This document shows positions 1-64,000 of a stretch of DNA of 64,000 nucleotides, in pieces. The notes under the pieces are model-generated. The model saw nothing but the letters and a program-made list of their open reading frames with translations, was not told the origin of the DNA and did no database searches. This DNA comes from an uncultured Pelagibacteraceae bacterium (GTDB lineage Bacteria > Pseudomonadota > Alphaproteobacteria > Pelagibacterales > Pelagibacteraceae), in NCBI GenBank assembly GCA_902587095.1, contig CACIJY010000001.1, positions 62,001 through 126,000 of the forward strand. The letters are read 5' to 3'. The position numbers and the translations under genes are program-made. Positions within the stretch are counted from its first letter, which is position 1. The number at the start of each line of letters is the position of its first letter.

Positions 1-1
1 C

Positions 2-148
2 GAAGCATCTCAAATGTTATTTGACAAAGTGAAATCTGGTAAAGTTAAAGTTGAAATATTTAAAAAATATAAATTAAAAGACTCAATTGAGGCTCATAAA
101 GATCTTGAAGACCGTAAAATACTTGGGCCTGCAATTATTATTCCTTAA
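2..148 (+). CDS. NADPH:quinone oxidoreductase, C-terminal fragment
   Basis: Only the last 48 codons lie inside the window; the reading frame is open from base 2 to a TAA at 146-148. The visible tail contains the segment LKDSIEAHKDLEDRKILGP and then a short hydrophobic end, the usual ending of zinc-independent quinone oxidoreductases of the medium-chain dehydrogenase superfamily, where a hydrophobic-Ala-His-x-x-Leu-Glu-x-Arg-Lys helix is followed by Gly and a final beta strand. These enzymes reduce quinones with NADPH. The Rossmann fold and substrate residues are outside the window, so the exact substrate cannot be judged. The stop codon overlaps the convergent DUF2721 gene by 11 bases. Confidence 0.75.
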   Translation, partial: EASQMLFDKVKSGKVKVEIFKKYKLKDSIEAHKDLEDRKILGPAIIIP

Positions 149-554
149 ACTGAACATCCATATCTGATATATGAAGTTTTAAAGCTTTGGTCGAAATCTG
201 AATTTCTCTTATAAAAAAAACGATTGATATCATCATAGATAGACAGCATGACCCAAAAATTATTCTAGCAACAAATATTTTCTCTAAATACAAAGCAAAA
301 ACTGTCAACATATTAAACAAAAACCCAAAAGCAGAAAACATAATTGTATATTTCAATACATTAATCCTGTTATTTAAATTTATAAGTTGGTCTTTCCACT
401 CAGGAGGAGTGTGTTTTTCGAAAACATGTTCATCATGAATTTTTCTTATAAGATTACTTAATGTATGGAAACGATTGCTATAAACTCCCATTATTAATGG
501 GATTGCAGGGAACATTAAAGCTGTGACTGTATAATCAATATCCATACGAATCAA
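138..554 (-). CDS. DUF2721 family membrane protein
   Basis: A 138-residue protein with a hydrophobic N-terminal helix (around residues 8-24), a charged middle, and two further hydrophobic segments (about 68-88 and 93-113). The early pattern TALMFPAIPLIMGVYSNRF followed by LSNLIRKIHDE matches the DUF2721 family, small inner-membrane proteins of unknown function in proteobacteria. It converges on the oxidoreductase gene, overlapping its end, and is divergent from ubiA with only 43 bases between the two start regions, so both promoters must sit there. An internal Met at residue 4 is an alternative start. The family match is from memory of its pattern; no function is known. Confidence 0.7.
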   Translation of the reverse strand: MIRMDIDYTVTALMFPAIPLIMGVYSNRFHTLSNLIRKIHDEHVFEKHTPPEWKDQLINLNNRINVLKYTIMFSAFGFLFNMLTVFALYLEKIFVARIIFGSCCLSMMISIVFFIREIQISTKALKLHISDMDVQFKE

Positions 555-597
555 TTTGATTATGAATCGATGCTTTGTTATTTACAAGTAAATTATA

Positions 598-1464
598 ATG
601 AAAGATATTAAACTTTTTCTTGATTTGATTAGAATTAAAAAACCAATAGGTTTCATGCTTTTATTCTGGCCATGCTCTTGGGGACTAACATTAGCTTATG
701 AATTTGATAATAATTTTTATTATTATTTAACATTCCTATCTTACTTTTTTTTAGGTTCTTTATTTATGCGATCTGCGGGTTGTATAGTAAATGATATTCT
801 TGATAGAAAATACGATATACTTGTTGAGAGAACTAAAGATCGTCCAATTGCCTCAGGTAAAGTATCTTTAAAATTAGGCTTAATCTATATAATATTCCTA
901 TGCTTACTTGCATTAACTATTTTAATACAATTTAATTTAACAACTATATTACTAGGTATTTTATCAATGCCATTCGCATTTAGTTATCCTTTAATGAAAA
1001 GGTACACGTATTGGCCTCAATTATTTTTAGGATTCACTTTCAACTACGGACTTATTATGGCTTGGTTCTCGATAAATAACGAATTTAGTTATATTCCGAT
1101 AATATTTTATTTAGGAGCCATATTTTGGACATTAGCTTACGACACTATATACGGGTTTCAAGATATTAAAGACGATGAAATTATAGGAGTAAAATCAACA
1201 TCAATTAAATTTAAAGCGAATCCTAAATTATTTATTTTTATATGTTATTTAATTTTTATTTCGATGCAGATTATATCAGGTATTTTGATGGACTTTAATA
1301 ACTATTATTTTTTTGGGGTCTTGGTGATAACTGCTCATTTGTTAATTTTTCAAAATTATAAATTAAATATTTCAGATCCAAATTCATGTTTAGCAAAATT
1401 TAAAAGTAATAATTTCGTAGGTTTTTTTATTTTTTTAAATATCTTATTAAATAAAATTGTCTGA
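598..1464 (+). CDS. ubiA: 4-hydroxybenzoate polyprenyltransferase
   Basis: A 288-residue polytopic membrane protein of the UbiA prenyltransferase family, which attaches the polyprenyl tail to 4-hydroxybenzoate in ubiquinone synthesis. Both Asp-rich diphosphate/Mg-binding motifs are present: NDILDRKYD at residues 65-73, and YDTIYGFQDIKDD at 181-193 followed by the usual IGVKSTSIKF. Length is normal for the family, and eight or nine hydrophobic stretches fit the known fold. The ATG follows a short AT-rich gap shared with the divergent DUF2721 gene. Its stop codon lies one base before the ATG of msbA, so the two are likely co-transcribed. Haem O or chlorophyll UbiA paralogues are less likely because the signature LVERTKDRPIASG is that of UbiA itself. 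Confidence 0.92.
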   Translation: MKDIKLFLDLIRIKKPIGFMLLFWPCSWGLTLAYEFDNNFYYYLTFLSYFFLGSLFMRSAGCIVNDILDRKYDILVERTKDRPIASGKVSLKLGLIYIIFLCLLALTILIQFNLTTILLGILSMPFAFSYPLMKRYTYWPQLFLGFTFNYGLIMAWFSINNEFSYIPIIFYLGAIFWTLAYDTIYGFQDIKDDEIIGVKSTSIKFKANPKLFIFICYLIFISMQIISGILMDFNNYYFFGVLVITAHLLIFQNYKLNISDPNSCLAKFKSNNFVGFFIFLNILLNKIV

Positions 1465-1465
1465 T

Positions 1466-3205
1466 ATGAGCAATATAAAAATATTAAAAAGATTGTTTAA
1501 TGATTATACTAAAAAGTATATTTTTCAAATTTTTTTAGCATTAATTTTTTCTTTAATACTGGCAGCTAGTACATCTTCGATAGCATGGTTATTAGATCCT
1601 GCTGTTGAAAAACTTTTCATACAAAAAAAACAAAGTTTAATGTTATTAATTCCTTTAGGTATAATTCTTGCTTTTGCATCCAAGGGTCTCTCTTTATATC
1701 TAGCTAAGTCAATAATGATAAGTGTTGGTGAAGAAGTTAGAAAAGCAATCCAAATAGATATGATGAAAAATTTAATAAAGGCAGATACTGAGACAATCGA
1801 GAAAAGACATTCAGGAAAATTTATAACAAATTTGATTAGTGATGTTAACTTCATGACAACACTTGTTAGTGTCGGAATACTGAACTTATTTAAAGACTCT
1901 CTTACATTGATAGGTTTGCTAATTGTGATGTTTTATCAAAACTGGAAATTATCTTTAATTGCAATTGTAATGATACCACTTGCAAGTTTTTTTGCTAGAT
2001 ATTTAGGAAAAAGAGTTAGCAAAGTAACAGTGCAGGCAATGGACATGGCTGCTACTTTAAACACCCATTTAATGGAAATATTTAGGAATCATAAATTGAT
2101 AAAAGTTTTTCAAAAGGAAACCTATGAAACATCAAGAGCAAATAATGCAATGGAAGAGCTGAAAAATAAAGGTAAAAAATTAGCAATTCTTTACGCAAGA
2201 TCATCTCCAATAATGGAATTCTTGACTGGGATTATGATTGCAATTTTAATTTATTATTCTGGAAATTTAATTATGAAAGAAGAAATAGCCTTGAATAATT
2301 TTTTTTCTTTTTTAGCTGCTATGATGTTAGCATATCAACCAGTAAGATCTCTTGCGACTTTAAATCTTACAATCAATCAGGGATTAGCTGCGGCAAAGAG
2401 GATTTTACCTATAATCGACCAAAAACATAAAATTTTAGAGGAAAAAAATTTTGAAGAATTAATAGTACAAAAAGGAACAATTCGTTTTGAAAAAGTAAAT
2501 TTTAACTATGACTCACAGTCAAGAATTATTTTAAAGGATATTGATTTGAATATTTCTGGTGGTGAAATGACTTCTCTTGTGGGACACACCGGGGCAGGAA
2601 AGTCTACTATATTAAATTTAATTCCACGTTTTTATGATTGTGATCGCGGTGATATTAAAATTGATGAACAGTCAATTAAACAAAGGCGTCTATCATCTTT
2701 GAGGAAAAATATTTCTTTAGTTAGTCAAGAAACTACATTATTTGATGATACAATAATAAATAACATAAAATATGCAAATTTAAACGCTACTGATGATGAC
2801 ATTAAAGAAGCTGCAAGACTTTCTTTCTCCGAAGAATTTATAAATTTACTTCCAAACAAATATAATACACTGATAGGAGAAAATGGAATTCGACTCTCTG
2901 GGGGAGAGAAACAAAGATTATCAATAGCAAGAGCATTTTTAAAAAATAGTAAAATTATACTACTTGATGAAGCCACTTCATCATTAGACTCTGAAACTGA
3001 AAAAAAAATTCAAGAGGCGCTAGGATTTTTAACTAAAGGTAAAACTACATTAGTTATAGCTCACAGACTGTCTACTGTTTTAAACTCACATAAAATATAT
3101 GTTATTGATAAAGGAGAGGTTGTTGCAGAAGGAAATCATAAAGAATTATTACTAAATTCGAAAATATATAAAAATTTTTATGATAAACAAATACAAAAAA
3201 ATTGA
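1466..3205 (+). CDS. msbA: Lipid A / LPS flippase, ABC transporter fused permease-ATPase
   Basis: A 579-residue half-transporter with an N-terminal six-helix membrane domain (to about residue 310) and a C-terminal ATPase. Walker A GHTGAGKST lies near residue 372, the ABC signature LSGGEKQRL near 476 and Walker B IILLDEATSSLD near 495, followed by the switch His in IAHRLST. MsbA dimers move lipid A-core across the inner membrane. The function assignment rests mainly on its position directly before waaA, lpxK and lpxL. I chose the ATG at 1466 rather than a TTG nine bases upstream, because the ATG falls just after the ubiA stop and removes an overlap. The stop overlaps the waaA start (TGATG). 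Confidence 0.88.
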   Translation: MSNIKILKRLFNDYTKKYIFQIFLALIFSLILAASTSSIAWLLDPAVEKLFIQKKQSLMLLIPLGIILAFASKGLSLYLAKSIMISVGEEVRKAIQIDMMKNLIKADTETIEKRHSGKFITNLISDVNFMTTLVSVGILNLFKDSLTLIGLLIVMFYQNWKLSLIAIVMIPLASFFARYLGKRVSKVTVQAMDMAATLNTHLMEIFRNHKLIKVFQKETYETSRANNAMEELKNKGKKLAILYARSSPIMEFLTGIMIAILIYYSGNLIMKEEIALNNFFSFLAAMMLAYQPVRSLATLNLTINQGLAAAKRILPIIDQKHKILEEKNFEELIVQKGTIRFEKVNFNYDSQSRIILKDIDLNISGGEMTSLVGHTGAGKSTILNLIPRFYDCDRGDIKIDEQSIKQRRLSSLRKNISLVSQETTLFDDTIINNIKYANLNATDDDIKEAARLSFSEEFINLLPNKYNTLIGENGIRLSGGEKQRLSIARAFLKNSKIILLDEATSSLDSETEKKIQEALGFLTKGKTTLVIAHRLSTVLNSHKIYVIDKGEVVAEGNHKELLLNSKIYKNFYDKQIQKN

Positions 3206-4440
3206 TGAGACTTTTGTATAATTTAATAATAATAATCATTATTATTTTATCTCCTATAATAATATTTTACAGAATTTTAAAGAAAAAGGAGAACCCAAAA
3301 AGATTTTTAGAAAAATTTAGCCTTTTAAAGGTAGCTAGAGGTAGTGGCAAATTAATTTGGTTTCACTGTTCCAGTGTAGGTGAATTTTTAAGTATAGTTC
3401 CATTGTTGGAAAAATTAGAAAAACAAAAAGATTTAAAAAGAATTTTATTAACAACATCAACATTAAGTTCGTCTAAAATATTTAAAAAATTTAAATTTAA
3501 AAAAACGACTCATCAATTCTATCCAATAGATAATCCTTTTATAATAAAAGGTTTTTTAGATTATTGGAAGCCTTCTGCAGCCTTTTTTGTTGAGTCGGAG
3601 ATCTGGCCTGAAATGTTAAAAAGTTTAAAATCAAAAAAAATTAAAATTTATCTTCTTAATGCTAGATTAAGTAGAAAATCTTTTAAAAAATGGAAAAAAT
3701 TTAAAAAAGTTGGAATAGAGATATTTAATTACTTTGATTACATATTTCCTCAAAATAGAGAAACTTTAAATTATTTAAAATTTTTTAAAGTTAAAAAATT
3801 AAGAATTTTGGGAAATCTAAAATTTTGTGAAAATCAAAAGTTAAAAAAAAATAAACCACTATCAAAGATTTTTAATAAGCACAAGATTTTATGTGCTGCC
3901 AGCACTCACTATAATGAGGAAGAATTAATTTCAAATGTACATCTAAATTTAAAAAAAAGATTTAATAATTTATTAACAATAATAATTCCAAGACATGTAG
4001 AACGAACTAATGAAATTATAGAAGATTTAAAAAATAAAAATCTCAAATATGTCTGTCACAGTGATAAGAAAAAATTAAAGACTAATACTGATATATATTT
4101 AGTTGATACTTATGGTGAGAGCAAATCATTTTATAAAATTAGTCCAGTAGTTTTTTTGGGTGGCTCATTAGTTTCAAAAGGTGGACAAAATCCATTAGAA
4201 GCAATTAGATTTGGATGCATTGTAGTTCATGGTAAGCATACATTTAATTTTAATGAGGTATATAGCATGCTTGATAAAGAAAATTTATCTTTCAATGCTA
4301 ATAATTTCAAACAACTTAATAAGGTCATTTTCAATTTATTGATTAAAAAATATGACAATAAAAAAAAAGTAATTAAATTTAAAAAAATTGGTAGCAATAT
4401 TTTATTAAAAAACGTTCAAACGATAAAAAGTTTAATCTAA
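3205..4440 (+). CDS. waaA: 3-deoxy-D-manno-octulosonic acid (Kdo) transferase
   Basis: A 411-residue GT-B glycosyltransferase (GT30) that adds Kdo to lipid IVA at the inner face of the membrane. It has an N-terminal membrane anchor (residues 3-22), the acceptor-domain signature WFHCSSVGEF near residue 50, the strongly conserved ESEIWPEM near 130 containing the catalytic Glu region, and the donor-binding stretch GGSLVSKGGQNPLEA near 318. Length is typical. The ATG at 3205 overlaps the msbA stop by one base; a TTG one codon earlier is an unlikely start. The gene ends one base before lpxK. One or two Kdo additions cannot be distinguished from sequence alone. Confidence 0.92.
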   Translation: MRLLYNLIIIIIIILSPIIIFYRILKKKENPKRFLEKFSLLKVARGSGKLIWFHCSSVGEFLSIVPLLEKLEKQKDLKRILLTTSTLSSSKIFKKFKFKKTTHQFYPIDNPFIIKGFLDYWKPSAAFFVESEIWPEMLKSLKSKKIKIYLLNARLSRKSFKKWKKFKKVGIEIFNYFDYIFPQNRETLNYLKFFKVKKLRILGNLKFCENQKLKKNKPLSKIFNKHKILCAASTHYNEEELISNVHLNLKKRFNNLLTIIIPRHVERTNEIIEDLKNKNLKYVCHSDKKKLKTNTDIYLVDTYGESKSFYKISPVVFLGGSLVSKGGQNPLEAIRFGCIVVHGKHTFNFNEVYSMLDKENLSFNANNFKQLNKVIFNLLIKKYDNKKKVIKFKKIGSNILLKNVQTIKSLI

Positions 4441-5370
4441 ATGAAAATAATTAAGCCAAAATTTTGGGATAAAGATTGTTTAAATATTATGTCAATCTTA
4501 CTTTATCCATTTACCTATATCTTGGATCTAAAAAAACTAATAAACTTTTTTCAAAGGCCTAAGAAATATAATCAAGTTAAAACTATATGTGTAGGGAATA
4601 TTTATTTAGGCGGAACAGGGAAAACGCCATTGGTAGATTTTCTATCTAAAAATTTGAAAAAAAAATTTAAAACAGCTATTATTAAAAAAAATTATAAAGC
4701 ACATTTAGATGAAAAAATATTTTTAGAGCAAAATAGTAGAGTTTTTTTTGAAAAAGATAGAGAATTAGCATTAATTAAATCGATTAAAGAAAAATTTGAA
4801 ATACTAATATTTGATGATGGTCTTCAGGACAATAAAATCAGATATGATCTTAGTATAGTGTGTTTTAATTCATTTACTTTGGCAGGAAACCAACTTAGGT
4901 TGCCCTCGGGTCCTTTGAGAGAAAAGTTAAATAGTTTAAAAAAATATAATGCTGTATTTATATCGGGTAATTTAAAAAATAAAAAATTCTTAAAACAAAT
5001 AAAAAATATAAATCCAAAAATTCCCGTATTTAGTGGTGAATATGTTTCATCTAATTATCGCAGATTTAAAAAATTCAATTATCTAGTTTTTAGTGGGATT
5101 GGTAACCCAAGAAGTTTTGAAAATACCCTGAAACAATACCATATTAAGTTTAAATCAAATTTAATTTACCCAGACCATTATAATTATTCTAAATTAGACA
5201 TAGAAAATATAAAAAGAATTGCAAAACACAAAAAATTAAAAATATTAACTACAGAAAAAGACTTTCATAGAATTCCCAAAAAGCTTAGGAAAAATATTAA
5301 TTATTTAAAGATAAGACTTAAGATAAATAAACTATTAGAATTTAATAAATTTTTAAATAAGTACTTATGA
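4441..5370 (+). CDS. lpxK: Tetraacyldisaccharide 4'-kinase
   Basis: A 309-residue kinase that phosphorylates the 4' position of the lipid A disaccharide to give lipid IVA, acting at the cytoplasmic face of the inner membrane. The P-loop GGTGKTPLVDF begins near residue 57 after the family-specific VGNIYLG strand. The Walker B-like motif FDDGLQD lies near 124 and is followed by the hallmark GPLREKL. The C-terminal ILTTEKDFHRIP is also typical. The protein is slightly shorter than the enterobacterial enzyme (about 328). The ATG immediately follows the waaA stop and the TGA overlaps the next ATG by four bases, consistent with coupled translation in one lipid A operon. Confidence 0.92.
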   Translation: MKIIKPKFWDKDCLNIMSILLYPFTYILDLKKLINFFQRPKKYNQVKTICVGNIYLGGTGKTPLVDFLSKNLKKKFKTAIIKKNYKAHLDEKIFLEQNSRVFFEKDRELALIKSIKEKFEILIFDDGLQDNKIRYDLSIVCFNSFTLAGNQLRLPSGPLREKLNSLKKYNAVFISGNLKNKKFLKQIKNINPKIPVFSGEYVSSNYRRFKKFNYLVFSGIGNPRSFENTLKQYHIKFKSNLIYPDHYNYSKLDIENIKRIAKHKKLKILTTEKDFHRIPKKLRKNINYLKIRLKINKLLEFNKFLNKYL

Positions 5371-6230
5371 AAAATTTAAAATATTTTTTGGAATTTATTA
5401 TAGTAAGTATATTATTTTTAATTTTTAGAATTATTGGGTATAAAAACGCTTCTTATTTAGGAAATATTCTTGGTAGACTAATTGGTCCTAATTTTAGATC
5501 AAAAAAAATTATTATCAAAAATATTAAAAATTTTAATACAACAATCAACGATTATGACTTAAATCAAATTATTAAGGGAATGTGGGGCAACTATGGGAGA
5601 ATTCTTGCTGAGTATCCGTATATTCCAAGTTTTAGAAAAAGAAAATTAGAAAAATATTTAAAAATTGAAGGTATAGAAAATTTAGAAAAAATTAAAAATA
5701 ACGATAAACCTGTAATATTTATTTCAGGTCACTTCAATAATTTTGAATTAATGGCAATGATTATAGAAAGAGAAGGGATAAATCTCTCAGCGGTTTATAG
5801 ACCTTTAAATAATAAATTTTTAAATATTATCATGGAATATTTAAGGAAAAATTTCATATGCAAAGATCAAATCAGAAAAGGGTTAAAAGGTGTTAGGGAA
5901 GCTTTAACAAATTTTAAAAAAAATAAAAGTTTAGCCATAATGATAGATCAAAGAGTATCTGAGGGATTAGATTGTAAATTATTCGGTAAAGATGCTTTTA
6001 CAACTACAATACCAGCACAATTTGTAAAAAAATTTAATTGTATTGTTCAACCAGTATATATCGAAAGAATTGATGGGATTAATTTTAAAATTATTTTTGA
6101 TCAACAAATTAATTTTGATAAAAATCAAACTATTGAATATATCACTGAAAAACTTAATAAATGGTTAGAGATTAAAATTAGTAAAAATCCTGATCAATGG
6201 ATTTGGACACATAATCGATGGAAACGATAA
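5367..6230 (+). CDS. lpxL: Lipid A biosynthesis acyltransferase (LpxL/HtrB family)
   Basis: A 287-residue membrane-associated acyltransferase that adds a secondary fatty acid to Kdo-lipid IVA. An N-terminal hydrophobic segment (about residues 7-24) anchors it. The catalytic HX4E motif appears as GHFNNFELM near residue 121. The later blocks VYRPLNN, DQRVSEG (about 193) and the C-terminal QWIWTHNRWK are family hallmarks. It overlaps lpxK by four bases and is the last gene of the msbA-waaA-lpxK-lpxL run. Only one late acyltransferase is visible here, so the number of secondary acyl chains and the LpxL versus LpxM specificity remain open. Confidence 0.88.
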   Translation: MKNLKYFLEFIIVSILFLIFRIIGYKNASYLGNILGRLIGPNFRSKKIIIKNIKNFNTTINDYDLNQIIKGMWGNYGRILAEYPYIPSFRKRKLEKYLKIEGIENLEKIKNNDKPVIFISGHFNNFELMAMIIEREGINLSAVYRPLNNKFLNIIMEYLRKNFICKDQIRKGLKGVREALTNFKKNKSLAIMIDQRVSEGLDCKLFGKDAFTTTIPAQFVKKFNCIVQPVYIERIDGINFKIIFDQQINFDKNQTIEYITEKLNKWLEIKISKNPDQWIWTHNRWKR

Positions 6231-6422
6231 TTATTTCAATTTTTCCCTTTTCAATTGAGCTTCAACAAATGAAAAATAAGCTTCTTGGAGATCTACATTC
6301 CAATAATTTAAATCTTTTAATAAAATTTTTTTATTAGATACAGCACAAATTACATGATCACCTGGTTCAATAATCTCAAAATTGTTGGGCAGATACCTCA
6401 ATTTAGCTAATTTATTTTTCAT
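6231..6422 (-). CDS. DUF2093 small protein
   Basis: A 63-residue soluble protein whose middle, RYLPNNFEIIEPGDHVICAV, and later LNYWNVDLQEAY match the DUF2093 family, a small alphaproteobacterial family of unknown role. From general knowledge, DUF2093 genes tend to lie beside waaA-lpxK in alphaproteobacteria. Here the gene abuts the end of lpxL on the opposite strand, which preserves that neighbourhood and suggests a link to lipid A export or synthesis. It is divergent from purD with a 24-base gap. The single Cys and the PGDHVICAV loop give no catalytic hint. Confidence 0.75.
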   Translation of the reverse strand: MKNKLAKLRYLPNNFEIIEPGDHVICAVSNKKILLKDLNYWNVDLQEAYFSFVEAQLKREKLK

Positions 6423-6446
6423 TTTTAAGTTATAAGTTTAATATAA

Positions 6447-7712
6447 ATGATTGTTGGAATTATTGGAAGTGGTGGTAGAGAACATGCAATTTGCACAAAA
6501 ATCAAAGAATCATTAAAGACTACAAAAATTTTTTGTATACCCGGTAATGCAGGAACAAGTGCTCTTGCAGAAAACGTTGACATTAAGATTAATGATTTCA
6601 AATCTATAAAAAATTTTTGTCTAAAAAGTAAAATTGAACTTTTGATAATAGGTCCAGAGCAACCATTAGTAGACGGGATAGTTGATTATTTTAGTGATAC
6701 TAAAATTAATATATTTGGCCCAAATAAAAAAGCCTCTCAATTAGAAGGTTCTAAAATTTTTACAAAAAAAATATGCGCTAAATATAAAATACCTACTGCA
6801 AATTTTAAAATAATTGAAAATTCACAAGATGCTAAAAAATTTTTGTCAAATGCAAAATATCCCTTAGTTATAAAAGCAGATGGGTTAGCAGCTGGAAAGG
6901 GTGTTTATATTTGTAAAGATTATAATGAAAGCCTGGTTGCAACACAGGAAATTTTTGCTGGTAAATTTGGTAATGCTCAAAGTTTTTTAGTTGAAGACTA
7001 TTTAGAGGGAGAAGAAATGAGTTACTTCATAATTTGTGATGGTGATAATTATAAATTTTTTGGGACTGCACAAGATCATAAACGTGTTGGCGAAGGCGAT
7101 AAAGGAAAAAATACTGGGGGTATGGGCTGTTATTCTCCATCAAGATTATTTAATTCAGATTTATCAGAAAAAATTAATAAAAAAATTATTAATCCAACTT
7201 TAACAGCAATTAAAGATCTTGGAACAAGCTATAAAGGATTTTTGTACGTAGGTTTAATGATAAAAAATAACGAACCTTATTTAGTAGAATTCAATGTAAG
7301 AATGGGAGATCCAGAATGTCAGACAATACTTCCTTTGTTAGAAAATGATTTGACGGAATTGATTTTTAATTGTTGTTTAGGAAAATTAAAAAATGAAAAA
7401 GTTAATTTTAGTGAAAAAAAAAGTATTTGCATTGTATTATGTTCTGAAGGTTATCCTGAAGATTACAAAAAAAATATTGTTATAGAAAACTTAGATAAAT
7501 TAATATTAAAAAAAAACGAATATATATTTCATGCGGGAACAAAAATAGAAAACAATCAAATTTTAGCATTTGGAGGAAGAGTTCTAAATTTTATATCAGT
7601 GTCAAATAATTTCAAAAATTCTAGAGATGATATTATAGATTTAATTAATCGACTCAATTGGAAACATGGTTTTTTTAGAAAAGATATTGGTTACAAGGTT
7701 GTTAATAAATGA
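6447..7712 (+). CDS. purD: Phosphoribosylamine-glycine ligase (GAR synthetase)
   Basis: A 421-residue ATP-grasp enzyme for the second step of purine synthesis, joining phosphoribosylamine and glycine in the cytoplasm. The N-terminal domain starts with GSGGREHA at residues 7-14 and has GPEQPLVDGI near 72. The ATP-grasp lid has KADGLAAGKGVYI near 142. The metal/ATP motif EFNVRMGDPECQ lies near 281. Length matches stand-alone bacterial PurD. It is divergent from DUF2093 and overlaps rsmD by four bases, so the two are probably translated together although functionally unrelated. Confidence 0.95.
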   Translation: MIVGIIGSGGREHAICTKIKESLKTTKIFCIPGNAGTSALAENVDIKINDFKSIKNFCLKSKIELLIIGPEQPLVDGIVDYFSDTKINIFGPNKKASQLEGSKIFTKKICAKYKIPTANFKIIENSQDAKKFLSNAKYPLVIKADGLAAGKGVYICKDYNESLVATQEIFAGKFGNAQSFLVEDYLEGEEMSYFIICDGDNYKFFGTAQDHKRVGEGDKGKNTGGMGCYSPSRLFNSDLSEKINKKIINPTLTAIKDLGTSYKGFLYVGLMIKNNEPYLVEFNVRMGDPECQTILPLLENDLTELIFNCCLGKLKNEKVNFSEKKSICIVLCSEGYPEDYKKNIVIENLDKLILKKNEYIFHAGTKIENNQILAFGGRVLNFISVSNNFKNSRDDIIDLINRLNWKHGFFRKDIGYKVVNK

Positions 7713-8272
7713 GAATAATCTCAGGAAATTTTAAAGGAAAAAAATTACTTATTCCTAATGACAATTTAACTAGACCTTTAAGGGATACGGTAAAGGAGTC
7801 AATATTTAATATTTTAGAACACTCTAACTTAATAAAAATTCAATTGTACGATTCACGTATTTTAGATCTTTTTTCTGGTATTGGATCTTTTGGGTTAGAA
7901 TGTATATCTAGGTACTCTAAACACGTGACGTTTTTTGAAAATCATTCAGCAGCATTAAAAATTTTAAAAAAAAATATTAATAATTTAAATTGTGAATCAA
8001 AAACTAAAATTATTAATAAAGATGTTTTTATATTAAAAAATTTAAATTTTAACGATAAAAATTTTGAATTCATTTTTTTAGACCCACCATTTAAAGAGCA
8101 AAATATTAAAATTTTACTTAAAATTATTGCTGATAAGAAAATTTTAAAGAAAAATGGTATTATAATAATACATAGAGAAAAAAAAGCTTTTGATACCTTT
8201 CCAGAAAATTTTAAGATTTTAATAAAAAAAAATTACGGTAGATCAAAAATTTATTTTGGAAAATTTGATTAA
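7709..8272 (+). CDS. rsmD: 16S rRNA (guanine966-N2)-methyltransferase
   Basis: A 187-residue SAM-dependent RNA methyltransferase acting on the 30S subunit. It opens with the family signature RIISGNFKGKKL and RPLRDTVKESIFNIL. The SAM-binding loop LDLFSGIGSFGLE lies near residue 51, and the catalytic N-methyltransferase motif DPPF near 124. Length is standard. It overlaps purD upstream by four bases and the convergent pgi gene by four bases at its end. Confidence 0.92.
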   Translation: MRIISGNFKGKKLLIPNDNLTRPLRDTVKESIFNILEHSNLIKIQLYDSRILDLFSGIGSFGLECISRYSKHVTFFENHSAALKILKKNINNLNCESKTKIINKDVFILKNLNFNDKNFEFIFLDPPFKEQNIKILLKIIADKKILKKNGIIIIHREKKAFDTFPENFKILIKKNYGRSKIYFGKFD

Positions 8273-9429
8273 ATTAATATTTTTCTAGTCTCTCTTTTTA
8301 TAAGCTCCACTGCAGGCTGGTTAAATGGATTTATTTTCATCATCTTACCTAACAAAATAGTTTCTAACATAAAAAAAGTGAATAACTCACCAAGAGCTTC
8401 TTCATTTTTTTTCTTAATTTCAAAAGATCTAAATGGAATTTTTTTGGATTTAAAAACATTTTTAGTAGCATTTTTTTGGGCTAATTTAATAGTTTCTAAA
8501 CTTTGTTTTTTTAGAAATTTAAACTCTTCGAGCATTTTATTTCCATTAATTTTAGTTGATTTTGAACTTAAAACATCAAAAAATGTAAAAAAGGCATTTT
8601 TATTCCCATCTAAATATAGTTGCATTAAACTATGGTTGTCTTTTGGCATTTCTGAGATTATTGGCAATACACCATTTGAATTTTTTCCTAAGCTTTCAGC
8701 AACAAGTTGTTGGTACCACCTAAATATACTGTTTGAACTTTCATCATAGTTTAGGATGATAGAGTTAGTTTTCTTTTTTTTTACTAAATTATAGAGTGCA
8801 TTCACATTTGTTAGTAAATTTTTTACAAAACTTTTATTTAAAATTAAATTATCAAACTTTTTGAACTTATTGCTATTTAACCCCATTAATTCGCTTGGTA
8901 ACATGCCTACTTCTGATAAGATAGAGTATCTACCTCCAATGAAGTTTTTATGTTCTATAATTTCGGATTTTAGTTTTAAAGCTAGATTTTGTAAGTAATT
9001 ATTTTTTTTTTCGACTATAAATAATTTATTATTGCCCGAAAAAATATTTTCATTAACTATAGTTTCTAGTGTGTTCCCAGATTTTGAGATTATTATGTTT
9101 AAATTTTTTTTTTTATTTTTGATAATGTTAGTTTGTGTTTGAAGATTATTAAAAAAAAAAAATTTTTTTTTTATATCTTTTTTAAAAAAGTCATAAATAG
9201 CTTGGATACCCAATGAAGATCCACCCATTCCATAAATTGAATAAGAGTTAAACTTTTTATATTTTTTAAGTTGATTTTTTTCGAATGAATATGAATATGA
9301 ATTTGTAAAACTATTAATTAAATCATCTTTAATTTTTTTTCTTTTTATTAATTTATTATATAATGGTATTAGGTTCTTATTTTTTTTTTTTATTTTGAAA
9401 TTTTCGAAATAAATATTTTTAGATAACAT
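8269..9429 (-). CDS. pgi: Glucose-6-phosphate isomerase, short form
   Basis: A 386-residue protein with the double SIS-domain fold of phosphoglucose isomerase, interconverting glucose-6-phosphate and fructose-6-phosphate. It has YGMGGSSLGIQA at residues 66-77, the phosphate-binding loop SKSGNTLET at 115-123 and GGRYSILSEVGMLP near 168, all hallmark segments, with the conserved Lys near the C terminus in the segment FNQPAVELIKRE. It is distinctly shorter than the 430-550 residues usual for the family, with reduced loops but no frame break, so it looks streamlined rather than broken. It lies four bases downstream of the lipoprotein gene at the end of the minus-strand operon. Confidence 0.85.
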   Translation of the reverse strand: MLSKNIYFENFKIKKKNKNLIPLYNKLIKRKKIKDDLINSFTNSYSYSFEKNQLKKYKKFNSYSIYGMGGSSLGIQAIYDFFKKDIKKKFFFFNNLQTQTNIIKNKKKNLNIIISKSGNTLETIVNENIFSGNNKLFIVEKKNNYLQNLALKLKSEIIEHKNFIGGRYSILSEVGMLPSELMGLNSNKFKKFDNLILNKSFVKNLLTNVNALYNLVKKKKTNSIILNYDESSNSIFRWYQQLVAESLGKNSNGVLPIISEMPKDNHSLMQLYLDGNKNAFFTFFDVLSSKSTKINGNKMLEEFKFLKKQSLETIKLAQKNATKNVFKSKKIPFRSFEIKKKNEEALGELFTFFMLETILLGKMMKINPFNQPAVELIKRETRKILI

Positions 9430-9433
9430 TGGC

Positions 9434-9757
9434 TTAATCTTTTATTTGATCAAGTACAAACTCTTCTGTGGAAGAAATATCAGATGGACTGTTATTTGTC
9501 TCGATCGTGTCTTCTTCGGATTTTATAGAAGAGAGAATATCATCAATTTCTGCCTCAATCGTTTCCTCTCTGGATAATTCAACTGGATCAACGGGCGTCG
9601 GCAAGCTTCTAAAATCTGGTGGCAGTACGAGTGGATTTTTTTTTATCACTAAAAATTCATCACTTGACTCATACTTTTTTCCTGTGAGTGCATCTTTTAC
9701 TGATTGGCAAGAATAAAGTAAAATTAGGATAGTTATTAATAATATTTTTCTAATCAT
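9434..9757 (-). CDS. DUF3035 family outer-membrane lipoprotein
   Basis: About 107 residues from the ATG at 9757: a short signal peptide with lipobox LYSC (lipidated Cys at residue 17), then SSDEFLVIKKNPLVLPPDFR, which matches the DUF3035 family. The rest is acidic and likely disordered. Some annotations call this alphaproteobacterial family BamF, an accessory subunit of the beta-barrel assembly machine; that link is from memory and should be treated as tentative. An upstream ATG at 9784 would add nine residues deeper inside lspA, but the 9757 start places the signal peptide right at the N terminus. Lying directly after lspA, the lipoprotein signal peptidase gene, is fitting. Confidence 0.72.
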   Translation of the reverse strand: MIRKILLITILILLYSCQSVKDALTGKKYESSDEFLVIKKNPLVLPPDFRSLPTPVDPVELSREETIEAEIDDILSSIKSEEDTIETNNSPSDISSTEEFVLDQIKD

Positions 9758-10247
9758 CTCTTTTATTTTTAAAAATAAATTCATCTAAAATAAGGCAGAT
9801 AACACCAATGGTTATAAAAATATCTGCTGGATTGAAAATGAACCAGTGAAAATCACCTATGTGGAAATCAATAAAATCTGGGACTGCATTATATGCAAAT
9901 CTGTCAAACAAATTTCCTAATGAACCTCCTAATATTATCAAAAAAAAATATTTTCTAACATCTTCTAGTTTAAATAATATGTAAATTATTAAAATATTAA
10001 TTATTAGAATTAATAAGGTTATTAGATTATAAATTTTTATACTTTCGAATGAAAGTAGACCAAATGCTATTCCTTCATTCCATATTAAATAAATATTTAA
10101 AAAGGATGTTAAAAATATTTGTTGATTGCTGATATTTTCATAAAGATTTATTACATATATCTTACTCATTCTGTCTATTAAAAAAATAATAATTACAATA
10201 AACAAATTTAATAAAAATATCTTAGTTTTTTTTTCCATTAAAACCAC
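9750..10247 (-). CDS. lspA: Lipoprotein signal peptidase (signal peptidase II)
   Basis: A 165-residue aspartyl protease with four membrane helices that removes signal peptides from prolipoproteins. Family blocks are present in order: WNEGIAFGLL near residue 57, GGSLGNLFDR at 107-116, VPDFIDF at 122-128 and FNPADIFITIG at 138-148. The two catalytic Asp residues correspond to D124 and D142 here. The first ATG overlaps ileS by 26 bases; a second ATG three codons later (10238) is an equally good start. It overlaps the following lipoprotein gene by eight bases. Confidence 0.92.
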   Translation of the reverse strand: MVLMEKKTKIFLLNLFIVIIIFLIDRMSKIYVINLYENISNQQIFLTSFLNIYLIWNEGIAFGLLSFESIKIYNLITLLILIINILIIYILFKLEDVRKYFFLIILGGSLGNLFDRFAYNAVPDFIDFHIGDFHWFIFNPADIFITIGVICLILDEFIFKNKRDD

Positions 10248-12963
10248 AATTATGTCTCTCGCATATGTCTTTAAATATTTTCCAACAAACAGGGCACTTT
10301 TTTCCTTTAGCTTTTTTTGTTATAACATTTGCTAAAACTTTAGAATCGTCACTCATTTTCAATGTAGCTAAGGAAGTTATACAAATTTCAGCAAAGTCAT
10401 AATCTTTTAATAAATCGTATTTTTCCTTACCTAGTTCAATAGATATTTCAGCTTCTAAACTGGAACCAATAATTTTATCCGCTCTTTTTTTCTCTATACT
10501 AGCATTTACAATTTCCCTTATCTTCAAGATTTCTTCCCACTTTTTTTCTAGTTCTTCATTTTTCCAACAAACGGGTATTGATACAAATTTTTCTAAGTGA
10601 ATACTTTGTTCTTTTCCTATTAATCTATAAATTTCTTCAGTCGTAAATGATAATATTGGAGCAAACCATTTCAATAAACACTCAAGTAAAATATTAAGTA
10701 TTTTTAGACTATTTTCTCTTTTGATTGAATTTATATCATCGCAATACAAACAATCTTTTTTAATATCAAAATAAAAAGAAGATAGATCAACTGTGCAAAA
10801 GTTAAGCAAATCTTTGTATAACAGATGGAAATTATAAGCCTTGAAATTTTTGTGATAACAATCGTTCAACAGATGAATTTTATGCAGCATGAATTGATCG
10901 AGCTCTGATAGCTTGGTGTAATCTATTTTATTAAAATCTATTTGTGAAAAATTATCTTTTAAATTTCCAAGAATATATCTAAATGTATTTCTTATTTTCC
11001 TGTATGCATCTGCGTGTTGTTCTAAAATTGCATAGTCTATTCTCAAATCTTCAGAATAATTTGATGCTGCAACCCAAATTCTTAAGATATCTGCACCATA
11101 TTTTTTTAAAATATCATCTGGAGAAATAACATTTCCTAGGGACTTAGACATTTTTAGACCTTTTCCATCTACAACAAATCCATGAGATAGGATTGTTTCG
11201 AATGGAGCTTCACCTCTAGTACCACAAGATTGTAAAAGTGATGAATGAAACCAGCCTCTATGTTGATCAGATCCCTCTAAATACATTGAAGCAGGCCATT
11301 TAAGATCTTTCCTGTTTTCTAAAACAAAAGAGTGTGTAGATCCACTATCAAACCAAACTTCAACAATGTCTGATAGTTTTATAAAATTTTCAGCTTTATA
11401 TTTTTTTCCAAGAAATCTTTGAGCATCATCTTTAAACCAACAATCAGAGCCCTCTTTTTCAAAAATTTTTGCGATATTTTCAATAACCTCATCATCTATT
11501 AGAACTGCTCCATCTGCTTTATTAAGGAAAATTGGCAATGGAACCCCCCAAACTCTCTGTCTTGAAACACACCAATCTGGTCTAGTTTCAATCATGGATT
11601 TTAACCTTTCCTTACCTTTCTCAGGATAAAAAATTGTTTTATTGATTGCATTTAATGCTTTCTTTCTTAAGCCATGACTCTCCATAGAAATGAACCATTG
11701 TGGTGTAGCACGATGAACAAGCGGTGCTTTTGATCTCCAGGAATGAGGATAAGAATGTGTCAATTTACCGTTAAATAAAAGTTTTTTTTGTTGTTTTAGT
11801 TTTTCTATAACAATTGGATTTGCTTTAAAAATATGTGTACCCTCAAAAAGTAAAATATTTTTTGTATACTTTCCATCATCATCAACGGACTCAATTGCTT
11901 TCATTCCATGTTTTAAGCATAAATTAAAATCATCAGGACCGTGGCTTGGTGCACAATGAACAATTCCTGTACCTTGTTCAATTGTTACAAATCCTGCATC
12001 TAACATTGGAATATCGTAATCAAAACCTAATTTTGAGAATGGGTGTTCACAAAAAGTATTTGCTAATTCATTGCCTTTAATCTTTTTAATAATCTTATAA
12101 TTTTTTATCTCACAATCTTTAAGGGTTGAATTCAATAATTCTTCAGCAATTAAAATTTGTCTGTCTTTAAAATCACCTTCATCAAGTATTTTTACTATCA
12201 AATAAACTAAGTTTTTATTATAAGCTAAAGCTCTGTTAGCAGGTATTGTCCATGGGGTTGTAGTCCAAATAATTACATCACAACTAAGTAGTTCTTTTAT
12301 ATTTGATTTTTTAACAGAAAATGCAGCATAAATTGTATCTGAGGTATGATCTTTATATTCAACTTCCGCATCTGCAAGGGCTGTTTTTTCAACAGTCGAC
12401 CATAAAACTGGTTTAAAACCCCTATACAAACTTCCTTCTTTTAAAAACTTTCCTAATTCTCTTACAATTTGCGCCTCAGCTTCAAAGCTCATTGTTGAGT
12501 AATAGTTATTCCAATCTCCAATCACCCCTAACCTTTGAAACTGATCTTTATGAATTTTAATCCATTTTTCAGCAAACTCCCTACATTCTCTTCTAAATTC
12601 TATTATAGGAACATCATTTTTATTTTTTTTATTTTTTTTATACTGTTCTTCTATCTTCCACTCTATAGGTAAACCATGGCAATCCCAGCCAGGTACATAC
12701 ACAGAATCTTGTCCATTCATTTGATGAAATTTAGTTACTATATCTTTTAAAATTTTATTGAGTGCTGTTCCCATATGAATATTTCCATTGGCATATGGAG
12801 GTCCATCGTGTAAGACGAATTTTTCTTTACCTTTGCTCTTTTCTCTCAATTGTCCGTAAAGATTTATTTTTGTCCAATATTTAATTAAATCTGGTTCTTT
12901 AACAGGAAGATTTGCTTTCATTGAGAAAGCTGTTTTTGGTAAGTTTATTTGTTCTTTGCTCAT
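10222..12963 (-). CDS. ileS: Isoleucyl-tRNA synthetase
   Basis: A 913-residue class I aminoacyl-tRNA synthetase. The HIGH-type motif is PYANGNIHMG at residues 56-65, the KMSKS loop is GLKMSKSLGN near residue 605, and the editing domain lies between (for example WTTTPWTIPANRALAY). The WFDSGSTHSF and EGSDQHRGWFHSSLL blocks are typical of IleS rather than ValRS or LeuRS. The C terminus keeps a zinc-binding CPVCW...ERHNCG element, as in eubacterial type 1 IleS. Its start overlaps the ribF stop by four bases and its end overlaps lspA. Confidence 0.97.
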   Translation of the reverse strand: MSKEQINLPKTAFSMKANLPVKEPDLIKYWTKINLYGQLREKSKGKEKFVLHDGPPYANGNIHMGTALNKILKDIVTKFHQMNGQDSVYVPGWDCHGLPIEWKIEEQYKKNKKNKNDVPIIEFRRECREFAEKWIKIHKDQFQRLGVIGDWNNYYSTMSFEAEAQIVRELGKFLKEGSLYRGFKPVLWSTVEKTALADAEVEYKDHTSDTIYAAFSVKKSNIKELLSCDVIIWTTTPWTIPANRALAYNKNLVYLIVKILDEGDFKDRQILIAEELLNSTLKDCEIKNYKIIKKIKGNELANTFCEHPFSKLGFDYDIPMLDAGFVTIEQGTGIVHCAPSHGPDDFNLCLKHGMKAIESVDDDGKYTKNILLFEGTHIFKANPIVIEKLKQQKKLLFNGKLTHSYPHSWRSKAPLVHRATPQWFISMESHGLRKKALNAINKTIFYPEKGKERLKSMIETRPDWCVSRQRVWGVPLPIFLNKADGAVLIDDEVIENIAKIFEKEGSDCWFKDDAQRFLGKKYKAENFIKLSDIVEVWFDSGSTHSFVLENRKDLKWPASMYLEGSDQHRGWFHSSLLQSCGTRGEAPFETILSHGFVVDGKGLKMSKSLGNVISPDDILKKYGADILRIWVAASNYSEDLRIDYAILEQHADAYRKIRNTFRYILGNLKDNFSQIDFNKIDYTKLSELDQFMLHKIHLLNDCYHKNFKAYNFHLLYKDLLNFCTVDLSSFYFDIKKDCLYCDDINSIKRENSLKILNILLECLLKWFAPILSFTTEEIYRLIGKEQSIHLEKFVSIPVCWKNEELEKKWEEILKIREIVNASIEKKRADKIIGSSLEAEISIELGKEKYDLLKDYDFAEICITSLATLKMSDDSKVLANVITKKAKGKKCPVCWKIFKDICERHNCGFNGKKN

Positions 12964-13895
12964 AAATTGATTTTTTTTGCTTTTTTTATATCAAGTTTTA
13001 TTTGTTTTTTTAAATAATTTATATTTTTAAATTTTTTTTCACCTCTAATAAATTTTACAAACTCAACTCTAATTCTTTTACCATATATTTTTTTATTAAA
13101 ATTAAATATATTTACCTCTAGAAGTATTTTTTTTTGATTAAAAGTTGGTCTAATCCCCAAGTTAGCAATTCCCTTATAAATCTTATTGTCTGACAATAAA
13201 TTAACCTTAACGGCATAGACACCTAATTTTGATATTACATAATTTTGCATTTCGATATTGCATGTGGGAAATCCAATTGTTTTTCCTAACTGTCTTCCTT
13301 TTTTAACAATCCCTTCAACAGTCCACAATCTATCTAGGTATTTATTAGCAGTATTTAAATTTCCATCTTGTAACAACTTTCTTATTAATGACGATGAAAT
13401 TACTTTATTTTTTATTTTAAGTGGCGAAGGTTTTATAACTTTATAGTTATATGTTTTTTGATACTTTTGTAATAATTTTACATCTCCTTCTCTTTTATTA
13501 CCAAATTTGAAATTGTTGCTCACATATATATATTTCATTCCAATTTTTTGGATTAAGATATTTTTGATAAAATCATTACATTTTATTTTTGAAAATTTTT
13601 TATTAAATTTTTGGTTAATAACAAAGTCCACATTAAAATTCTTAAGTATTCTAATTTTTTCATTAAGATTAGAAATTCTGTAATTTACTAAACCTTTGGA
13701 AAAAAACATTTTTGGAATTGGATCAAAAGTAAAAACACCGATTTTTAGTTTTGATTTAGATTTTAATTTTTTTGCCCTTTCAAAAAGTTTTCGATGTCCC
13801 AAATGTAATCCATCGAAACTTCCAATTAAAATAATTGAACCTTTGTCGTTATTTTTGATATTAAAATTTTTATATAAATTTATTTTTTTTACCAT
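12960..13895 (-). CDS. ribF: Bifunctional riboflavin kinase / FAD synthetase
   Basis: A 311-residue two-domain enzyme making FMN and then FAD. The N-terminal nucleotidyltransferase domain has GSFDGLHLGH at residues 25-34 and a C-terminal ISSSLIRKLL loop near 166. The C-terminal riboflavin kinase domain has GKTIGFPTCNI near 204 and IANLGIRPTFN near 243. The ribF-ileS-lspA order is common in proteobacteria. It overlaps the HAD gene upstream by seven bases and ileS by four, so the operon is read as one unit. The sequence is highly lysine- and isoleucine-rich but all domain signatures are intact. Confidence 0.93.
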   Translation of the reverse strand: MVKKINLYKNFNIKNNDKGSIILIGSFDGLHLGHRKLFERAKKLKSKSKLKIGVFTFDPIPKMFFSKGLVNYRISNLNEKIRILKNFNVDFVINQKFNKKFSKIKCNDFIKNILIQKIGMKYIYVSNNFKFGNKREGDVKLLQKYQKTYNYKVIKPSPLKIKNKVISSSLIRKLLQDGNLNTANKYLDRLWTVEGIVKKGRQLGKTIGFPTCNIEMQNYVISKLGVYAVKVNLLSDNKIYKGIANLGIRPTFNQKKILLEVNIFNFNKKIYGKRIRVEFVKFIRGEKKFKNINYLKKQIKLDIKKAKKINL

Positions 13896-14698
13896 ACTAG
13901 ACTTTTTTGTGTGTAATCGATATCTACATCATATTCCTTTTTTAATTCATCAATATTGTTTTCATTTTTATGGATACCATTCATGATAAACAGTGATTTA
14001 AAATTTTGGACATTAGCACCCTTAATATCTGTATTTAAATTATCTCCAATGCAAAGAATATTTTTGTTTTTAACGTCTGCTGATTGGGTGTAAATTAGTG
14101 GATAAGGTTTACCAAAATATTCCACGTCTCCGCCAAGATCCTCAAAAATTTTAGCTACAGATCCAGCACAAAATTCTCTATTGCTTCCTCTATCAACAAC
14201 TAGATCTGGATTAGTACAAACCATTTTTTTATCTACTTTATTTTTCAGTAAATTTTTATAATAGTCTAAATTTTTAGAAAAATTATCATATAATCCTGTA
14301 CAAATAATAAAATTAGACTCATCTAAGTTATTTACTTTAAATTCTTCAAAAGACTTAAATAAATCAAAGTCACGTGGAGGTCCAATATGAAAGAATTTTA
14401 AACCTTTATATTTAGATCTCAAATATTTCAAAGCTACTTCACCAGATGTAGATACTTTTTTACATTTGCTTTGATCTAATCCCATATTCTTTAGAAAGTT
14501 TATTACAGTATTATTTGGTCTTGGTGCATTTGTTAGCAAAATGTATTCTTTTTTGGACTGCTCAAGTTTATCAAGTACATTAAGAGAATCTTTATATAAT
14601 TTAATTCCATTATGTAAGACGCCCCAAATATCAATAAATAATAAGTCAATATCATTTATTATTGATTTAAGGCCTGTTTTATCTATATTTACGGTCAT
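13889..14698 (-). CDS. HAD superfamily class IIA hydrolase
   Basis: A 269-residue protein from the ATG at 14698, of the NagD/AraL-like class IIA HAD family. Motif I is LLFIDIWGVLHNG, motif II LLTNAPRP, and motif IV CIGDNLNTDIKGA. The residue two after the nucleophile Asp, normally the acid/base Asp, is Trp; from memory this is typical of one alphaproteobacterial subfamily of unknown substrate. A longer frame opens at 14803, but it would run through the groES promoter and its extra N-terminal residues look unrelated, so the shorter start is preferred. It leads the HAD-ribF-ileS-lspA operon and is divergent from groES. Confidence 0.8.
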   Translation of the reverse strand: MTVNIDKTGLKSIINDIDLLFIDIWGVLHNGIKLYKDSLNVLDKLEQSKKEYILLTNAPRPNNTVINFLKNMGLDQSKCKKVSTSGEVALKYLRSKYKGLKFFHIGPPRDFDLFKSFEEFKVNNLDESNFIICTGLYDNFSKNLDYYKNLLKNKVDKKMVCTNPDLVVDRGSNREFCAGSVAKIFEDLGGDVEYFGKPYPLIYTQSADVKNKNILCIGDNLNTDIKGANVQNFKSLFIMNGIHKNENNIDELKKEYDVDIDYTQKSLVW

Positions 14699-14766
14699 GC
14701 ATAGGATATAGCTTAAAAATCTTTGAATTTCTTTGGTTTTTTTTACCATATATTTTTCTCCAGCAC

Positions 14767-14795
14767 CTTGAAAAATTACAGCTTTAAGACTATAT
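14767..14795 (+). promoter_or_regulatory. Heat-shock sigma-32-like promoter of groESL
   Basis: CTTGAA at 14767-14772 is followed after 16 bases by ACTATAT at 14789-14795, close to the alphaproteobacterial sigma-32 pattern CTTGAA-(15-17)-CYTATNT with one mismatch. It lies 27 bases upstream of the groES start codon, in the only divergent gap between the HAD gene and groES. No CIRCE inverted repeat (the HrcA operator) is visible in the gap, so RpoH-type control is the better guess. This is a pattern match by eye. Confidence 0.5.
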
Positions 14796-14810
14796 GACCT
14801 CAATATTTAG

Positions 14811-14815
14811 AGGAG
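14811..14815 (+). promoter_or_regulatory. Ribosome binding site of groES
   Basis: AGGAG six bases before the groES ATG. A similarly strong AAGGAG (15125-15130) precedes groEL. Most genes in this window lack such a clear Shine-Dalgarno sequence, which fits high expression of the chaperonin. Confidence 0.75.
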
Positions 14816-14821
14816 TAATTT

Positions 14822-15115
14822 ATGAAATTTAAACCTTTGCATGATAGAGTTCTTATCGAAGTTCTTGATAGCAGTGAAAAAACTGCTGGTGGAATAATTA
14901 TACCTGACTCTGCTCAAGAAAAACCTCAAGAAGGAAAAGTAGTTGCTGTTGGTGGTGGATCTAAAACTGAAGATGGCAAAATTATACCTATGGACGTAAA
15001 AGTCGGGGACAAAGTTTTATTTGGTAAGTGGTCTGGAACTGAAGTTAAAATAGATGGAAAAGAATACAGCATAATGAAAGAATCCGACATTATGGGTATT
15101 TCAACATCAAAATAA
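14822..15115 (+). CDS. groES: Co-chaperonin GroES (Hsp10)
   Basis: A 97-residue GroES that forms the heptameric lid of the GroEL chamber. It has the N-terminal [10 protein letters not shown], the mobile loop around [17 protein letters not shown] (residues 21-37) with the GroEL-contacting IIIP tripeptide, and the dome and return strands with [10 protein letters not shown]. Length is standard. It is preceded by AGGAG and a sigma-32-like promoter, and is followed 23 bases later by groEL. Confidence 0.98.
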
Positions 15116-15132
15116 TATTTATTAAGGAGTAA

Positions 15133-16800
<1,668 letters not shown>

Positions 16801-16826
16801 TTCCGAAATTTCATTTAAAAAAATTT

Positions 16827-16857
16827 AAAGGGCAGATTTTTCTGCCCTTTTTTTTTA
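16827..16857 (+). terminator. Factor-independent terminator of groESL
   Basis: A perfect 10-bp inverted repeat, AAAGGGCAGA (16827-16836) and TCTGCCCTTT (16841-16850), with a four-T loop, followed by a run of T residues. The GGGCAG/CTGCCC core stands out in this A+T-rich window. It lies 27 bases after the groEL stop. Confidence 0.93.
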
Positions 16858-16966
16858 TTAAATTTTTCCAGTCATGGAGGTCTAAAAGTTGTTCTTACAA
16901 ATTTATGTAGTCTTTTTCTGATTAACCACATGCTATAACTTTATTAAATAGCTAGGTTGTATTCAA

Positions 16967-17344
16967 TTATTTTCTTTTTTTTGATAAGCCAAGTTTATCG
17001 CTGTGTCTTAGTCTTAATACAACTATTGCAATAGCTATAAATACAATTGCTAAAGACTCGTATAATAGTTGTGAGGCGTCCATCTCTTTTCCTTGTAGAA
17101 TTATAAATCTTGATAAAGCAGTTATTGCAATCAAAAGAGGTAAAGTAATACTAATTGATTGTTCGTCCCAAAAAACACGTACCATTGCTAAAACCTCTAG
17201 ATATAAAAACATAAGTAATAAGTCTGCTAATGTAACAGTTTGATTCATAAACATGTTTCGTATTTCCAACAAGACCGCAAGAACTGTACATATAAGTATA
17301 ACTGCAAGTAAAATTAGCTGAATATTTTTTACTAAATCTTTCAC
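16967..17344 (-). CDS. PsiE family inner-membrane protein
   Basis: A 125-residue protein with four hydrophobic helices (about residues 8-26, 40-58, 68-84 and 93-110). The block LLMFLYLEVLAMVRVFW near residues 42-58 and the conserved ITALSRFIIL match the phosphate-starvation-inducible PsiE family, whose molecular function is not known. It lies downstream of two other membrane-protein genes on the same strand. A convergent gap of about 110 bases separates it from the groEL terminator and holds nothing I recognise. Confidence 0.75.
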   Translation of the reverse strand: MKDLVKNIQLILLAVILICTVLAVLLEIRNMFMNQTVTLADLLLMFLYLEVLAMVRVFWDEQSISITLPLLIAITALSRFIILQGKEMDASQLLYESLAIVFIAIAIVVLRLRHSDKLGLSKKRK

Positions 17345-17380
17345 AAATTTAATTTAATTGATTCTCTGTAAAATAAGAAG

Positions 17381-17839
17381 CTATTTATTCTTGTCCTTTT
17401 GAGTGAACGGTAACCATTTTTCAAAAGCTGATTTATCAGGTCCATCATACTTTATTTCGTATGAGTTAGTTCTAGTTAAAACTTCGATACCCTTAGAAAA
17501 TACAAATATGAACATTAAAATAAATATTAATGACATAATTTTAAAAGGATTAAAATTTTTAGTCTTAAAAACACTTACCGATTGTGCTTCAGCATTATGA
17601 AATTGTTTAAAAGTATAATAAACAGCAAAAATTATACCAGCGTGAGCTAAAAAAACTCCAGCCCATCCAAATATAAAAGTTGTATATGAAAATATGTATA
17701 AGCTAAATACTACCGACCAAATAAAACTTAAAACTAGCAAAATTTGTAATCTAACTGTTTTTGGTAGTGCTCTTAAATCATTTTTACTATCATCAAATAG
17801 TATGTTTGCAGAATCAATCATGAATCTCTTAAGGGACAT
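17381..17839 (-). CDS. Unrecognised membrane protein
   Basis: A 152-residue protein I do not recognise. Three hydrophobic segments are visible (about residues 31-52, 55-76 and 101-120), preceded by an N-terminal amphipathic part that includes the stretch DLRALPKTVRLQ and followed by a charged C-terminal tail ending in KDKNK. It lies between the YczE-like and PsiE-like genes on the same strand with gaps of about 30-40 bases, so the three may form an operon of small membrane proteins. The coding frame is supported by its length and its fit between neighbours; no function is proposed. Confidence 0.6.
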   Translation of the reverse strand: MSLKRFMIDSANILFDDSKNDLRALPKTVRLQILLVLSFIWSVVFSLYIFSYTTFIFGWAGVFLAHAGIIFAVYYTFKQFHNAEAQSVSVFKTKNFNPFKIMSLIFILMFIFVFSKGIEVLTRTNSYEIKYDGPDKSAFEKWLPFTQKDKNK

Positions 17840-17869
17840 ACTGCAATTTAAATATTTTAAACGAAAAAA

Positions 17870-18517
17870 TCAATTAAAGAATTTTCCTACTAAATATAAT
17901 CCTAAAGCTACAGCAGGACCTATGCCAAAAGCAAAAAGTAATGTGCCGATTCCTACAGTGCCTCCTAAATACCACCCTATTGATACAACCGAAATTTCTA
18001 AAATCGCTCTTACAGATGCTATTGGAAAATTTGTTTTTCTTTGTAAGCCTGTCATAAGACCGTCTCTTGGTCCAGGTCCTAAATTAGCAATTAAATAAAA
18101 ACCAGTACCTAATCCTACTAATAAAACCGATGCTATGGCTAATAAAAGTTTATTAAAATATATTTCTGGAGTAGGAACAAAAATTATACAAACATCAATC
18201 ATGGTAGCTATTATTAAAATATTGAATAATGTTCCAAGACCTGGTTTTTGTTTGAGAAAAATCCATAAAGATAAAACAGATACACTCACCATGAAAGTAA
18301 CTATACCTACAGATATATCTGTATTAAGAGATATTCCTTGAGCTAATACACTCCATGGAGATGCACCTGTAAACGAAACTATAAGCAAACCCTCGCCTGC
18401 ACCAAATAACGTTAATCCAAAAACTAAGAAAAAAATAGTTATCAATTTTGGTCTTAAGTTGAATGGGTTTTTAGAACTCCATGATTTTTTTGGAATTTTT
18501 TTTATAGTTAAAAACAT
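17870..18517 (-). CDS. YczE/YyaS/YitT-like integral membrane protein
   Basis: A 215-residue polytopic protein with about five or six membrane helices. The early GAGEGLLIVSFTGASPW and the central LIANLGPGPRDGLMTGL match the YczE family (COG2364-like), uncharacterised membrane proteins sometimes suggested to be transporters. It is divergent from the exported protein gene at 18551, with 33 bases between start codons. It leads the three-gene membrane-protein run 18517-16967. Substrate and direction of transport cannot be inferred. Confidence 0.75.
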   Translation of the reverse strand: MFLTIKKIPKKSWSSKNPFNLRPKLITIFFLVFGLTLFGAGEGLLIVSFTGASPWSVLAQGISLNTDISVGIVTFMVSVSVLSLWIFLKQKPGLGTLFNILIIATMIDVCIIFVPTPEIYFNKLLLAIASVLLVGLGTGFYLIANLGPGPRDGLMTGLQRKTNFPIASVRAILEISVVSIGWYLGGTVGIGTLLFAFGIGPAVALGLYLVGKFFN

Positions 18518-18550
18518 AATTAATTATTAGAATGTATTTTTAATCTTAAA

Positions 18551-19252
18551 ATGAAAATAATTACTAAAATACTACTTCTTACCATAATATTAATATTTTT
18601 CCCCCTCAAATCTTTTGCACATGTAGAACACTATGAAAAAGTTGAGAAATTTTTGATGGAAATTTTTAAAGATGGAAAAAAAATTGGTTTTAACAATTAT
18701 ACATTTAGTAGGAATGATCAAAATTTGGAAATAGATAATAAGACAGAATTTAATGTTTCTATATTAGGATTAAATGCTTTTTCAATTAAAGGAGCTAGTA
18801 AAGAAGTTTATAAAAATAACAAACTTGTTAGTTTTAAATCAGATACTATTCAAAATAAAAAAAAAAAATTTGTTGATTTATATTTAAATGAAAGTAAAGA
18901 AAGTTATTTTATTAAGGGATCCTCTTATAATGGCAAGATTGGCTTAGATATAGTAATTGGTAGTTGGTGGAATCATAAAATAATCCAAAGTGAAATAAAC
19001 ATTAGCCCAATTTCCGGAAGTATAAACAAGCAAACTATAAATTTTATAAAAAAGGAAAAAATAAACTTGTATGGTAAAGTTTACGATACCAAACATTTTG
19101 TAATTTTATCAAAAAGACTCAATAAAGAAGACAGTGAGGAACGCAGATATGATGTGTGGTTAGATATAAATACTAATCATATTTTAAAAATGACATACTC
19201 AAAGTATGGTTTATGGGAATATAAATTAAAACAAGTTATTTATTCAAAATAA
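18551..19252 (+). CDS. Exported DUF6134/DUF3108-like protein
   Basis: A 233-residue protein with a clear Sec signal peptide (residues 1-23, cleavage likely after KSFA). The mature part is predicted mostly beta strand, with a FKDGKKIGFNNYTF opening (substrate-like GKKIG loop) and paired aromatic residues near the end (MTYSKYGLWEYKL). This architecture recalls DUF6134 and DUF3108, periplasmic beta proteins of unknown function. The gene stands alone between a divergent membrane protein and a convergent coiled-coil protein. The family assignment is tentative; export is well supported. Confidence 0.6.
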   Translation: MKIITKILLLTIILIFFPLKSFAHVEHYEKVEKFLMEIFKDGKKIGFNNYTFSRNDQNLEIDNKTEFNVSILGLNAFSIKGASKEVYKNNKLVSFKSDTIQNKKKKFVDLYLNESKESYFIKGSSYNGKIGLDIVIGSWWNHKIIQSEINISPISGSINKQTINFIKKEKINLYGKVYDTKHFVILSKRLNKEDSEERRYDVWLDINTNHILKMTYSKYGLWEYKLKQVIYSK

Positions 19253-19256
19253 TTAT

Positions 19257-20396
19257 TTAGTTTGTCTTGCTTCTCTCTCTAGAAATCAACTGGGTTAATG
19301 AGTCTACCATTAAGTCTGATGCGGTAAATATGTCTGTCGACTTAAATTCGTGGGAGTGGTTTTTCTCTGGATTACTTTTATCCTCTATAACTATATCACC
19401 ACTTAGGGAATTATCTTTAATGTATATTAAGATTAACCACTCTTCATCTTTCGAATCATCTTTTTTAATAAAAATTTCACCTGTTTCAAATCTTCTATCT
19501 ATGCATCTAAAAATAGACATCTCCCTAGTTAGATGTCTTTTATTTAATTGAAAAACTAAACTGCTAGCACTCCTGTAAAAACTTTCTAAAGAATTTTCAA
19601 TTTTTTGTCTGGAGACTATGTAATCATGCTCTTTTTTTAAAAGTGCATCTCTATCATCTTTATCAGAAGTTTTTATACCTAACGCCTCTACCCTCTCTCT
19701 AATTTTCTGGTCTCTAATTAATCTATATTTTTCTTTAAGTTTATCGATCCTGTCTTGCAAACCAGCATAGTCTTCTCTTTGTTCTTTAAGTGAAATTTTT
19801 TCTAGTTTTTCTAATTCTTTTATTTCTCTAACTCTAAATTTCTCAATCTGTTTTTGTAACTTTATTTCCTCTAAAAATTTTCTTTGTCTTTCTGATTGTT
19901 CTTGTCTAAGAATTGCTTGTTCTTTTCTAAGGAAATTTTTCAAATCTTTAGATCTTTGCTTTTCAAGCAAAATTTCCTCTTTTAATTGCTTTTGTTTAAG
20001 CTTTAATTGTAAATCTAAATTTTCTAGCTCCTTTTGTTTTTCTTGTCGTTTGATTTTTTGTTCTTTCTCATATGCCTCTATTTTTAATCTCTGCTTTTCT
20101 TCTTTTATCAATGTTTTGTATTGATCAATTTTATTATCAATAAAATCGAAGAAACTTTTTATTTTTTCTTCTAGATTAATCTTGAAATTATTTTTTATAT
20201 TTATTTTAAAATTTTCTTGAAGCCTCAATAAGTTTACAAGAAAGTGGTTTTTTCTTGTAATTTTTTTAATAACCTTTTTTTTTCTACTTGGGGCTTTTCT
20301 TCTTTTTTTTTTCTTTAATAATTTTCTTTTGACGATGCTCTTATTTAATTTTTTCTTTTTTATTTTACTAACTTTTTTTTTCTTTTTTTTTTTCAT
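19257..20396 (-). CDS. Lysine-rich coiled-coil protein of unknown function
   Basis: A 379-residue protein with three parts. Residues 1-50 are almost entirely Lys/Arg, resembling a histone H1-like or nucleic-acid-binding tail. Residues about 75-245 form a long, highly charged coiled coil rich in Glu, Lys, Gln and Leu. The last roughly 110 residues look globular, with the segments SIFRCIDRRFETGEIFIKK and EEWLILIYIKD. I recognise no family. It could bind DNA, RNA or acidic polymers through its tail. It stands alone, convergent with the exported protein gene (5-base gap). The gene's G+T composition on the plus strand simply reflects Lys/Glu coding. Confidence 0.65.
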   Translation of the reverse strand: MKKKKKKKVSKIKKKKLNKSIVKRKLLKKKKRRKAPSRKKKVIKKITRKNHFLVNLLRLQENFKINIKNNFKINLEEKIKSFFDFIDNKIDQYKTLIKEEKQRLKIEAYEKEQKIKRQEKQKELENLDLQLKLKQKQLKEEILLEKQRSKDLKNFLRKEQAILRQEQSERQRKFLEEIKLQKQIEKFRVREIKELEKLEKISLKEQREDYAGLQDRIDKLKEKYRLIRDQKIRERVEALGIKTSDKDDRDALLKKEHDYIVSRQKIENSLESFYRSASSLVFQLNKRHLTREMSIFRCIDRRFETGEIFIKKDDSKDEEWLILIYIKDNSLSGDIVIEDKSNPEKNHSHEFKSTDIFTASDLMVDSLTQLISRERSKTN

Positions 20397-20533
20397 TGGT
20401 TAGATATGTTCATTTATCAGCAAATAACTAATAAATATAGTAACTTGTAATTGAAAATTTTTATTCTGTTAATTATATTTAAAATAAGAGCTTATAATTA
20501 ATCGATTATATACTTTCACAACCTGAAAGATAC

Positions 20534-21418
20534 TTAGGCTGCAACATTTTTTTTCGCTGGAAAATCTAATGCTCTAAGCTTGTTAAATAGTATCTTTTCA
20601 TCCTTAGGATCTAACAATGACAAAGTGGGTAAAATATTAGCGTAATCACTATCTTTTTCCTTCAAAAAGGAATGTAAACCAGAAATTAAATTAAATTGAT
20701 CAAACGTTTTTCTAACCTCACACAATTTATTGTTTGCAGTCTGTGTAACATGATTAAAAAAATCGTCATAAACTTTTCTAGATAATTCTGCGGTCACATT
20801 ACAAGTTGCTGTTATAATTCCAGAACATCCAATTTCTAAACCAGATAATAATTTTAGCTCTGATCCTGGAAGAATTGAAAAATCTTTAATTTTAAGATCT
20901 TGATATAAATTATATGAACTATCTTTAACCCCAATAATATTTTTTGGAAAAATTTTAGCTAATTCTTGTACGCATTTTGTAGAAAATTTGTATCCACATA
21001 ATTTTTCAAAATTATATAGTATTATCTTTGACTCAGGAACTGAATTAACTAATTTCATATAGTAATTAATAACTTCTTTGTCTCCATACTTGTAATATGC
21101 AGGAGGCATTACTAAAAATTTCTTGAAGCCTAAGTTAACTGAAACCTTCATGAGGTTTATTGTATCCAACAAGGAATTTAATCCACAACCTATAATAAAG
21201 TTACCTTTATTTTTGTTTTTGCTTAAATATGTGACCATTTGAATTTTTTCAGCTAGAGAAATTAATTGTGCTTGGCCTGTGCTTCCAAATATGACTACAC
21301 CATGACAACCATCTTTAATAATTTTTTCACAATGATTTGCGGTTTTTTTAATATTTAACGACATATCATCATTAAGTACTGAAACCGATGCCGCATAAAT
21401 GCCTTTAATTTCAACCAT
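20534..21418 (-). CDS. DapA-family aldolase/lyase
   Basis: A 294-residue TIM-barrel enzyme of the dihydrodipicolinate synthase / N-acetylneuraminate lyase family. The Schiff-base Lys is at residue 165 (GVKDSS), the catalytic Tyr at 135 (LYNFEK), and the phosphate/carboxylate loop is FGSTGQAQLIS at 44-54. In authentic DapA that loop reads GTTGE..TL, and the GQAQL variant plus an isolated position beside a glycosyltransferase argues against lysine biosynthesis. A lyase for a keto-acid sugar or a related 2-oxo acid is more likely. The substrate remains unknown. It is divergent from the GT9 gene with a 50-base gap. Confidence 0.8.
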   Translation of the reverse strand: MVEIKGIYAASVSVLNDDMSLNIKKTANHCEKIIKDGCHGVVIFGSTGQAQLISLAEKIQMVTYLSKNKNKGNFIIGCGLNSLLDTINLMKVSVNLGFKKFLVMPPAYYKYGDKEVINYYMKLVNSVPESKIILYNFEKLCGYKFSTKCVQELAKIFPKNIIGVKDSSYNLYQDLKIKDFSILPGSELKLLSGLEIGCSGIITATCNVTAELSRKVYDDFFNHVTQTANNKLCEVRKTFDQFNLISGLHSFLKEKDSDYANILPTLSLLDPKDEKILFNKLRALDFPAKKNVAA

Positions 21419-21468
21419 AAAATAAGCTTATCTCTAAAGAAAAATTTAGTAAAGATATTAGTTAGTTA

Positions 21469-22425
21469 ATGAAAATATTAATTTTACAAAACAGAATGGG
21501 AATAGGAGACATGATAATGTTTCTTCCATTTATTGAGGCTATTTCTAAAAAATTCAAAACGCCTGTAACTATTTTAGCAAAAAAAAATACTAAAGTAGAA
21601 ATGTATTTTAATAATAAAGAAATTGTAGAGGAAATTATTTATCTTGAAAGAGAAGATAATAAGAAACACTCTGGTGTAAAGGGATTTTTTAAATTAGTAA
21701 ATGAATTGAAATTAAAAAAATTTGATAAAGTTTTCATATTTAATTCATCCTTAAGATATTTCCTAATTTCTAAATTTTCAGGTATAAAAGAAGTATTTCA
21801 CTACCCTTTATTTAAAAAAAAAAATCAACAAATTATAGAAGCAGCAAAAGAATTTACTCTCAAATCAATCGGAGAGGATATTGAAAGTACACCAAGGTTA
21901 TTTTTAAAAGAACAAGATATTCTAAAAGCCAAAAAGGATCATTCTATTGATCAAAGTATTACTAATATAATACTTGGTATAGGTGGTTCAGGTAAAACTA
22001 AGAGGGTGCCAGCTTCAATTTTTAAAAGTTTTATGAGCAAGGTGCTAAAAAGATCTAATTGTAGATTTTTTTTAATGACAGGTAATAACATTGACGAGTT
22101 AAAAATTATGGATGAAATCATTGAAAGTGAGTACAAAGAATATTGTACGCCACTAAATAATTTTACCATTAAAGAAATTTTGCCAATTATTCCTAATTGT
22201 CAAATAGCAATTTGTAATGACTCAAGTTTTAGTCATTTATCTGCTGGACTTGGTATAAAGACGATTGTGTTGATGGTAGACACACCTTTAATATATGGAA
22301 GTTATAATAAAAATATGTATCCCATTCTCCCAGAGGGAGAAACGAAAGTAACTCATGATACTTTGGGGAAAGATAAAATTAATCCTGAAGAAATTTATAA
22401 TAATTTTAAAAAATTATTAGGATAA
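21469..22425 (+). CDS. Glycosyltransferase family 9 (heptosyltransferase-like)
   Basis: A 318-residue GT-B fold protein. The N terminus ILQNRMGIGDMIMFLPFIEAI (residues 4-24) is the GT9 pattern in which a Gly-Asp loop follows the first strand. The C-terminal donor domain has CNDSSFSHLSAGLGIKTIVL near 255, equivalent to the heptosyltransferase DTGxxHLAAALG motif. Members add heptose or similar sugars to LPS core. The C-terminal end overlaps the convergent J-protein gene by nine bases. Sugar specificity is not predictable, and SAR11 LPS composition is poorly known. Confidence 0.8.
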   Translation: MKILILQNRMGIGDMIMFLPFIEAISKKFKTPVTILAKKNTKVEMYFNNKEIVEEIIYLEREDNKKHSGVKGFFKLVNELKLKKFDKVFIFNSSLRYFLISKFSGIKEVFHYPLFKKKNQQIIEAAKEFTLKSIGEDIESTPRLFLKEQDILKAKKDHSIDQSITNIILGIGGSGKTKRVPASIFKSFMSKVLKRSNCRFFLMTGNNIDELKIMDEIIESEYKEYCTPLNNFTIKEILPIIPNCQIAICNDSSFSHLSAGLGIKTIVLMVDTPLIYGSYNKNMYPILPEGETKVTHDTLGKDKINPEEIYNNFKKLLG

Positions 22426-22923
22426 ATTTTTCAAAACAGTATCTTTTGCTTCGTTTACTATGGACGCAAGCCTATTTAATTCTGGACTTATATCCGGATG
22501 TATTTTTTTCATTATTTTTTTATATGATTTTTGGACATCATCCTTTGTATATTTTTTTTTAGGGTCTAAATTTAAAATTCTATATGCTTCATCTAATGGA
22601 ATACTTTTTGCACTGGATTGTTGAAATGTGTTAAAATTAAATCGACCTGAATTTTTTAGAACTCTTAATAATCCCCAAATTCTGAAGAGTTGTATTAAAG
22701 AAAGTCCTGCTTTTGTTTTTATAATAGGTAAAATCATTAACAAAAAAGGTAAAGAAAAAATAAATCTTCCAGCAAAGATCATTAATAAAGCAAGTCCTAT
22801 AGAGCCAAAAATAATAAGCTTTCTAATTAAATTAGATATTTTTTTACTCGAAGTTTTGGTAAACCAATTTAATAACAAATACAGGATGACAAAAATAACT
22901 ACTGATATTAAAAAAAAATTCAT
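22417..22923 (-). CDS. Membrane-anchored J-domain protein
   Basis: A 168-residue protein with an N-terminal transmembrane segment (about residues 4-18), a second hydrophobic region (36-62) and a C-terminal J domain. The J domain runs from EAYRILNLDP to the end, with the Hsp70-stimulating tripeptide HPD intact in KKIHPDIS. The topology (membrane helices first, J domain last) resembles mitochondrial TIM14/Pam18 and alphaproteobacterial relatives. It would recruit DnaK to the membrane face; clients are unknown. It converges on the GT9 gene and is divergent from oligopeptidase B with a 13-base gap. Confidence 0.8.
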   Translation of the reverse strand: MNFFLISVVIFVILYLLLNWFTKTSSKKISNLIRKLIIFGSIGLALLMIFAGRFIFSLPFLLMILPIIKTKAGLSLIQLFRIWGLLRVLKNSGRFNFNTFQQSSAKSIPLDEAYRILNLDPKKKYTKDDVQKSYKKIMKKIHPDISPELNRLASIVNEAKDTVLKNLS

Positions 22924-22936
22924 GTATTAGATCAAA

Positions 22937-25018
22937 ATGAAAATACCACAATTAAGAAAAAAACTGGAGGTTAAATCTTGCCACAATACTAGTTGGGAAG
23001 ATAATTACAGTTGGGTCCACCAAAAAAATATTCTTGAAGTCCTTAAAGATGGAAGCAAACTTCTCCCTGAAGTCAGAGATTATTTAAATAAAGAGAATAA
23101 ATATACTGACTTTCAATTGAAGGACACCTCTGAAATCCAGAAAACATTATTTAAAGAAATAAAAGGCAGAATAAAATTAGAGGATGAATCTTTAAAGTAC
23201 AAAGATAAAGCATATGAATATTGGACTAAAACCACTGAGAAAGGGAACTATTCAATAAAACTTAGAAAAAAAATTGGTACTGAAAATATTGAAGAAATTT
23301 GGAATGGTGATTTAGAGAAAAAAAAACTAAATACAAATTATTTTGGAGTAGGTGATTTAGAGGTTAGTAATAACGACAAATATTTAGCATATTCATTGGA
23401 TGTTAAAGGCTCTGAGTACTTTTCAATTTATATAAGAGATATCAAAACTAATACCTTTGTTACAGAAGAAATTAAAGATACTTCAGGGTCAATAATGTTT
23501 AGTCTTGATGACAAATTTATTTTTTACTCAAAACTAGATGAAAATCATAGGCCTAGAAAAATATTTAGACACGAAATTGGAAAAGCTGTCAAAGATGATA
23601 TTTTAATTTTTGAAGAAAAAACTAAAGCTTTTACTGTTGGCATTGGTCTTACCTCAGATGAAAAATACTATTTAATTACCAGTTCAGACCATAATACAAC
23701 TGAAAAATATTATTTTCATGTTGATGAGAAAATACCTGAGCCCAAACTGATTAAAGAACGCGAGAAAGGTATAATTTATTCTATAAATTCATGGAATAAT
23801 AATTTTTACATGCATACTAATAAAGATGCAGAAGACTTTAAAATTTTAGTGTCAAAAAATATAAATTCAAATCAGTGGGAAGATTTTATAAGTGCCAAAG
23901 ATGAGACTTTGATAGGAAGTTTAATATTTTTAAATAACTGGATTATAAGAACAGAATTAACTAATGCTTTGGATAAAGTTTTCATAAGAAATATAATAAC
24001 AAATGAGGAAGAGGAGCTAATATTTACTGATGAAAAAGTTTATGATCCAAGTGTTTCATTAAGACAAAAAGATCGAGATACAGATGAAATATATATTTCC
24101 TACTCTACCCCTAAAACTCAGAATAGAACTTATCTTTACAATATAAAAACAAAGGAAAAAAAATTAGTTAAAGAACAGATAATACCATCCGGTCATGAAC
24201 CGAATGATTATATTGTTGAGAGATTGGAATGCCCTTCGCATGATGGTAGGGTTGTGCCAATTACAATAACCAGACACAAAAATACTCCTGTTGATGGTTC
24301 TGCCGAGTTGTTGCTTTATGGATACGGATCATATGGTCACTCTATGTCGCCAACATTTTCTTCAACAAGACTAAGTTTAATAAAAAGGAATATTATCTGG
24401 GCTACCGCTCATATCCGAGGAGGTATGGAGAGAGGAATGAAATGGTGGAAAGAGGGTAAACTGTTAAATAAAAAAAACACTTTTAAAGATTATATTGCTT
24501 GTGCAAAATTCTTGATTGAAAAAAAATATACAAGTAAAAAGAAAATTATTGGAATGGGTGGGTCAGCAGGTGGATTGTTAATGGGTGTTGTTGTAAATGA
24601 AGAACCAGATTTATTTTTAGGTGTAATTATGGCTGTGCCTTTTGTAGACAGTCTTACGACAAATCTAGATCATTCACTTCCTTTAACAATTGGTGAATTT
24701 GATGAATTTGGCAATGCAAAAGATAATAAAAAACATTTTGATTATATATATTCTTACGCGCCATATAATAATATTAAAAAAACTGATTACCCTAATATTT
24801 TAATAACAACGAGTTTAAGTGATAATAGAGTATTGTTTGACGAACCCTTAAAATTTACAGCTAAACTCAGAGAATATAAGACTGATAATAATTTACTATT
24901 ACTTAAAACTGAAATGGAAGCTGGCCACGGTGGTAAGTCTGGAAGAGATGGGGCAATTGAAGATATCGCATTTGATTACGCTTTTATTTTAAAAATTGCT
25001 AATAAAATTAATGAGTAA
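22937..25018 (+). CDS. ptrB: Oligopeptidase B (prolyl oligopeptidase family S9A)
   Basis: A 693-residue serine peptidase: an N-terminal beta-propeller (about 70-400) that gates the active site, and a C-terminal alpha/beta hydrolase. The nucleophile is in GMGGSAGGLLMG near residue 540, the Asp in SLSDNRVLFDEP near 630, and the His in EAGHGGKSGR near 663. The segment ATAHIRGGMERGMKWWKEGK is the oligopeptidase B hallmark. Members cut short peptides after basic residues in the cytoplasm. No signal peptide is visible. The stop codon overlaps the ATG of the SET-domain gene by eight bases, so the two are translationally linked. Confidence 0.92.
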   Translation: MKIPQLRKKLEVKSCHNTSWEDNYSWVHQKNILEVLKDGSKLLPEVRDYLNKENKYTDFQLKDTSEIQKTLFKEIKGRIKLEDESLKYKDKAYEYWTKTTEKGNYSIKLRKKIGTENIEEIWNGDLEKKKLNTNYFGVGDLEVSNNDKYLAYSLDVKGSEYFSIYIRDIKTNTFVTEEIKDTSGSIMFSLDDKFIFYSKLDENHRPRKIFRHEIGKAVKDDILIFEEKTKAFTVGIGLTSDEKYYLITSSDHNTTEKYYFHVDEKIPEPKLIKEREKGIIYSINSWNNNFYMHTNKDAEDFKILVSKNINSNQWEDFISAKDETLIGSLIFLNNWIIRTELTNALDKVFIRNIITNEEEELIFTDEKVYDPSVSLRQKDRDTDEIYISYSTPKTQNRTYLYNIKTKEKKLVKEQIIPSGHEPNDYIVERLECPSHDGRVVPITITRHKNTPVDGSAELLLYGYGSYGHSMSPTFSSTRLSLIKRNIIWATAHIRGGMERGMKWWKEGKLLNKKNTFKDYIACAKFLIEKKYTSKKKIIGMGGSAGGLLMGVVVNEEPDLFLGVIMAVPFVDSLTTNLDHSLPLTIGEFDEFGNAKDNKKHFDYIYSYAPYNNIKKTDYPNILITTSLSDNRVLFDEPLKFTAKLREYKTDNNLLLLKTEMEAGHGGKSGRDGAIEDIAFDYAFILKIANKINE

Positions 25019-25481
25019 ACTTTACAGAATTAAAGATTCAAAAATAGATAAAAAAGGTTTGTATGCAAAAAAAGATATAGCTCCAGGAACTAGAATAATT
25101 CAATATATTGGAAAATTAATCACTAAAAAGCAAACAGAGAACAATGATAAATTTGATAATGATAAAGATATATATTTATTTAATTTAAATAACAGATACG
25201 ATTTAGACGGTGATTTTAAATGGAATACTGCTCGATTAATTAATCATTCGTGTGACCCAAATTGTGAAGTTGAAGGTAAAGGTTTAGAAATCTGGGTTAC
25301 ATCAATAAGATTTATAAAAAAAGGAGAAGAATTAAGCTACGATTATGGTTTTGGTTTTGACCAAGATTATAAGCAATTTCCTTGTAAATGCGGCTCTAAG
25401 AAATGCTGCGGTTATATTGTTCGTGAGGGCTCTAGATGGAGGATTAATAAAAAATTCAGAGTAAATAGAGTCAGTAAATAA
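25011..25481 (+). CDS. SET-domain protein-lysine methyltransferase
   Basis: A 156-residue protein that is essentially one SET domain with a post-SET zinc motif. It begins YRIKDSKIDKKGLYAKKDI, has the SAM/active-site blocks RLINHSCDPNCEVE (near residue 75) and ELSYDYGF (near 106), and ends with a CxCxxxxC post-SET cluster in FPCKCGSKKCCGY. All catalytic signatures of eukaryotic-type SET enzymes are present. Bacterial members modify proteins of unknown identity. I chose the ATG at 25011, which overlaps the oligopeptidase B stop, over a TTG at 24996. It overlaps the convergent truA by 11 bases. Confidence 0.88.
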   Translation: MSKLYRIKDSKIDKKGLYAKKDIAPGTRIIQYIGKLITKKQTENNDKFDNDKDIYLFNLNNRYDLDGDFKWNTARLINHSCDPNCEVEGKGLEIWVTSIRFIKKGEELSYDYGFGFDQDYKQFPCKCGSKKCCGYIVREGSRWRINKKFRVNRVSK

Positions 25482-26211
25482 CTTTCTCTAAGTAAAGCCC
25501 AGTACCTGGTGCTGGAGGTGCACATAAATTTCTATTTTTAGATTTAACAACTTTTTTAAATTTATTAATTGTCCACTTTTTTTCCCCAACATATTTTAGA
25601 CATCCAACGATTGATCTCACTTGTTGTTTTAAAAAAGATCTAGACCTTATCTTAATTTCAATAATATCATCATTCTTTTTTACTATTAAAGAGTCGATAG
25701 TTCTTACTGGGCTGGAAGCTGAACAGTTTGACGCTCTGAAAACTGATAGATCATGTGTTCCTTTCAAAAAGTGTGATGCTTTTTTTATCATTTTATAATC
25801 TAATTTTTTTCTAACGTACCACCCTCTATCTCTATCTATTGAAGGTAAACTTTCACGATTATGTATTAAATATTTATAAATTCTTTTTTTTGCTGAATAT
25901 CTTGCATGGAATGTCAAAGGTCTTTTTTTAATTTTAACAACAGTTATAAACTTTCCATTCAAAAAAAAATTTAAAGTGTTGAAAAACTTTTTAATATTAT
26001 TAATTTTATTTTTAACATCAAAGTGAGCTGATTGTTCAATAGCGTGGACCTTTGAGTCTGTTCTGCCTGATCCATATAATTTTACTTTTTCTTTAAGAAT
26101 TTTTTTTAAGGTTTTTTCAACAGTGCCTTGAACAGTAATTTGTTTTTTTTGGTACTGCCAACCATAAAAATTTGTTCCTACATATTCCATTAATATTTGG
26201 TATCTATGCAT
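25471..26211 (-). CDS. truA: tRNA pseudouridine(38-40) synthase
   Basis: A 246-residue pseudouridine synthase modifying positions 38-40 of the anticodon stem. The catalytic Asp is D52 in YGSGRTDSKVHA. The N-terminal YVGTNFYGWQYQ and the later block beginning FRASNC are family hallmarks, as is the SFLKQQVRSIVG segment. It overlaps fmt upstream by eight bases, forming the def-fmt-truA run common in alphaproteobacteria. Confidence 0.95.
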   Translation of the reverse strand: MHRYQILMEYVGTNFYGWQYQKKQITVQGTVEKTLKKILKEKVKLYGSGRTDSKVHAIEQSAHFDVKNKINNIKKFFNTLNFFLNGKFITVVKIKKRPLTFHARYSAKKRIYKYLIHNRESLPSIDRDRGWYVRKKLDYKMIKKASHFLKGTHDLSVFRASNCSASSPVRTIDSLIVKKNDDIIEIKIRSRSFLKQQVRSIVGCLKYVGEKKWTINKFKKVVKSKNRNLCAPPAPGTGLYLEKVIY

Positions 26212-27130
26212 TGATTAAATTTATGCCTTTTTTTATTTTTGTACCTAAAATAAAATCTTTGATATTTTGAACTTTTTTTCCTTCTCTTTGAATTTCTAAA
26301 ATTTTGATAGAATTTGTCCCGCAAGATATCTCAATATTATCATTTATTACTTTGCCGGGAGTAGCACTATTTTTTGAAATACTTGCTTTTAAAATTTTGT
26401 ATCTAGCACCATCAAAATAAAACCATGCTCCTGGTACAGGGTATAAACCATTTATTTTACCAATGATGTTTTCAGCTTTATCATTCCAATCTATTCTTCC
26501 TTCCTCTTTTTTAATTTTATTTGCGTATGTTGCTTTGGAATGATCTTGTTCAAAAAAATTTTTTTTGTTCCCAAAAATACCTTCAATATCATCATCAATT
26601 TTTTCAGCAGCTAAGTTAGATAGCCTAAGTGATAAATCCTCAGCATTATCATCTTTATTGATGTTAATTTTATACTGACTGTAAACTTTTCCTTGATCTA
26701 ATTTCTCATTAATTTGCATAATACTTATGCCTGTTTCGTTATCTAGATTCATAATTGAACGTTGAATTGGTGCAGCGCCTCTTAATTTTGGAAGCAAAGA
26801 TGCATGTACATTTATAAATCCTTTCTTGCAAACGTTTAAAATATCTTTTGGCAATATTTGTCCATATGCTACTACTATTGCTATATCCGCTTCTAATTTT
26901 GCTAAAATATTTTTTTCATATTCAATGTTATAAAAATTTTCTGGTGTCCTGACTTTTAAATCATTTTCTTCACAAAATATATGAACAGGAGATTTATTAA
27001 CTTTGTGACCTCTTTTACTTTTACTTGGGGGTTGTGTATAAACTAAAGGTATGTTGTAACCTTTGTTAAGAATTGATTTCAAAATTGGAACGGCAAATGA
27101 AGGGGTTCCCATAAAAACAATTTTTTTCAT
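26204..27130 (-). CDS. fmt: Methionyl-tRNA formyltransferase
   Basis: A 308-residue enzyme that formylates initiator Met-tRNA using 10-formyltetrahydrofolate. The N-terminal domain begins IVFMGTPSFAVPIL and holds the catalytic set N107, H109 (NVHASLLPKLRGAAPIQ) and an Asp near 145 (EKLDQGKVY). The C-terminal OB-like tRNA-binding domain follows from about residue 205, with GLYPVPGAWFYFDG. It lies six bases after def and overlaps truA. Confidence 0.96.
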   Translation of the reverse strand: MKKIVFMGTPSFAVPILKSILNKGYNIPLVYTQPPSKSKRGHKVNKSPVHIFCEENDLKVRTPENFYNIEYEKNILAKLEADIAIVVAYGQILPKDILNVCKKGFINVHASLLPKLRGAAPIQRSIMNLDNETGISIMQINEKLDQGKVYSQYKININKDDNAEDLSLRLSNLAAEKIDDDIEGIFGNKKNFFEQDHSKATYANKIKKEEGRIDWNDKAENIIGKINGLYPVPGAWFYFDGARYKILKASISKNSATPGKVINDNIEISCGTNSIKILEIQREGKKVQNIKDFILGTKIKKGINLINA

Positions 27131-27136
27131 AATTGT

Positions 27137-27661
27137 TTAGATAACTAATCTTTTTTGCTCAAGTTTATGCTTTGATAGCTTTTTTAAGATTATATCTCTC
27201 TTTAGTTTAGATAAATAATCTATAAATAAAATTCCTTTTAGATGATCAATTTCATGTTGAATGCATGTTGCCAACAATCCAGTAGCGTTAAGAATTTTTT
27301 TCTTTCCATAATAATCCAAATACTCGACATCACATTCACTTGGTCTTTGTACTTCAGCAAATAAATTTGGTATCGACAAACATCCTTCCTCATATTTTGA
27401 CATATCTGAACTTTTTTTTATAAGTTTTGGATTTACAAAAAACATGGGATCTTTTTTTTTTTCTTTAGTTAACAAATCAATAACTATCAAGTTTTTTGGT
27501 ATACCTATTTGAATTGCAGCAAGTCCAATACCATTAGCTGCATACATTGTTTCTAACATATCATCCATCAAACTTTGTATTTCTTTATTAATTTCTTTTA
27601 CTGGTTGAGAAACTTTTCTTAATAATTTGTTTGGTTCTACTAAAATTTTTTTTATAGCCAT
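27137..27661 (-). CDS. def: Peptide deformylase
   Basis: A 174-residue metalloenzyme removing the N-terminal formyl group from nascent proteins. All three motifs are intact: GIGLAAIQ at 44-51, EGCLSIP at 92-98 (metal-binding Cys) and QHEIDH at 135-140 (two metal-binding His and the catalytic Glu). Length is standard. It precedes fmt by six bases, a functional pairing since Fmt adds and Def removes the same formyl group. Confidence 0.97.
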   Translation of the reverse strand: MAIKKILVEPNKLLRKVSQPVKEINKEIQSLMDDMLETMYAANGIGLAAIQIGIPKNLIVIDLLTKEKKKDPMFFVNPKLIKKSSDMSKYEEGCLSIPNLFAEVQRPSECDVEYLDYYGKKKILNATGLLATCIQHEIDHLKGILFIDYLSKLKRDIILKKLSKHKLEQKRLVI

Positions 27662-27692
27662 TATTAAGTTTTAATACAAAATTATCAAAAAC

Positions 27693-29423
27693 TTAAGCCC
27701 TTAAAGGTAAAACACTATATAAAATTTCATTTCTTATAGGGTCAATATCCATTTGATTAAGTGCATTAATCAAAAAGTAAAGAGTTTCGGATCCTAAATC
27801 TTTAATTTTATCTTGACCAATAATTTCTATTAATCTTAACACAGCCATCCCAATTTCTTGATCATTAATCAATACTTGAATATCAGTGGGAATTGTGTTT
27901 TCTTTAGAATTATATAAGCTTTTGTACTCTTCCTTAATTTCAATACCATCTGAAACCATAGCTTCAATCAATACAATATCTTTTGTAATTAAATAATTTT
28001 TTTTGCTTTTTTTAATCTTTTTTAAATAATTATTTAAGTCTTTTTCAACTTTCTTCTTTGATATACTTTCTCTACCAAAATATTTAACTAGCTTTGACTG
28101 ATGCAAAATTTTATTATTAAATTTGATTTCATTTTCAAGACTTTCTTGTTCCAGACTTTTTGAATAAAATTCTGTAAGATCAGATGACAGCTCCTCTAAT
28201 TTGAAATTTTCTAAAATTTTTTTAAGTTCTCTGTTAAAAGCATTTGGGATATTATCTTTTTCAAAACTTTCTTTTAAAAGTTTTGATAAACTGGCTACAG
28301 TATTCGGATCATTGTTTAATAATATTCCTTGATACAATAAAGCTCTGGATTGTATTTTTGAAGTTCTTAGTATTTCGCCCTCAATATTTAATAATTGATC
28401 TACTGAAAATTGAAATCTTTTGTATAAATTTAGCAAATCTATCTCTTCATAATTTCCTCGATGTGTAGCCTTTTCCAAAAGGGAGATTTGGTTTTCATCT
28501 TTAATGTCTATATTATTAGTACTTTCTAACAAATTATTAGATGACAAATATCTCCAATAAATTTTAGGAGTTTTATCGTTTGGTAAGTATTTATATTCTT
28601 TATTTGTTAGAAACGATAAATGCAAATTTAATAAATCTTTTTCCGAAGTATCTGTTGAATTTGAAATATATCCTAATAGAAATTGAAACTTTTTTTCGAA
28701 AAAAGGATCATTATAACCAAGTTCTTTTTCTAAATCATACCTAAGGGAAGCTTGTTCGTTTTTCTTTAAATAAATTAGACAATAAATTGAATATTTGGTC
28801 AAATAATTATCCTTAAAGTTTTTATTGAGTTCTTCTAAAAATTCACATGCTTCTTTATTTTCATTAATTGCAAATAATTCATCTAAAACAAATTTAGTTA
28901 GCTGTTCATTTGGTTCTATATCAACATTTTTTTTTAAATATTCCTTGATTAAATCAATATCCCTAAATTTAATTAACCAATCAGATTTCATATCTAAAAA
29001 ATTCTTTTCATCCTTCTTTTTACTAGGTGAATATGAGTTAGTTAAAAGAAGTTTTGTATAAATGTTCTTTGCATCTTCTGATAGATCCATATTGTTAATT
29101 TTTTTCGATAATTCAAAAATTTTTTTGGGATCAGTATTATTCCACATTTCTAAAGCAAATCCATTTTCCTCAGGATCATACAAGCCAACTATTTTTCTTC
29201 TGTTTGAAATTTCTCCTTCTTCAATACTATTTGTTAAGGTTTCTTCTATAACAATGGTTTCGCCCTCATCACTAATATTATTATCTAAATTTGTATTAAC
29301 AGAATTATTTTCACTCTCTTTTTTATCAATACTCCATATATCAACTGGTTCGTTTGCATTGGCATGTGAATAAATAATAATTAATAAAGATATAATACTA
29401 TTTATGAAAAATTTATTTGACAA
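27693..29423 (-). CDS. Exported helical-repeat protein of unknown function
   Basis: A 576-residue protein with a signal peptide (cleavage likely after HANA near residue 23), an acidic low-complexity stretch of Asn, Glu and Thr (about 30-75), and a long alpha-helical body whose alternating helices suggest a TPR- or Sel1-like superhelix. There is no catalytic motif and I recognise no family. Its start overlaps the preceding 61-residue membrane protein by 11 bases and it lies 31 bases before def, so it may belong to one operon. A periplasmic scaffold role is an inference from architecture only. Confidence 0.65.
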   Translation of the reverse strand: MSNKFFINSIISLLIIIYSHANANEPVDIWSIDKKESENNSVNTNLDNNISDEGETIVIEETLTNSIEEGEISNRRKIVGLYDPEENGFALEMWNNTDPKKIFELSKKINNMDLSEDAKNIYTKLLLTNSYSPSKKKDEKNFLDMKSDWLIKFRDIDLIKEYLKKNVDIEPNEQLTKFVLDELFAINENKEACEFLEELNKNFKDNYLTKYSIYCLIYLKKNEQASLRYDLEKELGYNDPFFEKKFQFLLGYISNSTDTSEKDLLNLHLSFLTNKEYKYLPNDKTPKIYWRYLSSNNLLESTNNIDIKDENQISLLEKATHRGNYEEIDLLNLYKRFQFSVDQLLNIEGEILRTSKIQSRALLYQGILLNNDPNTVASLSKLLKESFEKDNIPNAFNRELKKILENFKLEELSSDLTEFYSKSLEQESLENEIKFNNKILHQSKLVKYFGRESISKKKVEKDLNNYLKKIKKSKKNYLITKDIVLIEAMVSDGIEIKEEYKSLYNSKENTIPTDIQVLINDQEIGMAVLRLIEIIGQDKIKDLGSETLYFLINALNQMDIDPIRNEILYSVLPLRA

Positions 29424-29598
29424 TTTTTAAATTTTCTCTTGGAATTTCTTGTTTAATTAATTTATTTGGAGCAGGAAAGTTAATTTTACCTAAAAAAAAT
29501 ATTAAGATCGAGATAATTAATATTACTAAAAGTATTTTAACTATTAGCCTCGTATAATTAAATGATCTTCCGATGCTTGTTTTTTTATAAAATTGCAT
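29413..29598 (-). CDS. Small single-pass membrane protein
   Basis: A 61-residue protein: a basic N terminus, one strongly hydrophobic helix (about residues 19-41), and a short exported tail containing KINFPAPNKLIKQEIPRENL. Its end overlaps the start of the 576-residue exported protein by 11 bases, a gap pattern typical of real operon partners here. It is divergent from aroK. I recognise no family; a partner or anchor for the exported protein is a plausible guess. A chance frame cannot be fully excluded at this length. Confidence 0.5.
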   Translation of the reverse strand: MQFYKKTSIGRSFNYTRLIVKILLVILIISILIFFLGKINFPAPNKLIKQEIPRENLKIVK

Positions 29599-29654
29599 GT
29601 ATTTTAATTAATTTCAAATTAAGACAAATTTGTGTTTTTTCAATAAAGAAAAAT

Positions 29655-30179
29655 ATGGAAATTAAAAAAAATATAGCGTTAATAGGTATGATGGGTTCTG
29701 GAAAATCTACTATTGGCAGTTTGTTAGCTAAAAAATTAGGTGGGGTTTTAATAGATATTGATAAAAAAATCGAGAAAATTGAAAATCAAAAAATTAGTCA
29801 AATTTTTGAACTAAAAGGTGAAGCATATTTTAGAGAACTAGAATTTAATGTTACCATACAATCTCTTAAGGATAATAACAAAATAATTTCACTCGGTGGC
29901 GGTGCATTTATGAATAAGGAGCTTAGAAAAATTATAAAACAAAAATCAAAGACGTTTTGGCTTTATTGGAATGCTGATACCTTGATCAAGAGAATCAAGA
30001 ATAACGACAAAAGACCAGTTGTTAAAAATATGAACCATATAGAAATTAAGAAGCTAATAAGTGAAAGAAATAAAATTTATTATTTTTCAGATTTTAAAAT
30101 AATTTGTGAAAGTTTACAAAAGTCTGAAATAGTAGATAAAATTTTTCAGAAATGTAAAAAAAATGAAATTATTAGTTAA
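29655..30179 (+). CDS. aroK: Shikimate kinase
   Basis: A 174-residue P-loop kinase for step five of the shikimate pathway. The P-loop GMMGSGKST lies at residues 11-19, the shikimate-binding LIDIDKKIE follows near 34, the Asp/Arg block includes GEAYFRELE near 56 and SLGGGAF near 79, and the lid has RPV near 117. The frame is open from 29562, but the ATG at 29655 fits the family N terminus and leaves a divergent gap of about 56 bases to the small membrane protein. It overlaps aroB by 17 bases. Confidence 0.94.
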   Translation: MEIKKNIALIGMMGSGKSTIGSLLAKKLGGVLIDIDKKIEKIENQKISQIFELKGEAYFRELEFNVTIQSLKDNNKIISLGGGAFMNKELRKIIKQKSKTFWLYWNADTLIKRIKNNDKRPVVKNMNHIEIKKLISERNKIYYFSDFKIICESLQKSEIVDKIFQKCKKNEIIS

Positions 30180-31257
30180 AACTAAAGAAAAAAAATACCC
30201 AATTTATTTTGGTGCAAATAGTTATCTTAAAATTAAAAAAATTTTAAATGAAAATAATATCAAACCAAAGAAAACGATGGTTATTTATGATAAAAAAGTT
30301 CCTAAAAAAATTATATCTAAGTTTAAGGCTAAATTAATTAATAATGAAAACATATTTATTGGAATTAAATTTAACGAAAAGATCAAAAACTTAAATACAG
30401 TAAAAAAAATATTAGATACTTTAGGGAAAAATAATTTTAATAGAAATGATTGTGTAATATCTATTGGCGGAGGTATAGCAGGAGATATATGTTCTTTTGC
30501 CTCAAGTGTTTATAAAAGAGGTTTAAAATTCGTAAATATTCCCTCAACTTTACTAAGTCAAGTGGATTCTTCAATTGGAGGCAAGACCGGGGTAAATAAT
30601 TTTCTTGGAAAAAATATGATTGGTACTTTTTACCAACCTAATGTAGTTATAAACGACACAATCTTTCTTAAGTCTCTACCAAAAAGAGAGATGATATGTG
30701 GATACGCGGAGATATTGAAACATTCACTTATAAGTAATAAAAATTTTTTTATTTTTTTGAAAAATAATTTTAAAGATATTTTAAATTTAAAACCACAAAT
30801 AATTAAAAAAGCAATTTTTAATAGTTGTAAAATTAAAAAAGGCATTGTCGAAAAAGACGAGAAAGAGAGAAATTTAAGAAAAACTTTAAATTACGGTCAT
30901 ACTTTTGCACACGCATTTGAGTCTACTTTAGGTTATACAAATAAATTAAATCATGGGGAAGCTGTTTTACTAGGTATTTTAGCAGCCTCAAAATTTAGCA
31001 ATGAAGAAAACCTTCTTTCAAAAAATGAACTTGAGCTCATAGAAAAACATATTAGCGAACTAAAATATAATAATTTGAAATTTTATTTTAAAAAAAGGAA
31101 CGTGGATACAATATTAAAATTCATGAAAAGAGATAAAAAGAATAATAGCAAAGATATTAATTTAATTTTGCTACAGAAAATTGCAAAACCAGTGTTAAAT
31201 AATACATACTCTCAATTTAAAATTAAAAAATTTATTAGTTCCTTAATTAATAATTAG
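30163..31257 (+). CDS. aroB: 3-dehydroquinate synthase
   Basis: A 364-residue NAD- and metal-dependent enzyme catalysing the second shikimate-pathway step. The NAD-binding SIGGGIAGDICSFASS lies near residue 101, followed by PSTLLSQVDSSIGGKTGVN near 127 with catalytic Lys residues, and the metal ligands fall in the Glu of GYAEILKH near 183 and the His of NYGHTFAHAFE and LNHGEAV. Length is normal. The aroK-aroB order is standard. The end overlaps the convergent bolA gene by 15 bases. Confidence 0.96.
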   Translation: MKLLVKTKEKKYPIYFGANSYLKIKKILNENNIKPKKTMVIYDKKVPKKIISKFKAKLINNENIFIGIKFNEKIKNLNTVKKILDTLGKNNFNRNDCVISIGGGIAGDICSFASSVYKRGLKFVNIPSTLLSQVDSSIGGKTGVNNFLGKNMIGTFYQPNVVINDTIFLKSLPKREMICGYAEILKHSLISNKNFFIFLKNNFKDILNLKPQIIKKAIFNSCKIKKGIVEKDEKERNLRKTLNYGHTFAHAFESTLGYTNKLNHGEAVLLGILAASKFSNEENLLSKNELELIEKHISELKYNNLKFYFKKRNVDTILKFMKRDKKNNSKDINLILLQKIAKPVLNNTYSQFKIKKFISSLINN

Positions 31258-31503
31258 TTGAATTGAATGAATATTATTTTTTAATTCTTGATGAAGAATA
31301 GAATATATATATCTGTTTGATTCTAGTTTATTTTTTAACTTGAGTTCTGTCGACACTATCTTAATTTTTAAGTGATATTTTTTAGCATCGAAATTTTTGT
31401 GCTTCCTATGTAGAAATGTTTTATCTTCTATTAAAATTTTTTCGCATTTGATTTTGCTACAAATTTTTTTTTTTATTTTTTTTATTAAATTATTTATTTC
31501 CAT
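31243..31503 (-). CDS. bolA: BolA-family protein
   Basis: An 86-residue protein with the BolA (class II KH-like) fold: an N-terminal helix, then strands with HLKIKIVSTELKLKNKLESN and the conserved RYIYSILHQEL helix that follows. In the family the invariant His sits between the last strand and helix; the usual helix-turn-helix is present but the sequence is unusually lysine-rich. BolA proteins bind monothiol glutaredoxins and act in iron-sulfur/redox signalling. The gene is divergent from the J-protein gene with 24 bases between, a neighbourhood conserved in alphaproteobacteria together with cobS and cobT. Confidence 0.78.
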   Translation of the reverse strand: MEINNLIKKIKKKICSKIKCEKILIEDKTFLHRKHKNFDAKKYHLKIKIVSTELKLKNKLESNRYIYSILHQELKNNIHSIQLIIN

Positions 31504-31527
31504 AAGAAATAATATAATAATAGCTTA

Positions 31528-32043
31528 ATGAAAACTATTTGCGATTGGAATAATTGTAATAATATAGGGGAATATAAAGCTCCCATTGAGCGGGATAATA
31601 GTAAAAAATATAGATTATTATGTTTAGAGCATATTAAAGAATTTAACAAGAATTGGAACTATTTTGAAAACATGAACGACACAGAAATTTTAGAATTTAT
31701 AAAGGCTGATATGACTTGGCATAAACCGACCCAAAATTTTAGTGCTCAAGATAATTTTTTTAAAATATTATGGAATAACGCGTTAAAAGAGGATTTAAAT
31801 AAAAATGGGTTTGATAAAAATCATGTAAAATTAGCAAATTTTAGTTTTTCTGATAAAGACTTAAAGGCTTTTGAAATTTTAGGCTTAGATGTAAGTATAA
31901 ATTGGGAAAAAATAAGATCTAAGTTTAAAAAACTTGTTAAAAAATTTCATCCTGATATGAATTCTGGAAATAAAAAATTTGAAGAAAAGCTTAAAGTAAT
32001 AACTTTGGCTTATACACAGATAAAAAGAACTTTGAAAAAATGA
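31528..32043 (+). CDS. J-domain protein linked to CobS/CobT
   Basis: A 171-residue protein. The N-terminal half has a Cys pair (CDWNNC) and a CLEHIKEFN segment, a possible small zinc site, and the conserved NWNYFENM. The C-terminal half is a J domain from AFEILGLDV to the end with the HPD tripeptide intact in KKFHPDMN. From general knowledge, this gene precedes cobS in many alphaproteobacteria. It overlaps cobS by four bases, so it may help fold or load the CobS-CobT complex. The client is inferred from position only. Confidence 0.85.
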   Translation: MKTICDWNNCNNIGEYKAPIERDNSKKYRLLCLEHIKEFNKNWNYFENMNDTEILEFIKADMTWHKPTQNFSAQDNFFKILWNNALKEDLNKNGFDKNHVKLANFSFSDKDLKAFEILGLDVSINWEKIRSKFKKLVKKFHPDMNSGNKKFEEKLKVITLAYTQIKRTLKK

Positions 32044-33008
32044 ACAATGATTTGAACATTACACCTAGTATAAAATTGTCGGTAAAACAAACTTTTGGTA
32101 TTGACAGTGATTTAGAAGTAGAGGCTTTTGAAAAGAAAAATGAATACGTTCCAGAAATAGATAAAAACTATAAATTTGATAAAGAAACTACAATATCAAT
32201 ATTATCAGGTTTTTCTTTCAATAAAAGAGTCTTGGTTCAGGGTTATCATGGAACAGGAAAATCAACTCACATTGAACAAATAGCAGCGAGACTAAACTGG
32301 CCTTGTATAAGAGTTAATCTTGATAGTCACGTTAGTAGGATTGATTTAATAGGAAAAGATGCCATAAAACTTAAAGATGGAAAGCAAATCACAGAATTTC
32401 AGGAAGGTATTTTACCTTGGTCAATTCAAAATCCTGTTGCTTTAGTTTTTGATGAATATGATGCTGGTAGACCAGATGTTATGTTTGTTATTCAAAGAAT
32501 TTTGGAGTCCGAAGGCAACTTTACATTACTTGATAAGAATAAAGTTATTAAACAAAATAAGTATTTCAGACTTTTTGCTACTTCAAATACAGTGGGTTTG
32601 GGGGATACATCTGGGTTATATCACGGCACTCAACAAATAAATCAAGGTCAAATGGACAGATGGAATATTGTTACAACATTAAATTATTTAAGTCTTGAAA
32701 AGGAAATGGAAATTATTTTAGCAAAAAATAAGATCTATAATAATGCAGAGGGTAAAGAAAAAATTTCAAATATGATTAAAGTTGCAACTTTAACAAGGAA
32801 AGGTTTTATAGCTGGAGATATATCCACTGTGATGAGTCCTAGAACAGTCTTGCATTGGGCTGAAAATGCTGAAATTTTTAAAAATCTTGGCTATGCATTT
32901 AGAGTGACTTTTTTAAATAAATGTGATGATGCAGAAAAAAGTATAATTTCCGAGTATTATCAAAGATGTTTTGGGGAAGATTTACCAGAGTCACTAATTA
33001 ATTCCTAA
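32040..33008 (+). CDS. cobS: CobS-type AAA+ ATPase (cobaltochelatase subunit)
   Basis: A 322-residue AAA+ ATPase of the MoxR/CobS type. Walker A is GYHGTGKST at residues 68-76, Walker [12 protein letters not shown] near 137, and the sensor/arginine-finger region [13 protein letters not shown] lies near 265. In aerobic cobalamin synthesis CobS with CobT powers cobalt insertion by CobN. No other cobalamin gene is in the window, and cultured SAR11 strains are known not to make the corrin ring de novo, so another role is possible. It lies between the J-protein and cobT. Confidence 0.9.
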
Positions 33009-33013
33009 TATTA

Positions 33014-34825
33014 ATGGAAAAAAAAAGAGAAATTTTAGAGGAGCAAATTAGACAAGCTTTAACCTCAGCTTATAAAGTCATATCTGATAAATTAATAAAT
33101 AATAAACCAAGAAATAAAACTCTTGATATAAAAAGCTTAGATTTTTCTGAAATTAAAGATTTAAAAAATGTAACTGATTACATAAGATTAAGAGCTAATA
33201 CTGACTCAAAAGCCTTAAAATTACGGTTTTCTGACAAAGATATATATAATGAAAATCATCCCAAAAATCCTGCTTTAAGGGAAATATATCGACTATCTGA
33301 AATAATGAGATGTGAAATTTTAGGTTCAAAAATGTTAAGAGGTATTAAAAAAAATCTTGAAAATAATTATTATCAAAAAATCAATAATAAAGAATATGGA
33401 GAGGTAAAAACTAAAGAAGAGACAAGTATACAAGATGCATTTCAATTATATTTTTTAGAAAAATTTTTTGAATTTAAATTAAACAAAAATTCTCTTAAGT
33501 ATTTAAGTTATTGGAGAAAAGATTTTGATAAAAATTTTAATAATCATTTAAATTATCTAAAACAAAACATGGAAAACCAAGAAAATTATAATTCAAAATT
33601 TTCTCAAATCCTTGAGAAACTTGATATTTTTGAAAACACAAAAGATCAACAAGATAGCCAAAACCAGGAAAACCAAAATCCAGCTAAAAATGATAGTACA
33701 AATAACGAGGACAATGATGAAAAAAATGAGAATTCTGAAAAAAAAAGTGAAGATCAACTAGTTGCTGAAAGTGACTATGACGTGAGCCAATTTAGGATGG
33801 AGGAAGATAAAGCACAAACTGAAGAGTCGGCAGAGAGTTTAGAGAGAATTACTCAAAAACTTAGTTTAAACAAAAAAAATATTGAATATAAAATTTTTAC
33901 TTCAAAATTTGATGAAATAGCTAAAGCAGAAAATTTAGAGAAGGAAGATGAAATTTTAAGACTGAGAAAAAACCTTGATCAGCAACTAATTAACTTTCAA
34001 GATTTAATAACTAAGTTGGCAAATAAATTACAAAGGCAATTATTAGCAATTCAAAATAGATCTTGGGAGTATGATCTTGAAGAAGGCTTATTAGATAGCT
34101 CAAAGCTGACGAGAATTATAATTGATCCACAAAATTCACTATCATTTAAAAAAGAAAAAGATTTTGAATTTAAGGATACCGTTGTTAGTTTATTGATTGA
34201 CAACTCGGGATCAATGAGAGGTAGGCCAATAACTATAGCGGCATTATGTGCGGATATTTTATCAAGAACTTTAGAGAGATGTAATGTTAAAGTTGAAATC
34301 TTAGGTTTCACCACAAAAAATTGGAAGGGTGGAGAGTCCAGAGAAGACTGGAATAAAAATGGAAAACCTCAGTATCCGGGTAGATTGAACGATTTAAGGC
34401 ATATTATTTATAAAAGCGCAGATTCAAACTGGAGACAGTCAAAAAAAAATTTGGGACTTATGTTGAAAGAAGGATTGCTTAAAGAAAATATAGATGGTGA
34501 AGCAATACTTTGGGCATTTAATAGATTAAAAAAAAGAAGAGAAGAGAGAAAAATTTTAATGGTAATTTCTGATGGTGCGCCTGTAGATGACTCAACTTTG
34601 TCAGTTAATTCAGGTGATTTTTTAGAAAAACACTTAAAAAAAGTAGTAAAAATGATTCAAGATAATAAAGATATTGAAATATTGGCAATAGGTATTGGGC
34701 ATGATGTTTCGCGTTATTATGAAAAAGCTATTAAAATTACTGATGTTCAAGAGCTAGGGGATGTGATGATAAAACAGCTAAGTCAGTTATTTGAAAAAAA
34801 ATCTAAAAGAAAAACTTATCATTAA
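33014..34825 (+). CDS. cobT: CobT-type VWA protein (cobaltochelatase subunit)
   Basis: A 603-residue protein with an N-terminal helical domain, a low-complexity acidic linker rich in Asn, Gln, Glu and Asp (about residues 215-260), and a C-terminal VWA domain. The MIDAS motif DNSGSMRG lies near residue 396, and the second metal-binding loop near ISDGAPVDD at about 518. The domain order matches CobT, which sits on the CobS ring. It begins five bases after cobS and its stop overlaps the convergent regB by four. See cobS for doubt about the cobalamin role. Confidence 0.9.
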
Positions 34826-36102
34826 ATATTTCTTAAAAAAGTATTTTTCCAGCTAATAATTACTTCAGCACCAGGTCTTGTCTTTGAATTTCTACAAATA
34901 ACTTTAGCTTGATTTCTCTCTAATAGAGTTTTGCCTATAAAAATTCCTAAACCTAAACCTGATTTAGCATTACCTTTATTAGATGATGATTTAATATAAG
35001 GTTCGCCTATCTTGCCTAAAATGTCTTTTGGGTATCCGCTTCCGTCATCTTCTATAGAAATTTCAGTGATTTCGTTATTGCTTTTTACAGAAACATATAT
35101 CTTATTTTTTGCAAATTTATTTGCATTACCTACAAAATTTCTAATTCCATAAATTATTTCAATTATTTTTGATATTTTGAATGAATTAGAATCTTGGCTT
35201 AAATTAATTACAAACTCTTTTTTAGATATTTCTCTAAAAGATTTTATAATTTCTGAAACATAATCTGAAATAGATAGTTCCTGATTAATAAAATCATCTT
35301 CTTGGGATGGATTTAATGAAAGTTTTTTTAAAATTTGACCACATCTATCTACTTGACTAACTAATAATTCGATATCTTTTTTTAAATCTTTTTGATCTTT
35401 GAACTGCTTATACATATCTTGAGATATAACTTTTATAGTTGAAAGAGGCGTATTTAAAGAATGCGCCGCTGCTGCCGCTTGACCTCCTAGTGAAACTAGT
35501 TCATGCTCTTTTGCAATAACTTGCTCTAGTTTATCTAAGGCTTCTTTTCTTAATCGAGACTCTCGCCCAAAGGTAGTAGCAAAATAATTAAGAAATATTA
35601 ATGCTATAAACAGAGATGTGGGAATTGCGTAGTAGTAAAAGTTATTTACTAAAATCATATTTTTGCCAGGATAGATTAATTCGATATGGTAAAAAGTTAA
35701 TAATAATATAGATAAAATGGTTATACAAATTAAAGTCAAGCTAGCTTTCAATTCGAGGTTAGAAGATGAAAAAACACTGGGTATTATCAAAAAGATTGAA
35801 AAAGGGTTTAAAATCCCTCCTGTTAAATAAATTAAAGAACTTAATTGTAAAATGTCAATCAACAAAAAAATAAAAGATGCTCTATTTGATAAAATATTTT
35901 TTTGATAAAAATAAATTAAAATTAGGTTAGATATGATTCCTAAAAAAATTATAAGATTGGTTAAATAGATATTAAATTGAAATTTAAAAAAAAAATATAC
36001 AATATTTATTGTCAAAAATTGACCTATTATTCCTATCCACCTTAGATTTATATAAGTAGATTTATTTAATGAGTAAATTTTAGAAACAGAACTCGTTTCC
36101 AT
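34822..36102 (-). CDS. regB: RegB/PrrB-type redox-sensing histidine kinase
   Basis: A 426-residue membrane sensor kinase. Six hydrophobic helices fill residues about 20-175. The quinone-binding heptapeptide of RegB, GGxxNPF, is present as GGILNPF at 95-101. The phosphorylated His is H214 in the RegB-style H-box [16 protein letters not shown], and a Cys at 254 in [10 protein letters not shown] matches the redox-active Cys position. The ATPase domain has DDGSGYP and [13 protein letters not shown]. It would sense the quinone pool or oxygen and signal to RegA, which is not in the window. It sits five bases after gyrB. Confidence 0.88.
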
Positions 36103-36107
36103 ATTCT

Positions 36108-38183
<2,076 letters not shown>

Positions 38184-38322
38184 TTAGGAAAAATTTATTG
38201 TATCATTTTTTAAGTGTTAAATAAAATCAAGCTTGTTGTAGATAGTAAATTAACCTTTATATTGAAGGATAATTTGAATAATAATTATTTTTTTTTTTAA
38301 AATTTAAAATCTAGATAAAAAT

Positions 38323-39213
38323 TTACTTTTTTGGGTGTAAAACAAGCCAATGCATGGTCTGTGGCCTTCCTTCTGACATCATCAAATATTTCTCATCATC
38401 GCTGTACTTATCCAAGATATTAATTTTGAATGGATCTTTTGAAGTATCTCTTAAAATTTCTAGCTTATAATACTTTGATATATTCTTATAAAAATCTTTA
38501 ATAGTTTTTTTGTTACTGATATTAAATGGATGTTCTTCTATTATAAAGGTGCTTTTAGAAAATTCTTTACAGAATTGTTTATTAAATAAATTATACTCGT
38601 TACCTTCAATATCTACTAAAAAAAATAACTTTTTATGTTCTAGATTTTTTAAGTTTTTAATCAATGACAAAAAATTAGCTTCTCCAAATATTCTTAATCT
38701 ATTATAAACATTATTAACTTTGGCATTTTTCTCTAAAATTTTTCTACTTTTTTTATCTATTTCAAAAGCTAACCCTTTTTTAAAATGATTTTTTTTTAAT
38801 AAGCTAATTATGTGATAACCCTCTGCTGCTCCTAAATCTATAATAAAATCAAATTTTTTTTTTTTTGTTAAATTTATTATTTTGTCCTGTATATGTGATT
38901 CATAGGTACCTAAGTATTTCGAGGAAAAATCAATATTTGACCATCCATATTTATTTCCAATTGTTGTACCACGATAAGGGCCATAAAGTATTTTATTTTT
39001 AGCGCTTTTAGAAATTTCTCTTTCTAAATAATATTTTTTTTTGTCTATAAAATTTGATAGGCCAGTTTTTTTAAAATTTTTATTAACAAAATAAAAATAA
39101 ACACCATCAAGTCCATTTGCTTTAAAAATCTTTGAATATTTTATGAATTTTTTTTTTGTTATTGCGATAACTAAAGTAAATAAGACAATTATTAACAAAT
39201 ATTCAAAATACAT
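38323..39213 (-). CDS. FkbM-like SAM-dependent methyltransferase
   Basis: A 296-residue protein with an N-terminal membrane helix (residues 4-19) and a class I methyltransferase domain. The SAM loop FIIDLGAAEGYHI lies near residue 123, the acidic end of the second strand in FEIDKKS near 149, and DIEGNEYNLF near 202 matches the FkbM subfamily pattern in which IDIEG.E is conserved. These enzymes O-methylate sugars and other small groups. It marks the left end of the accessory island, 151 bases from gyrB, and that gap holds no feature I can name. The substrate is unknown. Confidence 0.75.
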   Translation of the reverse strand: MYFEYLLIIVLFTLVIAITKKKFIKYSKIFKANGLDGVYFYFVNKNFKKTGLSNFIDKKKYYLEREISKSAKNKILYGPYRGTTIGNKYGWSNIDFSSKYLGTYESHIQDKIINLTKKKKFDFIIDLGAAEGYHIISLLKKNHFKKGLAFEIDKKSRKILEKNAKVNNVYNRLRIFGEANFLSLIKNLKNLEHKKLFFLVDIEGNEYNLFNKQFCKEFSKSTFIIEEHPFNISNKKTIKDFYKNISKYYKLEILRDTSKDPFKINILDKYSDDEKYLMMSEGRPQTMHWLVLHPKK

Positions 39214-39293
39214 AGAATTAATATATAAGTTTTAAGTCAATCTTAAAATATTAATTGCATTTAATTTATTATTAATTAACTATTAAATATTAT

Positions 39294-39914
39294 ATGGAAG
39301 ATTTGATATCAGTTGTGGTAATGCTTATTTGTGGATATGCCATACGTTATGCCTTAATTTTTTCTGGGCAAATGTGGGCAAAATCTTTTGCACAAACCGT
39401 ATCTTTTTTTATTTTACCTATTATCACATTCATAATAACAAAAACCATTTACGGTAATATTGCTTTGTCATTAGGAATGATCGGTGCTTTATCAATAGTA
39501 AGATTTAGACATCCGGTAAAGAGTGCTCTAGAGCTAATAATTTATTTTGATTTAATAACTATTGGGATAGCTGCAAGTGTTAAAAATAATTATGCAATTG
39601 TTTTAGGAGTATTGACAGTAGTTATTTTAGTTGCGCTTAAAATTGTTAATAATTATTTAAAAGATACCAAAAAAAAATCATTTTATAATATTTCTTTTAA
39701 TGAGGGTATTGAACTAAATCAAATTGAAATAACTGCCTCGAAAAAAATTGAGGAAATTGAAAAAAATAATAATCTCAAATCAATTGTAAGTGATAATGAA
39801 AATAATGATTACATATATAGACTGGCATTTGAAGATAAAGATCAATTAAAAGAATTCAAAAATAAAGTTGAAAGCTTAGATGGTTTAAAAAAAATTGATG
39901 TCAGCTTTATTTAA
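39294..39914 (+). CDS. DUF4956 membrane protein
   Basis: A 206-residue protein with about four membrane helices (residues 4-24, 34-54, 80-94 and 102-118) and a cytoplasmic C-terminal domain resembling a small alpha/beta (ferredoxin-like) fold. The family hallmark GALSIVRFRHPVK lies at 64-76, between helices. DUF4956 proteins have no assigned function but are often encoded beside VTC-domain and CotH-like proteins, as here. The stop overlaps the next gene by 17 bases, so the products are probably made in fixed ratio. Confidence 0.85.
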   Translation: MEDLISVVVMLICGYAIRYALIFSGQMWAKSFAQTVSFFILPIITFIITKTIYGNIALSLGMIGALSIVRFRHPVKSALELIIYFDLITIGIAASVKNNYAIVLGVLTVVILVALKIVNNYLKDTKKKSFYNISFNEGIELNQIEITASKKIEEIEKNNNLKSIVSDNENNDYIYRLAFEDKDQLKEFKNKVESLDGLKKIDVSFI

Positions 39915-42228
39915 ATTATTCATCTGTTTTTTTTTCATATTTAGCACATACAACTTGAACAACGCAGTAAGTAAAGAGCACTTTGACTGTAATAACTATA
40001 ATTCTTTATACACAGAACAAAACAAAGATTACATACCCATAAAAAGTATAGATATTGAGATAAATGAATATAAAAATTGGCAAGTTAACAATTTAAGAAT
40101 ATTAACTAATACTTCATACTTAATACCAGACAAATTTAAAAAAAAATTTAATGCTAATGTAAAAGTAGTTTATCAAAACAAAATAAATTGTAAAATTAAA
40201 GCAAGAGTAAGAACACATGGAGATCTTAAAGATCATATTGTTTATAAAGACGGAAAAGTTTTTCAAAGCCTAGATGTTGATCTAATTGATGGACATGTAA
40301 ATAATATCACAAAATTTAAGCTGTTTCTTAAAAATACAAGAGGTAATGCTGAAGATGAAATATTTATGACTGAATTATTAAGACAATTAAATTTTATTGC
40401 ACCAAGAACACAACTTGTGAAAGTAATAGTAAATGGTGAGAAAAACGAAATGCTTTTTCAAGAAAAATCCTCAAAAGAACTACTTGAGTATAACAAAAGA
40501 AAAGAAGGTCCAATACTAGAGGGGGATGAAAAATATATGATGAAATTTTCGTCAAAAGTAAAAAATAATGATGGGGTGAATTGGTCAGAGATTTTTAGAG
40601 TTTCTGAACTAGGTACGAAAATACAGCTCTCAAAAGTTACTAATTCAAAATGGGCAGTAAAAAGTAACAGCTCAAAAAAAAATGCTTTTAGAGCTCTAGA
40701 TAAATTAAACTTTGCTTATTTAGTTTTTTTAAACAATTTTAAAGATAAGAATAATAATTACTTTTTTTTAGACTATAACCTTGATAATTCAATATTATCA
40801 CAAGGAATAGAAAGAAATCTAAATAGATTAGATATTTTTAACAATATAATTTTAGCAGCAAATGGGAATCACGCACTTTATGTTCATAATAGAAAATTTT
40901 ACTGGAATTCAGAGGAAAATTATTTTGAGCCTATTTATTATGATGGTGAATTTGACCTGAAAAAAACTCAAAATAAACTTAACTATCCGTTAAGTCAAAA
41001 CTATGCTGCTTCTTTAATTAAGTTAAAAAATATAATTTTAAATTTAAAAGTTGATAAACTTCAGGATAATCTTGAAACAAAAAATCTTTTCCTTGATCTG
41101 GATAAAATTCAAGTAAAATTGAACGATTTACTGAGAAATATAAAAGAAATACAAAAATTATTAAAAAAAAAAGATGTGGCTGAAATAGAATATAATAATA
41201 ATAGTTATTTTAATAAAAACTTAAAAAAAAATTATTTAGACAATTTCAAAAATCAAAAAATTAAAGCTAAATTTATACAATTTGAACCTGATCAAAATGT
41301 ATTTAAAGTCTGTAGTGATGATATTTTAATATGTAATGAAAATTTTTATATAGATATAAATAATCAAAGAAAGCTCCTAGAGTCAGAACTAACAATTGAT
41401 GGGAATAATTATGAATACTTAAACCTAAAGAATGATAATGAGGATAAATATAAAAAAATTGTTTTAAATGATGATTATTTTGAAAATGTTAATTTTTATT
41501 TTAATAATGGAGTTGATTACTTCTATGATAAAAAAAATAAAATTTTTAATATTACTCAGAACGAATTGATTGGTAGAAGTTTTTTTCTCTATGGTAAAAT
41601 TAATGATGTCAAAATAAATTATATCGGTAATCAAAATAATTTCAAAAATAAATTGGCAAAGAGAATTGATACGAAAAATCTAACTGGGTGTTTAAATTTT
41701 ATTAAAATAAATTTTAACAAGTCAATTTTGAATTCAAATAACTCAACTTGTGAAGATGGAATTAACATAATTAACAGTACCGGCATTTTAGAAAAAATTA
41801 TTTCTAACAATTCTCTTTATGATGCTATAGATTTAGATTTTTCAGATCTATTAGTCAATAAGGTTGTAGTTACTAATGCATTAAATGATTGTATAGATTT
41901 TTCTTATGGAAAATACGAAATAAAAAAATCTTCACTAGTATCATGCGGAGACAAAGGAGTTTCAGTAGGTGAAAAATCAAGTGCTAATTTTGGAGAAATA
42001 AATCTTGAAATTGCAAAAATAGGAGTTGCTTCTAAAGACTCATCCAACGTTCAAATAGAAAATTCAAAAATTTCCTCAGTTGAGAATTGTTTCTCCAGTT
42101 ACAGAAAAAAACAAGAATTTGATGGTGGGTTTATTAAAGTTCAAAAATCAAGCTGTGTAAATTATTCTAAAAATTACTTTTTTGATAATAACTCTAAAAT
42201 AGAAATAATTGTAAACGAGGAAATTTAG
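39898..42228 (+). CDS. Exported CotH-like protein with C-terminal beta-helix
   Basis: A 776-residue protein from the ATG at 39898 (a TTG one codon earlier is less likely). A signal peptide covers residues 1-25. Residues about 40-400 resemble the CotH kinase-like fold: IKARVRTHGDLKDH near 100 stands where spore-coat CotH has its RGNSS loop, and EPIYYDGEFDL near 344 stands where its Asp-rich metal motif lies. Residues about 610-770 show repeated short beta segments (NDCIDFSYG, GDKGVSVGE, SSNVQIENSKISS) typical of a right-handed parallel beta-helix. CotH relatives can phosphorylate proteins. Homology is remote and catalysis unproven. It lies five bases before the VTC gene. Confidence 0.65.
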   Translation: MSALFKLFICFFFIFSTYNLNNAVSKEHFDCNNYNSLYTEQNKDYIPIKSIDIEINEYKNWQVNNLRILTNTSYLIPDKFKKKFNANVKVVYQNKINCKIKARVRTHGDLKDHIVYKDGKVFQSLDVDLIDGHVNNITKFKLFLKNTRGNAEDEIFMTELLRQLNFIAPRTQLVKVIVNGEKNEMLFQEKSSKELLEYNKRKEGPILEGDEKYMMKFSSKVKNNDGVNWSEIFRVSELGTKIQLSKVTNSKWAVKSNSSKKNAFRALDKLNFAYLVFLNNFKDKNNNYFFLDYNLDNSILSQGIERNLNRLDIFNNIILAANGNHALYVHNRKFYWNSEENYFEPIYYDGEFDLKKTQNKLNYPLSQNYAASLIKLKNIILNLKVDKLQDNLETKNLFLDLDKIQVKLNDLLRNIKEIQKLLKKKDVAEIEYNNNSYFNKNLKKNYLDNFKNQKIKAKFIQFEPDQNVFKVCSDDILICNENFYIDINNQRKLLESELTIDGNNYEYLNLKNDNEDKYKKIVLNDDYFENVNFYFNNGVDYFYDKKNKIFNITQNELIGRSFFLYGKINDVKINYIGNQNNFKNKLAKRIDTKNLTGCLNFIKINFNKSILNSNNSTCEDGINIINSTGILEKIISNNSLYDAIDLDFSDLLVNKVVVTNALNDCIDFSYGKYEIKKSSLVSCGDKGVSVGEKSSANFGEINLEIAKIGVASKDSSNVQIENSKISSVENCFSSYRKKQEFDGGFIKVQKSSCVNYSKNYFFDNNSKIEIIVNEEI

Positions 42229-42233
42229 CTTAG

Positions 42234-42827
42234 ATGACCTACAGAGTTGAAAAAAAATTATTTATTAAAAAAGAAAATTTTTTTGAGTTTAAAAGAAAAC
42301 TTTTAGAAAAAGGTGTAAAAAGACTATTCAAAAACCGCGAAGTTAACAGCCTATATTTTGATAACTCTAGAAAAGATATGTTCCAAGATTCGATTGAAGG
42401 TCTGACACCCAGAAAAAAGATTAGAATTAGAAATTATCCAGATGATAAGAGAGAATTTTTGTTTTTAGAAACCAAGATATCAAGTGTTGAAGGAAGATTT
42501 AAAAAAAATAAAAAAATCAGCAGAGGTACTTTTGAAAATTTTAAAAAGAATGGAATATTTGATGATAGATATGGAATATGCAGACCAATTTTAAATGTTA
42601 AATATGAAAGAGAATACTTTAGGAAGGAAGATGTGAGAATTACTTTAGATTATAATATTATTTACAAACTTCATAATAGTAAAATTATTAAAAAGGATGA
42701 AGAAATCGTTGCTGAACTTAAAACTTCTATAAATAAAAATTTAGACGATTTATTTGAAATGTATCCTTTCCAAGAAATAAGGTTTTCAAAATACTGCAAT
42801 GGAATAAAGCTTTTTTACAATGAATAA
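42234..42827 (+). CDS. VTC-domain (polyphosphate polymerase-fold) protein
   Basis: A 197-residue protein that is one VTC domain, a triphosphate-tunnel fold used for polyphosphate synthesis in yeast Vtc4. Tunnel-lining residues are visible: RVEKKLFI (4-11), SLYFDN (39-44), KKIRIRNY (61-68), FLETK (77-81), VKYEREYF (122-129), VRITLDYN (134-141), VAELKTS (159-165) and FSKYCNGI (184-191). The set of basic residues and the Glu pairs for metal binding looks complete, so the domain is probably active. No SPX or membrane domain is attached; the upstream DUF4956 protein may supply the membrane part. It overlaps the next gene by eight bases. Confidence 0.85.
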   Translation: MTYRVEKKLFIKKENFFEFKRKLLEKGVKRLFKNREVNSLYFDNSRKDMFQDSIEGLTPRKKIRIRNYPDDKREFLFLETKISSVEGRFKKNKKISRGTFENFKKNGIFDDRYGICRPILNVKYEREYFRKEDVRITLDYNIIYKLHNSKIIKKDEEIVAELKTSINKNLDDLFEMYPFQEIRFSKYCNGIKLFYNE

Positions 42828-43803
42828 TATGAATGTCGCTTTAGTCGGGTCTAATTTTGCGTTAAGAGGATATTTACCAGCTATCAAAAATATAAAAAAC
42901 TTGAAGCTAAAAATATTGTGTAGTCGTAACATATTTAAATCACATAAAATATATAATAATCATAAAAAAATTAAACTTGAATATAATTGGAAAAAAGTCT
43001 TTAGAAGTGATATTGACTTAATCATCTTAGCTGTTCCACCAAAAGTACAAATTGAAATATTAAATTATAATTTAAAATTTAAGAAAAAAATAATATTTGA
43101 AAAACCAATATCTAATAATATAAACCTATCCAAAAATATTATAAGAATGATTAAGAGAAAAAAGATTAAATCAGATATTAATTTAACTTTTTTAAATCAC
43201 CAGTTATTCGTTAAAACACGTAATATCATAAAAAAACAAAAGTTAGGCAAAATCTTAAACTTTAAAGTTTTATGGAGTTTTAGAAGTTTTGATTTAGATA
43301 AAAAAATCAAATCATGGAAAACAATTGAAAATCAAGGAGGTGGCATTAAAAATATTTTTTTGACACATGTGTTTTCTTACTGTGAATTTTTTTTTGGAAA
43401 TTGCAAAATAACTAATTATGAATATAAGATAAGTAATTTTAAAGGAATCGATTACAAAAGAAAGATATCTTGTTCCATAAAAAATCAAGATGGGTCAACA
43501 GGTAAGATTAGACTTTTTGCAAAAAAAAAGGGGGTACAAGAGCACAAAATAACTATTAAATTCGAAAAGGGCCAAATTCAGCTATTTACTAAATCTAAAG
43601 ATTGGACTAAGAATTTTGTTTTAAAAATTCATAATGAAATCTCGAAAAAGCGAAAAACTATTAAATCTAAAAATTTATCAAAATTTAAAGATGGTAGGTC
43701 GAATCAAATATTTATAATGTTAAAAAATTTTTTAAAAAAAAAACATCATTCAAATATAGATTATTGTTTAAATGCTGAATACCTAAACAGCACTATAAGA
43801 TAA
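42820..43803 (+). CDS. Gfo/Idh/MocA family oxidoreductase
   Basis: A 327-residue NAD(P)-dependent sugar oxidoreductase-like protein. It opens with a dinucleotide-binding strand MNVALVGSNFALRGYLPAI, in which the usual GxGxxG is degenerate (GSNFALRG). The motif FEKPIS near residue 90 holds the catalytic Lys of the family. A C-terminal alpha/beta domain of the MocA type follows, with QGGGIKNIFLTHVFSY near 170. Members reduce or epimerise sugars. It overlaps the VTC gene by eight bases and lies six bases before the C-methyltransferase gene. The degenerate Gly-rich loop leaves cofactor use open. Confidence 0.75.
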   Translation: MNNMNVALVGSNFALRGYLPAIKNIKNLKLKILCSRNIFKSHKIYNNHKKIKLEYNWKKVFRSDIDLIILAVPPKVQIEILNYNLKFKKKIIFEKPISNNINLSKNIIRMIKRKKIKSDINLTFLNHQLFVKTRNIIKKQKLGKILNFKVLWSFRSFDLDKKIKSWKTIENQGGGIKNIFLTHVFSYCEFFFGNCKITNYEYKISNFKGIDYKRKISCSIKNQDGSTGKIRLFAKKKGVQEHKITIKFEKGQIQLFTKSKDWTKNFVLKIHNEISKKRKTIKSKNLSKFKDGRSNQIFIMLKNFLKKKHHSNIDYCLNAEYLNSTIR

Positions 43804-43808
43804 ATAAA

Positions 43809-45059
43809 ATGGACAAACATAATTTTGCACCTGGAAAAATTACTAAGTGTCAAATTTGTGGATCTAAAAACTTAATAAACATAATGACATTAGGTAATCA
43901 GCCGCTTGCAAATTCACTGGTGAAGAACGCCAACAATGAAAATGAGATTAAAAAATTTCCTATTAATATAATTAGATGTAAAGATTGCACTCTGTTACAA
44001 ATAGATTATGTAGTCAATCAAAATGAAGTTTATCATATGGATTACCCTTATCTCCCAGGAATAACTTTAACAGTTGATAAAGAGCAAAAACAACTATCAG
44101 ATGATCTTTATAAAAAATTAAATTTAAAGACTGACGAGTTAGTTGTTGATATTGGAAGTAATGACGGAAGTTTATTAAGGTATTTTAAGGAAAAAGGTTT
44201 AAATACTTTGGGTGTAGAGCCCACCAACATATCAAAAATTGCGAATAAAAATGGCATAAACACAATTCAATCTTTTTTTAATAAAAATATATCAGAAAAG
44301 ATAATAAAAGAACAAGGTAGAGCCAAATTAATAACCAGCACTAACGTTTTCGCTCATATGTCTACGTTAGGAGATGTGATGGAAGGAATAACAAAATTAT
44401 TAGATAAAGACGGATACTATGCATTTGAAAATCATTATATAATGGAAATATTAAATAAGGTTCAGTACGACACTTTTTACCATGAGCATTTAAGGACATA
44501 TTCGCTCCTATCATTAGTAAAGCTATTTGAAATGTATAATTTGTGTTTATTTGATGCAAAAATTGTAACAAGATATGGCGGAAGTATAAGATGTATTGTG
44601 TCAAAAAAAGAGAGAAATAAAACTCAAAGTTTATTAAATTTACTAGAAAATGAAAAAAATAAATTGGTTGATAATTGTGAAGAAACGTACAGAGTTTTTA
44701 AAGAAAAGGTAGAAAAATCAAAAAAAGATTTGTTGGAAATAATAACAAAACTCAAATCAGACGGAAAAAGTATAGTAGCAAAATCTTGTCCGGCTAGAGC
44801 AGTAGTTTTGCTTAGTTATTGTGGAATCAATAACAGACATGTTAGCTATGTTGCTGAGCAACCTACGTCATTAAAACTAGATTATTATATACCTGGAACA
44901 AATTTAAAAATTGTAGACGATGAAATATTAACAAAAGATGAACCAGATTATATTCTTCTTTTAGCATGGCATTTGAGTGAACCTATAATTCAAAAATGGA
45001 AAAAAAGAGGGTTAAAATCAAAATTCATAATCCCGCTCCCTGAGGTAAGAATTTTATGA
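43809..45059 (+). CDS. Sugar C-methyltransferase (zinc-binding, class I)
   Basis: A 416-residue protein with the three-part layout of nucleotide-sugar C-methyltransferases such as TylC3 and TcaB9. An N-terminal zinc domain has C14, C17, C57 and C60 (CQIC and CKDC). The central SAM domain has VVDIGSNDGSLLRYF from residue 112, and the hallmark EHLRTYSL lies near 220. The C-terminal domain binds nucleotide and has PARAVVLLSYCGI near 332. It would add a methyl group to a keto sugar, making a branched sugar. It overlaps the SDR gene by four bases. Confidence 0.85.
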   Translation: MDKHNFAPGKITKCQICGSKNLINIMTLGNQPLANSLVKNANNENEIKKFPINIIRCKDCTLLQIDYVVNQNEVYHMDYPYLPGITLTVDKEQKQLSDDLYKKLNLKTDELVVDIGSNDGSLLRYFKEKGLNTLGVEPTNISKIANKNGINTIQSFFNKNISEKIIKEQGRAKLITSTNVFAHMSTLGDVMEGITKLLDKDGYYAFENHYIMEILNKVQYDTFYHEHLRTYSLLSLVKLFEMYNLCLFDAKIVTRYGGSIRCIVSKKERNKTQSLLNLLENEKNKLVDNCEETYRVFKEKVEKSKKDLLEIITKLKSDGKSIVAKSCPARAVVLLSYCGINNRHVSYVAEQPTSLKLDYYIPGTNLKIVDDEILTKDEPDYILLLAWHLSEPIIQKWKKRGLKSKFIIPLPEVRIL

Positions 45060-46090
45060 GCGAGAGATATTACTTAGAAAAAGATATTAAAGAAATAGTA
45101 AAAAACTTAAGAAAATATAAAAATAAAATTTATGGAAAAAAATTTTTCATAACCGGTGCTAACGGTTTTTTAGGGAAATATTTTATAAAAGTTATAAATG
45201 AATTGAATAAGCAAACTAATAAAAAAATTAAGGTTATAGCAAACGACATAAAGTTTGATAATTGTGATATTTTTTATGACAAAAATGTAAAAATAATTAA
45301 GAAAGATATAAACAAAATTTACAATTTTAATTATAAATGTGACTATATTTTACATGCAGCAGGAATACCTAGTCCAAAAAATTATTTCAAGAAACCAATT
45401 GAAACAATATTTACAAGCATTACATCAACAAAAAACCTTTTAGAATACTCTGCAAAAAAAAAATCAAAATTTATTTTTTTTAGTAGCAGCGAAATTTATG
45501 GTAATCCAGATAAAAAAAATATCCCTACAAAAGAAACATATAATGGAAATGTTTCTTCTATAGAAGATAGATCTTGTTATGATGAAGGTAAGAGAGTTGG
45601 AGAAACACTATGTTATTTTTATAAAATTAAAAGAGGTGTTGATATATGTATATTTAGACCATTCAATGTATTTGGACCTGGTATGCCTAGAAATGACTAT
45701 AGAGTTTTTCCACGTTTCTTTAGTTCAATAAAAGACAAAAAACCTATCACTATTTTTAAAAATGGTAAACAAACGAGAACATTTTGTTACGTAACTGATG
45801 CTATAACTGCAATGTTTATAGTAACTCTTGTCGGTAAGAATTTTGTCTACAATATTGGTAATAATAAACCTGAATTAAATATGAATAAACTGCATGAAAT
45901 AATGCAGATAGCTCTTAAAAAAAAAATAAAGTCAACAAACATCGGTTATCCTAAAAATTATCCTCAGATAGAGCCTCAAAGAAGATGTCCTGACATATCA
46001 AAACTGCTGAAAGAATTTAATTTTAGAAGTAAGGTTAATATAAAAGAAGCAATTGTCAGATTTTATTATTGGACATCAAAATACTACTAA
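45056..46090 (+). CDS. NAD-dependent nucleotide-sugar epimerase/dehydratase (SDR)
   Basis: A 344-residue extended SDR enzyme. The Rossmann loop ITGANGFLGKYF lies at residues 32-43, GIPSPKNYFKKPIETI near 102, and the catalytic Tyr-x3-Lys is YDEGK near 174 with the preceding SSSEIYGN. The YDEGKRVGET pattern is closest to UDP-glucuronate decarboxylase (UXS) and UDP-sugar dehydratase relatives. It also has RPFNVFGPGMP and a C-terminal RCPDISK. The N terminus carries about 25 extra residues. The product sugar is not certain. It converges on the TIM-barrel gene with a four-base overlap. Confidence 0.85.
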   Translation: MSERYYLEKDIKEIVKNLRKYKNKIYGKKFFITGANGFLGKYFIKVINELNKQTNKKIKVIANDIKFDNCDIFYDKNVKIIKKDINKIYNFNYKCDYILHAAGIPSPKNYFKKPIETIFTSITSTKNLLEYSAKKKSKFIFFSSSEIYGNPDKKNIPTKETYNGNVSSIEDRSCYDEGKRVGETLCYFYKIKRGVDICIFRPFNVFGPGMPRNDYRVFPRFFSSIKDKKPITIFKNGKQTRTFCYVTDAITAMFIVTLVGKNFVYNIGNNKPELNMNKLHEIMQIALKKKIKSTNIGYPKNYPQIEPQRRCPDISKLLKEFNFRSKVNIKEAIVRFYYWTSKYY

Positions 46091-46893
46091 AAAATATTAA
46101 TTTTTTTTAGATTTTTAATGGAAAATAAAAATTTTTTTTCGTTATATTTTTTATCAATTATTTCCAAAGAAATTTTATTAAATTGTTTTTGTTTTTTTAA
46201 AAGTTTAATAAATAATATATTTTTTTTGCTTGGCACATCAAAATAATTAAAATTACGCTCAGATATTTGAATATTTTTAATCATTTTTTTATTATTTAAA
46301 AATTTATTTTTATCAAATTTTTGAAAATGATAAATACTTGTGTCGAAATTTATCCCTATATTTGGGGAGTTTATTCTTGATATCAAATTTGTCAAATATG
46401 ATATATCAAAGATAAATTTTTCTTTATAATTTTTAGGTATAGTTTCTATACATAATAAAATTTTATTTTTTTTTAAAAGTTTACTCAAATATTTAAAATA
46501 GTTTACGAAATAAAGGTTCGCTTTTTCCAATTTTAATTTTTTTGGATTTCTAAATTTAGATGATCCAAGTATTATTTTATTTGTTTTAAATATTTTGCAT
46601 AATTTTATAATAAGTTTAAAATGATTAGTAATTTTTTTCCGATTTTTAATATCGAAGAAATTGTATCTTTTTTTATAAAAGATACCTTGAATTGAGTTTA
46701 TTTCAATATTGTGATCGTTAAAAATTCTTTTTAATTTTTTTGAATTTTCAATTATGTTTGACCAGGAATTGAAATAGTTTAATGGAGCAAAATCAATTCC
46801 AGAAATCTTTTCGTTATTTAAATATTTGATAATTCTGATATTATTTTTTCGCCCCCAACATAAATTAGAAACAAACAATTTTTTTTTAATCAT
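46087..46893 (-). CDS. Sugar phosphate isomerase/epimerase-like TIM-barrel protein
   Basis: A 268-residue protein resembling the AP-endonuclease-2/xylose-isomerase-like TIM barrel. Segments IDFAPLNYFNSW, INSIQGIFYK, KIILGSSKFRNP, ILLCIETIPKNY and INFDTSIYH are spaced as barrel strands. The Glu in CIETIP and the Asp in NFDTSIYHF sit where the metal ligands of this family lie, and KISLEIID near the C terminus supplies another Glu. Its substrate is unknown; sugar context favours an isomerase or epimerase. It overlaps the GT2 gene upstream by eight bases. Confidence 0.7.
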   Translation of the reverse strand: MIKKKLFVSNLCWGRKNNIRIIKYLNNEKISGIDFAPLNYFNSWSNIIENSKKLKRIFNDHNIEINSIQGIFYKKRYNFFDIKNRKKITNHFKLIIKLCKIFKTNKIILGSSKFRNPKKLKLEKANLYFVNYFKYLSKLLKKNKILLCIETIPKNYKEKFIFDISYLTNLISRINSPNIGINFDTSIYHFQKFDKNKFLNNKKMIKNIQISERNFNYFDVPSKKNILFIKLLKKQKQFNKISLEIIDKKYNEKKFLFSIKNLKKINIF

Positions 46894-47749
46894 CTTTATT
46901 CTTTTTTAAAAAATGGAAATCTATTTTACAAAAATAATACAAAATCATAAAATTTACCTTAATAAGATTAAATCTAAATTTTAATAAATCTTCAAATGTC
47001 CATTTGATTGTTTTTTTTATTTGTCTGATTATATTTTTAATCGTTTTAAAGAGATTTCTTTTTTTTAGTCCATCCCCATAAAGAATGTACCTCCAATATC
47101 TATTAGATAATGTAAAATAGTTATCATTGAGAAGATGATGACAAATAGCTTCGCTTTCGTAGTAAAGTGTATGATTATTATTTCTTAAATATTTCGTTAG
47201 AATATTTTCATCACCATTAAGCTTAAAATACTCTCCATAGTTTTTATACAACTGTTTAGTATTTAAGTTATCAATTTTTAAAATGTTGTTACAACCAAAA
47301 ACTAAGTCTGGGTTCATAATACTTTTTTCACCCCAGTGCTGACGTAATCTTAATGATCTCCAAAAATTACAAGGTTTTTCAACATACTTTTCGTACATCT
47401 TTCCGCAAACCCAAGTAGCATTATTTTTTTTTATGGAGTGAAAAATTACTTTTAACCAGTCTCTATCTAGCTCTACGTCGGCATCTACAGACGCAATATA
47501 ATTTGTTTTAAGATAATTTACTGCTATATCCCTTGTCAAAGAAATACCTAAATTTTTTTTATTTTCTAATATATCTATTTTATCTTTATAAAGATCTAGA
47601 ATTTTCTTTGTATCATCAGTAGAATTGTCATTTATAACAAGAATTTTTTGTGGCCTGAGGGTTTGATTTAAAATTCCTTCTATACACCTTTTTATTGTTT
47701 TTTCGCCATTATAAACTGGAACATACAAAGAAATATTAGGGTCATCCAT
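46886..47749 (-). CDS. Glycosyltransferase family 2
   Basis: A 287-residue GT-A glycosyltransferase. The N-terminal ISLYVPVYNGEKTIKRCIEG, the nucleotide-binding LVINDNSTDDTKKIL near 35-48 and the DxD-like SVDADVELD near 92 are standard GT2 elements. A C-terminal segment of charged and hydrophobic residues (about 240-280) may attach to the membrane. It pairs with the downstream sugar isomerase gene through an eight-base overlap. Donor and acceptor are unknown. The 142-base divergent gap to the next gene (47750-47891) is very A+T-rich and probably holds both promoters. Confidence 0.85.
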   Translation of the reverse strand: MDDPNISLYVPVYNGEKTIKRCIEGILNQTLRPQKILVINDNSTDDTKKILDLYKDKIDILENKKNLGISLTRDIAVNYLKTNYIASVDADVELDRDWLKVIFHSIKKNNATWVCGKMYEKYVEKPCNFWRSLRLRQHWGEKSIMNPDLVFGCNNILKIDNLNTKQLYKNYGEYFKLNGDENILTKYLRNNNHTLYYESEAICHHLLNDNYFTLSNRYWRYILYGDGLKKRNLFKTIKNIIRQIKKTIKWTFEDLLKFRFNLIKVNFMILYYFCKIDFHFLKKNKDD

Positions 47750-47891
47750 AATGATGTCTTTAAATTGAAAACATGCAACAAGATATACTTATAAATGTTT
47801 AAAAACAATCTATATAAAATTTTTATATTTTATAATATATGTTTGCAAATTCTTGTAAAAACAATAAAAGTTTCTAAGTATTTATTCATTC

Positions 47892-48797
47892 ATGAAATAT
47901 TTTAAAAAAGTCAAAGAGATTAAAAAAAAAGAGGGTACTATTAAAGAAGTAAAAAACTTCCTAAATAAAGGTGAAATAGATAAAATTCTTAAATATGTTA
48001 AAAACAATAAAAACTTTTTTGTGAATAGAAATGATGGATGGAAAATATCATTTAATAAAATAGATAAAGAACCTGTAAGGTCAATTGAAAATTGGCATCC
48101 AGTAATCAAAAATATTTTAAGTAGTAAGTTAAGAAAAACTTTTCCCAACATTGATTACTATGTGCATGATAAAGAATTTCCCCCACACATATTTAAAAGT
48201 AACTATCCTCTTAAAATTCATGCTGATACAGGTAAAAATAATAAGAATGAAATACCTTTTAAACAAATACTTGTCCCCCTTCATATTGACAAAAAAAGTC
48301 AGAATGTATTTACAGTTTTTTTTAAAAATAGATGGTATGGGCCTGCTGCAAATTTCAGGTCAAAAAAAACTACTTATGATCCACTAGAAATAATTGACAA
48401 AAATAAAAATTTCGTAAGGATTGATAATTTAAAAGAATTTTCAAATTTTCTTAATAAAAGTAAAAAAAAAAAAGTAGTAAATTTTAAACAAGGAGTTTTC
48501 ACAAATAATTTGAGATTAAGACAAAAGATAAAGAAACTTTTAACAAAAAAAAGATACAATATAACTACTTCAAAGTTAATTAATAATAAAAAGAAATTTC
48601 CTGTAAATATATATAGGAAATATCTTACACACGAAGATTATGCAGATTTTAATGGATTAAAATTTTGGAAAGCCATAAAGTGGAAAGTTGGTAACGCAAT
48701 TATTTGGGATAGAAGTATTATTCATTCCTCTAATAATTTTTTAAAACATAAAGCTTTTTCAAAAATAGGTTTATCAATTTTTTTAAATAGAAAATAA
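47892..48797 (+). CDS. Putative 2-oxoglutarate/Fe(II)-dependent oxygenase
   Basis: A 301-residue protein with a candidate cupin-type metal site. The HxD pair is H110 and D112 in LKIHADTG. The distal His is H278 in GNAIIWDRSIIHSSNN, followed by a possible 2-oxoglutarate-binding basic residue near K291. The stretch PFKQILVPLHIDKKSQN resembles the core strands of PhyH/2OG oxygenases. The protein is highly lysine-rich with a weakly conserved middle. It would hydroxylate a sugar or lipid of the glycan, but this is inferred from fold and context. It is followed seven bases later by the GT61 gene. Confidence 0.55.
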   Translation: MKYFKKVKEIKKKEGTIKEVKNFLNKGEIDKILKYVKNNKNFFVNRNDGWKISFNKIDKEPVRSIENWHPVIKNILSSKLRKTFPNIDYYVHDKEFPPHIFKSNYPLKIHADTGKNNKNEIPFKQILVPLHIDKKSQNVFTVFFKNRWYGPAANFRSKKTTYDPLEIIDKNKNFVRIDNLKEFSNFLNKSKKKKVVNFKQGVFTNNLRLRQKIKKLLTKKRYNITTSKLINNKKKFPVNIYRKYLTHEDYADFNGLKFWKAIKWKVGNAIIWDRSIIHSSNNFLKHKAFSKIGLSIFLNRK

Positions 48798-48804
48798 TCA
48801 AATT

Positions 48805-49911
48805 TTGAAAAAAAATATCATAAAAAAAATTAAATTATTTACAAAAGAGAAATATAGATCATTTAGAAGTTCAGTTTTTCTCTCATTATACGGAAAAATA
48901 AAAGTTTCTAAAAAACCACCAAATACAAAAATAATTACTATAAAAAATAATAATATAAGAAATTTTTCTAAGTATAATTATAAATTTTATGAAGTACAAA
49001 ATGGTAGAGTTTTTACAGACAATATAGAAAATGTAAGTATTATATCTAATAATAAACTTCTAGCAAATTTTTCTTATCAGCAGATTAAGGGTAAATTAGT
49101 CAGTTCAAAAAAAAATCAGGTAGTAAAAACTGGTACACCTAGATTTATTTTTAAGCTAAATGGAACTATTGCGGTATTGTCACAAGGCGCAAGTGGTTAT
49201 AATAATTATGCTCACTTTCTCTTTGATATTGTACCAAAAATAAAATTAATATCTTTAGCTTTTAATTTAAAGATGATTAATTATTTTTATTTTTCAAAAC
49301 TAAATGACTACCAAAAAGAAATACTTAAAAGTTTAGGAATAAACAAACAAAAAATTATTGACTCAAATAAATATAGAAATTTGCAATCTAATAAAATAAT
49401 TGGGGTTACACATCCAAATTATTTCAGAGGAACAATATCAGAAGCTCATAGTGCTTTACCAAGGTGGATAATAGATTATTTAAGAAACTTTTTTTTAAAA
49501 AATAAAATATTAAAAGTTCCTTACGAAAAAATATACATCGACAGGTCTGACTCAAAACTAAAACATTGTAAAATTATTAATAACTCCGAAATTAAAAAAT
49601 TTTTAAAAGCTAAGGGATTTAAAGTTTTGAAATTGAGCAATTTTGATTTTAAAAAACAAATAAATATTTTTAGAAACGCAAAAATAATTATTGGTCCTCA
49701 CGGTGCAGGGTTTGCTAATTTGGTTTTTTGTAAAAAGAATACTAAAGTAGTAGAAATTAAACCTAAAAATCATCCTAATAAGGTTTATGAAAGAATATGT
49801 AATATAAACAAACTTAAATATAATTTGATAAAACTTAGACATGTTAGGACGAATAAAAAGGGAGATATGTTTTTAAAAAAAGAGATTTTGAATAAGTATT
49901 TAAAAAATTAA
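48805..49911 (+). CDS. Glycosyltransferase family 61 (DUF563-like)
   Basis: A 368-residue protein starting at TTG, since no ATG occurs near the N terminus; the TTG lies seven bases after the previous stop. The family-typical NNYAHFLFDIVPKI lies near residue 133 and IIGPHGAGFANLVF near 294, with VVEIKPKNH following, a pattern of GT61/DUF563 enzymes such as beta-1,2-xylosyltransferases. Ser/Arg-rich KIYIDRSDSKLK precedes it. Its stop abuts the tRNA-Ser gene on the other strand with no spacer. Donor sugar unknown. Confidence 0.8.
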   Translation: MKKNIIKKIKLFTKEKYRSFRSSVFLSLYGKIKVSKKPPNTKIITIKNNNIRNFSKYNYKFYEVQNGRVFTDNIENVSIISNNKLLANFSYQQIKGKLVSSKKNQVVKTGTPRFIFKLNGTIAVLSQGASGYNNYAHFLFDIVPKIKLISLAFNLKMINYFYFSKLNDYQKEILKSLGINKQKIIDSNKYRNLQSNKIIGVTHPNYFRGTISEAHSALPRWIIDYLRNFFLKNKILKVPYEKIYIDRSDSKLKHCKIINNSEIKKFLKAKGFKVLKLSNFDFKKQINIFRNAKIIIGPHGAGFANLVFCKKNTKVVEIKPKNHPNKVYERICNINKLKYNLIKLRHVRTNKKGDMFLKKEILNKYLKN

Positions 49912-50001
49912 TGGCGGAGAGAGTGGGATTCGAACCCACGAAAGAGTTTCCCCTTAACACGCTTTCCAAGCGTGCGCCTTAAACCGCTCGGCCATCTCTC
50001 C
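49912..50001 (-). tRNA. tRNA-Ser (anticodon GGA)
   Basis: A 90-base tRNA with an encoded CCA end. The acceptor stem pairs GGAGAGA with TCTCTCC. The anticodon stem CACGC/GCGTG encloses TTGGAAA, giving anticodon GGA. The T arm has GTGGG-TTCGAAT-CCCAC, and a long variable arm typical of tRNA-Ser (class II) lies between. It is on the minus strand, directly abutting the GT61 stop codon on one side and eight bases from the methyltransferase stop on the other, in the middle of the accessory island. Confidence 0.97.
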
Positions 50002-50009
50002 AGTTATAA

Positions 50010-50858
50010 TTATTTTTTTCTAATAATAGCTATCTGATTAATATTTCCATTGTAAAATTCTATAGACGCAATATTTTCTAAAAAATAATTTTTCTCGTTT
50101 TCTGTTATATATTTTGATTTAAAATTTTCTTTTTTTAAAGTTTTTTTTAATATTGTTTTAAGATCTGGTAATTCTTGACCAGTTCTCATGTCCTCTCTTT
50201 TTTCTGGAAAATCTATTTCCTCAATAAAAAATAGGCCCCCTTGTTTTAAACTTTTGAAAAGAATAAAAAAAGACAATATCTGATCTTTAAGCATGTGGCT
50301 TGCATCTTCTATAATTAAATCATACTTTATATTTTTTTCTAATATATTTTTTTCAATTGAAGCTCTAGATGATGTATCTGTATAAAAATTTATAAGTCGT
50401 TTTGAGCTATATAAATACATATCTGGATTGATATCAGCACTATAAATTTTAGAATTTTTTAAGTAAAAAAAGAGTGCTGCTGAAGCATTTCCATAAAATG
50501 AACCTAGTTCAATTACATTCGATATATTATTTTTACTTTCACTAAGATATTTATCATAAATTTTAGCATAGCCGTGGGCTGTAATTATTTTTTTATCTTG
50601 CTTCGACGGTTGAGCATATTGATTAACAAAATTCTCTCCTTTGTCAGAATTAAAATGCTCACATAAAAAATTTAAATTCTTATCAAATAAGTGAGAGTTT
50701 TTTAACGAATAATCATCTAAGTTTATTTTTTTTGGAAGATAAAAAAAATTAATTATGTATTTAATAACAAAAACAAATATCAGATATACTTTTAAAAAAA
50801 TAGATGCTTTATTAAATCTATGCCTATAATATATTTTATAAAAAGTTTTAAGCTTCAT
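50010..50858 (-). CDS. Class I SAM-dependent methyltransferase
   Basis: A 282-residue protein with an N-terminal hydrophobic helix (about residues 21-40) and a methyltransferase domain of the macrocin O-methyltransferase / cephalosporin-hydroxylase-like group. FNSDKG near 71 and HGYAKIYDKYL near 95 are typical of that group. The SAM loop NVIELGSFYGNAS lies near 115, the acidic IYSADINPDM near 137 and LIIEDASHM near 180. It would methylate a sugar hydroxyl. The gene ends eight bases before tRNA-Ser on the same strand, so the tRNA may be transcribed with it. It lies seven bases after the next methyltransferase gene. Confidence 0.78.
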   Translation of the reverse strand: MKLKTFYKIYYRHRFNKASIFLKVYLIFVFVIKYIINFFYLPKKINLDDYSLKNSHLFDKNLNFLCEHFNSDKGENFVNQYAQPSKQDKKIITAHGYAKIYDKYLSESKNNISNVIELGSFYGNASAALFFYLKNSKIYSADINPDMYLYSSKRLINFYTDTSSRASIEKNILEKNIKYDLIIEDASHMLKDQILSFFILFKSLKQGGLFFIEEIDFPEKREDMRTGQELPDLKTILKKTLKKENFKSKYITENEKNYFLENIASIEFYNGNINQIAIIRKK

Positions 50859-50865
50859 TTATATT

Positions 50866-51573
50866 TTAACTTTTTTTTAATTTACAAAATAAAAGGAAGC
50901 CAGGAAAAAGCTTAGTTAAAAAATTGTCTAAAAGAATCATTGATTTTGCAATGTTAAAAGTGAAAATAGCTAGAAAAGGGGAAAGCAATATAAAAGATCT
51001 CAATTCTACAACTTGAAAGCCACTCTTAACCATAATTTTTTTTAATCTTTTTTTATTAAATTTGTTAATATGCTCGTGTTTATAATTAACTGGAGAAATT
51101 ATATTTAGAAAAAATTCTAAAAGAGGCCATAAAGAAAGGTAATTTGGTGTTGATAAATAAATTTTACCATCTTTTTTTAATACTCTCCTACATTCTTTGA
51201 GCAAATATTCGAGATCTTTGTTATCAACATGTTCAATTAGTTCAATCATTGAAATGCTATCAATGGAATTTGATTTTATAGGCAGCTTATTTTTATATGT
51301 TAAAAATTTAATCTTTTTATTTGAGTATTTTTCTTTTGCATATTTTATTTGATTCTGAGCAACATCTATCCCAATACTTTTTTTTTTTAAAATACCTAAA
51401 AAAGTTCCTGGTCCACAGCCTATATCTAAGTGTAGATTTGTTTTTGTTATTTTTGATTTAATGTAATTAAACTTTATGTGGTGCCATGCAGATTGAACAC
51501 CTTTTTTTCTCTCAAAAATTATGTCGTAATAACCATTGACTACTGAATTATTGTAATAACTAATATTTTTCAT
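50866..51573 (-). CDS. Class I SAM-dependent methyltransferase (Methyltransf_11 type)
   Basis: A 235-residue methyltransferase from the ATG at 51573. SAM-binding motif I is LDIGCGPGTFLG at residues 49-60, with SIGIDVAQNQIKYAKEK following, and post-motif SISMIELIEHVDN near 107 and GKIYLSTPNYLSLWPLLEF near 138. A hydrophobic C-terminal segment suggests membrane attachment. A longer frame starts at 51612 but would overlap the divergent GT2 gene and adds an unconserved N terminus. With its neighbour it forms a two-methyltransferase unit. Substrate unknown; sugar or polyprenyl-linked glycan is plausible. Confidence 0.82.
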   Translation of the reverse strand: MKNISYYNNSVVNGYYDIIFERKKGVQSAWHHIKFNYIKSKITKTNLHLDIGCGPGTFLGILKKKSIGIDVAQNQIKYAKEKYSNKKIKFLTYKNKLPIKSNSIDSISMIELIEHVDNKDLEYLLKECRRVLKKDGKIYLSTPNYLSLWPLLEFFLNIISPVNYKHEHINKFNKKRLKKIMVKSGFQVVELRSFILLSPFLAIFTFNIAKSMILLDNFLTKLFPGFLLFCKLKKS

Positions 51574-51599
51574 TAAAGTATTATTTTTATTTTGTAATA

Positions 51600-52298
51600 A
51601 TGAAATTTTCAATAGTTATTCCAGTATTTAATGAGTCTAAAAATTTACCAATATTGATTAAACAAATTTTCAAAAATTTAAGATCTAAAACATTCGAGCT
51701 CATCATTGTCGATGATAATTCTACTGATGGAACAAAATACATTATGAAGAAATTCAAGAAGAGAAACATGAAATATTACATTAGAAAGAAGAACAGAGAT
51801 TTAACAAAATCTTGTATCCTTGGTTTTAGAAAGTCAAAATATGATAATATATTAGTTATGGACGGTGATCTACAGCACCGTCCAGTTGATATTCTAAAAC
51901 TACTAAAGGTTTATGAAAAGAAAAAAGCTGATTTTGTGATTGGGACAAGAAAATTATTTGAAAAAAAGGAACATAATCTTGGTTTAATACGATTGAGTGC
52001 ATCGAGAATCTTAATATTAATTGTAAACATTTTTTTGGGGCGAAAGACATCTGATCCAATGAGCGGTTTTTTTTTCTTTAAAAAAAAAATTTTTATTAAT
52101 AATAGGAATAAACTTTTTAATAAAGGATATAAAATTTTAATGGATTTAATTTATATTGATAATAAAAAAAGATTAATTATTGATGTAGATATAAACTTTG
52201 ATACTAGAAAAAAAGGAGTAAGCAAAATGAACTTTAAAGTACTTCTTTATCTTATAAATATGATTTTTTACAAATTTTATGGAAAATTTTTTCAATAA
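51600..52298 (+). CDS. Polyprenyl-phosphate glycosyltransferase, DPM1-like (GT2)
   Basis: A 232-residue GT2 protein of the dolichol-phosphate mannosyltransferase type. It has SIVIPVFNESKNLPILI, IVDDNSTDGT at 36-45, and LVMDGDLQHRP near 84-94, where DPM enzymes carry MDADLQHPP; here the middle Asp is replaced by Gly-Asp spacing (DGD). The C-terminal FDTRKKGVSKMNF stretch is the hallmark SKM motif. It would charge a lipid carrier with one sugar for use across the membrane. It overlaps the next, polytopic, gene by 20 bases, which supports a donor/acceptor pair. Confidence 0.82.
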   Translation: MKFSIVIPVFNESKNLPILIKQIFKNLRSKTFELIIVDDNSTDGTKYIMKKFKKRNMKYYIRKKNRDLTKSCILGFRKSKYDNILVMDGDLQHRPVDILKLLKVYEKKKADFVIGTRKLFEKKEHNLGLIRLSASRILILIVNIFLGRKTSDPMSGFFFFKKKIFINNRNKLFNKGYKILMDLIYIDNKKRLIIDVDINFDTRKKGVSKMNFKVLLYLINMIFYKFYGKFFQ

Positions 52299-53478
52299 CT
52301 TTTTAAGAACAAACTATTTTAAATTCTATCTAATTTTTATTTTCTTATTTTCAGTCTTATTTTTATCACAAAAATTTTTGTACCCCACAGACTGGACAAC
52401 ATCAGAATGGTTAATTAATTATCAAGGTGGTTTTGTAAGAAGGGGGCTTGTAGGTGAAATTTTATTAAATATTCACAACCTTTCAGACGTAACATTGCGC
52501 TATTTAGTTTTTTATTTTGAAATTTTAATTTTATTAATCTTTTTGTTTTTAATTTTTAAATTCTTTCAAAATGTCTATTTAAATCAATTCTTAATTTTTT
52601 TATTTTTTTGCCCAATCTTTCTAATATATCCTTTGGCTGAAAATGAGGTATTAGTTAGGAAAGAATACCTATTACTTTCAATTTATATATTATATTTAAA
52701 ACTACTATTAAAAAATAGTTACTCATTCTTTTTAATAATATTAATTCTTTTACCGATTATGAATTTAATTTGGGATGGTATGATTTTTTATATATTTTTT
52801 TTTATTTTTAGTTTTTTTTGTAAAAAGAATTTAAAAAAAAGGGAAATTATATATTTTATATTTTCATTCTCGCCCTATTTAATTAGCTTATTTTTCGTTA
52901 TAATTTCAAAATCAGATCCAGTCGGTTTTGAAAAAATGTGTATTTCCTTAAATGAAAATTGTTTCGGAGCAATGTTTGCTTTAGATAAAACACTACTTTG
53001 GAATATCGAGTATGTGACTTCTAGATTTAAACTAGAGTATCTTTTTACGTATCTTGTTATAATTATTTTATGCTTTACACCTATAATGCTCCACTCTTAT
53101 TTTGATGATTTTAAAATTCGTATTGGAAGTTATTATTTTAAAAAAATTTTACTGAAGCTAAATTTACTTTTAATTTTTTCTGTATTTTTATTTATGTTAA
53201 TCGGGTATGATTGGGGTAGATGGATTAACATTGGTTATTCTTTTTCAATTTTAAACTTATTTTTTTTAATTAAAAACTCTAATATAGATCTTTATAATAA
53301 TAAAATTTCATTATATTTTGATAAGTTCTCAATTAATAATAGTAAAATTTTTTATTTTTTATTTTTTTGCTATACTTTTACTTGGAATATGAAAGTAATA
53401 ATGACTGATGATATTGGGTCTATTCCATATTATAGAATAATTGCAAAATCCATAAAAATTATTAGTTCTTATATCTAA
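52279..53478 (+). CDS. Polytopic membrane protein, possible GT-C glycosyltransferase
   Basis: A 399-residue protein with about ten hydrophobic helices and a short periplasmic segment near the N terminus with SEWLINYQGGFVRRGLVGEI (residues 42-61). I do not recognise a named family. Aromatic and charged residues in the first loop after helix 1 recall GT-C enzymes that use lipid-phosphate sugars. Its overlap with the DPM1-like gene implies that it uses the lipid-linked sugar made there. Alternatives are a flippase or a ligase. It converges on the DUF4422-like gene with an 11-base gap. Confidence 0.6.
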   Translation: MENFFNNFLRTNYFKFYLIFIFLFSVLFLSQKFLYPTDWTTSEWLINYQGGFVRRGLVGEILLNIHNLSDVTLRYLVFYFEILILLIFLFLIFKFFQNVYLNQFLIFLFFCPIFLIYPLAENEVLVRKEYLLLSIYILYLKLLLKNSYSFFLIILILLPIMNLIWDGMIFYIFFFIFSFFCKKNLKKREIIYFIFSFSPYLISLFFVIISKSDPVGFEKMCISLNENCFGAMFALDKTLLWNIEYVTSRFKLEYLFTYLVIIILCFTPIMLHSYFDDFKIRIGSYYFKKILLKLNLLLIFSVFLFMLIGYDWGRWINIGYSFSILNLFFLIKNSNIDLYNNKISLYFDKFSINNSKIFYFLFFCYTFTWNMKVIMTDDIGSIPYYRIIAKSIKIISSYI

Positions 53479-53489
53479 AAGTAAAATTT

Positions 53490-54293
53490 TTATCTTGATT
53501 TATGTTCGTAAAAAGACCAATTCCATTCCAAATATTTGGTATATTTTTTAAACCAAAAAGACAAATATCTCTCGGCTAAATATGCATAAAGTCTTTCTTG
53601 GTCATAACCTTTTAGTTCAGAAAATCCAAATATTTTTTCACATTTAAAAAGCCACTTAAAAAGGGCCTTAAACCATTTATTTATAATTTTTTTTTTAGAT
53701 ATAAACATTATATGTGGGTTAAAACTAATATTTTCATTCACAAACTTTCTAAACTGATTTCTATCTTTTAAGTCTAATTTATCTATAGCTTTGTCTAAAA
53801 CATTGAAACCATGATGCATATCAAAATGCAACTTAATTGTTTGTTTTCTATTATCAAAGAATATTGAGGGATCTTTTACCAAATTTTTCCACCCTCTTTT
53901 TATTATTTTCATTTTTTTTGGGTTATCAACTCTAATAGACTTGCAAATAATACTTTCAAAATTTTTCCATTTCGGATCTGGTTTATTTATTAAATTCTTT
54001 TTTAACTTTTTTAAATTTTTAATTTCTACTTTAGATTTTACCCAAAACCTTCTTTTTTGGCAAAAACCAATCCATGTATTTGAATTAAACTTTTTTAATT
54101 CATTTTTCCAAAACCAATAATGAAAAACTAGCTCCGAGTAATTTTTTTCTTTATATTGGATATTTTTACCTTTGGTGCAATTTATATAATTTCTTGGAAA
54201 AGTTTTTTTACCTACACCAACAAGTGTTAAATTAGTTTTTTCTAGATGTTTAACTTTTTCATTAGTAATGCAGTAAATCTTAATTTTATTCAT
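53490..54293 (-). CDS. DUF4422-like glycosyltransferase
   Basis: A 267-residue protein from the ATG at 54293. It begins with a strand KIKIYCITNEKVKHL and then, after a variable part, ELVFHYWFWKNELKK and TWIGFCQKRRFW (near residues 54-84). Tyr-Trp-x-Trp-Lys-Asn followed by Trp-x-Gly-hydrophobic-x-x-x-Arg-Arg is the pattern of DUF4422 (Cps/ExoY-associated glycosyltransferase-like) proteins, where it often reads GxxHYRR. The longer frame to 54386 runs into the preceding gene. The start overlaps the GT17 gene stop by eight bases. The family match is by eye; donor unknown. Confidence 0.65.
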   Translation of the reverse strand: MNKIKIYCITNEKVKHLEKTNLTLVGVGKKTFPRNYINCTKGKNIQYKEKNYSELVFHYWFWKNELKKFNSNTWIGFCQKRRFWVKSKVEIKNLKKLKKNLINKPDPKWKNFESIICKSIRVDNPKKMKIIKRGWKNLVKDPSIFFDNRKQTIKLHFDMHHGFNVLDKAIDKLDLKDRNQFRKFVNENISFNPHIMFISKKKIINKWFKALFKWLFKCEKIFGFSELKGYDQERLYAYLAERYLSFWFKKYTKYLEWNWSFYEHKSR

Positions 54294-55098
54294 CAATCCA
54301 ATCTTTGTAAAAATTTTTATTGTTTTGTAAGTACACGGGGAAAGACTCATCAATTTCAATCTTGTTAAAATTGTCGTCTCGACCAATTATATCTTTCTTT
54401 TTAACAATTCTCTGTTTTATCTCATCTAAATTCAAAAATTTTTCATCAATTTTTTCTTTGAAACTTACAGGATCATTTGTTTCACATAAATTTTTGTATT
54501 TATATAAAAGCTTTTCTGGAGTTTTTAAATTACAGAAATGCCATCCACCACTCTCTATAATATTGTTGAGTCTTAACTTATCAATCCTCCAAAAAGGTCT
54601 TTTTTTAAATTTAAGATTTCTTAACCATTGCGGAGACTTAAGATATTTTTTTACACATATTCTACTACCATACCAATATGGATACTTGGCACTTTGAAGA
54701 TTAAATTTATAATAAAAGTGCTTTTGTTTAAAAACAGCAAATCTTTTTTTTACATCAAACGAAATTAGTTTTTCAGGATTTGGAATTTCATCTAAATCTG
54801 AAATTATAATTAAATCGTTTTCTTTAGAATTTTTTAATCCTTTAATTATTGCGTTTCTTTGATGGTTTTCTCTTAAATATGGATCGACTCCATCGGGTAA
54901 ATCTGTAACCGGAATATAAATAATCTTATCCTTGAATTTTTCAAATTTATTAATTTCAAAGTGCAATTTTTTTGGATTGTTTTGCCATGTTTTATTTCCC
55001 TCAACTATTACAAAATAATCTACGTAATTATCTAATATGTTTAATCTTAAATCTAATAGTAAATCCTCATCCCAATACGAAAAGCAATCATAGATCAT
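54286..55098 (-). CDS. Glycosyltransferase family 17
   Basis: A 270-residue protein. The opening IYDCFSYWDEDLLLDLRLN, the following VDYFVIVEGNKTWQNNPKKL, the PYLRENHQRNAIIKGL segment and IIISDLDEIPNP (near 97-108) are the conserved blocks of GT17, the family of beta-1,4-mannosyl-glycoprotein N-acetylglucosaminyltransferases and their bacterial relatives. The C-terminal GGWHFCNL is also typical. It is the right-hand end of the island: its start codon sits directly after the lepA stop, and it overlaps the DUF4422-like gene. The sugar moved is not certain in bacteria. Confidence 0.85.
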   Translation of the reverse strand: MIYDCFSYWDEDLLLDLRLNILDNYVDYFVIVEGNKTWQNNPKKLHFEINKFEKFKDKIIYIPVTDLPDGVDPYLRENHQRNAIIKGLKNSKENDLIIISDLDEIPNPEKLISFDVKKRFAVFKQKHFYYKFNLQSAKYPYWYGSRICVKKYLKSPQWLRNLKFKKRPFWRIDKLRLNNIIESGGWHFCNLKTPEKLLYKYKNLCETNDPVSFKEKIDEKFLNLDEIKQRIVKKKDIIGRDDNFNKIEIDESFPVYLQNNKNFYKDWIDE

Positions 55099-56907
55099 CT
55101 ATCGTTCCTTATTAATTTTTAATACCCCGATGAAAGCTTCTTGGGGAATTTCTACTCTTCCAAATTGTTTAGCTCTGGCCTTGCCTTTTTTTTGCTTTTC
55201 CAACAGTTTTCTTTTTCTATCCATGGCACCTCCGCCATGTATTTTTGTAAGTACATCTTTTTTAAAACCTTTAATTGTTTCTCTAGCAATAATCTTGCCT
55301 CCTATTGCAGCTTGAATAGGAATCATAAAATTATGTCGAGGAATTAAGTCTTTCAATTTTTCACAAACCTCCCTGCCTATTGATTGTGCAAAATCTTTAT
55401 GAACCATCATTGCTAGTGCATCAACGGGCTCTGAATTTACCAATATTCCAAGTTTAACTAAATTTCCTTCTCTATGACCAATTATTTCATAATCAAAGCT
55501 TGCATATCCACTAGTCATAGACTTCAATCGATCATTAAAATCAAAAACTACTTCATTTAATGGTATTTCATAATTTATCACAGCTCTGTTTCCAGAATAA
55601 TTTAAATTTTTTTGAATTCCTCTTTTTCCCTGACATAATTTCATAATTGAACCCAAATATTGGTCAGGACTAATAATAGTAGCTTTAATCCATGGCTCCT
55701 CTATCATTTTAATTAAAGTTGGGTCTGGTAAGGTTGACGGGTTTTGAAGATCAATAATCTTTCCATTGTTTAGATGAACTTTGTAAACTACTCCTGGAGT
55801 GGTAGTTAGTAGGTTTATATCAAATTCTCTCTCAAGTCTCTCAGTAATTATTTCTAAATGTAATAAACCTAAAAAACCACAACGAAAACCTAAACCTAAG
55901 GCAGATGATGATTCAGGGTCATATGAAAAACTAGCGTCATTTAATTTTAATTTAGCAAGACCATCTTTTAATTTTTGATATTCGGAGCTATCAACTGGAA
56001 ATAAACCACAAAAAACAACAGGTTTGCTAGGTTTAAAACCAGGGAGTGCCTCTTTAATTGGATTCAATGAATCGCAAATTGTGTCTCCAACTTTAGTTTC
56101 AGACAAGTTTTTTATACCAGTTATAATAAATCCTATTTCCCCAGAATTTAATTCATCAATATCTGTTGGCTTTGGTGTAAATACCCCTACTTTTTCAACG
56201 GTATATTCTCGGTTAGATGACATCATTTTAATTTTCATATTTTTTTTAATTTTTCCATCAATGACTCTAACCAAAATGATTACTCCTAAATAAGAGTCAT
56301 ACCAACTATCTACTAGCAAGCATTTTAAATTTTCATCTCTATTTCCTTTTGGGGATGGTAAAACAGATATAATTTGCTCTAGTATCTCTCCAATACCATC
56401 GCCTGTTTTGCCTGAGCATGGAACTGAATTTGTAGTTTCAATACCTATAACATCCTCAATTTGTTTTCTTGTTCTATCAAGATCTGAAGCAGGTAAATCA
56501 ATTTTATTTAAAATAGGAATAATTTCATGATTTATATCTAAAGCCTGGTATACATTTGCTAAGGTTTGTGCTTCAACACCTTGGGTACTATCGACTATCA
56601 ATATAGACCCCTCACAAGCATAAAGTGATCTACTTACTTCATAACTAAAATCTACATGTCCAGGTGTATCGATTATATTTAAAATATAATCCTTACCATC
56701 TTTAGATTTATATTTAAGCTTTACAGTTTGAGCTTTAATAGTTATTCCTCTTTCTCTTTCAATATCCATTGAGTCTAAAACTTGTTCTTTCATTTCACGC
56801 TCAGTTAATCCCCCACAAAGCTGAATTAATCTATCTGCAATAGTTGATTTTCCGTGATCTATGTGAGCGATAATTGCAAAATTTCTAATGTTATCGAGAG
56901 TAGACAT
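55099..56907 (-). CDS. lepA: Elongation factor 4 (ribosomal back-translocase)
   Basis: A 602-residue translational GTPase. G1 is AHIDHGKST at residues 14-22, the effector block [10 protein letters not shown] lies near 52, G3 DTPGHVDF near 80 and G4 NKIDLPASD near 134. The LepA-specific C-terminal domain ends in [20 protein letters not shown]. Length matches the family. It follows pheT with the stop and start codons adjacent and ends at the accessory island. Confidence 0.97.
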
Positions 56908-59277
56908 TTATGATCTCAATTTTGCACCGATTTTTTCTTCAACAGAATTGACAATTTTTTTTGAAATATCTGTTAAATCATTTTCATTTAATGTTTTATG
57001 ATCGGATTGTATCGTTACCTTTAATGCAATTGATTTTTTTCCAGAAGGAATATTTTCACCTTCATATACATCAAAAATTTTAATATTCTTTATTAAAGAT
57101 TTATCAATATCTGATATTACATCTGTTAAATTTTGTGCGTTAATATGTTTATCCACTACAAATGCAAAGTCTCTGTCTGATTTTTGATAATCTGAAAAAC
57201 TAAGACTTTCTTTAACCTTATTTGTTCTACTTTTATATTCTACTATATTCTCTAGAAGTATTTCAAAACCAAATGTTTTTTTTGTAATTTTAGGATGCAA
57301 CTCACCAAAGTAACCAAGTAATAGATTGTATCTTTTTGAATAAATAGATCCAGATATTCCAGGATGATAATAGCTAGGAGTTTTGACTTCTATTTTGAAC
57401 TCATCTTTATTAATACCTAGTTCCATCAGCGTTTGGATAAAATCTTTTTTTATTTCGAATACATCAATTTCCCCTTGTTGTTTTTCACTACCTTGTCTTT
57501 TTAAGCCACACACAACTGTTATTTGTTCGCCCGGTTTTTTTCCTGTAAAAACCGGTCCAATTTCAAAAAGTGACTGATCATCAAAACCTCTTTTAGAATT
57601 TTTTTCCATATAAAATATTAAATTTGGAAATAATGAATTTCTTAAGACATTTAGATCAGAACTAATTGGATTAACAATTTTTATAGTATCTATTTCTTCT
57701 TTAAAATTATCATTTAATTTTTCATCAGTGAATGACCAGGTGACAGTCTCAAAATAACCTTTAGATGCAACTGATCGTTGGGCTAAATGAAAATGTTTTT
57801 GATAAAAATTAAGTGTTGGTTTAGACCTGTTTTTTTCAGGCTCAATTGATTTGATGTTATCTAATCCCATAATTCTAATAACTTCCTCAACTAAATCAAT
57901 TTCCCCAAATATATCAGGTCTCCAGGTTGGAACTTTTACAGAAAAAATCTTTCCTTTTTTTTTCAAATTAAAACCTAGTTTTGTTAAAATTTTTAAAATT
58001 TGATTTGATTTGACTTTTATTCCTATTGTTTTAGTTACAATGTCTGGGTCAAAATTGATCTCCAATGATTTAAATTGTTTGTTTTGTTGAATATCAAATT
58101 TGGAAACTTCGCCACCACAAATACTTGTTATTAGATTAGCCGCTGCCTCTAGACCTGACTCAATTGAATTAGGGTCTATGCCTCTTTCAAATCTAAACTT
58201 AGCATCACTATTTAAATCTAAATTTTTTGCAGTTTTTCTGGTTATTTCAGGGTCAAAATAAGCGGACTCGATTAAAATGTTTTTGGTATCTATTTCTGTA
58301 CCTGACCTAGTCCCACCAATTATTCCACCTAATCCTAGTGGTCCCTCGTCATCAGCTATGACGCACATATTTTCATCTAAAGTATAATTGTTATTATCGA
58401 GTGCTGTTAAAATTTCACCTTTTTTGGAATTTCTTACAATGATTCTGTTTTTAATTTTATCTAAATCATAAGCGTGGAGGGGTCTATTTAAATCAAACAT
58501 TACATAGTTTGTAATATCAACGACTGCAGATATTGGCCTCAAACCTAATGCTAAAATTCTATTCTTTAACCATCCTGGGCTCTCTGTGTTGTTGATATTT
58601 CTAATTATGCAACTACCAAAAACATAGCAAGCTTGATTTTTATCTTTTTCAATTTTTACTTTAAAATTGTGTTTAATTTTTTTATTTAATTTTGTTTTTT
58701 TTAATTCCTTTAAATCGCCAAAATCACATGCTGCAAGATCTCTGGCTATTCCTCTTACCCCCAAACAATCTGGTCTATTTGGAGTAATTGATAATTCAAT
58801 TACATTATCTTTATTAGAATTACCAAAATAAGGTTTGCCAATTTTATTATCATTATTACTATTTATCTCAATTATTCCCTCGCTTTCATCTGATAATTTT
58901 AGTTCAGATTCAGAACAAAGCATTCCGTAAGATGTTTCGCCTCTTATTTTTGAAACCTCTAACTTCATTCCATTTTTTGGAATTACAGAACCAGGTGGAG
59001 CATATATAGTTAAAAGACCGTCTTTTGCATTTGGTGCTCCACATACAACTTTAACAATTTTATTTTCACCAATATCGACTTCGCATAGTTTTAATCTGTC
59101 AGCATTGGGATGTTTGTTAGCTTTAATAATTTTTGCAATTATAAAATCACTTAGTTCATTTTTTATTGGCTCTATCTTTTCTACCTCTAATCCGATATTA
59201 TTTAGTTTATCTATAATTTGAGATTCTTTTTTTTTTGACTTTAAGTGTATATCAAGCCAATCTTTTGTGAATTTCAT
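56908..59277 (-). CDS. pheT: Phenylalanyl-tRNA synthetase beta subunit
   Basis: A 789-residue subunit with the standard chain of domains: an N-terminal OB-fold tRNA-binding domain ([20 protein letters not shown]-like block near residue 66-82), B3/4 editing domain (about 200-400), B5, and a C-terminal ferredoxin-like anticodon-binding domain (about 695-789) with [16 protein letters not shown] at its start. PheT with PheS forms the heterotetramer that charges tRNA-Phe. It overlaps pheS by four bases. Confidence 0.96.
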
Positions 59278-60341
59278 CTACTTAATCCTCTATAGTTTGT
59301 TGGAACATCTAGTGGATCAAAACCGTAGTAATTCAACCATCTGTAATCACATTCAAAAAAAGATCGAAGATCATTAATTCCATACTTTAGCATTGCTAAT
59401 CTATCAATTCCTATTCCAAAAGCGAAACCTTGATATATTTTTGAGTCAACTTTGCAATTTTTTAAAACATTTGGGTGAACCATTCCGCAACCTAAAATTT
59501 CAAGCCATTTATCTCCTTCGCCTATTATTATCTTATTGTTCTCAATTCTATAACCAATATCAACTTCTGCAGAAGGTTCGGTGAATGGGAAATGGCTAGG
59601 TCTAAACCTCATTTTAATTTTTTTAACTTCAAAAAATTCCTTTATAAAATAATTTAGACATCCTTTTAGATGACCCATATTTATGTTTTTATCAATATGT
59701 AATCCTTCTAGTTGATGAAACATTGGAGTATGAGTTTGATCGCTATCACTCCTATATGTTCTTCCTGGAGCTATAATTTTAAAAGGAGGTTTGCCCTTTA
59801 ACATAGTTCTAACTTGAACTGGAGAAGTGTGAGTCCTTAATAATGTTTTCATATTTTTATCAAGGTAAAATGTGTCATGCATATCTTTTGCAGGATGATT
59901 TTCAGGTGTGTTTAATGCTGTAAAATTATTATAATCATTTTCGACATCAGGACCTTCCTCAACGGAAAAACCAATTTCTGAAAATATACAAGAGATTTCG
60001 TCTATTACTTGTGAAACAGGGTGAATTTTACCAATTTTAAATTCTTTCTCAGGTAATGTTACATCTATTTTTTCCTTTTCTAGTTTTTCATTAAGCTCTT
60101 TGTTTAAAACTTCATTTTCTTTGGATCTAATAATATCTTGAAGCTCTTGCTTTGCTTTATTTATAGAAGACGCAAAATTCTTTTTCTCATCAGCTGATAA
60201 GGTTCCAATCCTTTTAAATTCCTGATTAATAAACCCATTTTTCCCAAAAATTTCTGAACGAATGCTTTCAACCAATTTAACATCTTGGGTCTGGTCCAAT
60301 TTATTTTTGAATTCTAAAACTTTTTTTTCAAAATCTGACAT
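59274..60341 (-). CDS. pheS: Phenylalanyl-tRNA synthetase alpha subunit
   Basis: A 355-residue class II synthetase catalytic subunit. An N-terminal coiled coil (about residues 1-95) binds tRNA. Class II motifs follow: [10 protein letters not shown] and [12 protein letters not shown] near 110-135, motif 2 [14 protein letters not shown] near 165, and motif 3 [18 protein letters not shown] near 305. It follows rplT by 43 bases in the infC-rpmI-rplT-pheST order. The PheT start lies inside its stop. Confidence 0.97.
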
Positions 60342-60384
60342 AATTACAGATTATTTCTTAAACAAATAAAAACAATACCTAAGA

Positions 60385-60741
60385 TTACTTTAGTGCAGCT
60401 TGTGCTTTTTTAACAATAGATTTAAATGCTTCAGGATTATCGTAAGCTATTTCAGCAAGAATTTTTCTATCTATTTTTATGCCTGATTTATTTAACGCAT
60501 ATATAAATTTTGAATAAGTTAAACCTTCTAATCTTACGCCAGCATTAATTCTTTGAATCCATAATGATTTAAATTCTCTTTTTTTATTTCTTCTATCTCT
60601 GTAAGCATACTGCATGGATTTTTCCATAGCTTGTCTTGCAACTCGAATAGTATTTTTTCTTCTTCCCCACTGGCCTTTTACCGCTTTTAAAACTTTTTTA
60701 TGCTTTGCTCTACTTGTTACACCTCGTTTAACTCTTGGCAT
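60385..60741 (-). CDS. rplT: 50S ribosomal protein L20
   Basis: A 118-residue ribosomal protein. The N-terminal basic arm [19 protein letters not shown], then [17 protein letters not shown] and [10 protein letters not shown], are L20 hallmarks. Length is standard. It is preceded by AGAGGAT, a good ribosome binding site, four bases after rpmI. L20 represses its own operon in other bacteria; no leader structure is obvious here. Confidence 0.98.
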
Positions 60742-60745
60742 CTTA

Positions 60746-60952
60746 TTATCCTCTTAAATTATAGGGCATATATGATTTTACTATTTTACTATCTTGCTTA
60801 GACATCACAGTCGTGCCCCTTTGTTTTCTAATTTGTGAATTCGTTCTTTTTATCATTCCGTGCCTTTTACCAGCTTGAGGCATAATAACTTTTCCTCTTG
60901 CAGAAATTTTAAATCTTTTTTTTGCTGAACTTTTAGTCTTTAGTTTTGGCAT
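60746..60952 (-). CDS. rpmI: 50S ribosomal protein L35
   Basis: A 68-residue ribosomal protein with the L35 pattern [19 protein letters not shown] at the N terminus and a mid-protein KRHGMIKR. The C terminus, [18 protein letters not shown], is slightly longer than in Escherichia coli. It lies between infC and rplT; the 47-base gap to infC may hold a leader. Cotranscription with infC is likely. Confidence 0.96.
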
Positions 60953-60999
60953 AATTGCGAGGGTTATACAAATTTAATAATAAATTTACAAGATATTTA

Positions 61000-61545
61000 T
61001 TAAATAGGCTGGATGATCATAATCATTTGTTTGCCATCAAATTTTGGTTGGAGTTCGACTTTTCCAAGTTTTTCCATGTCTGTTTTTATTTTTTGCATTA
61101 GTTCATCACCTAAATTTGAGTGCTGTAATTCTCTTCCTTTAAATTTTATGGTAAATTTTACTTTATCTCCTTTTGAAAGAAACTTTTGAGCATTTTTAAT
61201 CTTAAAAGTATAGTCATGAATTTCAGTAACTGGTCTTAATTTTATTTCTTTTATTTCGATTTTCTTTTGTTTCTTTTTAGCTTTGTTTGCTTTTTTTTGA
61301 GCATCATACTTGTATTTACCCATATCCATTATTTTACAAACTGGAGGCTTAGCATTCTGAGCTATTTCAATTAAATCCAATCCTTCATTTTTTGCAATTG
61401 CGATTGCCTCTTGTGTATTTAATATTCCTAGATTTTGTCCATCGCTTGAAATGACCTGGACCTCTGCTGAGACGATCCGATTATTTGATCGCGGTCCCTT
61501 ATGCTTAGTCCTTCTTTGAAAATAATTTTGTTTAAAATCTGGCAC
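61000..61545 (-). CDS. infC: Translation initiation factor IF-3
   Basis: A 181-residue initiation factor with an N-terminal domain beginning GPRSNNRIVSAEVQVI and DLIEIAQNAKPPVCKIMD, then a linker and a C-terminal domain with IEIKEIKLRPVTEIHDY and KVKFTIKFKGRE. The frame starts at GTG, directly after the thrS stop codon, with no clear Shine-Dalgarno sequence. In Escherichia coli infC starts at AUU for autocontrol by IF-3; the weak GTG here may play a similar role, which is inference. The next in-frame ATG would delete the N domain. Confidence 0.95.
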   Translation of the reverse strand: MPDFKQNYFQRRTKHKGPRSNNRIVSAEVQVISSDGQNLGILNTQEAIAIAKNEGLDLIEIAQNAKPPVCKIMDMGKYKYDAQKKANKAKKKQKKIEIKEIKLRPVTEIHDYTFKIKNAQKFLSKGDKVKFTIKFKGRELQHSNLGDELMQKIKTDMEKLGKVELQPKFDGKQMIMIIQPI

Positions 61546-63462
61546 TTATAAAGATGGAGCTTTATTTAAAGCTTGATGGATAGTTATAAATTTTTTCAAT
61601 TCTATGTTTTCCTGTTTATTAGAATCCAATCTTCTAATAGTTACGCTATTAGAGTCAACTTCTTTTTTTCCACATATTAATAAAATTGGGACTTTTGATA
61701 AAGAATGATCTCTAATTTTATAATTTAAGTTATGATTTTTAAGATCTACTTCAGATGAAAAACCTGCATCGATTAATTGTTTATTTACTTTTTTTGAATA
61801 CTCATCAAATTCATCAGAAACAGGTATTACAACAGTTTGTAAAGGACTAATCCAAAATGGAAGTTTACCAGAATAATTTTCAATTAGTATTCCTATAAAT
61901 CTTTCAAGTGATCCAAATAAAGCACGATGTAACATGACTGGAACTTTTTTAGAGCCATCTTTCTCTACATATGATGCTCCTAATCTCTCTGGTAAATTAA
62001 GATCTACTTGCAACGTTCCGCATTGCCAATCTCTACCAATTGCATCTCTTAGAACGAATTCAATTTTCGGACCATAAAAAGCACCCTCACCTTTATTTAT
62101 ACTGTAATCTAGTTTTGTTTCTTTCACTGCTTTCAGTAAAGCTTTTTCAGACTTGTCCCAAACTGCGTCACTACCAACTCTAAGATCTGGTCTATCTGAA
62201 TATTTAAGAATAACATTTTCAAAACCCAAATCTTTGTAAATTTCCAGAATTAAGTTTGTGATAGAAAGCGATTGCTCTGTTATTTGATCTTCAGTGCAAA
62301 AAATGTGTGCATCGTCCTGCGTAAAAGCTCTCACCCTTAATAATCCATGTAAAGCACCAGATGGTTCATACCTATGAACTTTTCCAAACTCTGACATTTT
62401 AAGTGGAAGATCTCTGTAGCTTTTCAAGCCTTGATTAAATACCTGAACACATCCAGGGCAATTCATTGGTTTAACTGCAAAAATTTTCTCATCTGGAGTT
62501 TGTGAAGTATACATATGAGCACCAAATTTTTCCCAATGTCCAGATTTCTCCCATAAAGATCTATCTAATATTTCGGGGGTGTTAATTTCTTTATAGCCAG
62601 CATCTTGCTGTTTTTTCCTCATATAGTTAACTAGCTTTTGAAATAAGTTCCATCCTTTTTCATGCCAAAAAACTGCTCCAGGACTTTCCTCTCTAAAATG
62701 AAAAAGATTCATCTCTTTGCCCAATTTTCTATGATCTCTTTTTTCTGCCTCTTCTAATCTTTTTAAATAATCCTCTAAATCCTTTTTTGATGCCCAAGAA
62801 GTTCCATAGATTCTCTGTAACATTTCATTTTTTGAATCGCCTCTCCAATACGCGCCCGCAACTTTTGTTAATTTAAAATGTTTACCAATTCTACCTGTCG
62901 AAGGTAAATGTGGACCTCTACAAAGATCATGCCATTTGCCATGAAAATAAATTGAGATCTCCTCACCTTTAGGAATGTCTTGAATAATTTCAGCTTTATA
63001 ATTTTCTCCCATTTTTTTGAAATGAGCAATTGCTTTATCTCTTTCCCAAACTTCTCTATAAGTAGTTTCGTTCCTGTCAACTATTTCAGACATTTTAGTC
63101 TCTATCTTTTTTAAGTCTGACTCCGTAAATGGTTCCTTTCTTGCAAAATCATAATAAAATCCATTTTCTATTGTTGGACCAATAGTGACCTGTGTTCCAG
63201 GAAACAACTCTTGTACAGCCATTGCTAAAATATGAGCAGTGTCGTGTCTTATGGTATCTAAGCCATCATCATCTTTTGATGTTAAAATTTTTACTTTAGA
63301 ATCTTTTTCTATTTCAAAACTTAAGTCTTTTAAATTTCCATCAACACTCATTATAAGTGCTTCTTTGGCTAATGACTTGCTAATTTTTTCTACAATCTGT
63401 TTTCCTGTTACCTTTTCATCAAAAGATAACTTTTTTCCATCTGGTAAAGTTATATTAGGCAT
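61546..63462 (-). CDS. thrS: Threonyl-tRNA synthetase
   Basis: A 638-residue class II synthetase with all domains: N-terminal TGS (residues 1-60), the editing domain with the HDTAHILAMA metal motif near 79 and the CxxxH pair in HDLCRGPHLP near 178, the catalytic core with MNCPGCVQVFNQ near 334 (zinc Cys) and RYEPSGALHGLLRVR near 365, and a C-terminal anticodon-binding domain. It overlaps the upstream glycosyltransferase gene by eight bases and adjoins infC. Confidence 0.98.
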   Translation of the reverse strand: MPNITLPDGKKLSFDEKVTGKQIVEKISKSLAKEALIMSVDGNLKDLSFEIEKDSKVKILTSKDDDGLDTIRHDTAHILAMAVQELFPGTQVTIGPTIENGFYYDFARKEPFTESDLKKIETKMSEIVDRNETTYREVWERDKAIAHFKKMGENYKAEIIQDIPKGEEISIYFHGKWHDLCRGPHLPSTGRIGKHFKLTKVAGAYWRGDSKNEMLQRIYGTSWASKKDLEDYLKRLEEAEKRDHRKLGKEMNLFHFREESPGAVFWHEKGWNLFQKLVNYMRKKQQDAGYKEINTPEILDRSLWEKSGHWEKFGAHMYTSQTPDEKIFAVKPMNCPGCVQVFNQGLKSYRDLPLKMSEFGKVHRYEPSGALHGLLRVRAFTQDDAHIFCTEDQITEQSLSITNLILEIYKDLGFENVILKYSDRPDLRVGSDAVWDKSEKALLKAVKETKLDYSINKGEGAFYGPKIEFVLRDAIGRDWQCGTLQVDLNLPERLGASYVEKDGSKKVPVMLHRALFGSLERFIGILIENYSGKLPFWISPLQTVVIPVSDEFDEYSKKVNKQLIDAGFSSEVDLKNHNLNYKIRDHSLSKVPILLICGKKEVDSNSVTIRRLDSNKQENIELKKFITIHQALNKAPSL

Positions 63463-64000
63463 TTATTAGTTTTTTATATTCTGAATAAGTTGAAAAACAC
63501 ATTTTTTCAACATTAAATTTTTGTTCAACGTTTTTTCTTCCACTATTTCCCATGGCATTTAGTGTTGTATCATCAGATCTAAAAATATTATCAATTTTTT
63601 CACTTAAAGATTTTGGATCTTCAGTCTTAAATAATAGTCCTGTTTTATTATCTATGATAGTCTCTTTAGATCCACCAATATCACTTGCTATAATTGGTCT
63701 TTTCATTGATTGAGCTTCTACAGAAACTCTTCCAAAAGCTTCAGGTTCAATTGATGCAGATACAACTACATTTGCAATACTATATGCTACAGGCATTGAA
63801 TTTGCGTGTTCTAAAAAAATAACATCATTATTAAGTCTATGTTGTTCAACTAATCTTAGTAGTTTTTTTTTATAGGCATCTCTTCCTTGATCTGACCCCA
63901 AAATAATGGCTACAAAGTTTTTGTATCCAAAATTGGTTTTTAAAATATTTAAAGACTCTATTAACAACTCTTGACCTTTCCATTCTGTAAGGCGTCCGGG
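63455..64000 (-). CDS. Glycosyltransferase family 4, C-terminal part
   Basis: The frame runs in from the window edge (182 codons visible); the 5' part is missing. The visible portion is the donor-binding domain of a GT-B (GT4) enzyme. It begins PGRLTEWKGQELLIESL, the usual GRLxxxKG start of that domain, and holds SIANVVVSASIEPEAFGRVS near the middle with the E-x7-E pattern (EPEAFGRVSVE) that binds the nucleotide sugar. An in-frame TTG at 63967 is not a genuine start. Its stop overlaps thrS by eight bases. Lipopolysaccharide-type sugar transfer is likely; specificity is unknown. Confidence 0.85.
   Translation of the reverse strand, partial: PGRLTEWKGQELLIESLNILKTNFGYKNFVAIILGSDQGRDAYKKKLLRLVEQHRLNNDVIFLEHANSMPVAYSIANVVVSASIEPEAFGRVSVEAQSMKRPIIASDIGGSKETIIDNKTGLLFKTEDPKSLSEKIDNIFRSDDTTLNAMGNSGRKNVEQKFNVEKMCFSTYSEYKKLINA

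Follow-up and report, generated by a model that had tools for sequence, protein, structure and literature searches.

Results

The locus lies in a window of 64,000 nucleotides, the whole stretch of DNA that was analysed, in a Pelagibacterales-like (SAR11) genome that is 69% complete. Three genes follow one another on the forward strand: one encoding a DUF4956 membrane protein of 206 residues (39294..39914; Pfam PF16316, 2.5e-10), one encoding an exported CotH-fold protein with a C-terminal beta-helix (39898..42228, from an ATG start; assigned by family profile, structural model, fold searches and hydrophobic N-terminus) and one encoding a VTC (triphosphate-tunnel) protein of 197 residues (42234..42827; PF09359, 2.3e-24). 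The ORF listing starts the second gene at a TTG (39895), the next codon being the ATG at 39898; residues of the CotH-fold protein are numbered here from that TTG, one codon before the ATG. Counted from the ATG, the gene overlaps the DUF4956 gene, whose stop codon ends at 39914, by 17 bases, and a gap of 5 bases (42229-42233) separates it from the VTC gene, in agreement with the order and spacing claimed in an earlier note on this DNA. The same note had described the VTC gene as running by an overlap into sugar enzymes, and indeed it shares 8 bases (42820-42827) with a block on the same strand (42820..46090) which, by Pfam, encodes a Gfo/Idh/MocA oxidoreductase (42820-43803), a C-methyltransferase (43809-45059) and an NDP-sugar epimerase (45056-46090). 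These genes, taken here as context only, are perhaps co-transcribed with the triad.

The sugar genes are not conserved followers of the triad. In 20 related regions (ORFs of at least 90 codons), neither the oxidoreductase nor the C-methyltransferase of the window was ever the best window match (phmmer, E 1e-3), for which reason their linkage looks local and the sugar enzymes were rejected as part of the system. At the same threshold the epimerase was the best match once each in four of these regions and at least one GT2 was a best match in seven; among 73 of the 74 neighbours in the 20 regions, the top Pfam family was glycosyltransferase 2, in four (best 25 of 111 families). A constant fourth gene was likewise rejected, no neighbour cluster (blastp 1e-8) exceeding 21 of 100 loci. 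A response-regulator-like gene cluster was present near 21 of the 100, and Response_reg occurred in 9 of 136 neighbours (the Pfam scan covering 136 of 252 neighbours, with the best 25 of 174 families listed). A purple acid phosphatase-like gene adjoins six Paenibacillaceae loci, a weak observation with Pfam run on four neighbours, and the loci L031, L033, L035 and L090 are set among genes resembling ilv, leuA and mreB.

The three genes themselves, by contrast with the sugar genes, form a conserved unit, as the earlier note had proposed. Among the 80 best of 579 DUF4956 loci carrying the motif [VI]GALSI[VI]RF, a selection from many phyla and not a random sample, 72 contain VTC, 66 contain CotH and 62 contain both, all 62 full triads lying on one strand within 4 kb. 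When 100 loci were read for gene order, five single-strand orders accounted for 79 of the 81 three-gene loci. A partner was absent at E 1e-5 in 18 of the 80 loci. No fewer than five of these sit at the edge of a contig (L051, L052, L055, L080, L092), and L080 and L117 give a weaker CotH match. Six loci flanked by over 5 kb on each side (L057, L060, L084, L086, L096, L122) yielded no CotH, and L082 showed neither VTC nor CotH. CotH was scored with an iterated HMM, whose faintest hits are counted as scored. Of 197 Pelagibacterales genomes, 20 encode both VTC and DUF4956, one VTC alone and five DUF4956 alone (Fisher p 9e-22, kinship not corrected); among 14 control genomes, the three that have one family are also the three that have the other. 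In 299 genomes of the phylum, each of the nine VTC sites scoring above the cut-off has a DUF4956 gene on its strand no more than 4 kb away. The adjacency of DUF4956 and VTC is not due to chance.

Of the 80 top-ranking DUF4956 loci, 4 show PelF-like neighbours, scored by the presence, within 7 kb, of a GT4 cluster that was likened to PelF on its appearance and on the occurrence in two neighbours of DUF3492, a domain linked to PelF. PelG was found in none of the 21 VTC-positive Pelagibacterales genomes, including the window genome (69% complete), by a search that was positive in 1 of 14 controls. The triad of the window is one copy of a widespread module with several gene orders, mostly without Pel neighbours. 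It had been considered a candidate undescribed system; the triad is nevertheless already in print as accessory genes of Gram-positive Pel loci, cotH-PPP-DUF4956 of S. intermedius (SIR_1594-1593-1592) being contiguous and Pel-associated (PMC7112168; PMC12345266). For SAR11 or other Gram-negatives, no description of the triad was found among the open-licence literature matches listed. The more recent of the two papers, from 2025, states that the triad was not found syntenic outside Pel loci (PMC12345266); our survey contradicts this, and the module can therefore be studied without Pel. The published set shares with the window the same three contiguous families, described as an MgtC transmembrane plus ACT protein (DUF4956-type), a polyphosphate polymerase (VTC) and a secreted CotH. 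It differs in that its gene order is not the DUF-CotH-VTC of the window, its CotH carries FN3 where that of the window carries a beta-helix and lacks the catalytic Asp, and PelG is missing from the window genome and its 20 relatives.

The VTC protein scores 86.7 bits against PF09359 (cut-off 23) over residues 4-195 of 197, and its family profile matches yeast Vtc4 (3g3q, 9.6e-15), all eight solved relatives that it detected being Vtc proteins. Fifteen residues, K8, R64, R66, Y68, E79, K81, K90, Y124, R126, R135, D139, E161, K163, S185 and K186, are identical to those of Vtc4 (in order, K200, R264, R266, Y268, E279, K281, K294, Y359, R361, R373, D377, E426, K428, S457 and K458) and identical in 92 of 92 full rows of the family, so that the tunnel with basic and Glu residues expected by the earlier note is present. 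Among the Vtc4 positions, K200, R264, R266, K281, R361, R373 and K458 are basic residues of the tunnel, and E426 is its metal Glu. R264, R266 and E426 were altered to impair the yeast enzyme (PMC9911596). On the strength of these fifteen shared residues polyphosphate-type chemistry is likely. The tunnel entrance reads R-x-E-x-K in all full bacterial VTC rows (E6 in 92 of 92), whereas yeast Vtc4 has T, and given this entrance hydrolysis appears possible. The chain has no SPX domain, and no membrane segment or hydrophobic stretch was seen in the five VTC chains checked, in line with the proposed location inside the cell. We class it, by sequence, as a VTC-domain protein and not as a Vtc4 orthologue.

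The VTC protein would not be the sole route to polyphosphate in this genome, which also encodes PPK1. PPK1 occurs in 7 of the 21 genomes of the order that have VTC and in 97 of the 176 that do not (p 0.07, kinship not corrected), and a replacement of PPK1 by VTC was rejected on these counts. No PPK2 was detected in the 21 VTC-positive Pelagibacterales genomes.

Searched by itself, the CotH-fold protein matched nothing in Pfam or NCBIfam at E 0.1, though 9 of 22 relatives reach Pfam CotH; phmmer of single window proteins against the PDB gave no match at E 1, whereas family profiles did, that of the CotH-fold family matching B. cereus CotH (5jd9) at E 5.6e-28. In the structural model (mean pLDDT 87.1), residues 48-427 (40036..41175, forward strand) adopt a CotH fold (5jd9, Z 18.9, rmsd 4.6, 304 aligned; 5jda, Foldseek E 2.1e-9), and residues 514-777 (41434..42225, forward strand) match right-handed beta-helix proteins (Z 16-20), the predicted fold resembling polygalacturonases, alginate epimerases (AlgG/AlgE4) and tailspikes. 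Both parts of the architecture previously suggested are thus recovered, and the N-terminus, hydrophobic in 21 of the 22 members aligned, agrees with export or anchoring. Conserved acidic residues of the beta-helix (D621, D643, D646, D648, D665, D668, D686-K687 and E693) reach a level of conservation close to that of the best positions in the CotH part.

The active site sets the window protein apart from Bacillus CotH. In B. subtilis CotH, D228 is catalytic, its change to Gln being inactivating, and D251 is a second catalytic Asp. The window protein shares with the spore-coat kinase (5jd9, 5jda) the fold and the Asp251-type residue, Asp350 (40942..40944, forward strand; 21 of 22 aligned rows and 37 of 38 beta-helix-type rows). 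It differs in the beta-helix fusion and at the place of D228, where N325-H326-A327 is found and the Asp motif is absent by a strict and by a loose pattern; His326 (40870..40872, forward strand), beside that place, is conserved in 20 of 22 aligned rows. The site is covered by 78 of 88 rows, 10 being dropped, and rows with the motif [DE]K.hS.G[ED] were taken as the beta-helix type. The His is present in 36 of 38 such rows against 3 of 40 other CotH rows, the strict motif NxD[SG] in none against 25, and the loose motif xD[STGA] before the HN Asn in three (L040, L041, L044) against 37; any Asp in the same stretch occurs in 24 of the 38. Three rows have the His but lack the beta-helix motif: L055 and L092, both truncated where their contigs end, and L067; L067, L072, L092 and L113 are diderm-phylum loci scored as having no beta-helix. 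L055 comes from an Actinomycetota bin, so that possession of the His is not strictly confined to diderms. Asp350, Asn332, Glu190 and the new, nearly invariant His are all kept. Since the catalytic Asp is absent, the kinase action that the earlier note had mentioned for CotH-like proteins is doubtful in the protein of the window. Most diderm members, that of the window included, have CotH fused to a beta-helix like those of polysaccharide enzymes and His in place of the catalytic Asp; the acceptor would therefore most likely be an envelope polysaccharide.

The DUF4956 protein scores 40.8 bits against PF16316 (curated cut-off 30.6). It had been described as a four-helix membrane protein, which is about right: the AlphaFold2 model (pLDDT 88.7) gives five helices in the membrane region (2-23, 32-51, 56-72, 78-96 and 98-126), followed at about residues 142-204 by a predicted ACT/AsnC-like fold. 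Its invariant core GALSIVRFR (residues 64-72; 39483..39509, forward strand) contains the basic R70 and R72, and G64, A65, L66, S67, R70, F71 and R72 are identical in 100 of 100 rows. With the MgtC model, matches at E up to 10 were obtained for 35 of the 47 family members (best 2.1e-6) but not for the window protein; by hhalign, the family aligns with MgtC at 93.6% over 123 columns (reversed control 0.3%), the MgtC alignment having kept 10 of 28 rows in frames picked by an MgtC-like motif and leaning towards clear MgtC. The PDB gave nothing usable for the DUF4956 profile, and structures matching the model cover mainly the C-terminal domain, being uninformative on the membrane part. MgtC carries an ACT domain. 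From the membrane-domain profile similarity and the ACT-like C-terminal domain, DUF4956 is best placed as a relative of MgtC/SapB and not as a member, the invariant core and the genetic linkage to VTC and CotH setting it apart.

Discussion

The reading that we favour, tentatively and at less than even probability, is that polyphosphate synthesis in the cytosol, at a membrane partner, is coupled to an exported enzyme modifying an envelope polymer. Docked on DUF4956 at the inner membrane face, the VTC protein would polymerise the terminal phosphate of ATP into polyphosphate. DUF4956 would sense a ligand through its ACT-like domain and pass polyphosphate, or couple the reaction, across the membrane, thereby taking the role that the membrane portion of the VTC complex plays in yeast, and the exported CotH-fold protein would use or receive the phosphate and modify a surface glycan or protein. 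The yeast complex (Vtc1/Vtc3/Vtc4) is alike in its polymerase family and the fifteen identical residues, a separate membrane partner being conceivable, but it differs from the window in that here the VTC chain lacks SPX and membrane segments and has the R-x-E-x-K entrance, and the partner is MgtC-like.

The beta-helix fold and the published Pel phenotypes of DUF4956 and CotH deletions speak for a link to glycans. In S. intermedius, Pel rose on deletion of the DUF4956 gene and fell on deletion of the CotH gene, no effect being reported for deletion of the VTC gene in the accessible part of the paper (PMC12345266); the three genes therefore do not phenocopy one another. These unequal effects stand against the favoured coupling, as do the R-x-E-x-K entrance, the missing CotH Asp, the loci in which no CotH was found and the presence of PPK1; the acidic residues of the beta-helix, moreover, would repel polyphosphate unless bridged by metals.

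The triad might alternatively act as a regulatory module, an arrangement that we judge rather unlikely, in which VTC would make a small cytosolic pool of a polyphosphate or phosphoryl signal, DUF4956 would sense it via its ACT-like domain in the manner of an MgtC-like regulator, and the envelope proteins that CotH phosphorylates would set polysaccharide output, no polymer crossing the membrane. The kinship of DUF4956 with MgtC, its ACT-like domain and the cluster of response-regulator-like genes described above are consistent with such a module, whereas a fully conserved polymerase tunnel exceeds the needs of a sensor, the beta-helix form of CotH lacks the catalytic Asp motif, and CotH would work outside the cytosol, where we know of no ATP. 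The opposite Pel effects of the two deletions (PMC12345266) and the phosphorylation-based regulation proposed by the Pel authors (PMC7112168) also point towards regulation.

The VTC protein could instead be a triphosphatase or other CYTH hydrolase, with the triad handling nucleotide or polyphosphate turnover. The triphosphatase motif is ExExK, of which the invariant R-x-E-x-K keeps one Glu, and the chain has no SPX or membrane part; with all eight solved relatives being Vtc proteins, Vtc4 the best, and all fifteen tunnel residues in place, we regard this as improbable. Quite unlikely, too, is a pseudokinase scaffold whose beta-helix works as a glycan lyase, epimerase, hydrolase or adhesin, polyphosphate being unrelated storage: the nearly complete loss of the Asp motifs in beta-helix-type rows, the well-conserved acidic residues and the likeness to polygalacturonases and AlgG/AlgE4 would suit it, but the retention of Asp350, Asn332, Glu190 and the new His is unusual for a dead enzyme, and such a scaffold would leave unexplained why its gene is linked to those of VTC and DUF4956.

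Coupled synthesis and envelope modification could go further, in a form that we think unlikely as a whole. VTC and DUF4956 would extrude polyphosphate as the phosphate donor for surface phosphorylation outside the cytosol, where ATP would be absent, and the diderm CotH-fold enzyme, with its Asp swapped for His and a glycan-binding beta-helix gained, would be a polysaccharide phosphotransferase of a new type. For mutagenesis, a well-defined target is offered by the His acquired and the Asp motif lost together with the beta-helix fusion.

Polymerases of the VTC type are most familiar from eukaryotes. Polyphosphate would be tied to the building of the envelope by a bacterial module in which the Vtc4 tunnel is retained next to a membrane partner and an exported enzyme of the CotH fold. 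The survey corrects the published statement on synteny outside Pel loci (PMC12345266), and the triad bears on the source of ATP for phosphorylation by CotH in spores, stated as an open question in an earlier article (PMC7821199). In the bacteria that carry it, the triad may serve to make or alter a cell surface that bears phosphate.

Discussion

The triad lies on the forward strand of the window and encodes a DUF4956 membrane protein (39294-39914), an exported protein with CotH fold and beta-helix (39898-42228) and a VTC protein (42234-42827). The three reading frames of the earlier note, its 17-base overlap and 5-base gap, and the 8-base overlap with the next gene are all borne out by the window sequence. 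The DUF4956 and VTC proteins have direct Pfam support, whereas the middle protein is identifiable only through its family profile. Between gyrB (36108-38171) and the triad lies an FkbM-like methyltransferase gene on the reverse strand (38323-39213), with weak family matches only. The window forms part of contig C1 of a low-GC host genome of 871 kb, 69% complete, whose closest named relatives within the triad gene family are Pelagibacteraceae; the Pelagibacterales genomes listed span 1.0-1.5 Mb. On these grounds the host is probably Pelagibacterales-like (SAR11).

The three genes are kept together across loci, as the earlier note anticipated, though their order varies. Among 197 Pelagibacterales genomes, VTC occurs in 21, DUF4956 in 25 and both in 20 (Fisher p 9e-22, kinship ignored); the sole VTC-only match sits on a 3.8-kb contig, and three of the five DUF4956-only matches begin less than 300 bases from a contig start. 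Of the 21 VTC-positive genomes, 18 supplied the 20 regions that were read; every region contains CotH and VTC, and 19 contain DUF4956, the remaining one (L028) being truncated by a contig end. In two of the loci surveyed (L027, L029) a gene of 340-349 codons separates DUF4956 from CotH. Across 299 genomes of the phylum, VTC scored above the cut-off in seven, all with DUF4956, and each of the nine above-cut-off VTC places was on the same strand as DUF4956 and at most 4 kb away; one further genome had DUF4956 only, and another a sub-threshold VTC match and no DUF4956. The best-scoring 80 of 579 loci carrying [VI]GALSI[VI]RF, from a scan taking one genome per species, included members from Pelagibacteraceae, Prochlorococcus single cells, Bacillota, Bacteroidota, Verrucomicrobiota, Elusimicrobiota, Campylobacterota and one Micrarchaeota bin, with VTC in 72, CotH in 66 and both in 62. 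The 81 three-gene loci among 100 read showed the orders VTC-DUF-CotH (33), DUF-CotH-VTC (28), CotH-VTC-DUF (12), CotH-DUF-VTC (5) and DUF-VTC-CotH (1), with one mixed-strand locus and one with an extra copy. Since order is shuffled while the neighbourhood is retained, the data point to joint function and not merely shared descent. A purple acid phosphatase-like gene adjoins the triad in six Paenibacillaceae loci (L071, L077, L078, L081, L104, L116).

Pelagibacterales copies fall into four or more distinct positions on the DUF4956 tree (the window group, L030/L040, the L031 group and L027/L029), their surroundings differ, and one genome (G044) holds three different copies (L036, L045, L046), each in different surroundings; the triad therefore looks repeatedly acquired into variable regions. 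A second Pelagibacterales form (L031, L033, L035, L090) lies among ilvBHC-, leuA- and mreB-like genes, not sugar genes. In three Prochlorococcus single-cell contigs (L052, L053, L054), two of them with the whole triad (L053, L054), DUF4956 nests within that of Pelagibacterales, reflecting either horizontal transfer or co-sorted SAR11 DNA.

The system is not undescribed, as had been supposed, for the same trio was published in 2020 (PMC7112168) and 2025 (PMC12345266). In streptococcal and clostridial species, the former describes the three as accessory genes directly adjoining pelDEADAFG, and it reports a variant from bifidobacteria. For C. perfringens, a 2010 report groups a glycosyltransferase with VTC and CotH, next to 'tubulin'-annotated genes (PMC2879425) that, from their size, we infer to be DUF4956. 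According to the 2025 paper, no such synteny turned up beyond Pel loci. Our survey contradicts this restriction, because PelF-like neighbours occurred in 4 of the 80 loci (L059, L070, L105, L106) and PelG in none of the 21 VTC-positive Pelagibacterales genomes.

The VTC family profile matches yeast Vtc4 (3g3q, 9.6e-15). The tunnel residues whose absence would have spoken against the earlier proposal are present in the window: 15 positions agree letter for letter with Vtc4 and are identical in all 92 full rows of the alignment (one further row is incomplete), including the equivalents of R264, R266 and E426, which were altered to inactivate yeast VTC (PMC9911596). The bacterial rows read R-x-E-x-K (92/92) where Vtc4 has R-Q-T-T-K. 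Polyphosphate-type synthesis is thus a well-supported prediction from residue conservation. No membrane stretch was found in the five VTC chains searched. VTC is no simple substitute for PPK1, since PPK1 accompanies it in 7 of the 21 VTC-positive Pelagibacterales genomes, including the host genome, where both coexist.

The DUF4956 protein was modelled with AlphaFold2 (pLDDT 88.7, 47 sequences). The membrane region of the model contains five helices and is less confidently predicted near the invariant core GALSIVRFR; the C-terminal domain, with a beta-alpha-beta-beta-alpha-beta arrangement, resembles ACT/AsnC folds (Z 7-8), although this fold is common. Within the family, MgtC ranks second in frequency among Pfam matches (35/47 at E up to 10, best 2.1e-6), and profile-profile comparison also favours this kinship; the window protein itself was unmatched by the MgtC model at E up to 10. 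The DUF4956-type protein has already been termed MgtC plus ACT (PMC12345266). In yeast, a basic channel receives polyphosphate from the enzyme (PMC9911596). R70 and R72 are invariant, and all 100 DUF4956 rows have K or R at position 76; a pore-lining role for R70, R72 and K76 is speculative.

The exported protein is modelled as a CotH-like domain plus beta-helix (pLDDT 87.1). CotH requires Asp228 and Asp251 (PMC7821199); D350 is the equivalent of Asp251, and the Asp228 site reads N-H-A. Among the 78 rows covering this site, those of beta-helix type have His in 36 of 38 and xD[STGA] in 3 of 38, and those without the beta-helix motif in 3 and 37 of 40, respectively. As the beta-helix type is scattered over separate parts of the DUF4956 tree (10 changes, diderm phyla throughout), the association of His and beta-helix extends beyond a single clade; some diderm loci lack the beta-helix, and L055, a locus from an Actinomycetota bin that is truncated by a contig end, has His and no beta-helix motif. 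We therefore do not count the window protein among the CotH kinases, although its action may still be kinase-like or may involve changed chemistry.

Deletion of SIR_1592 (DUF4956-type) or SIR_1594 (CotH) in S. intermedius altered Pel level and aggregation, with opposite effects on Pel, and the passages state no such effect for the polymerase gene SIR_1593 (PMC12345266); as far as these passages go, both points count against a simple donor-acceptor chain. The mechanism that we tentatively prefer, because it accounts for all three parts of the triad, is that VTC would carry out polyphosphate-type synthesis in the cytosol at its membrane partner, and that an exported enzyme coupled to this synthesis would act on an envelope polymer. 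Topology supports the cellular location of these parts, and it is gene linkage that suggests the coupling and the envelope-polymer acceptor.
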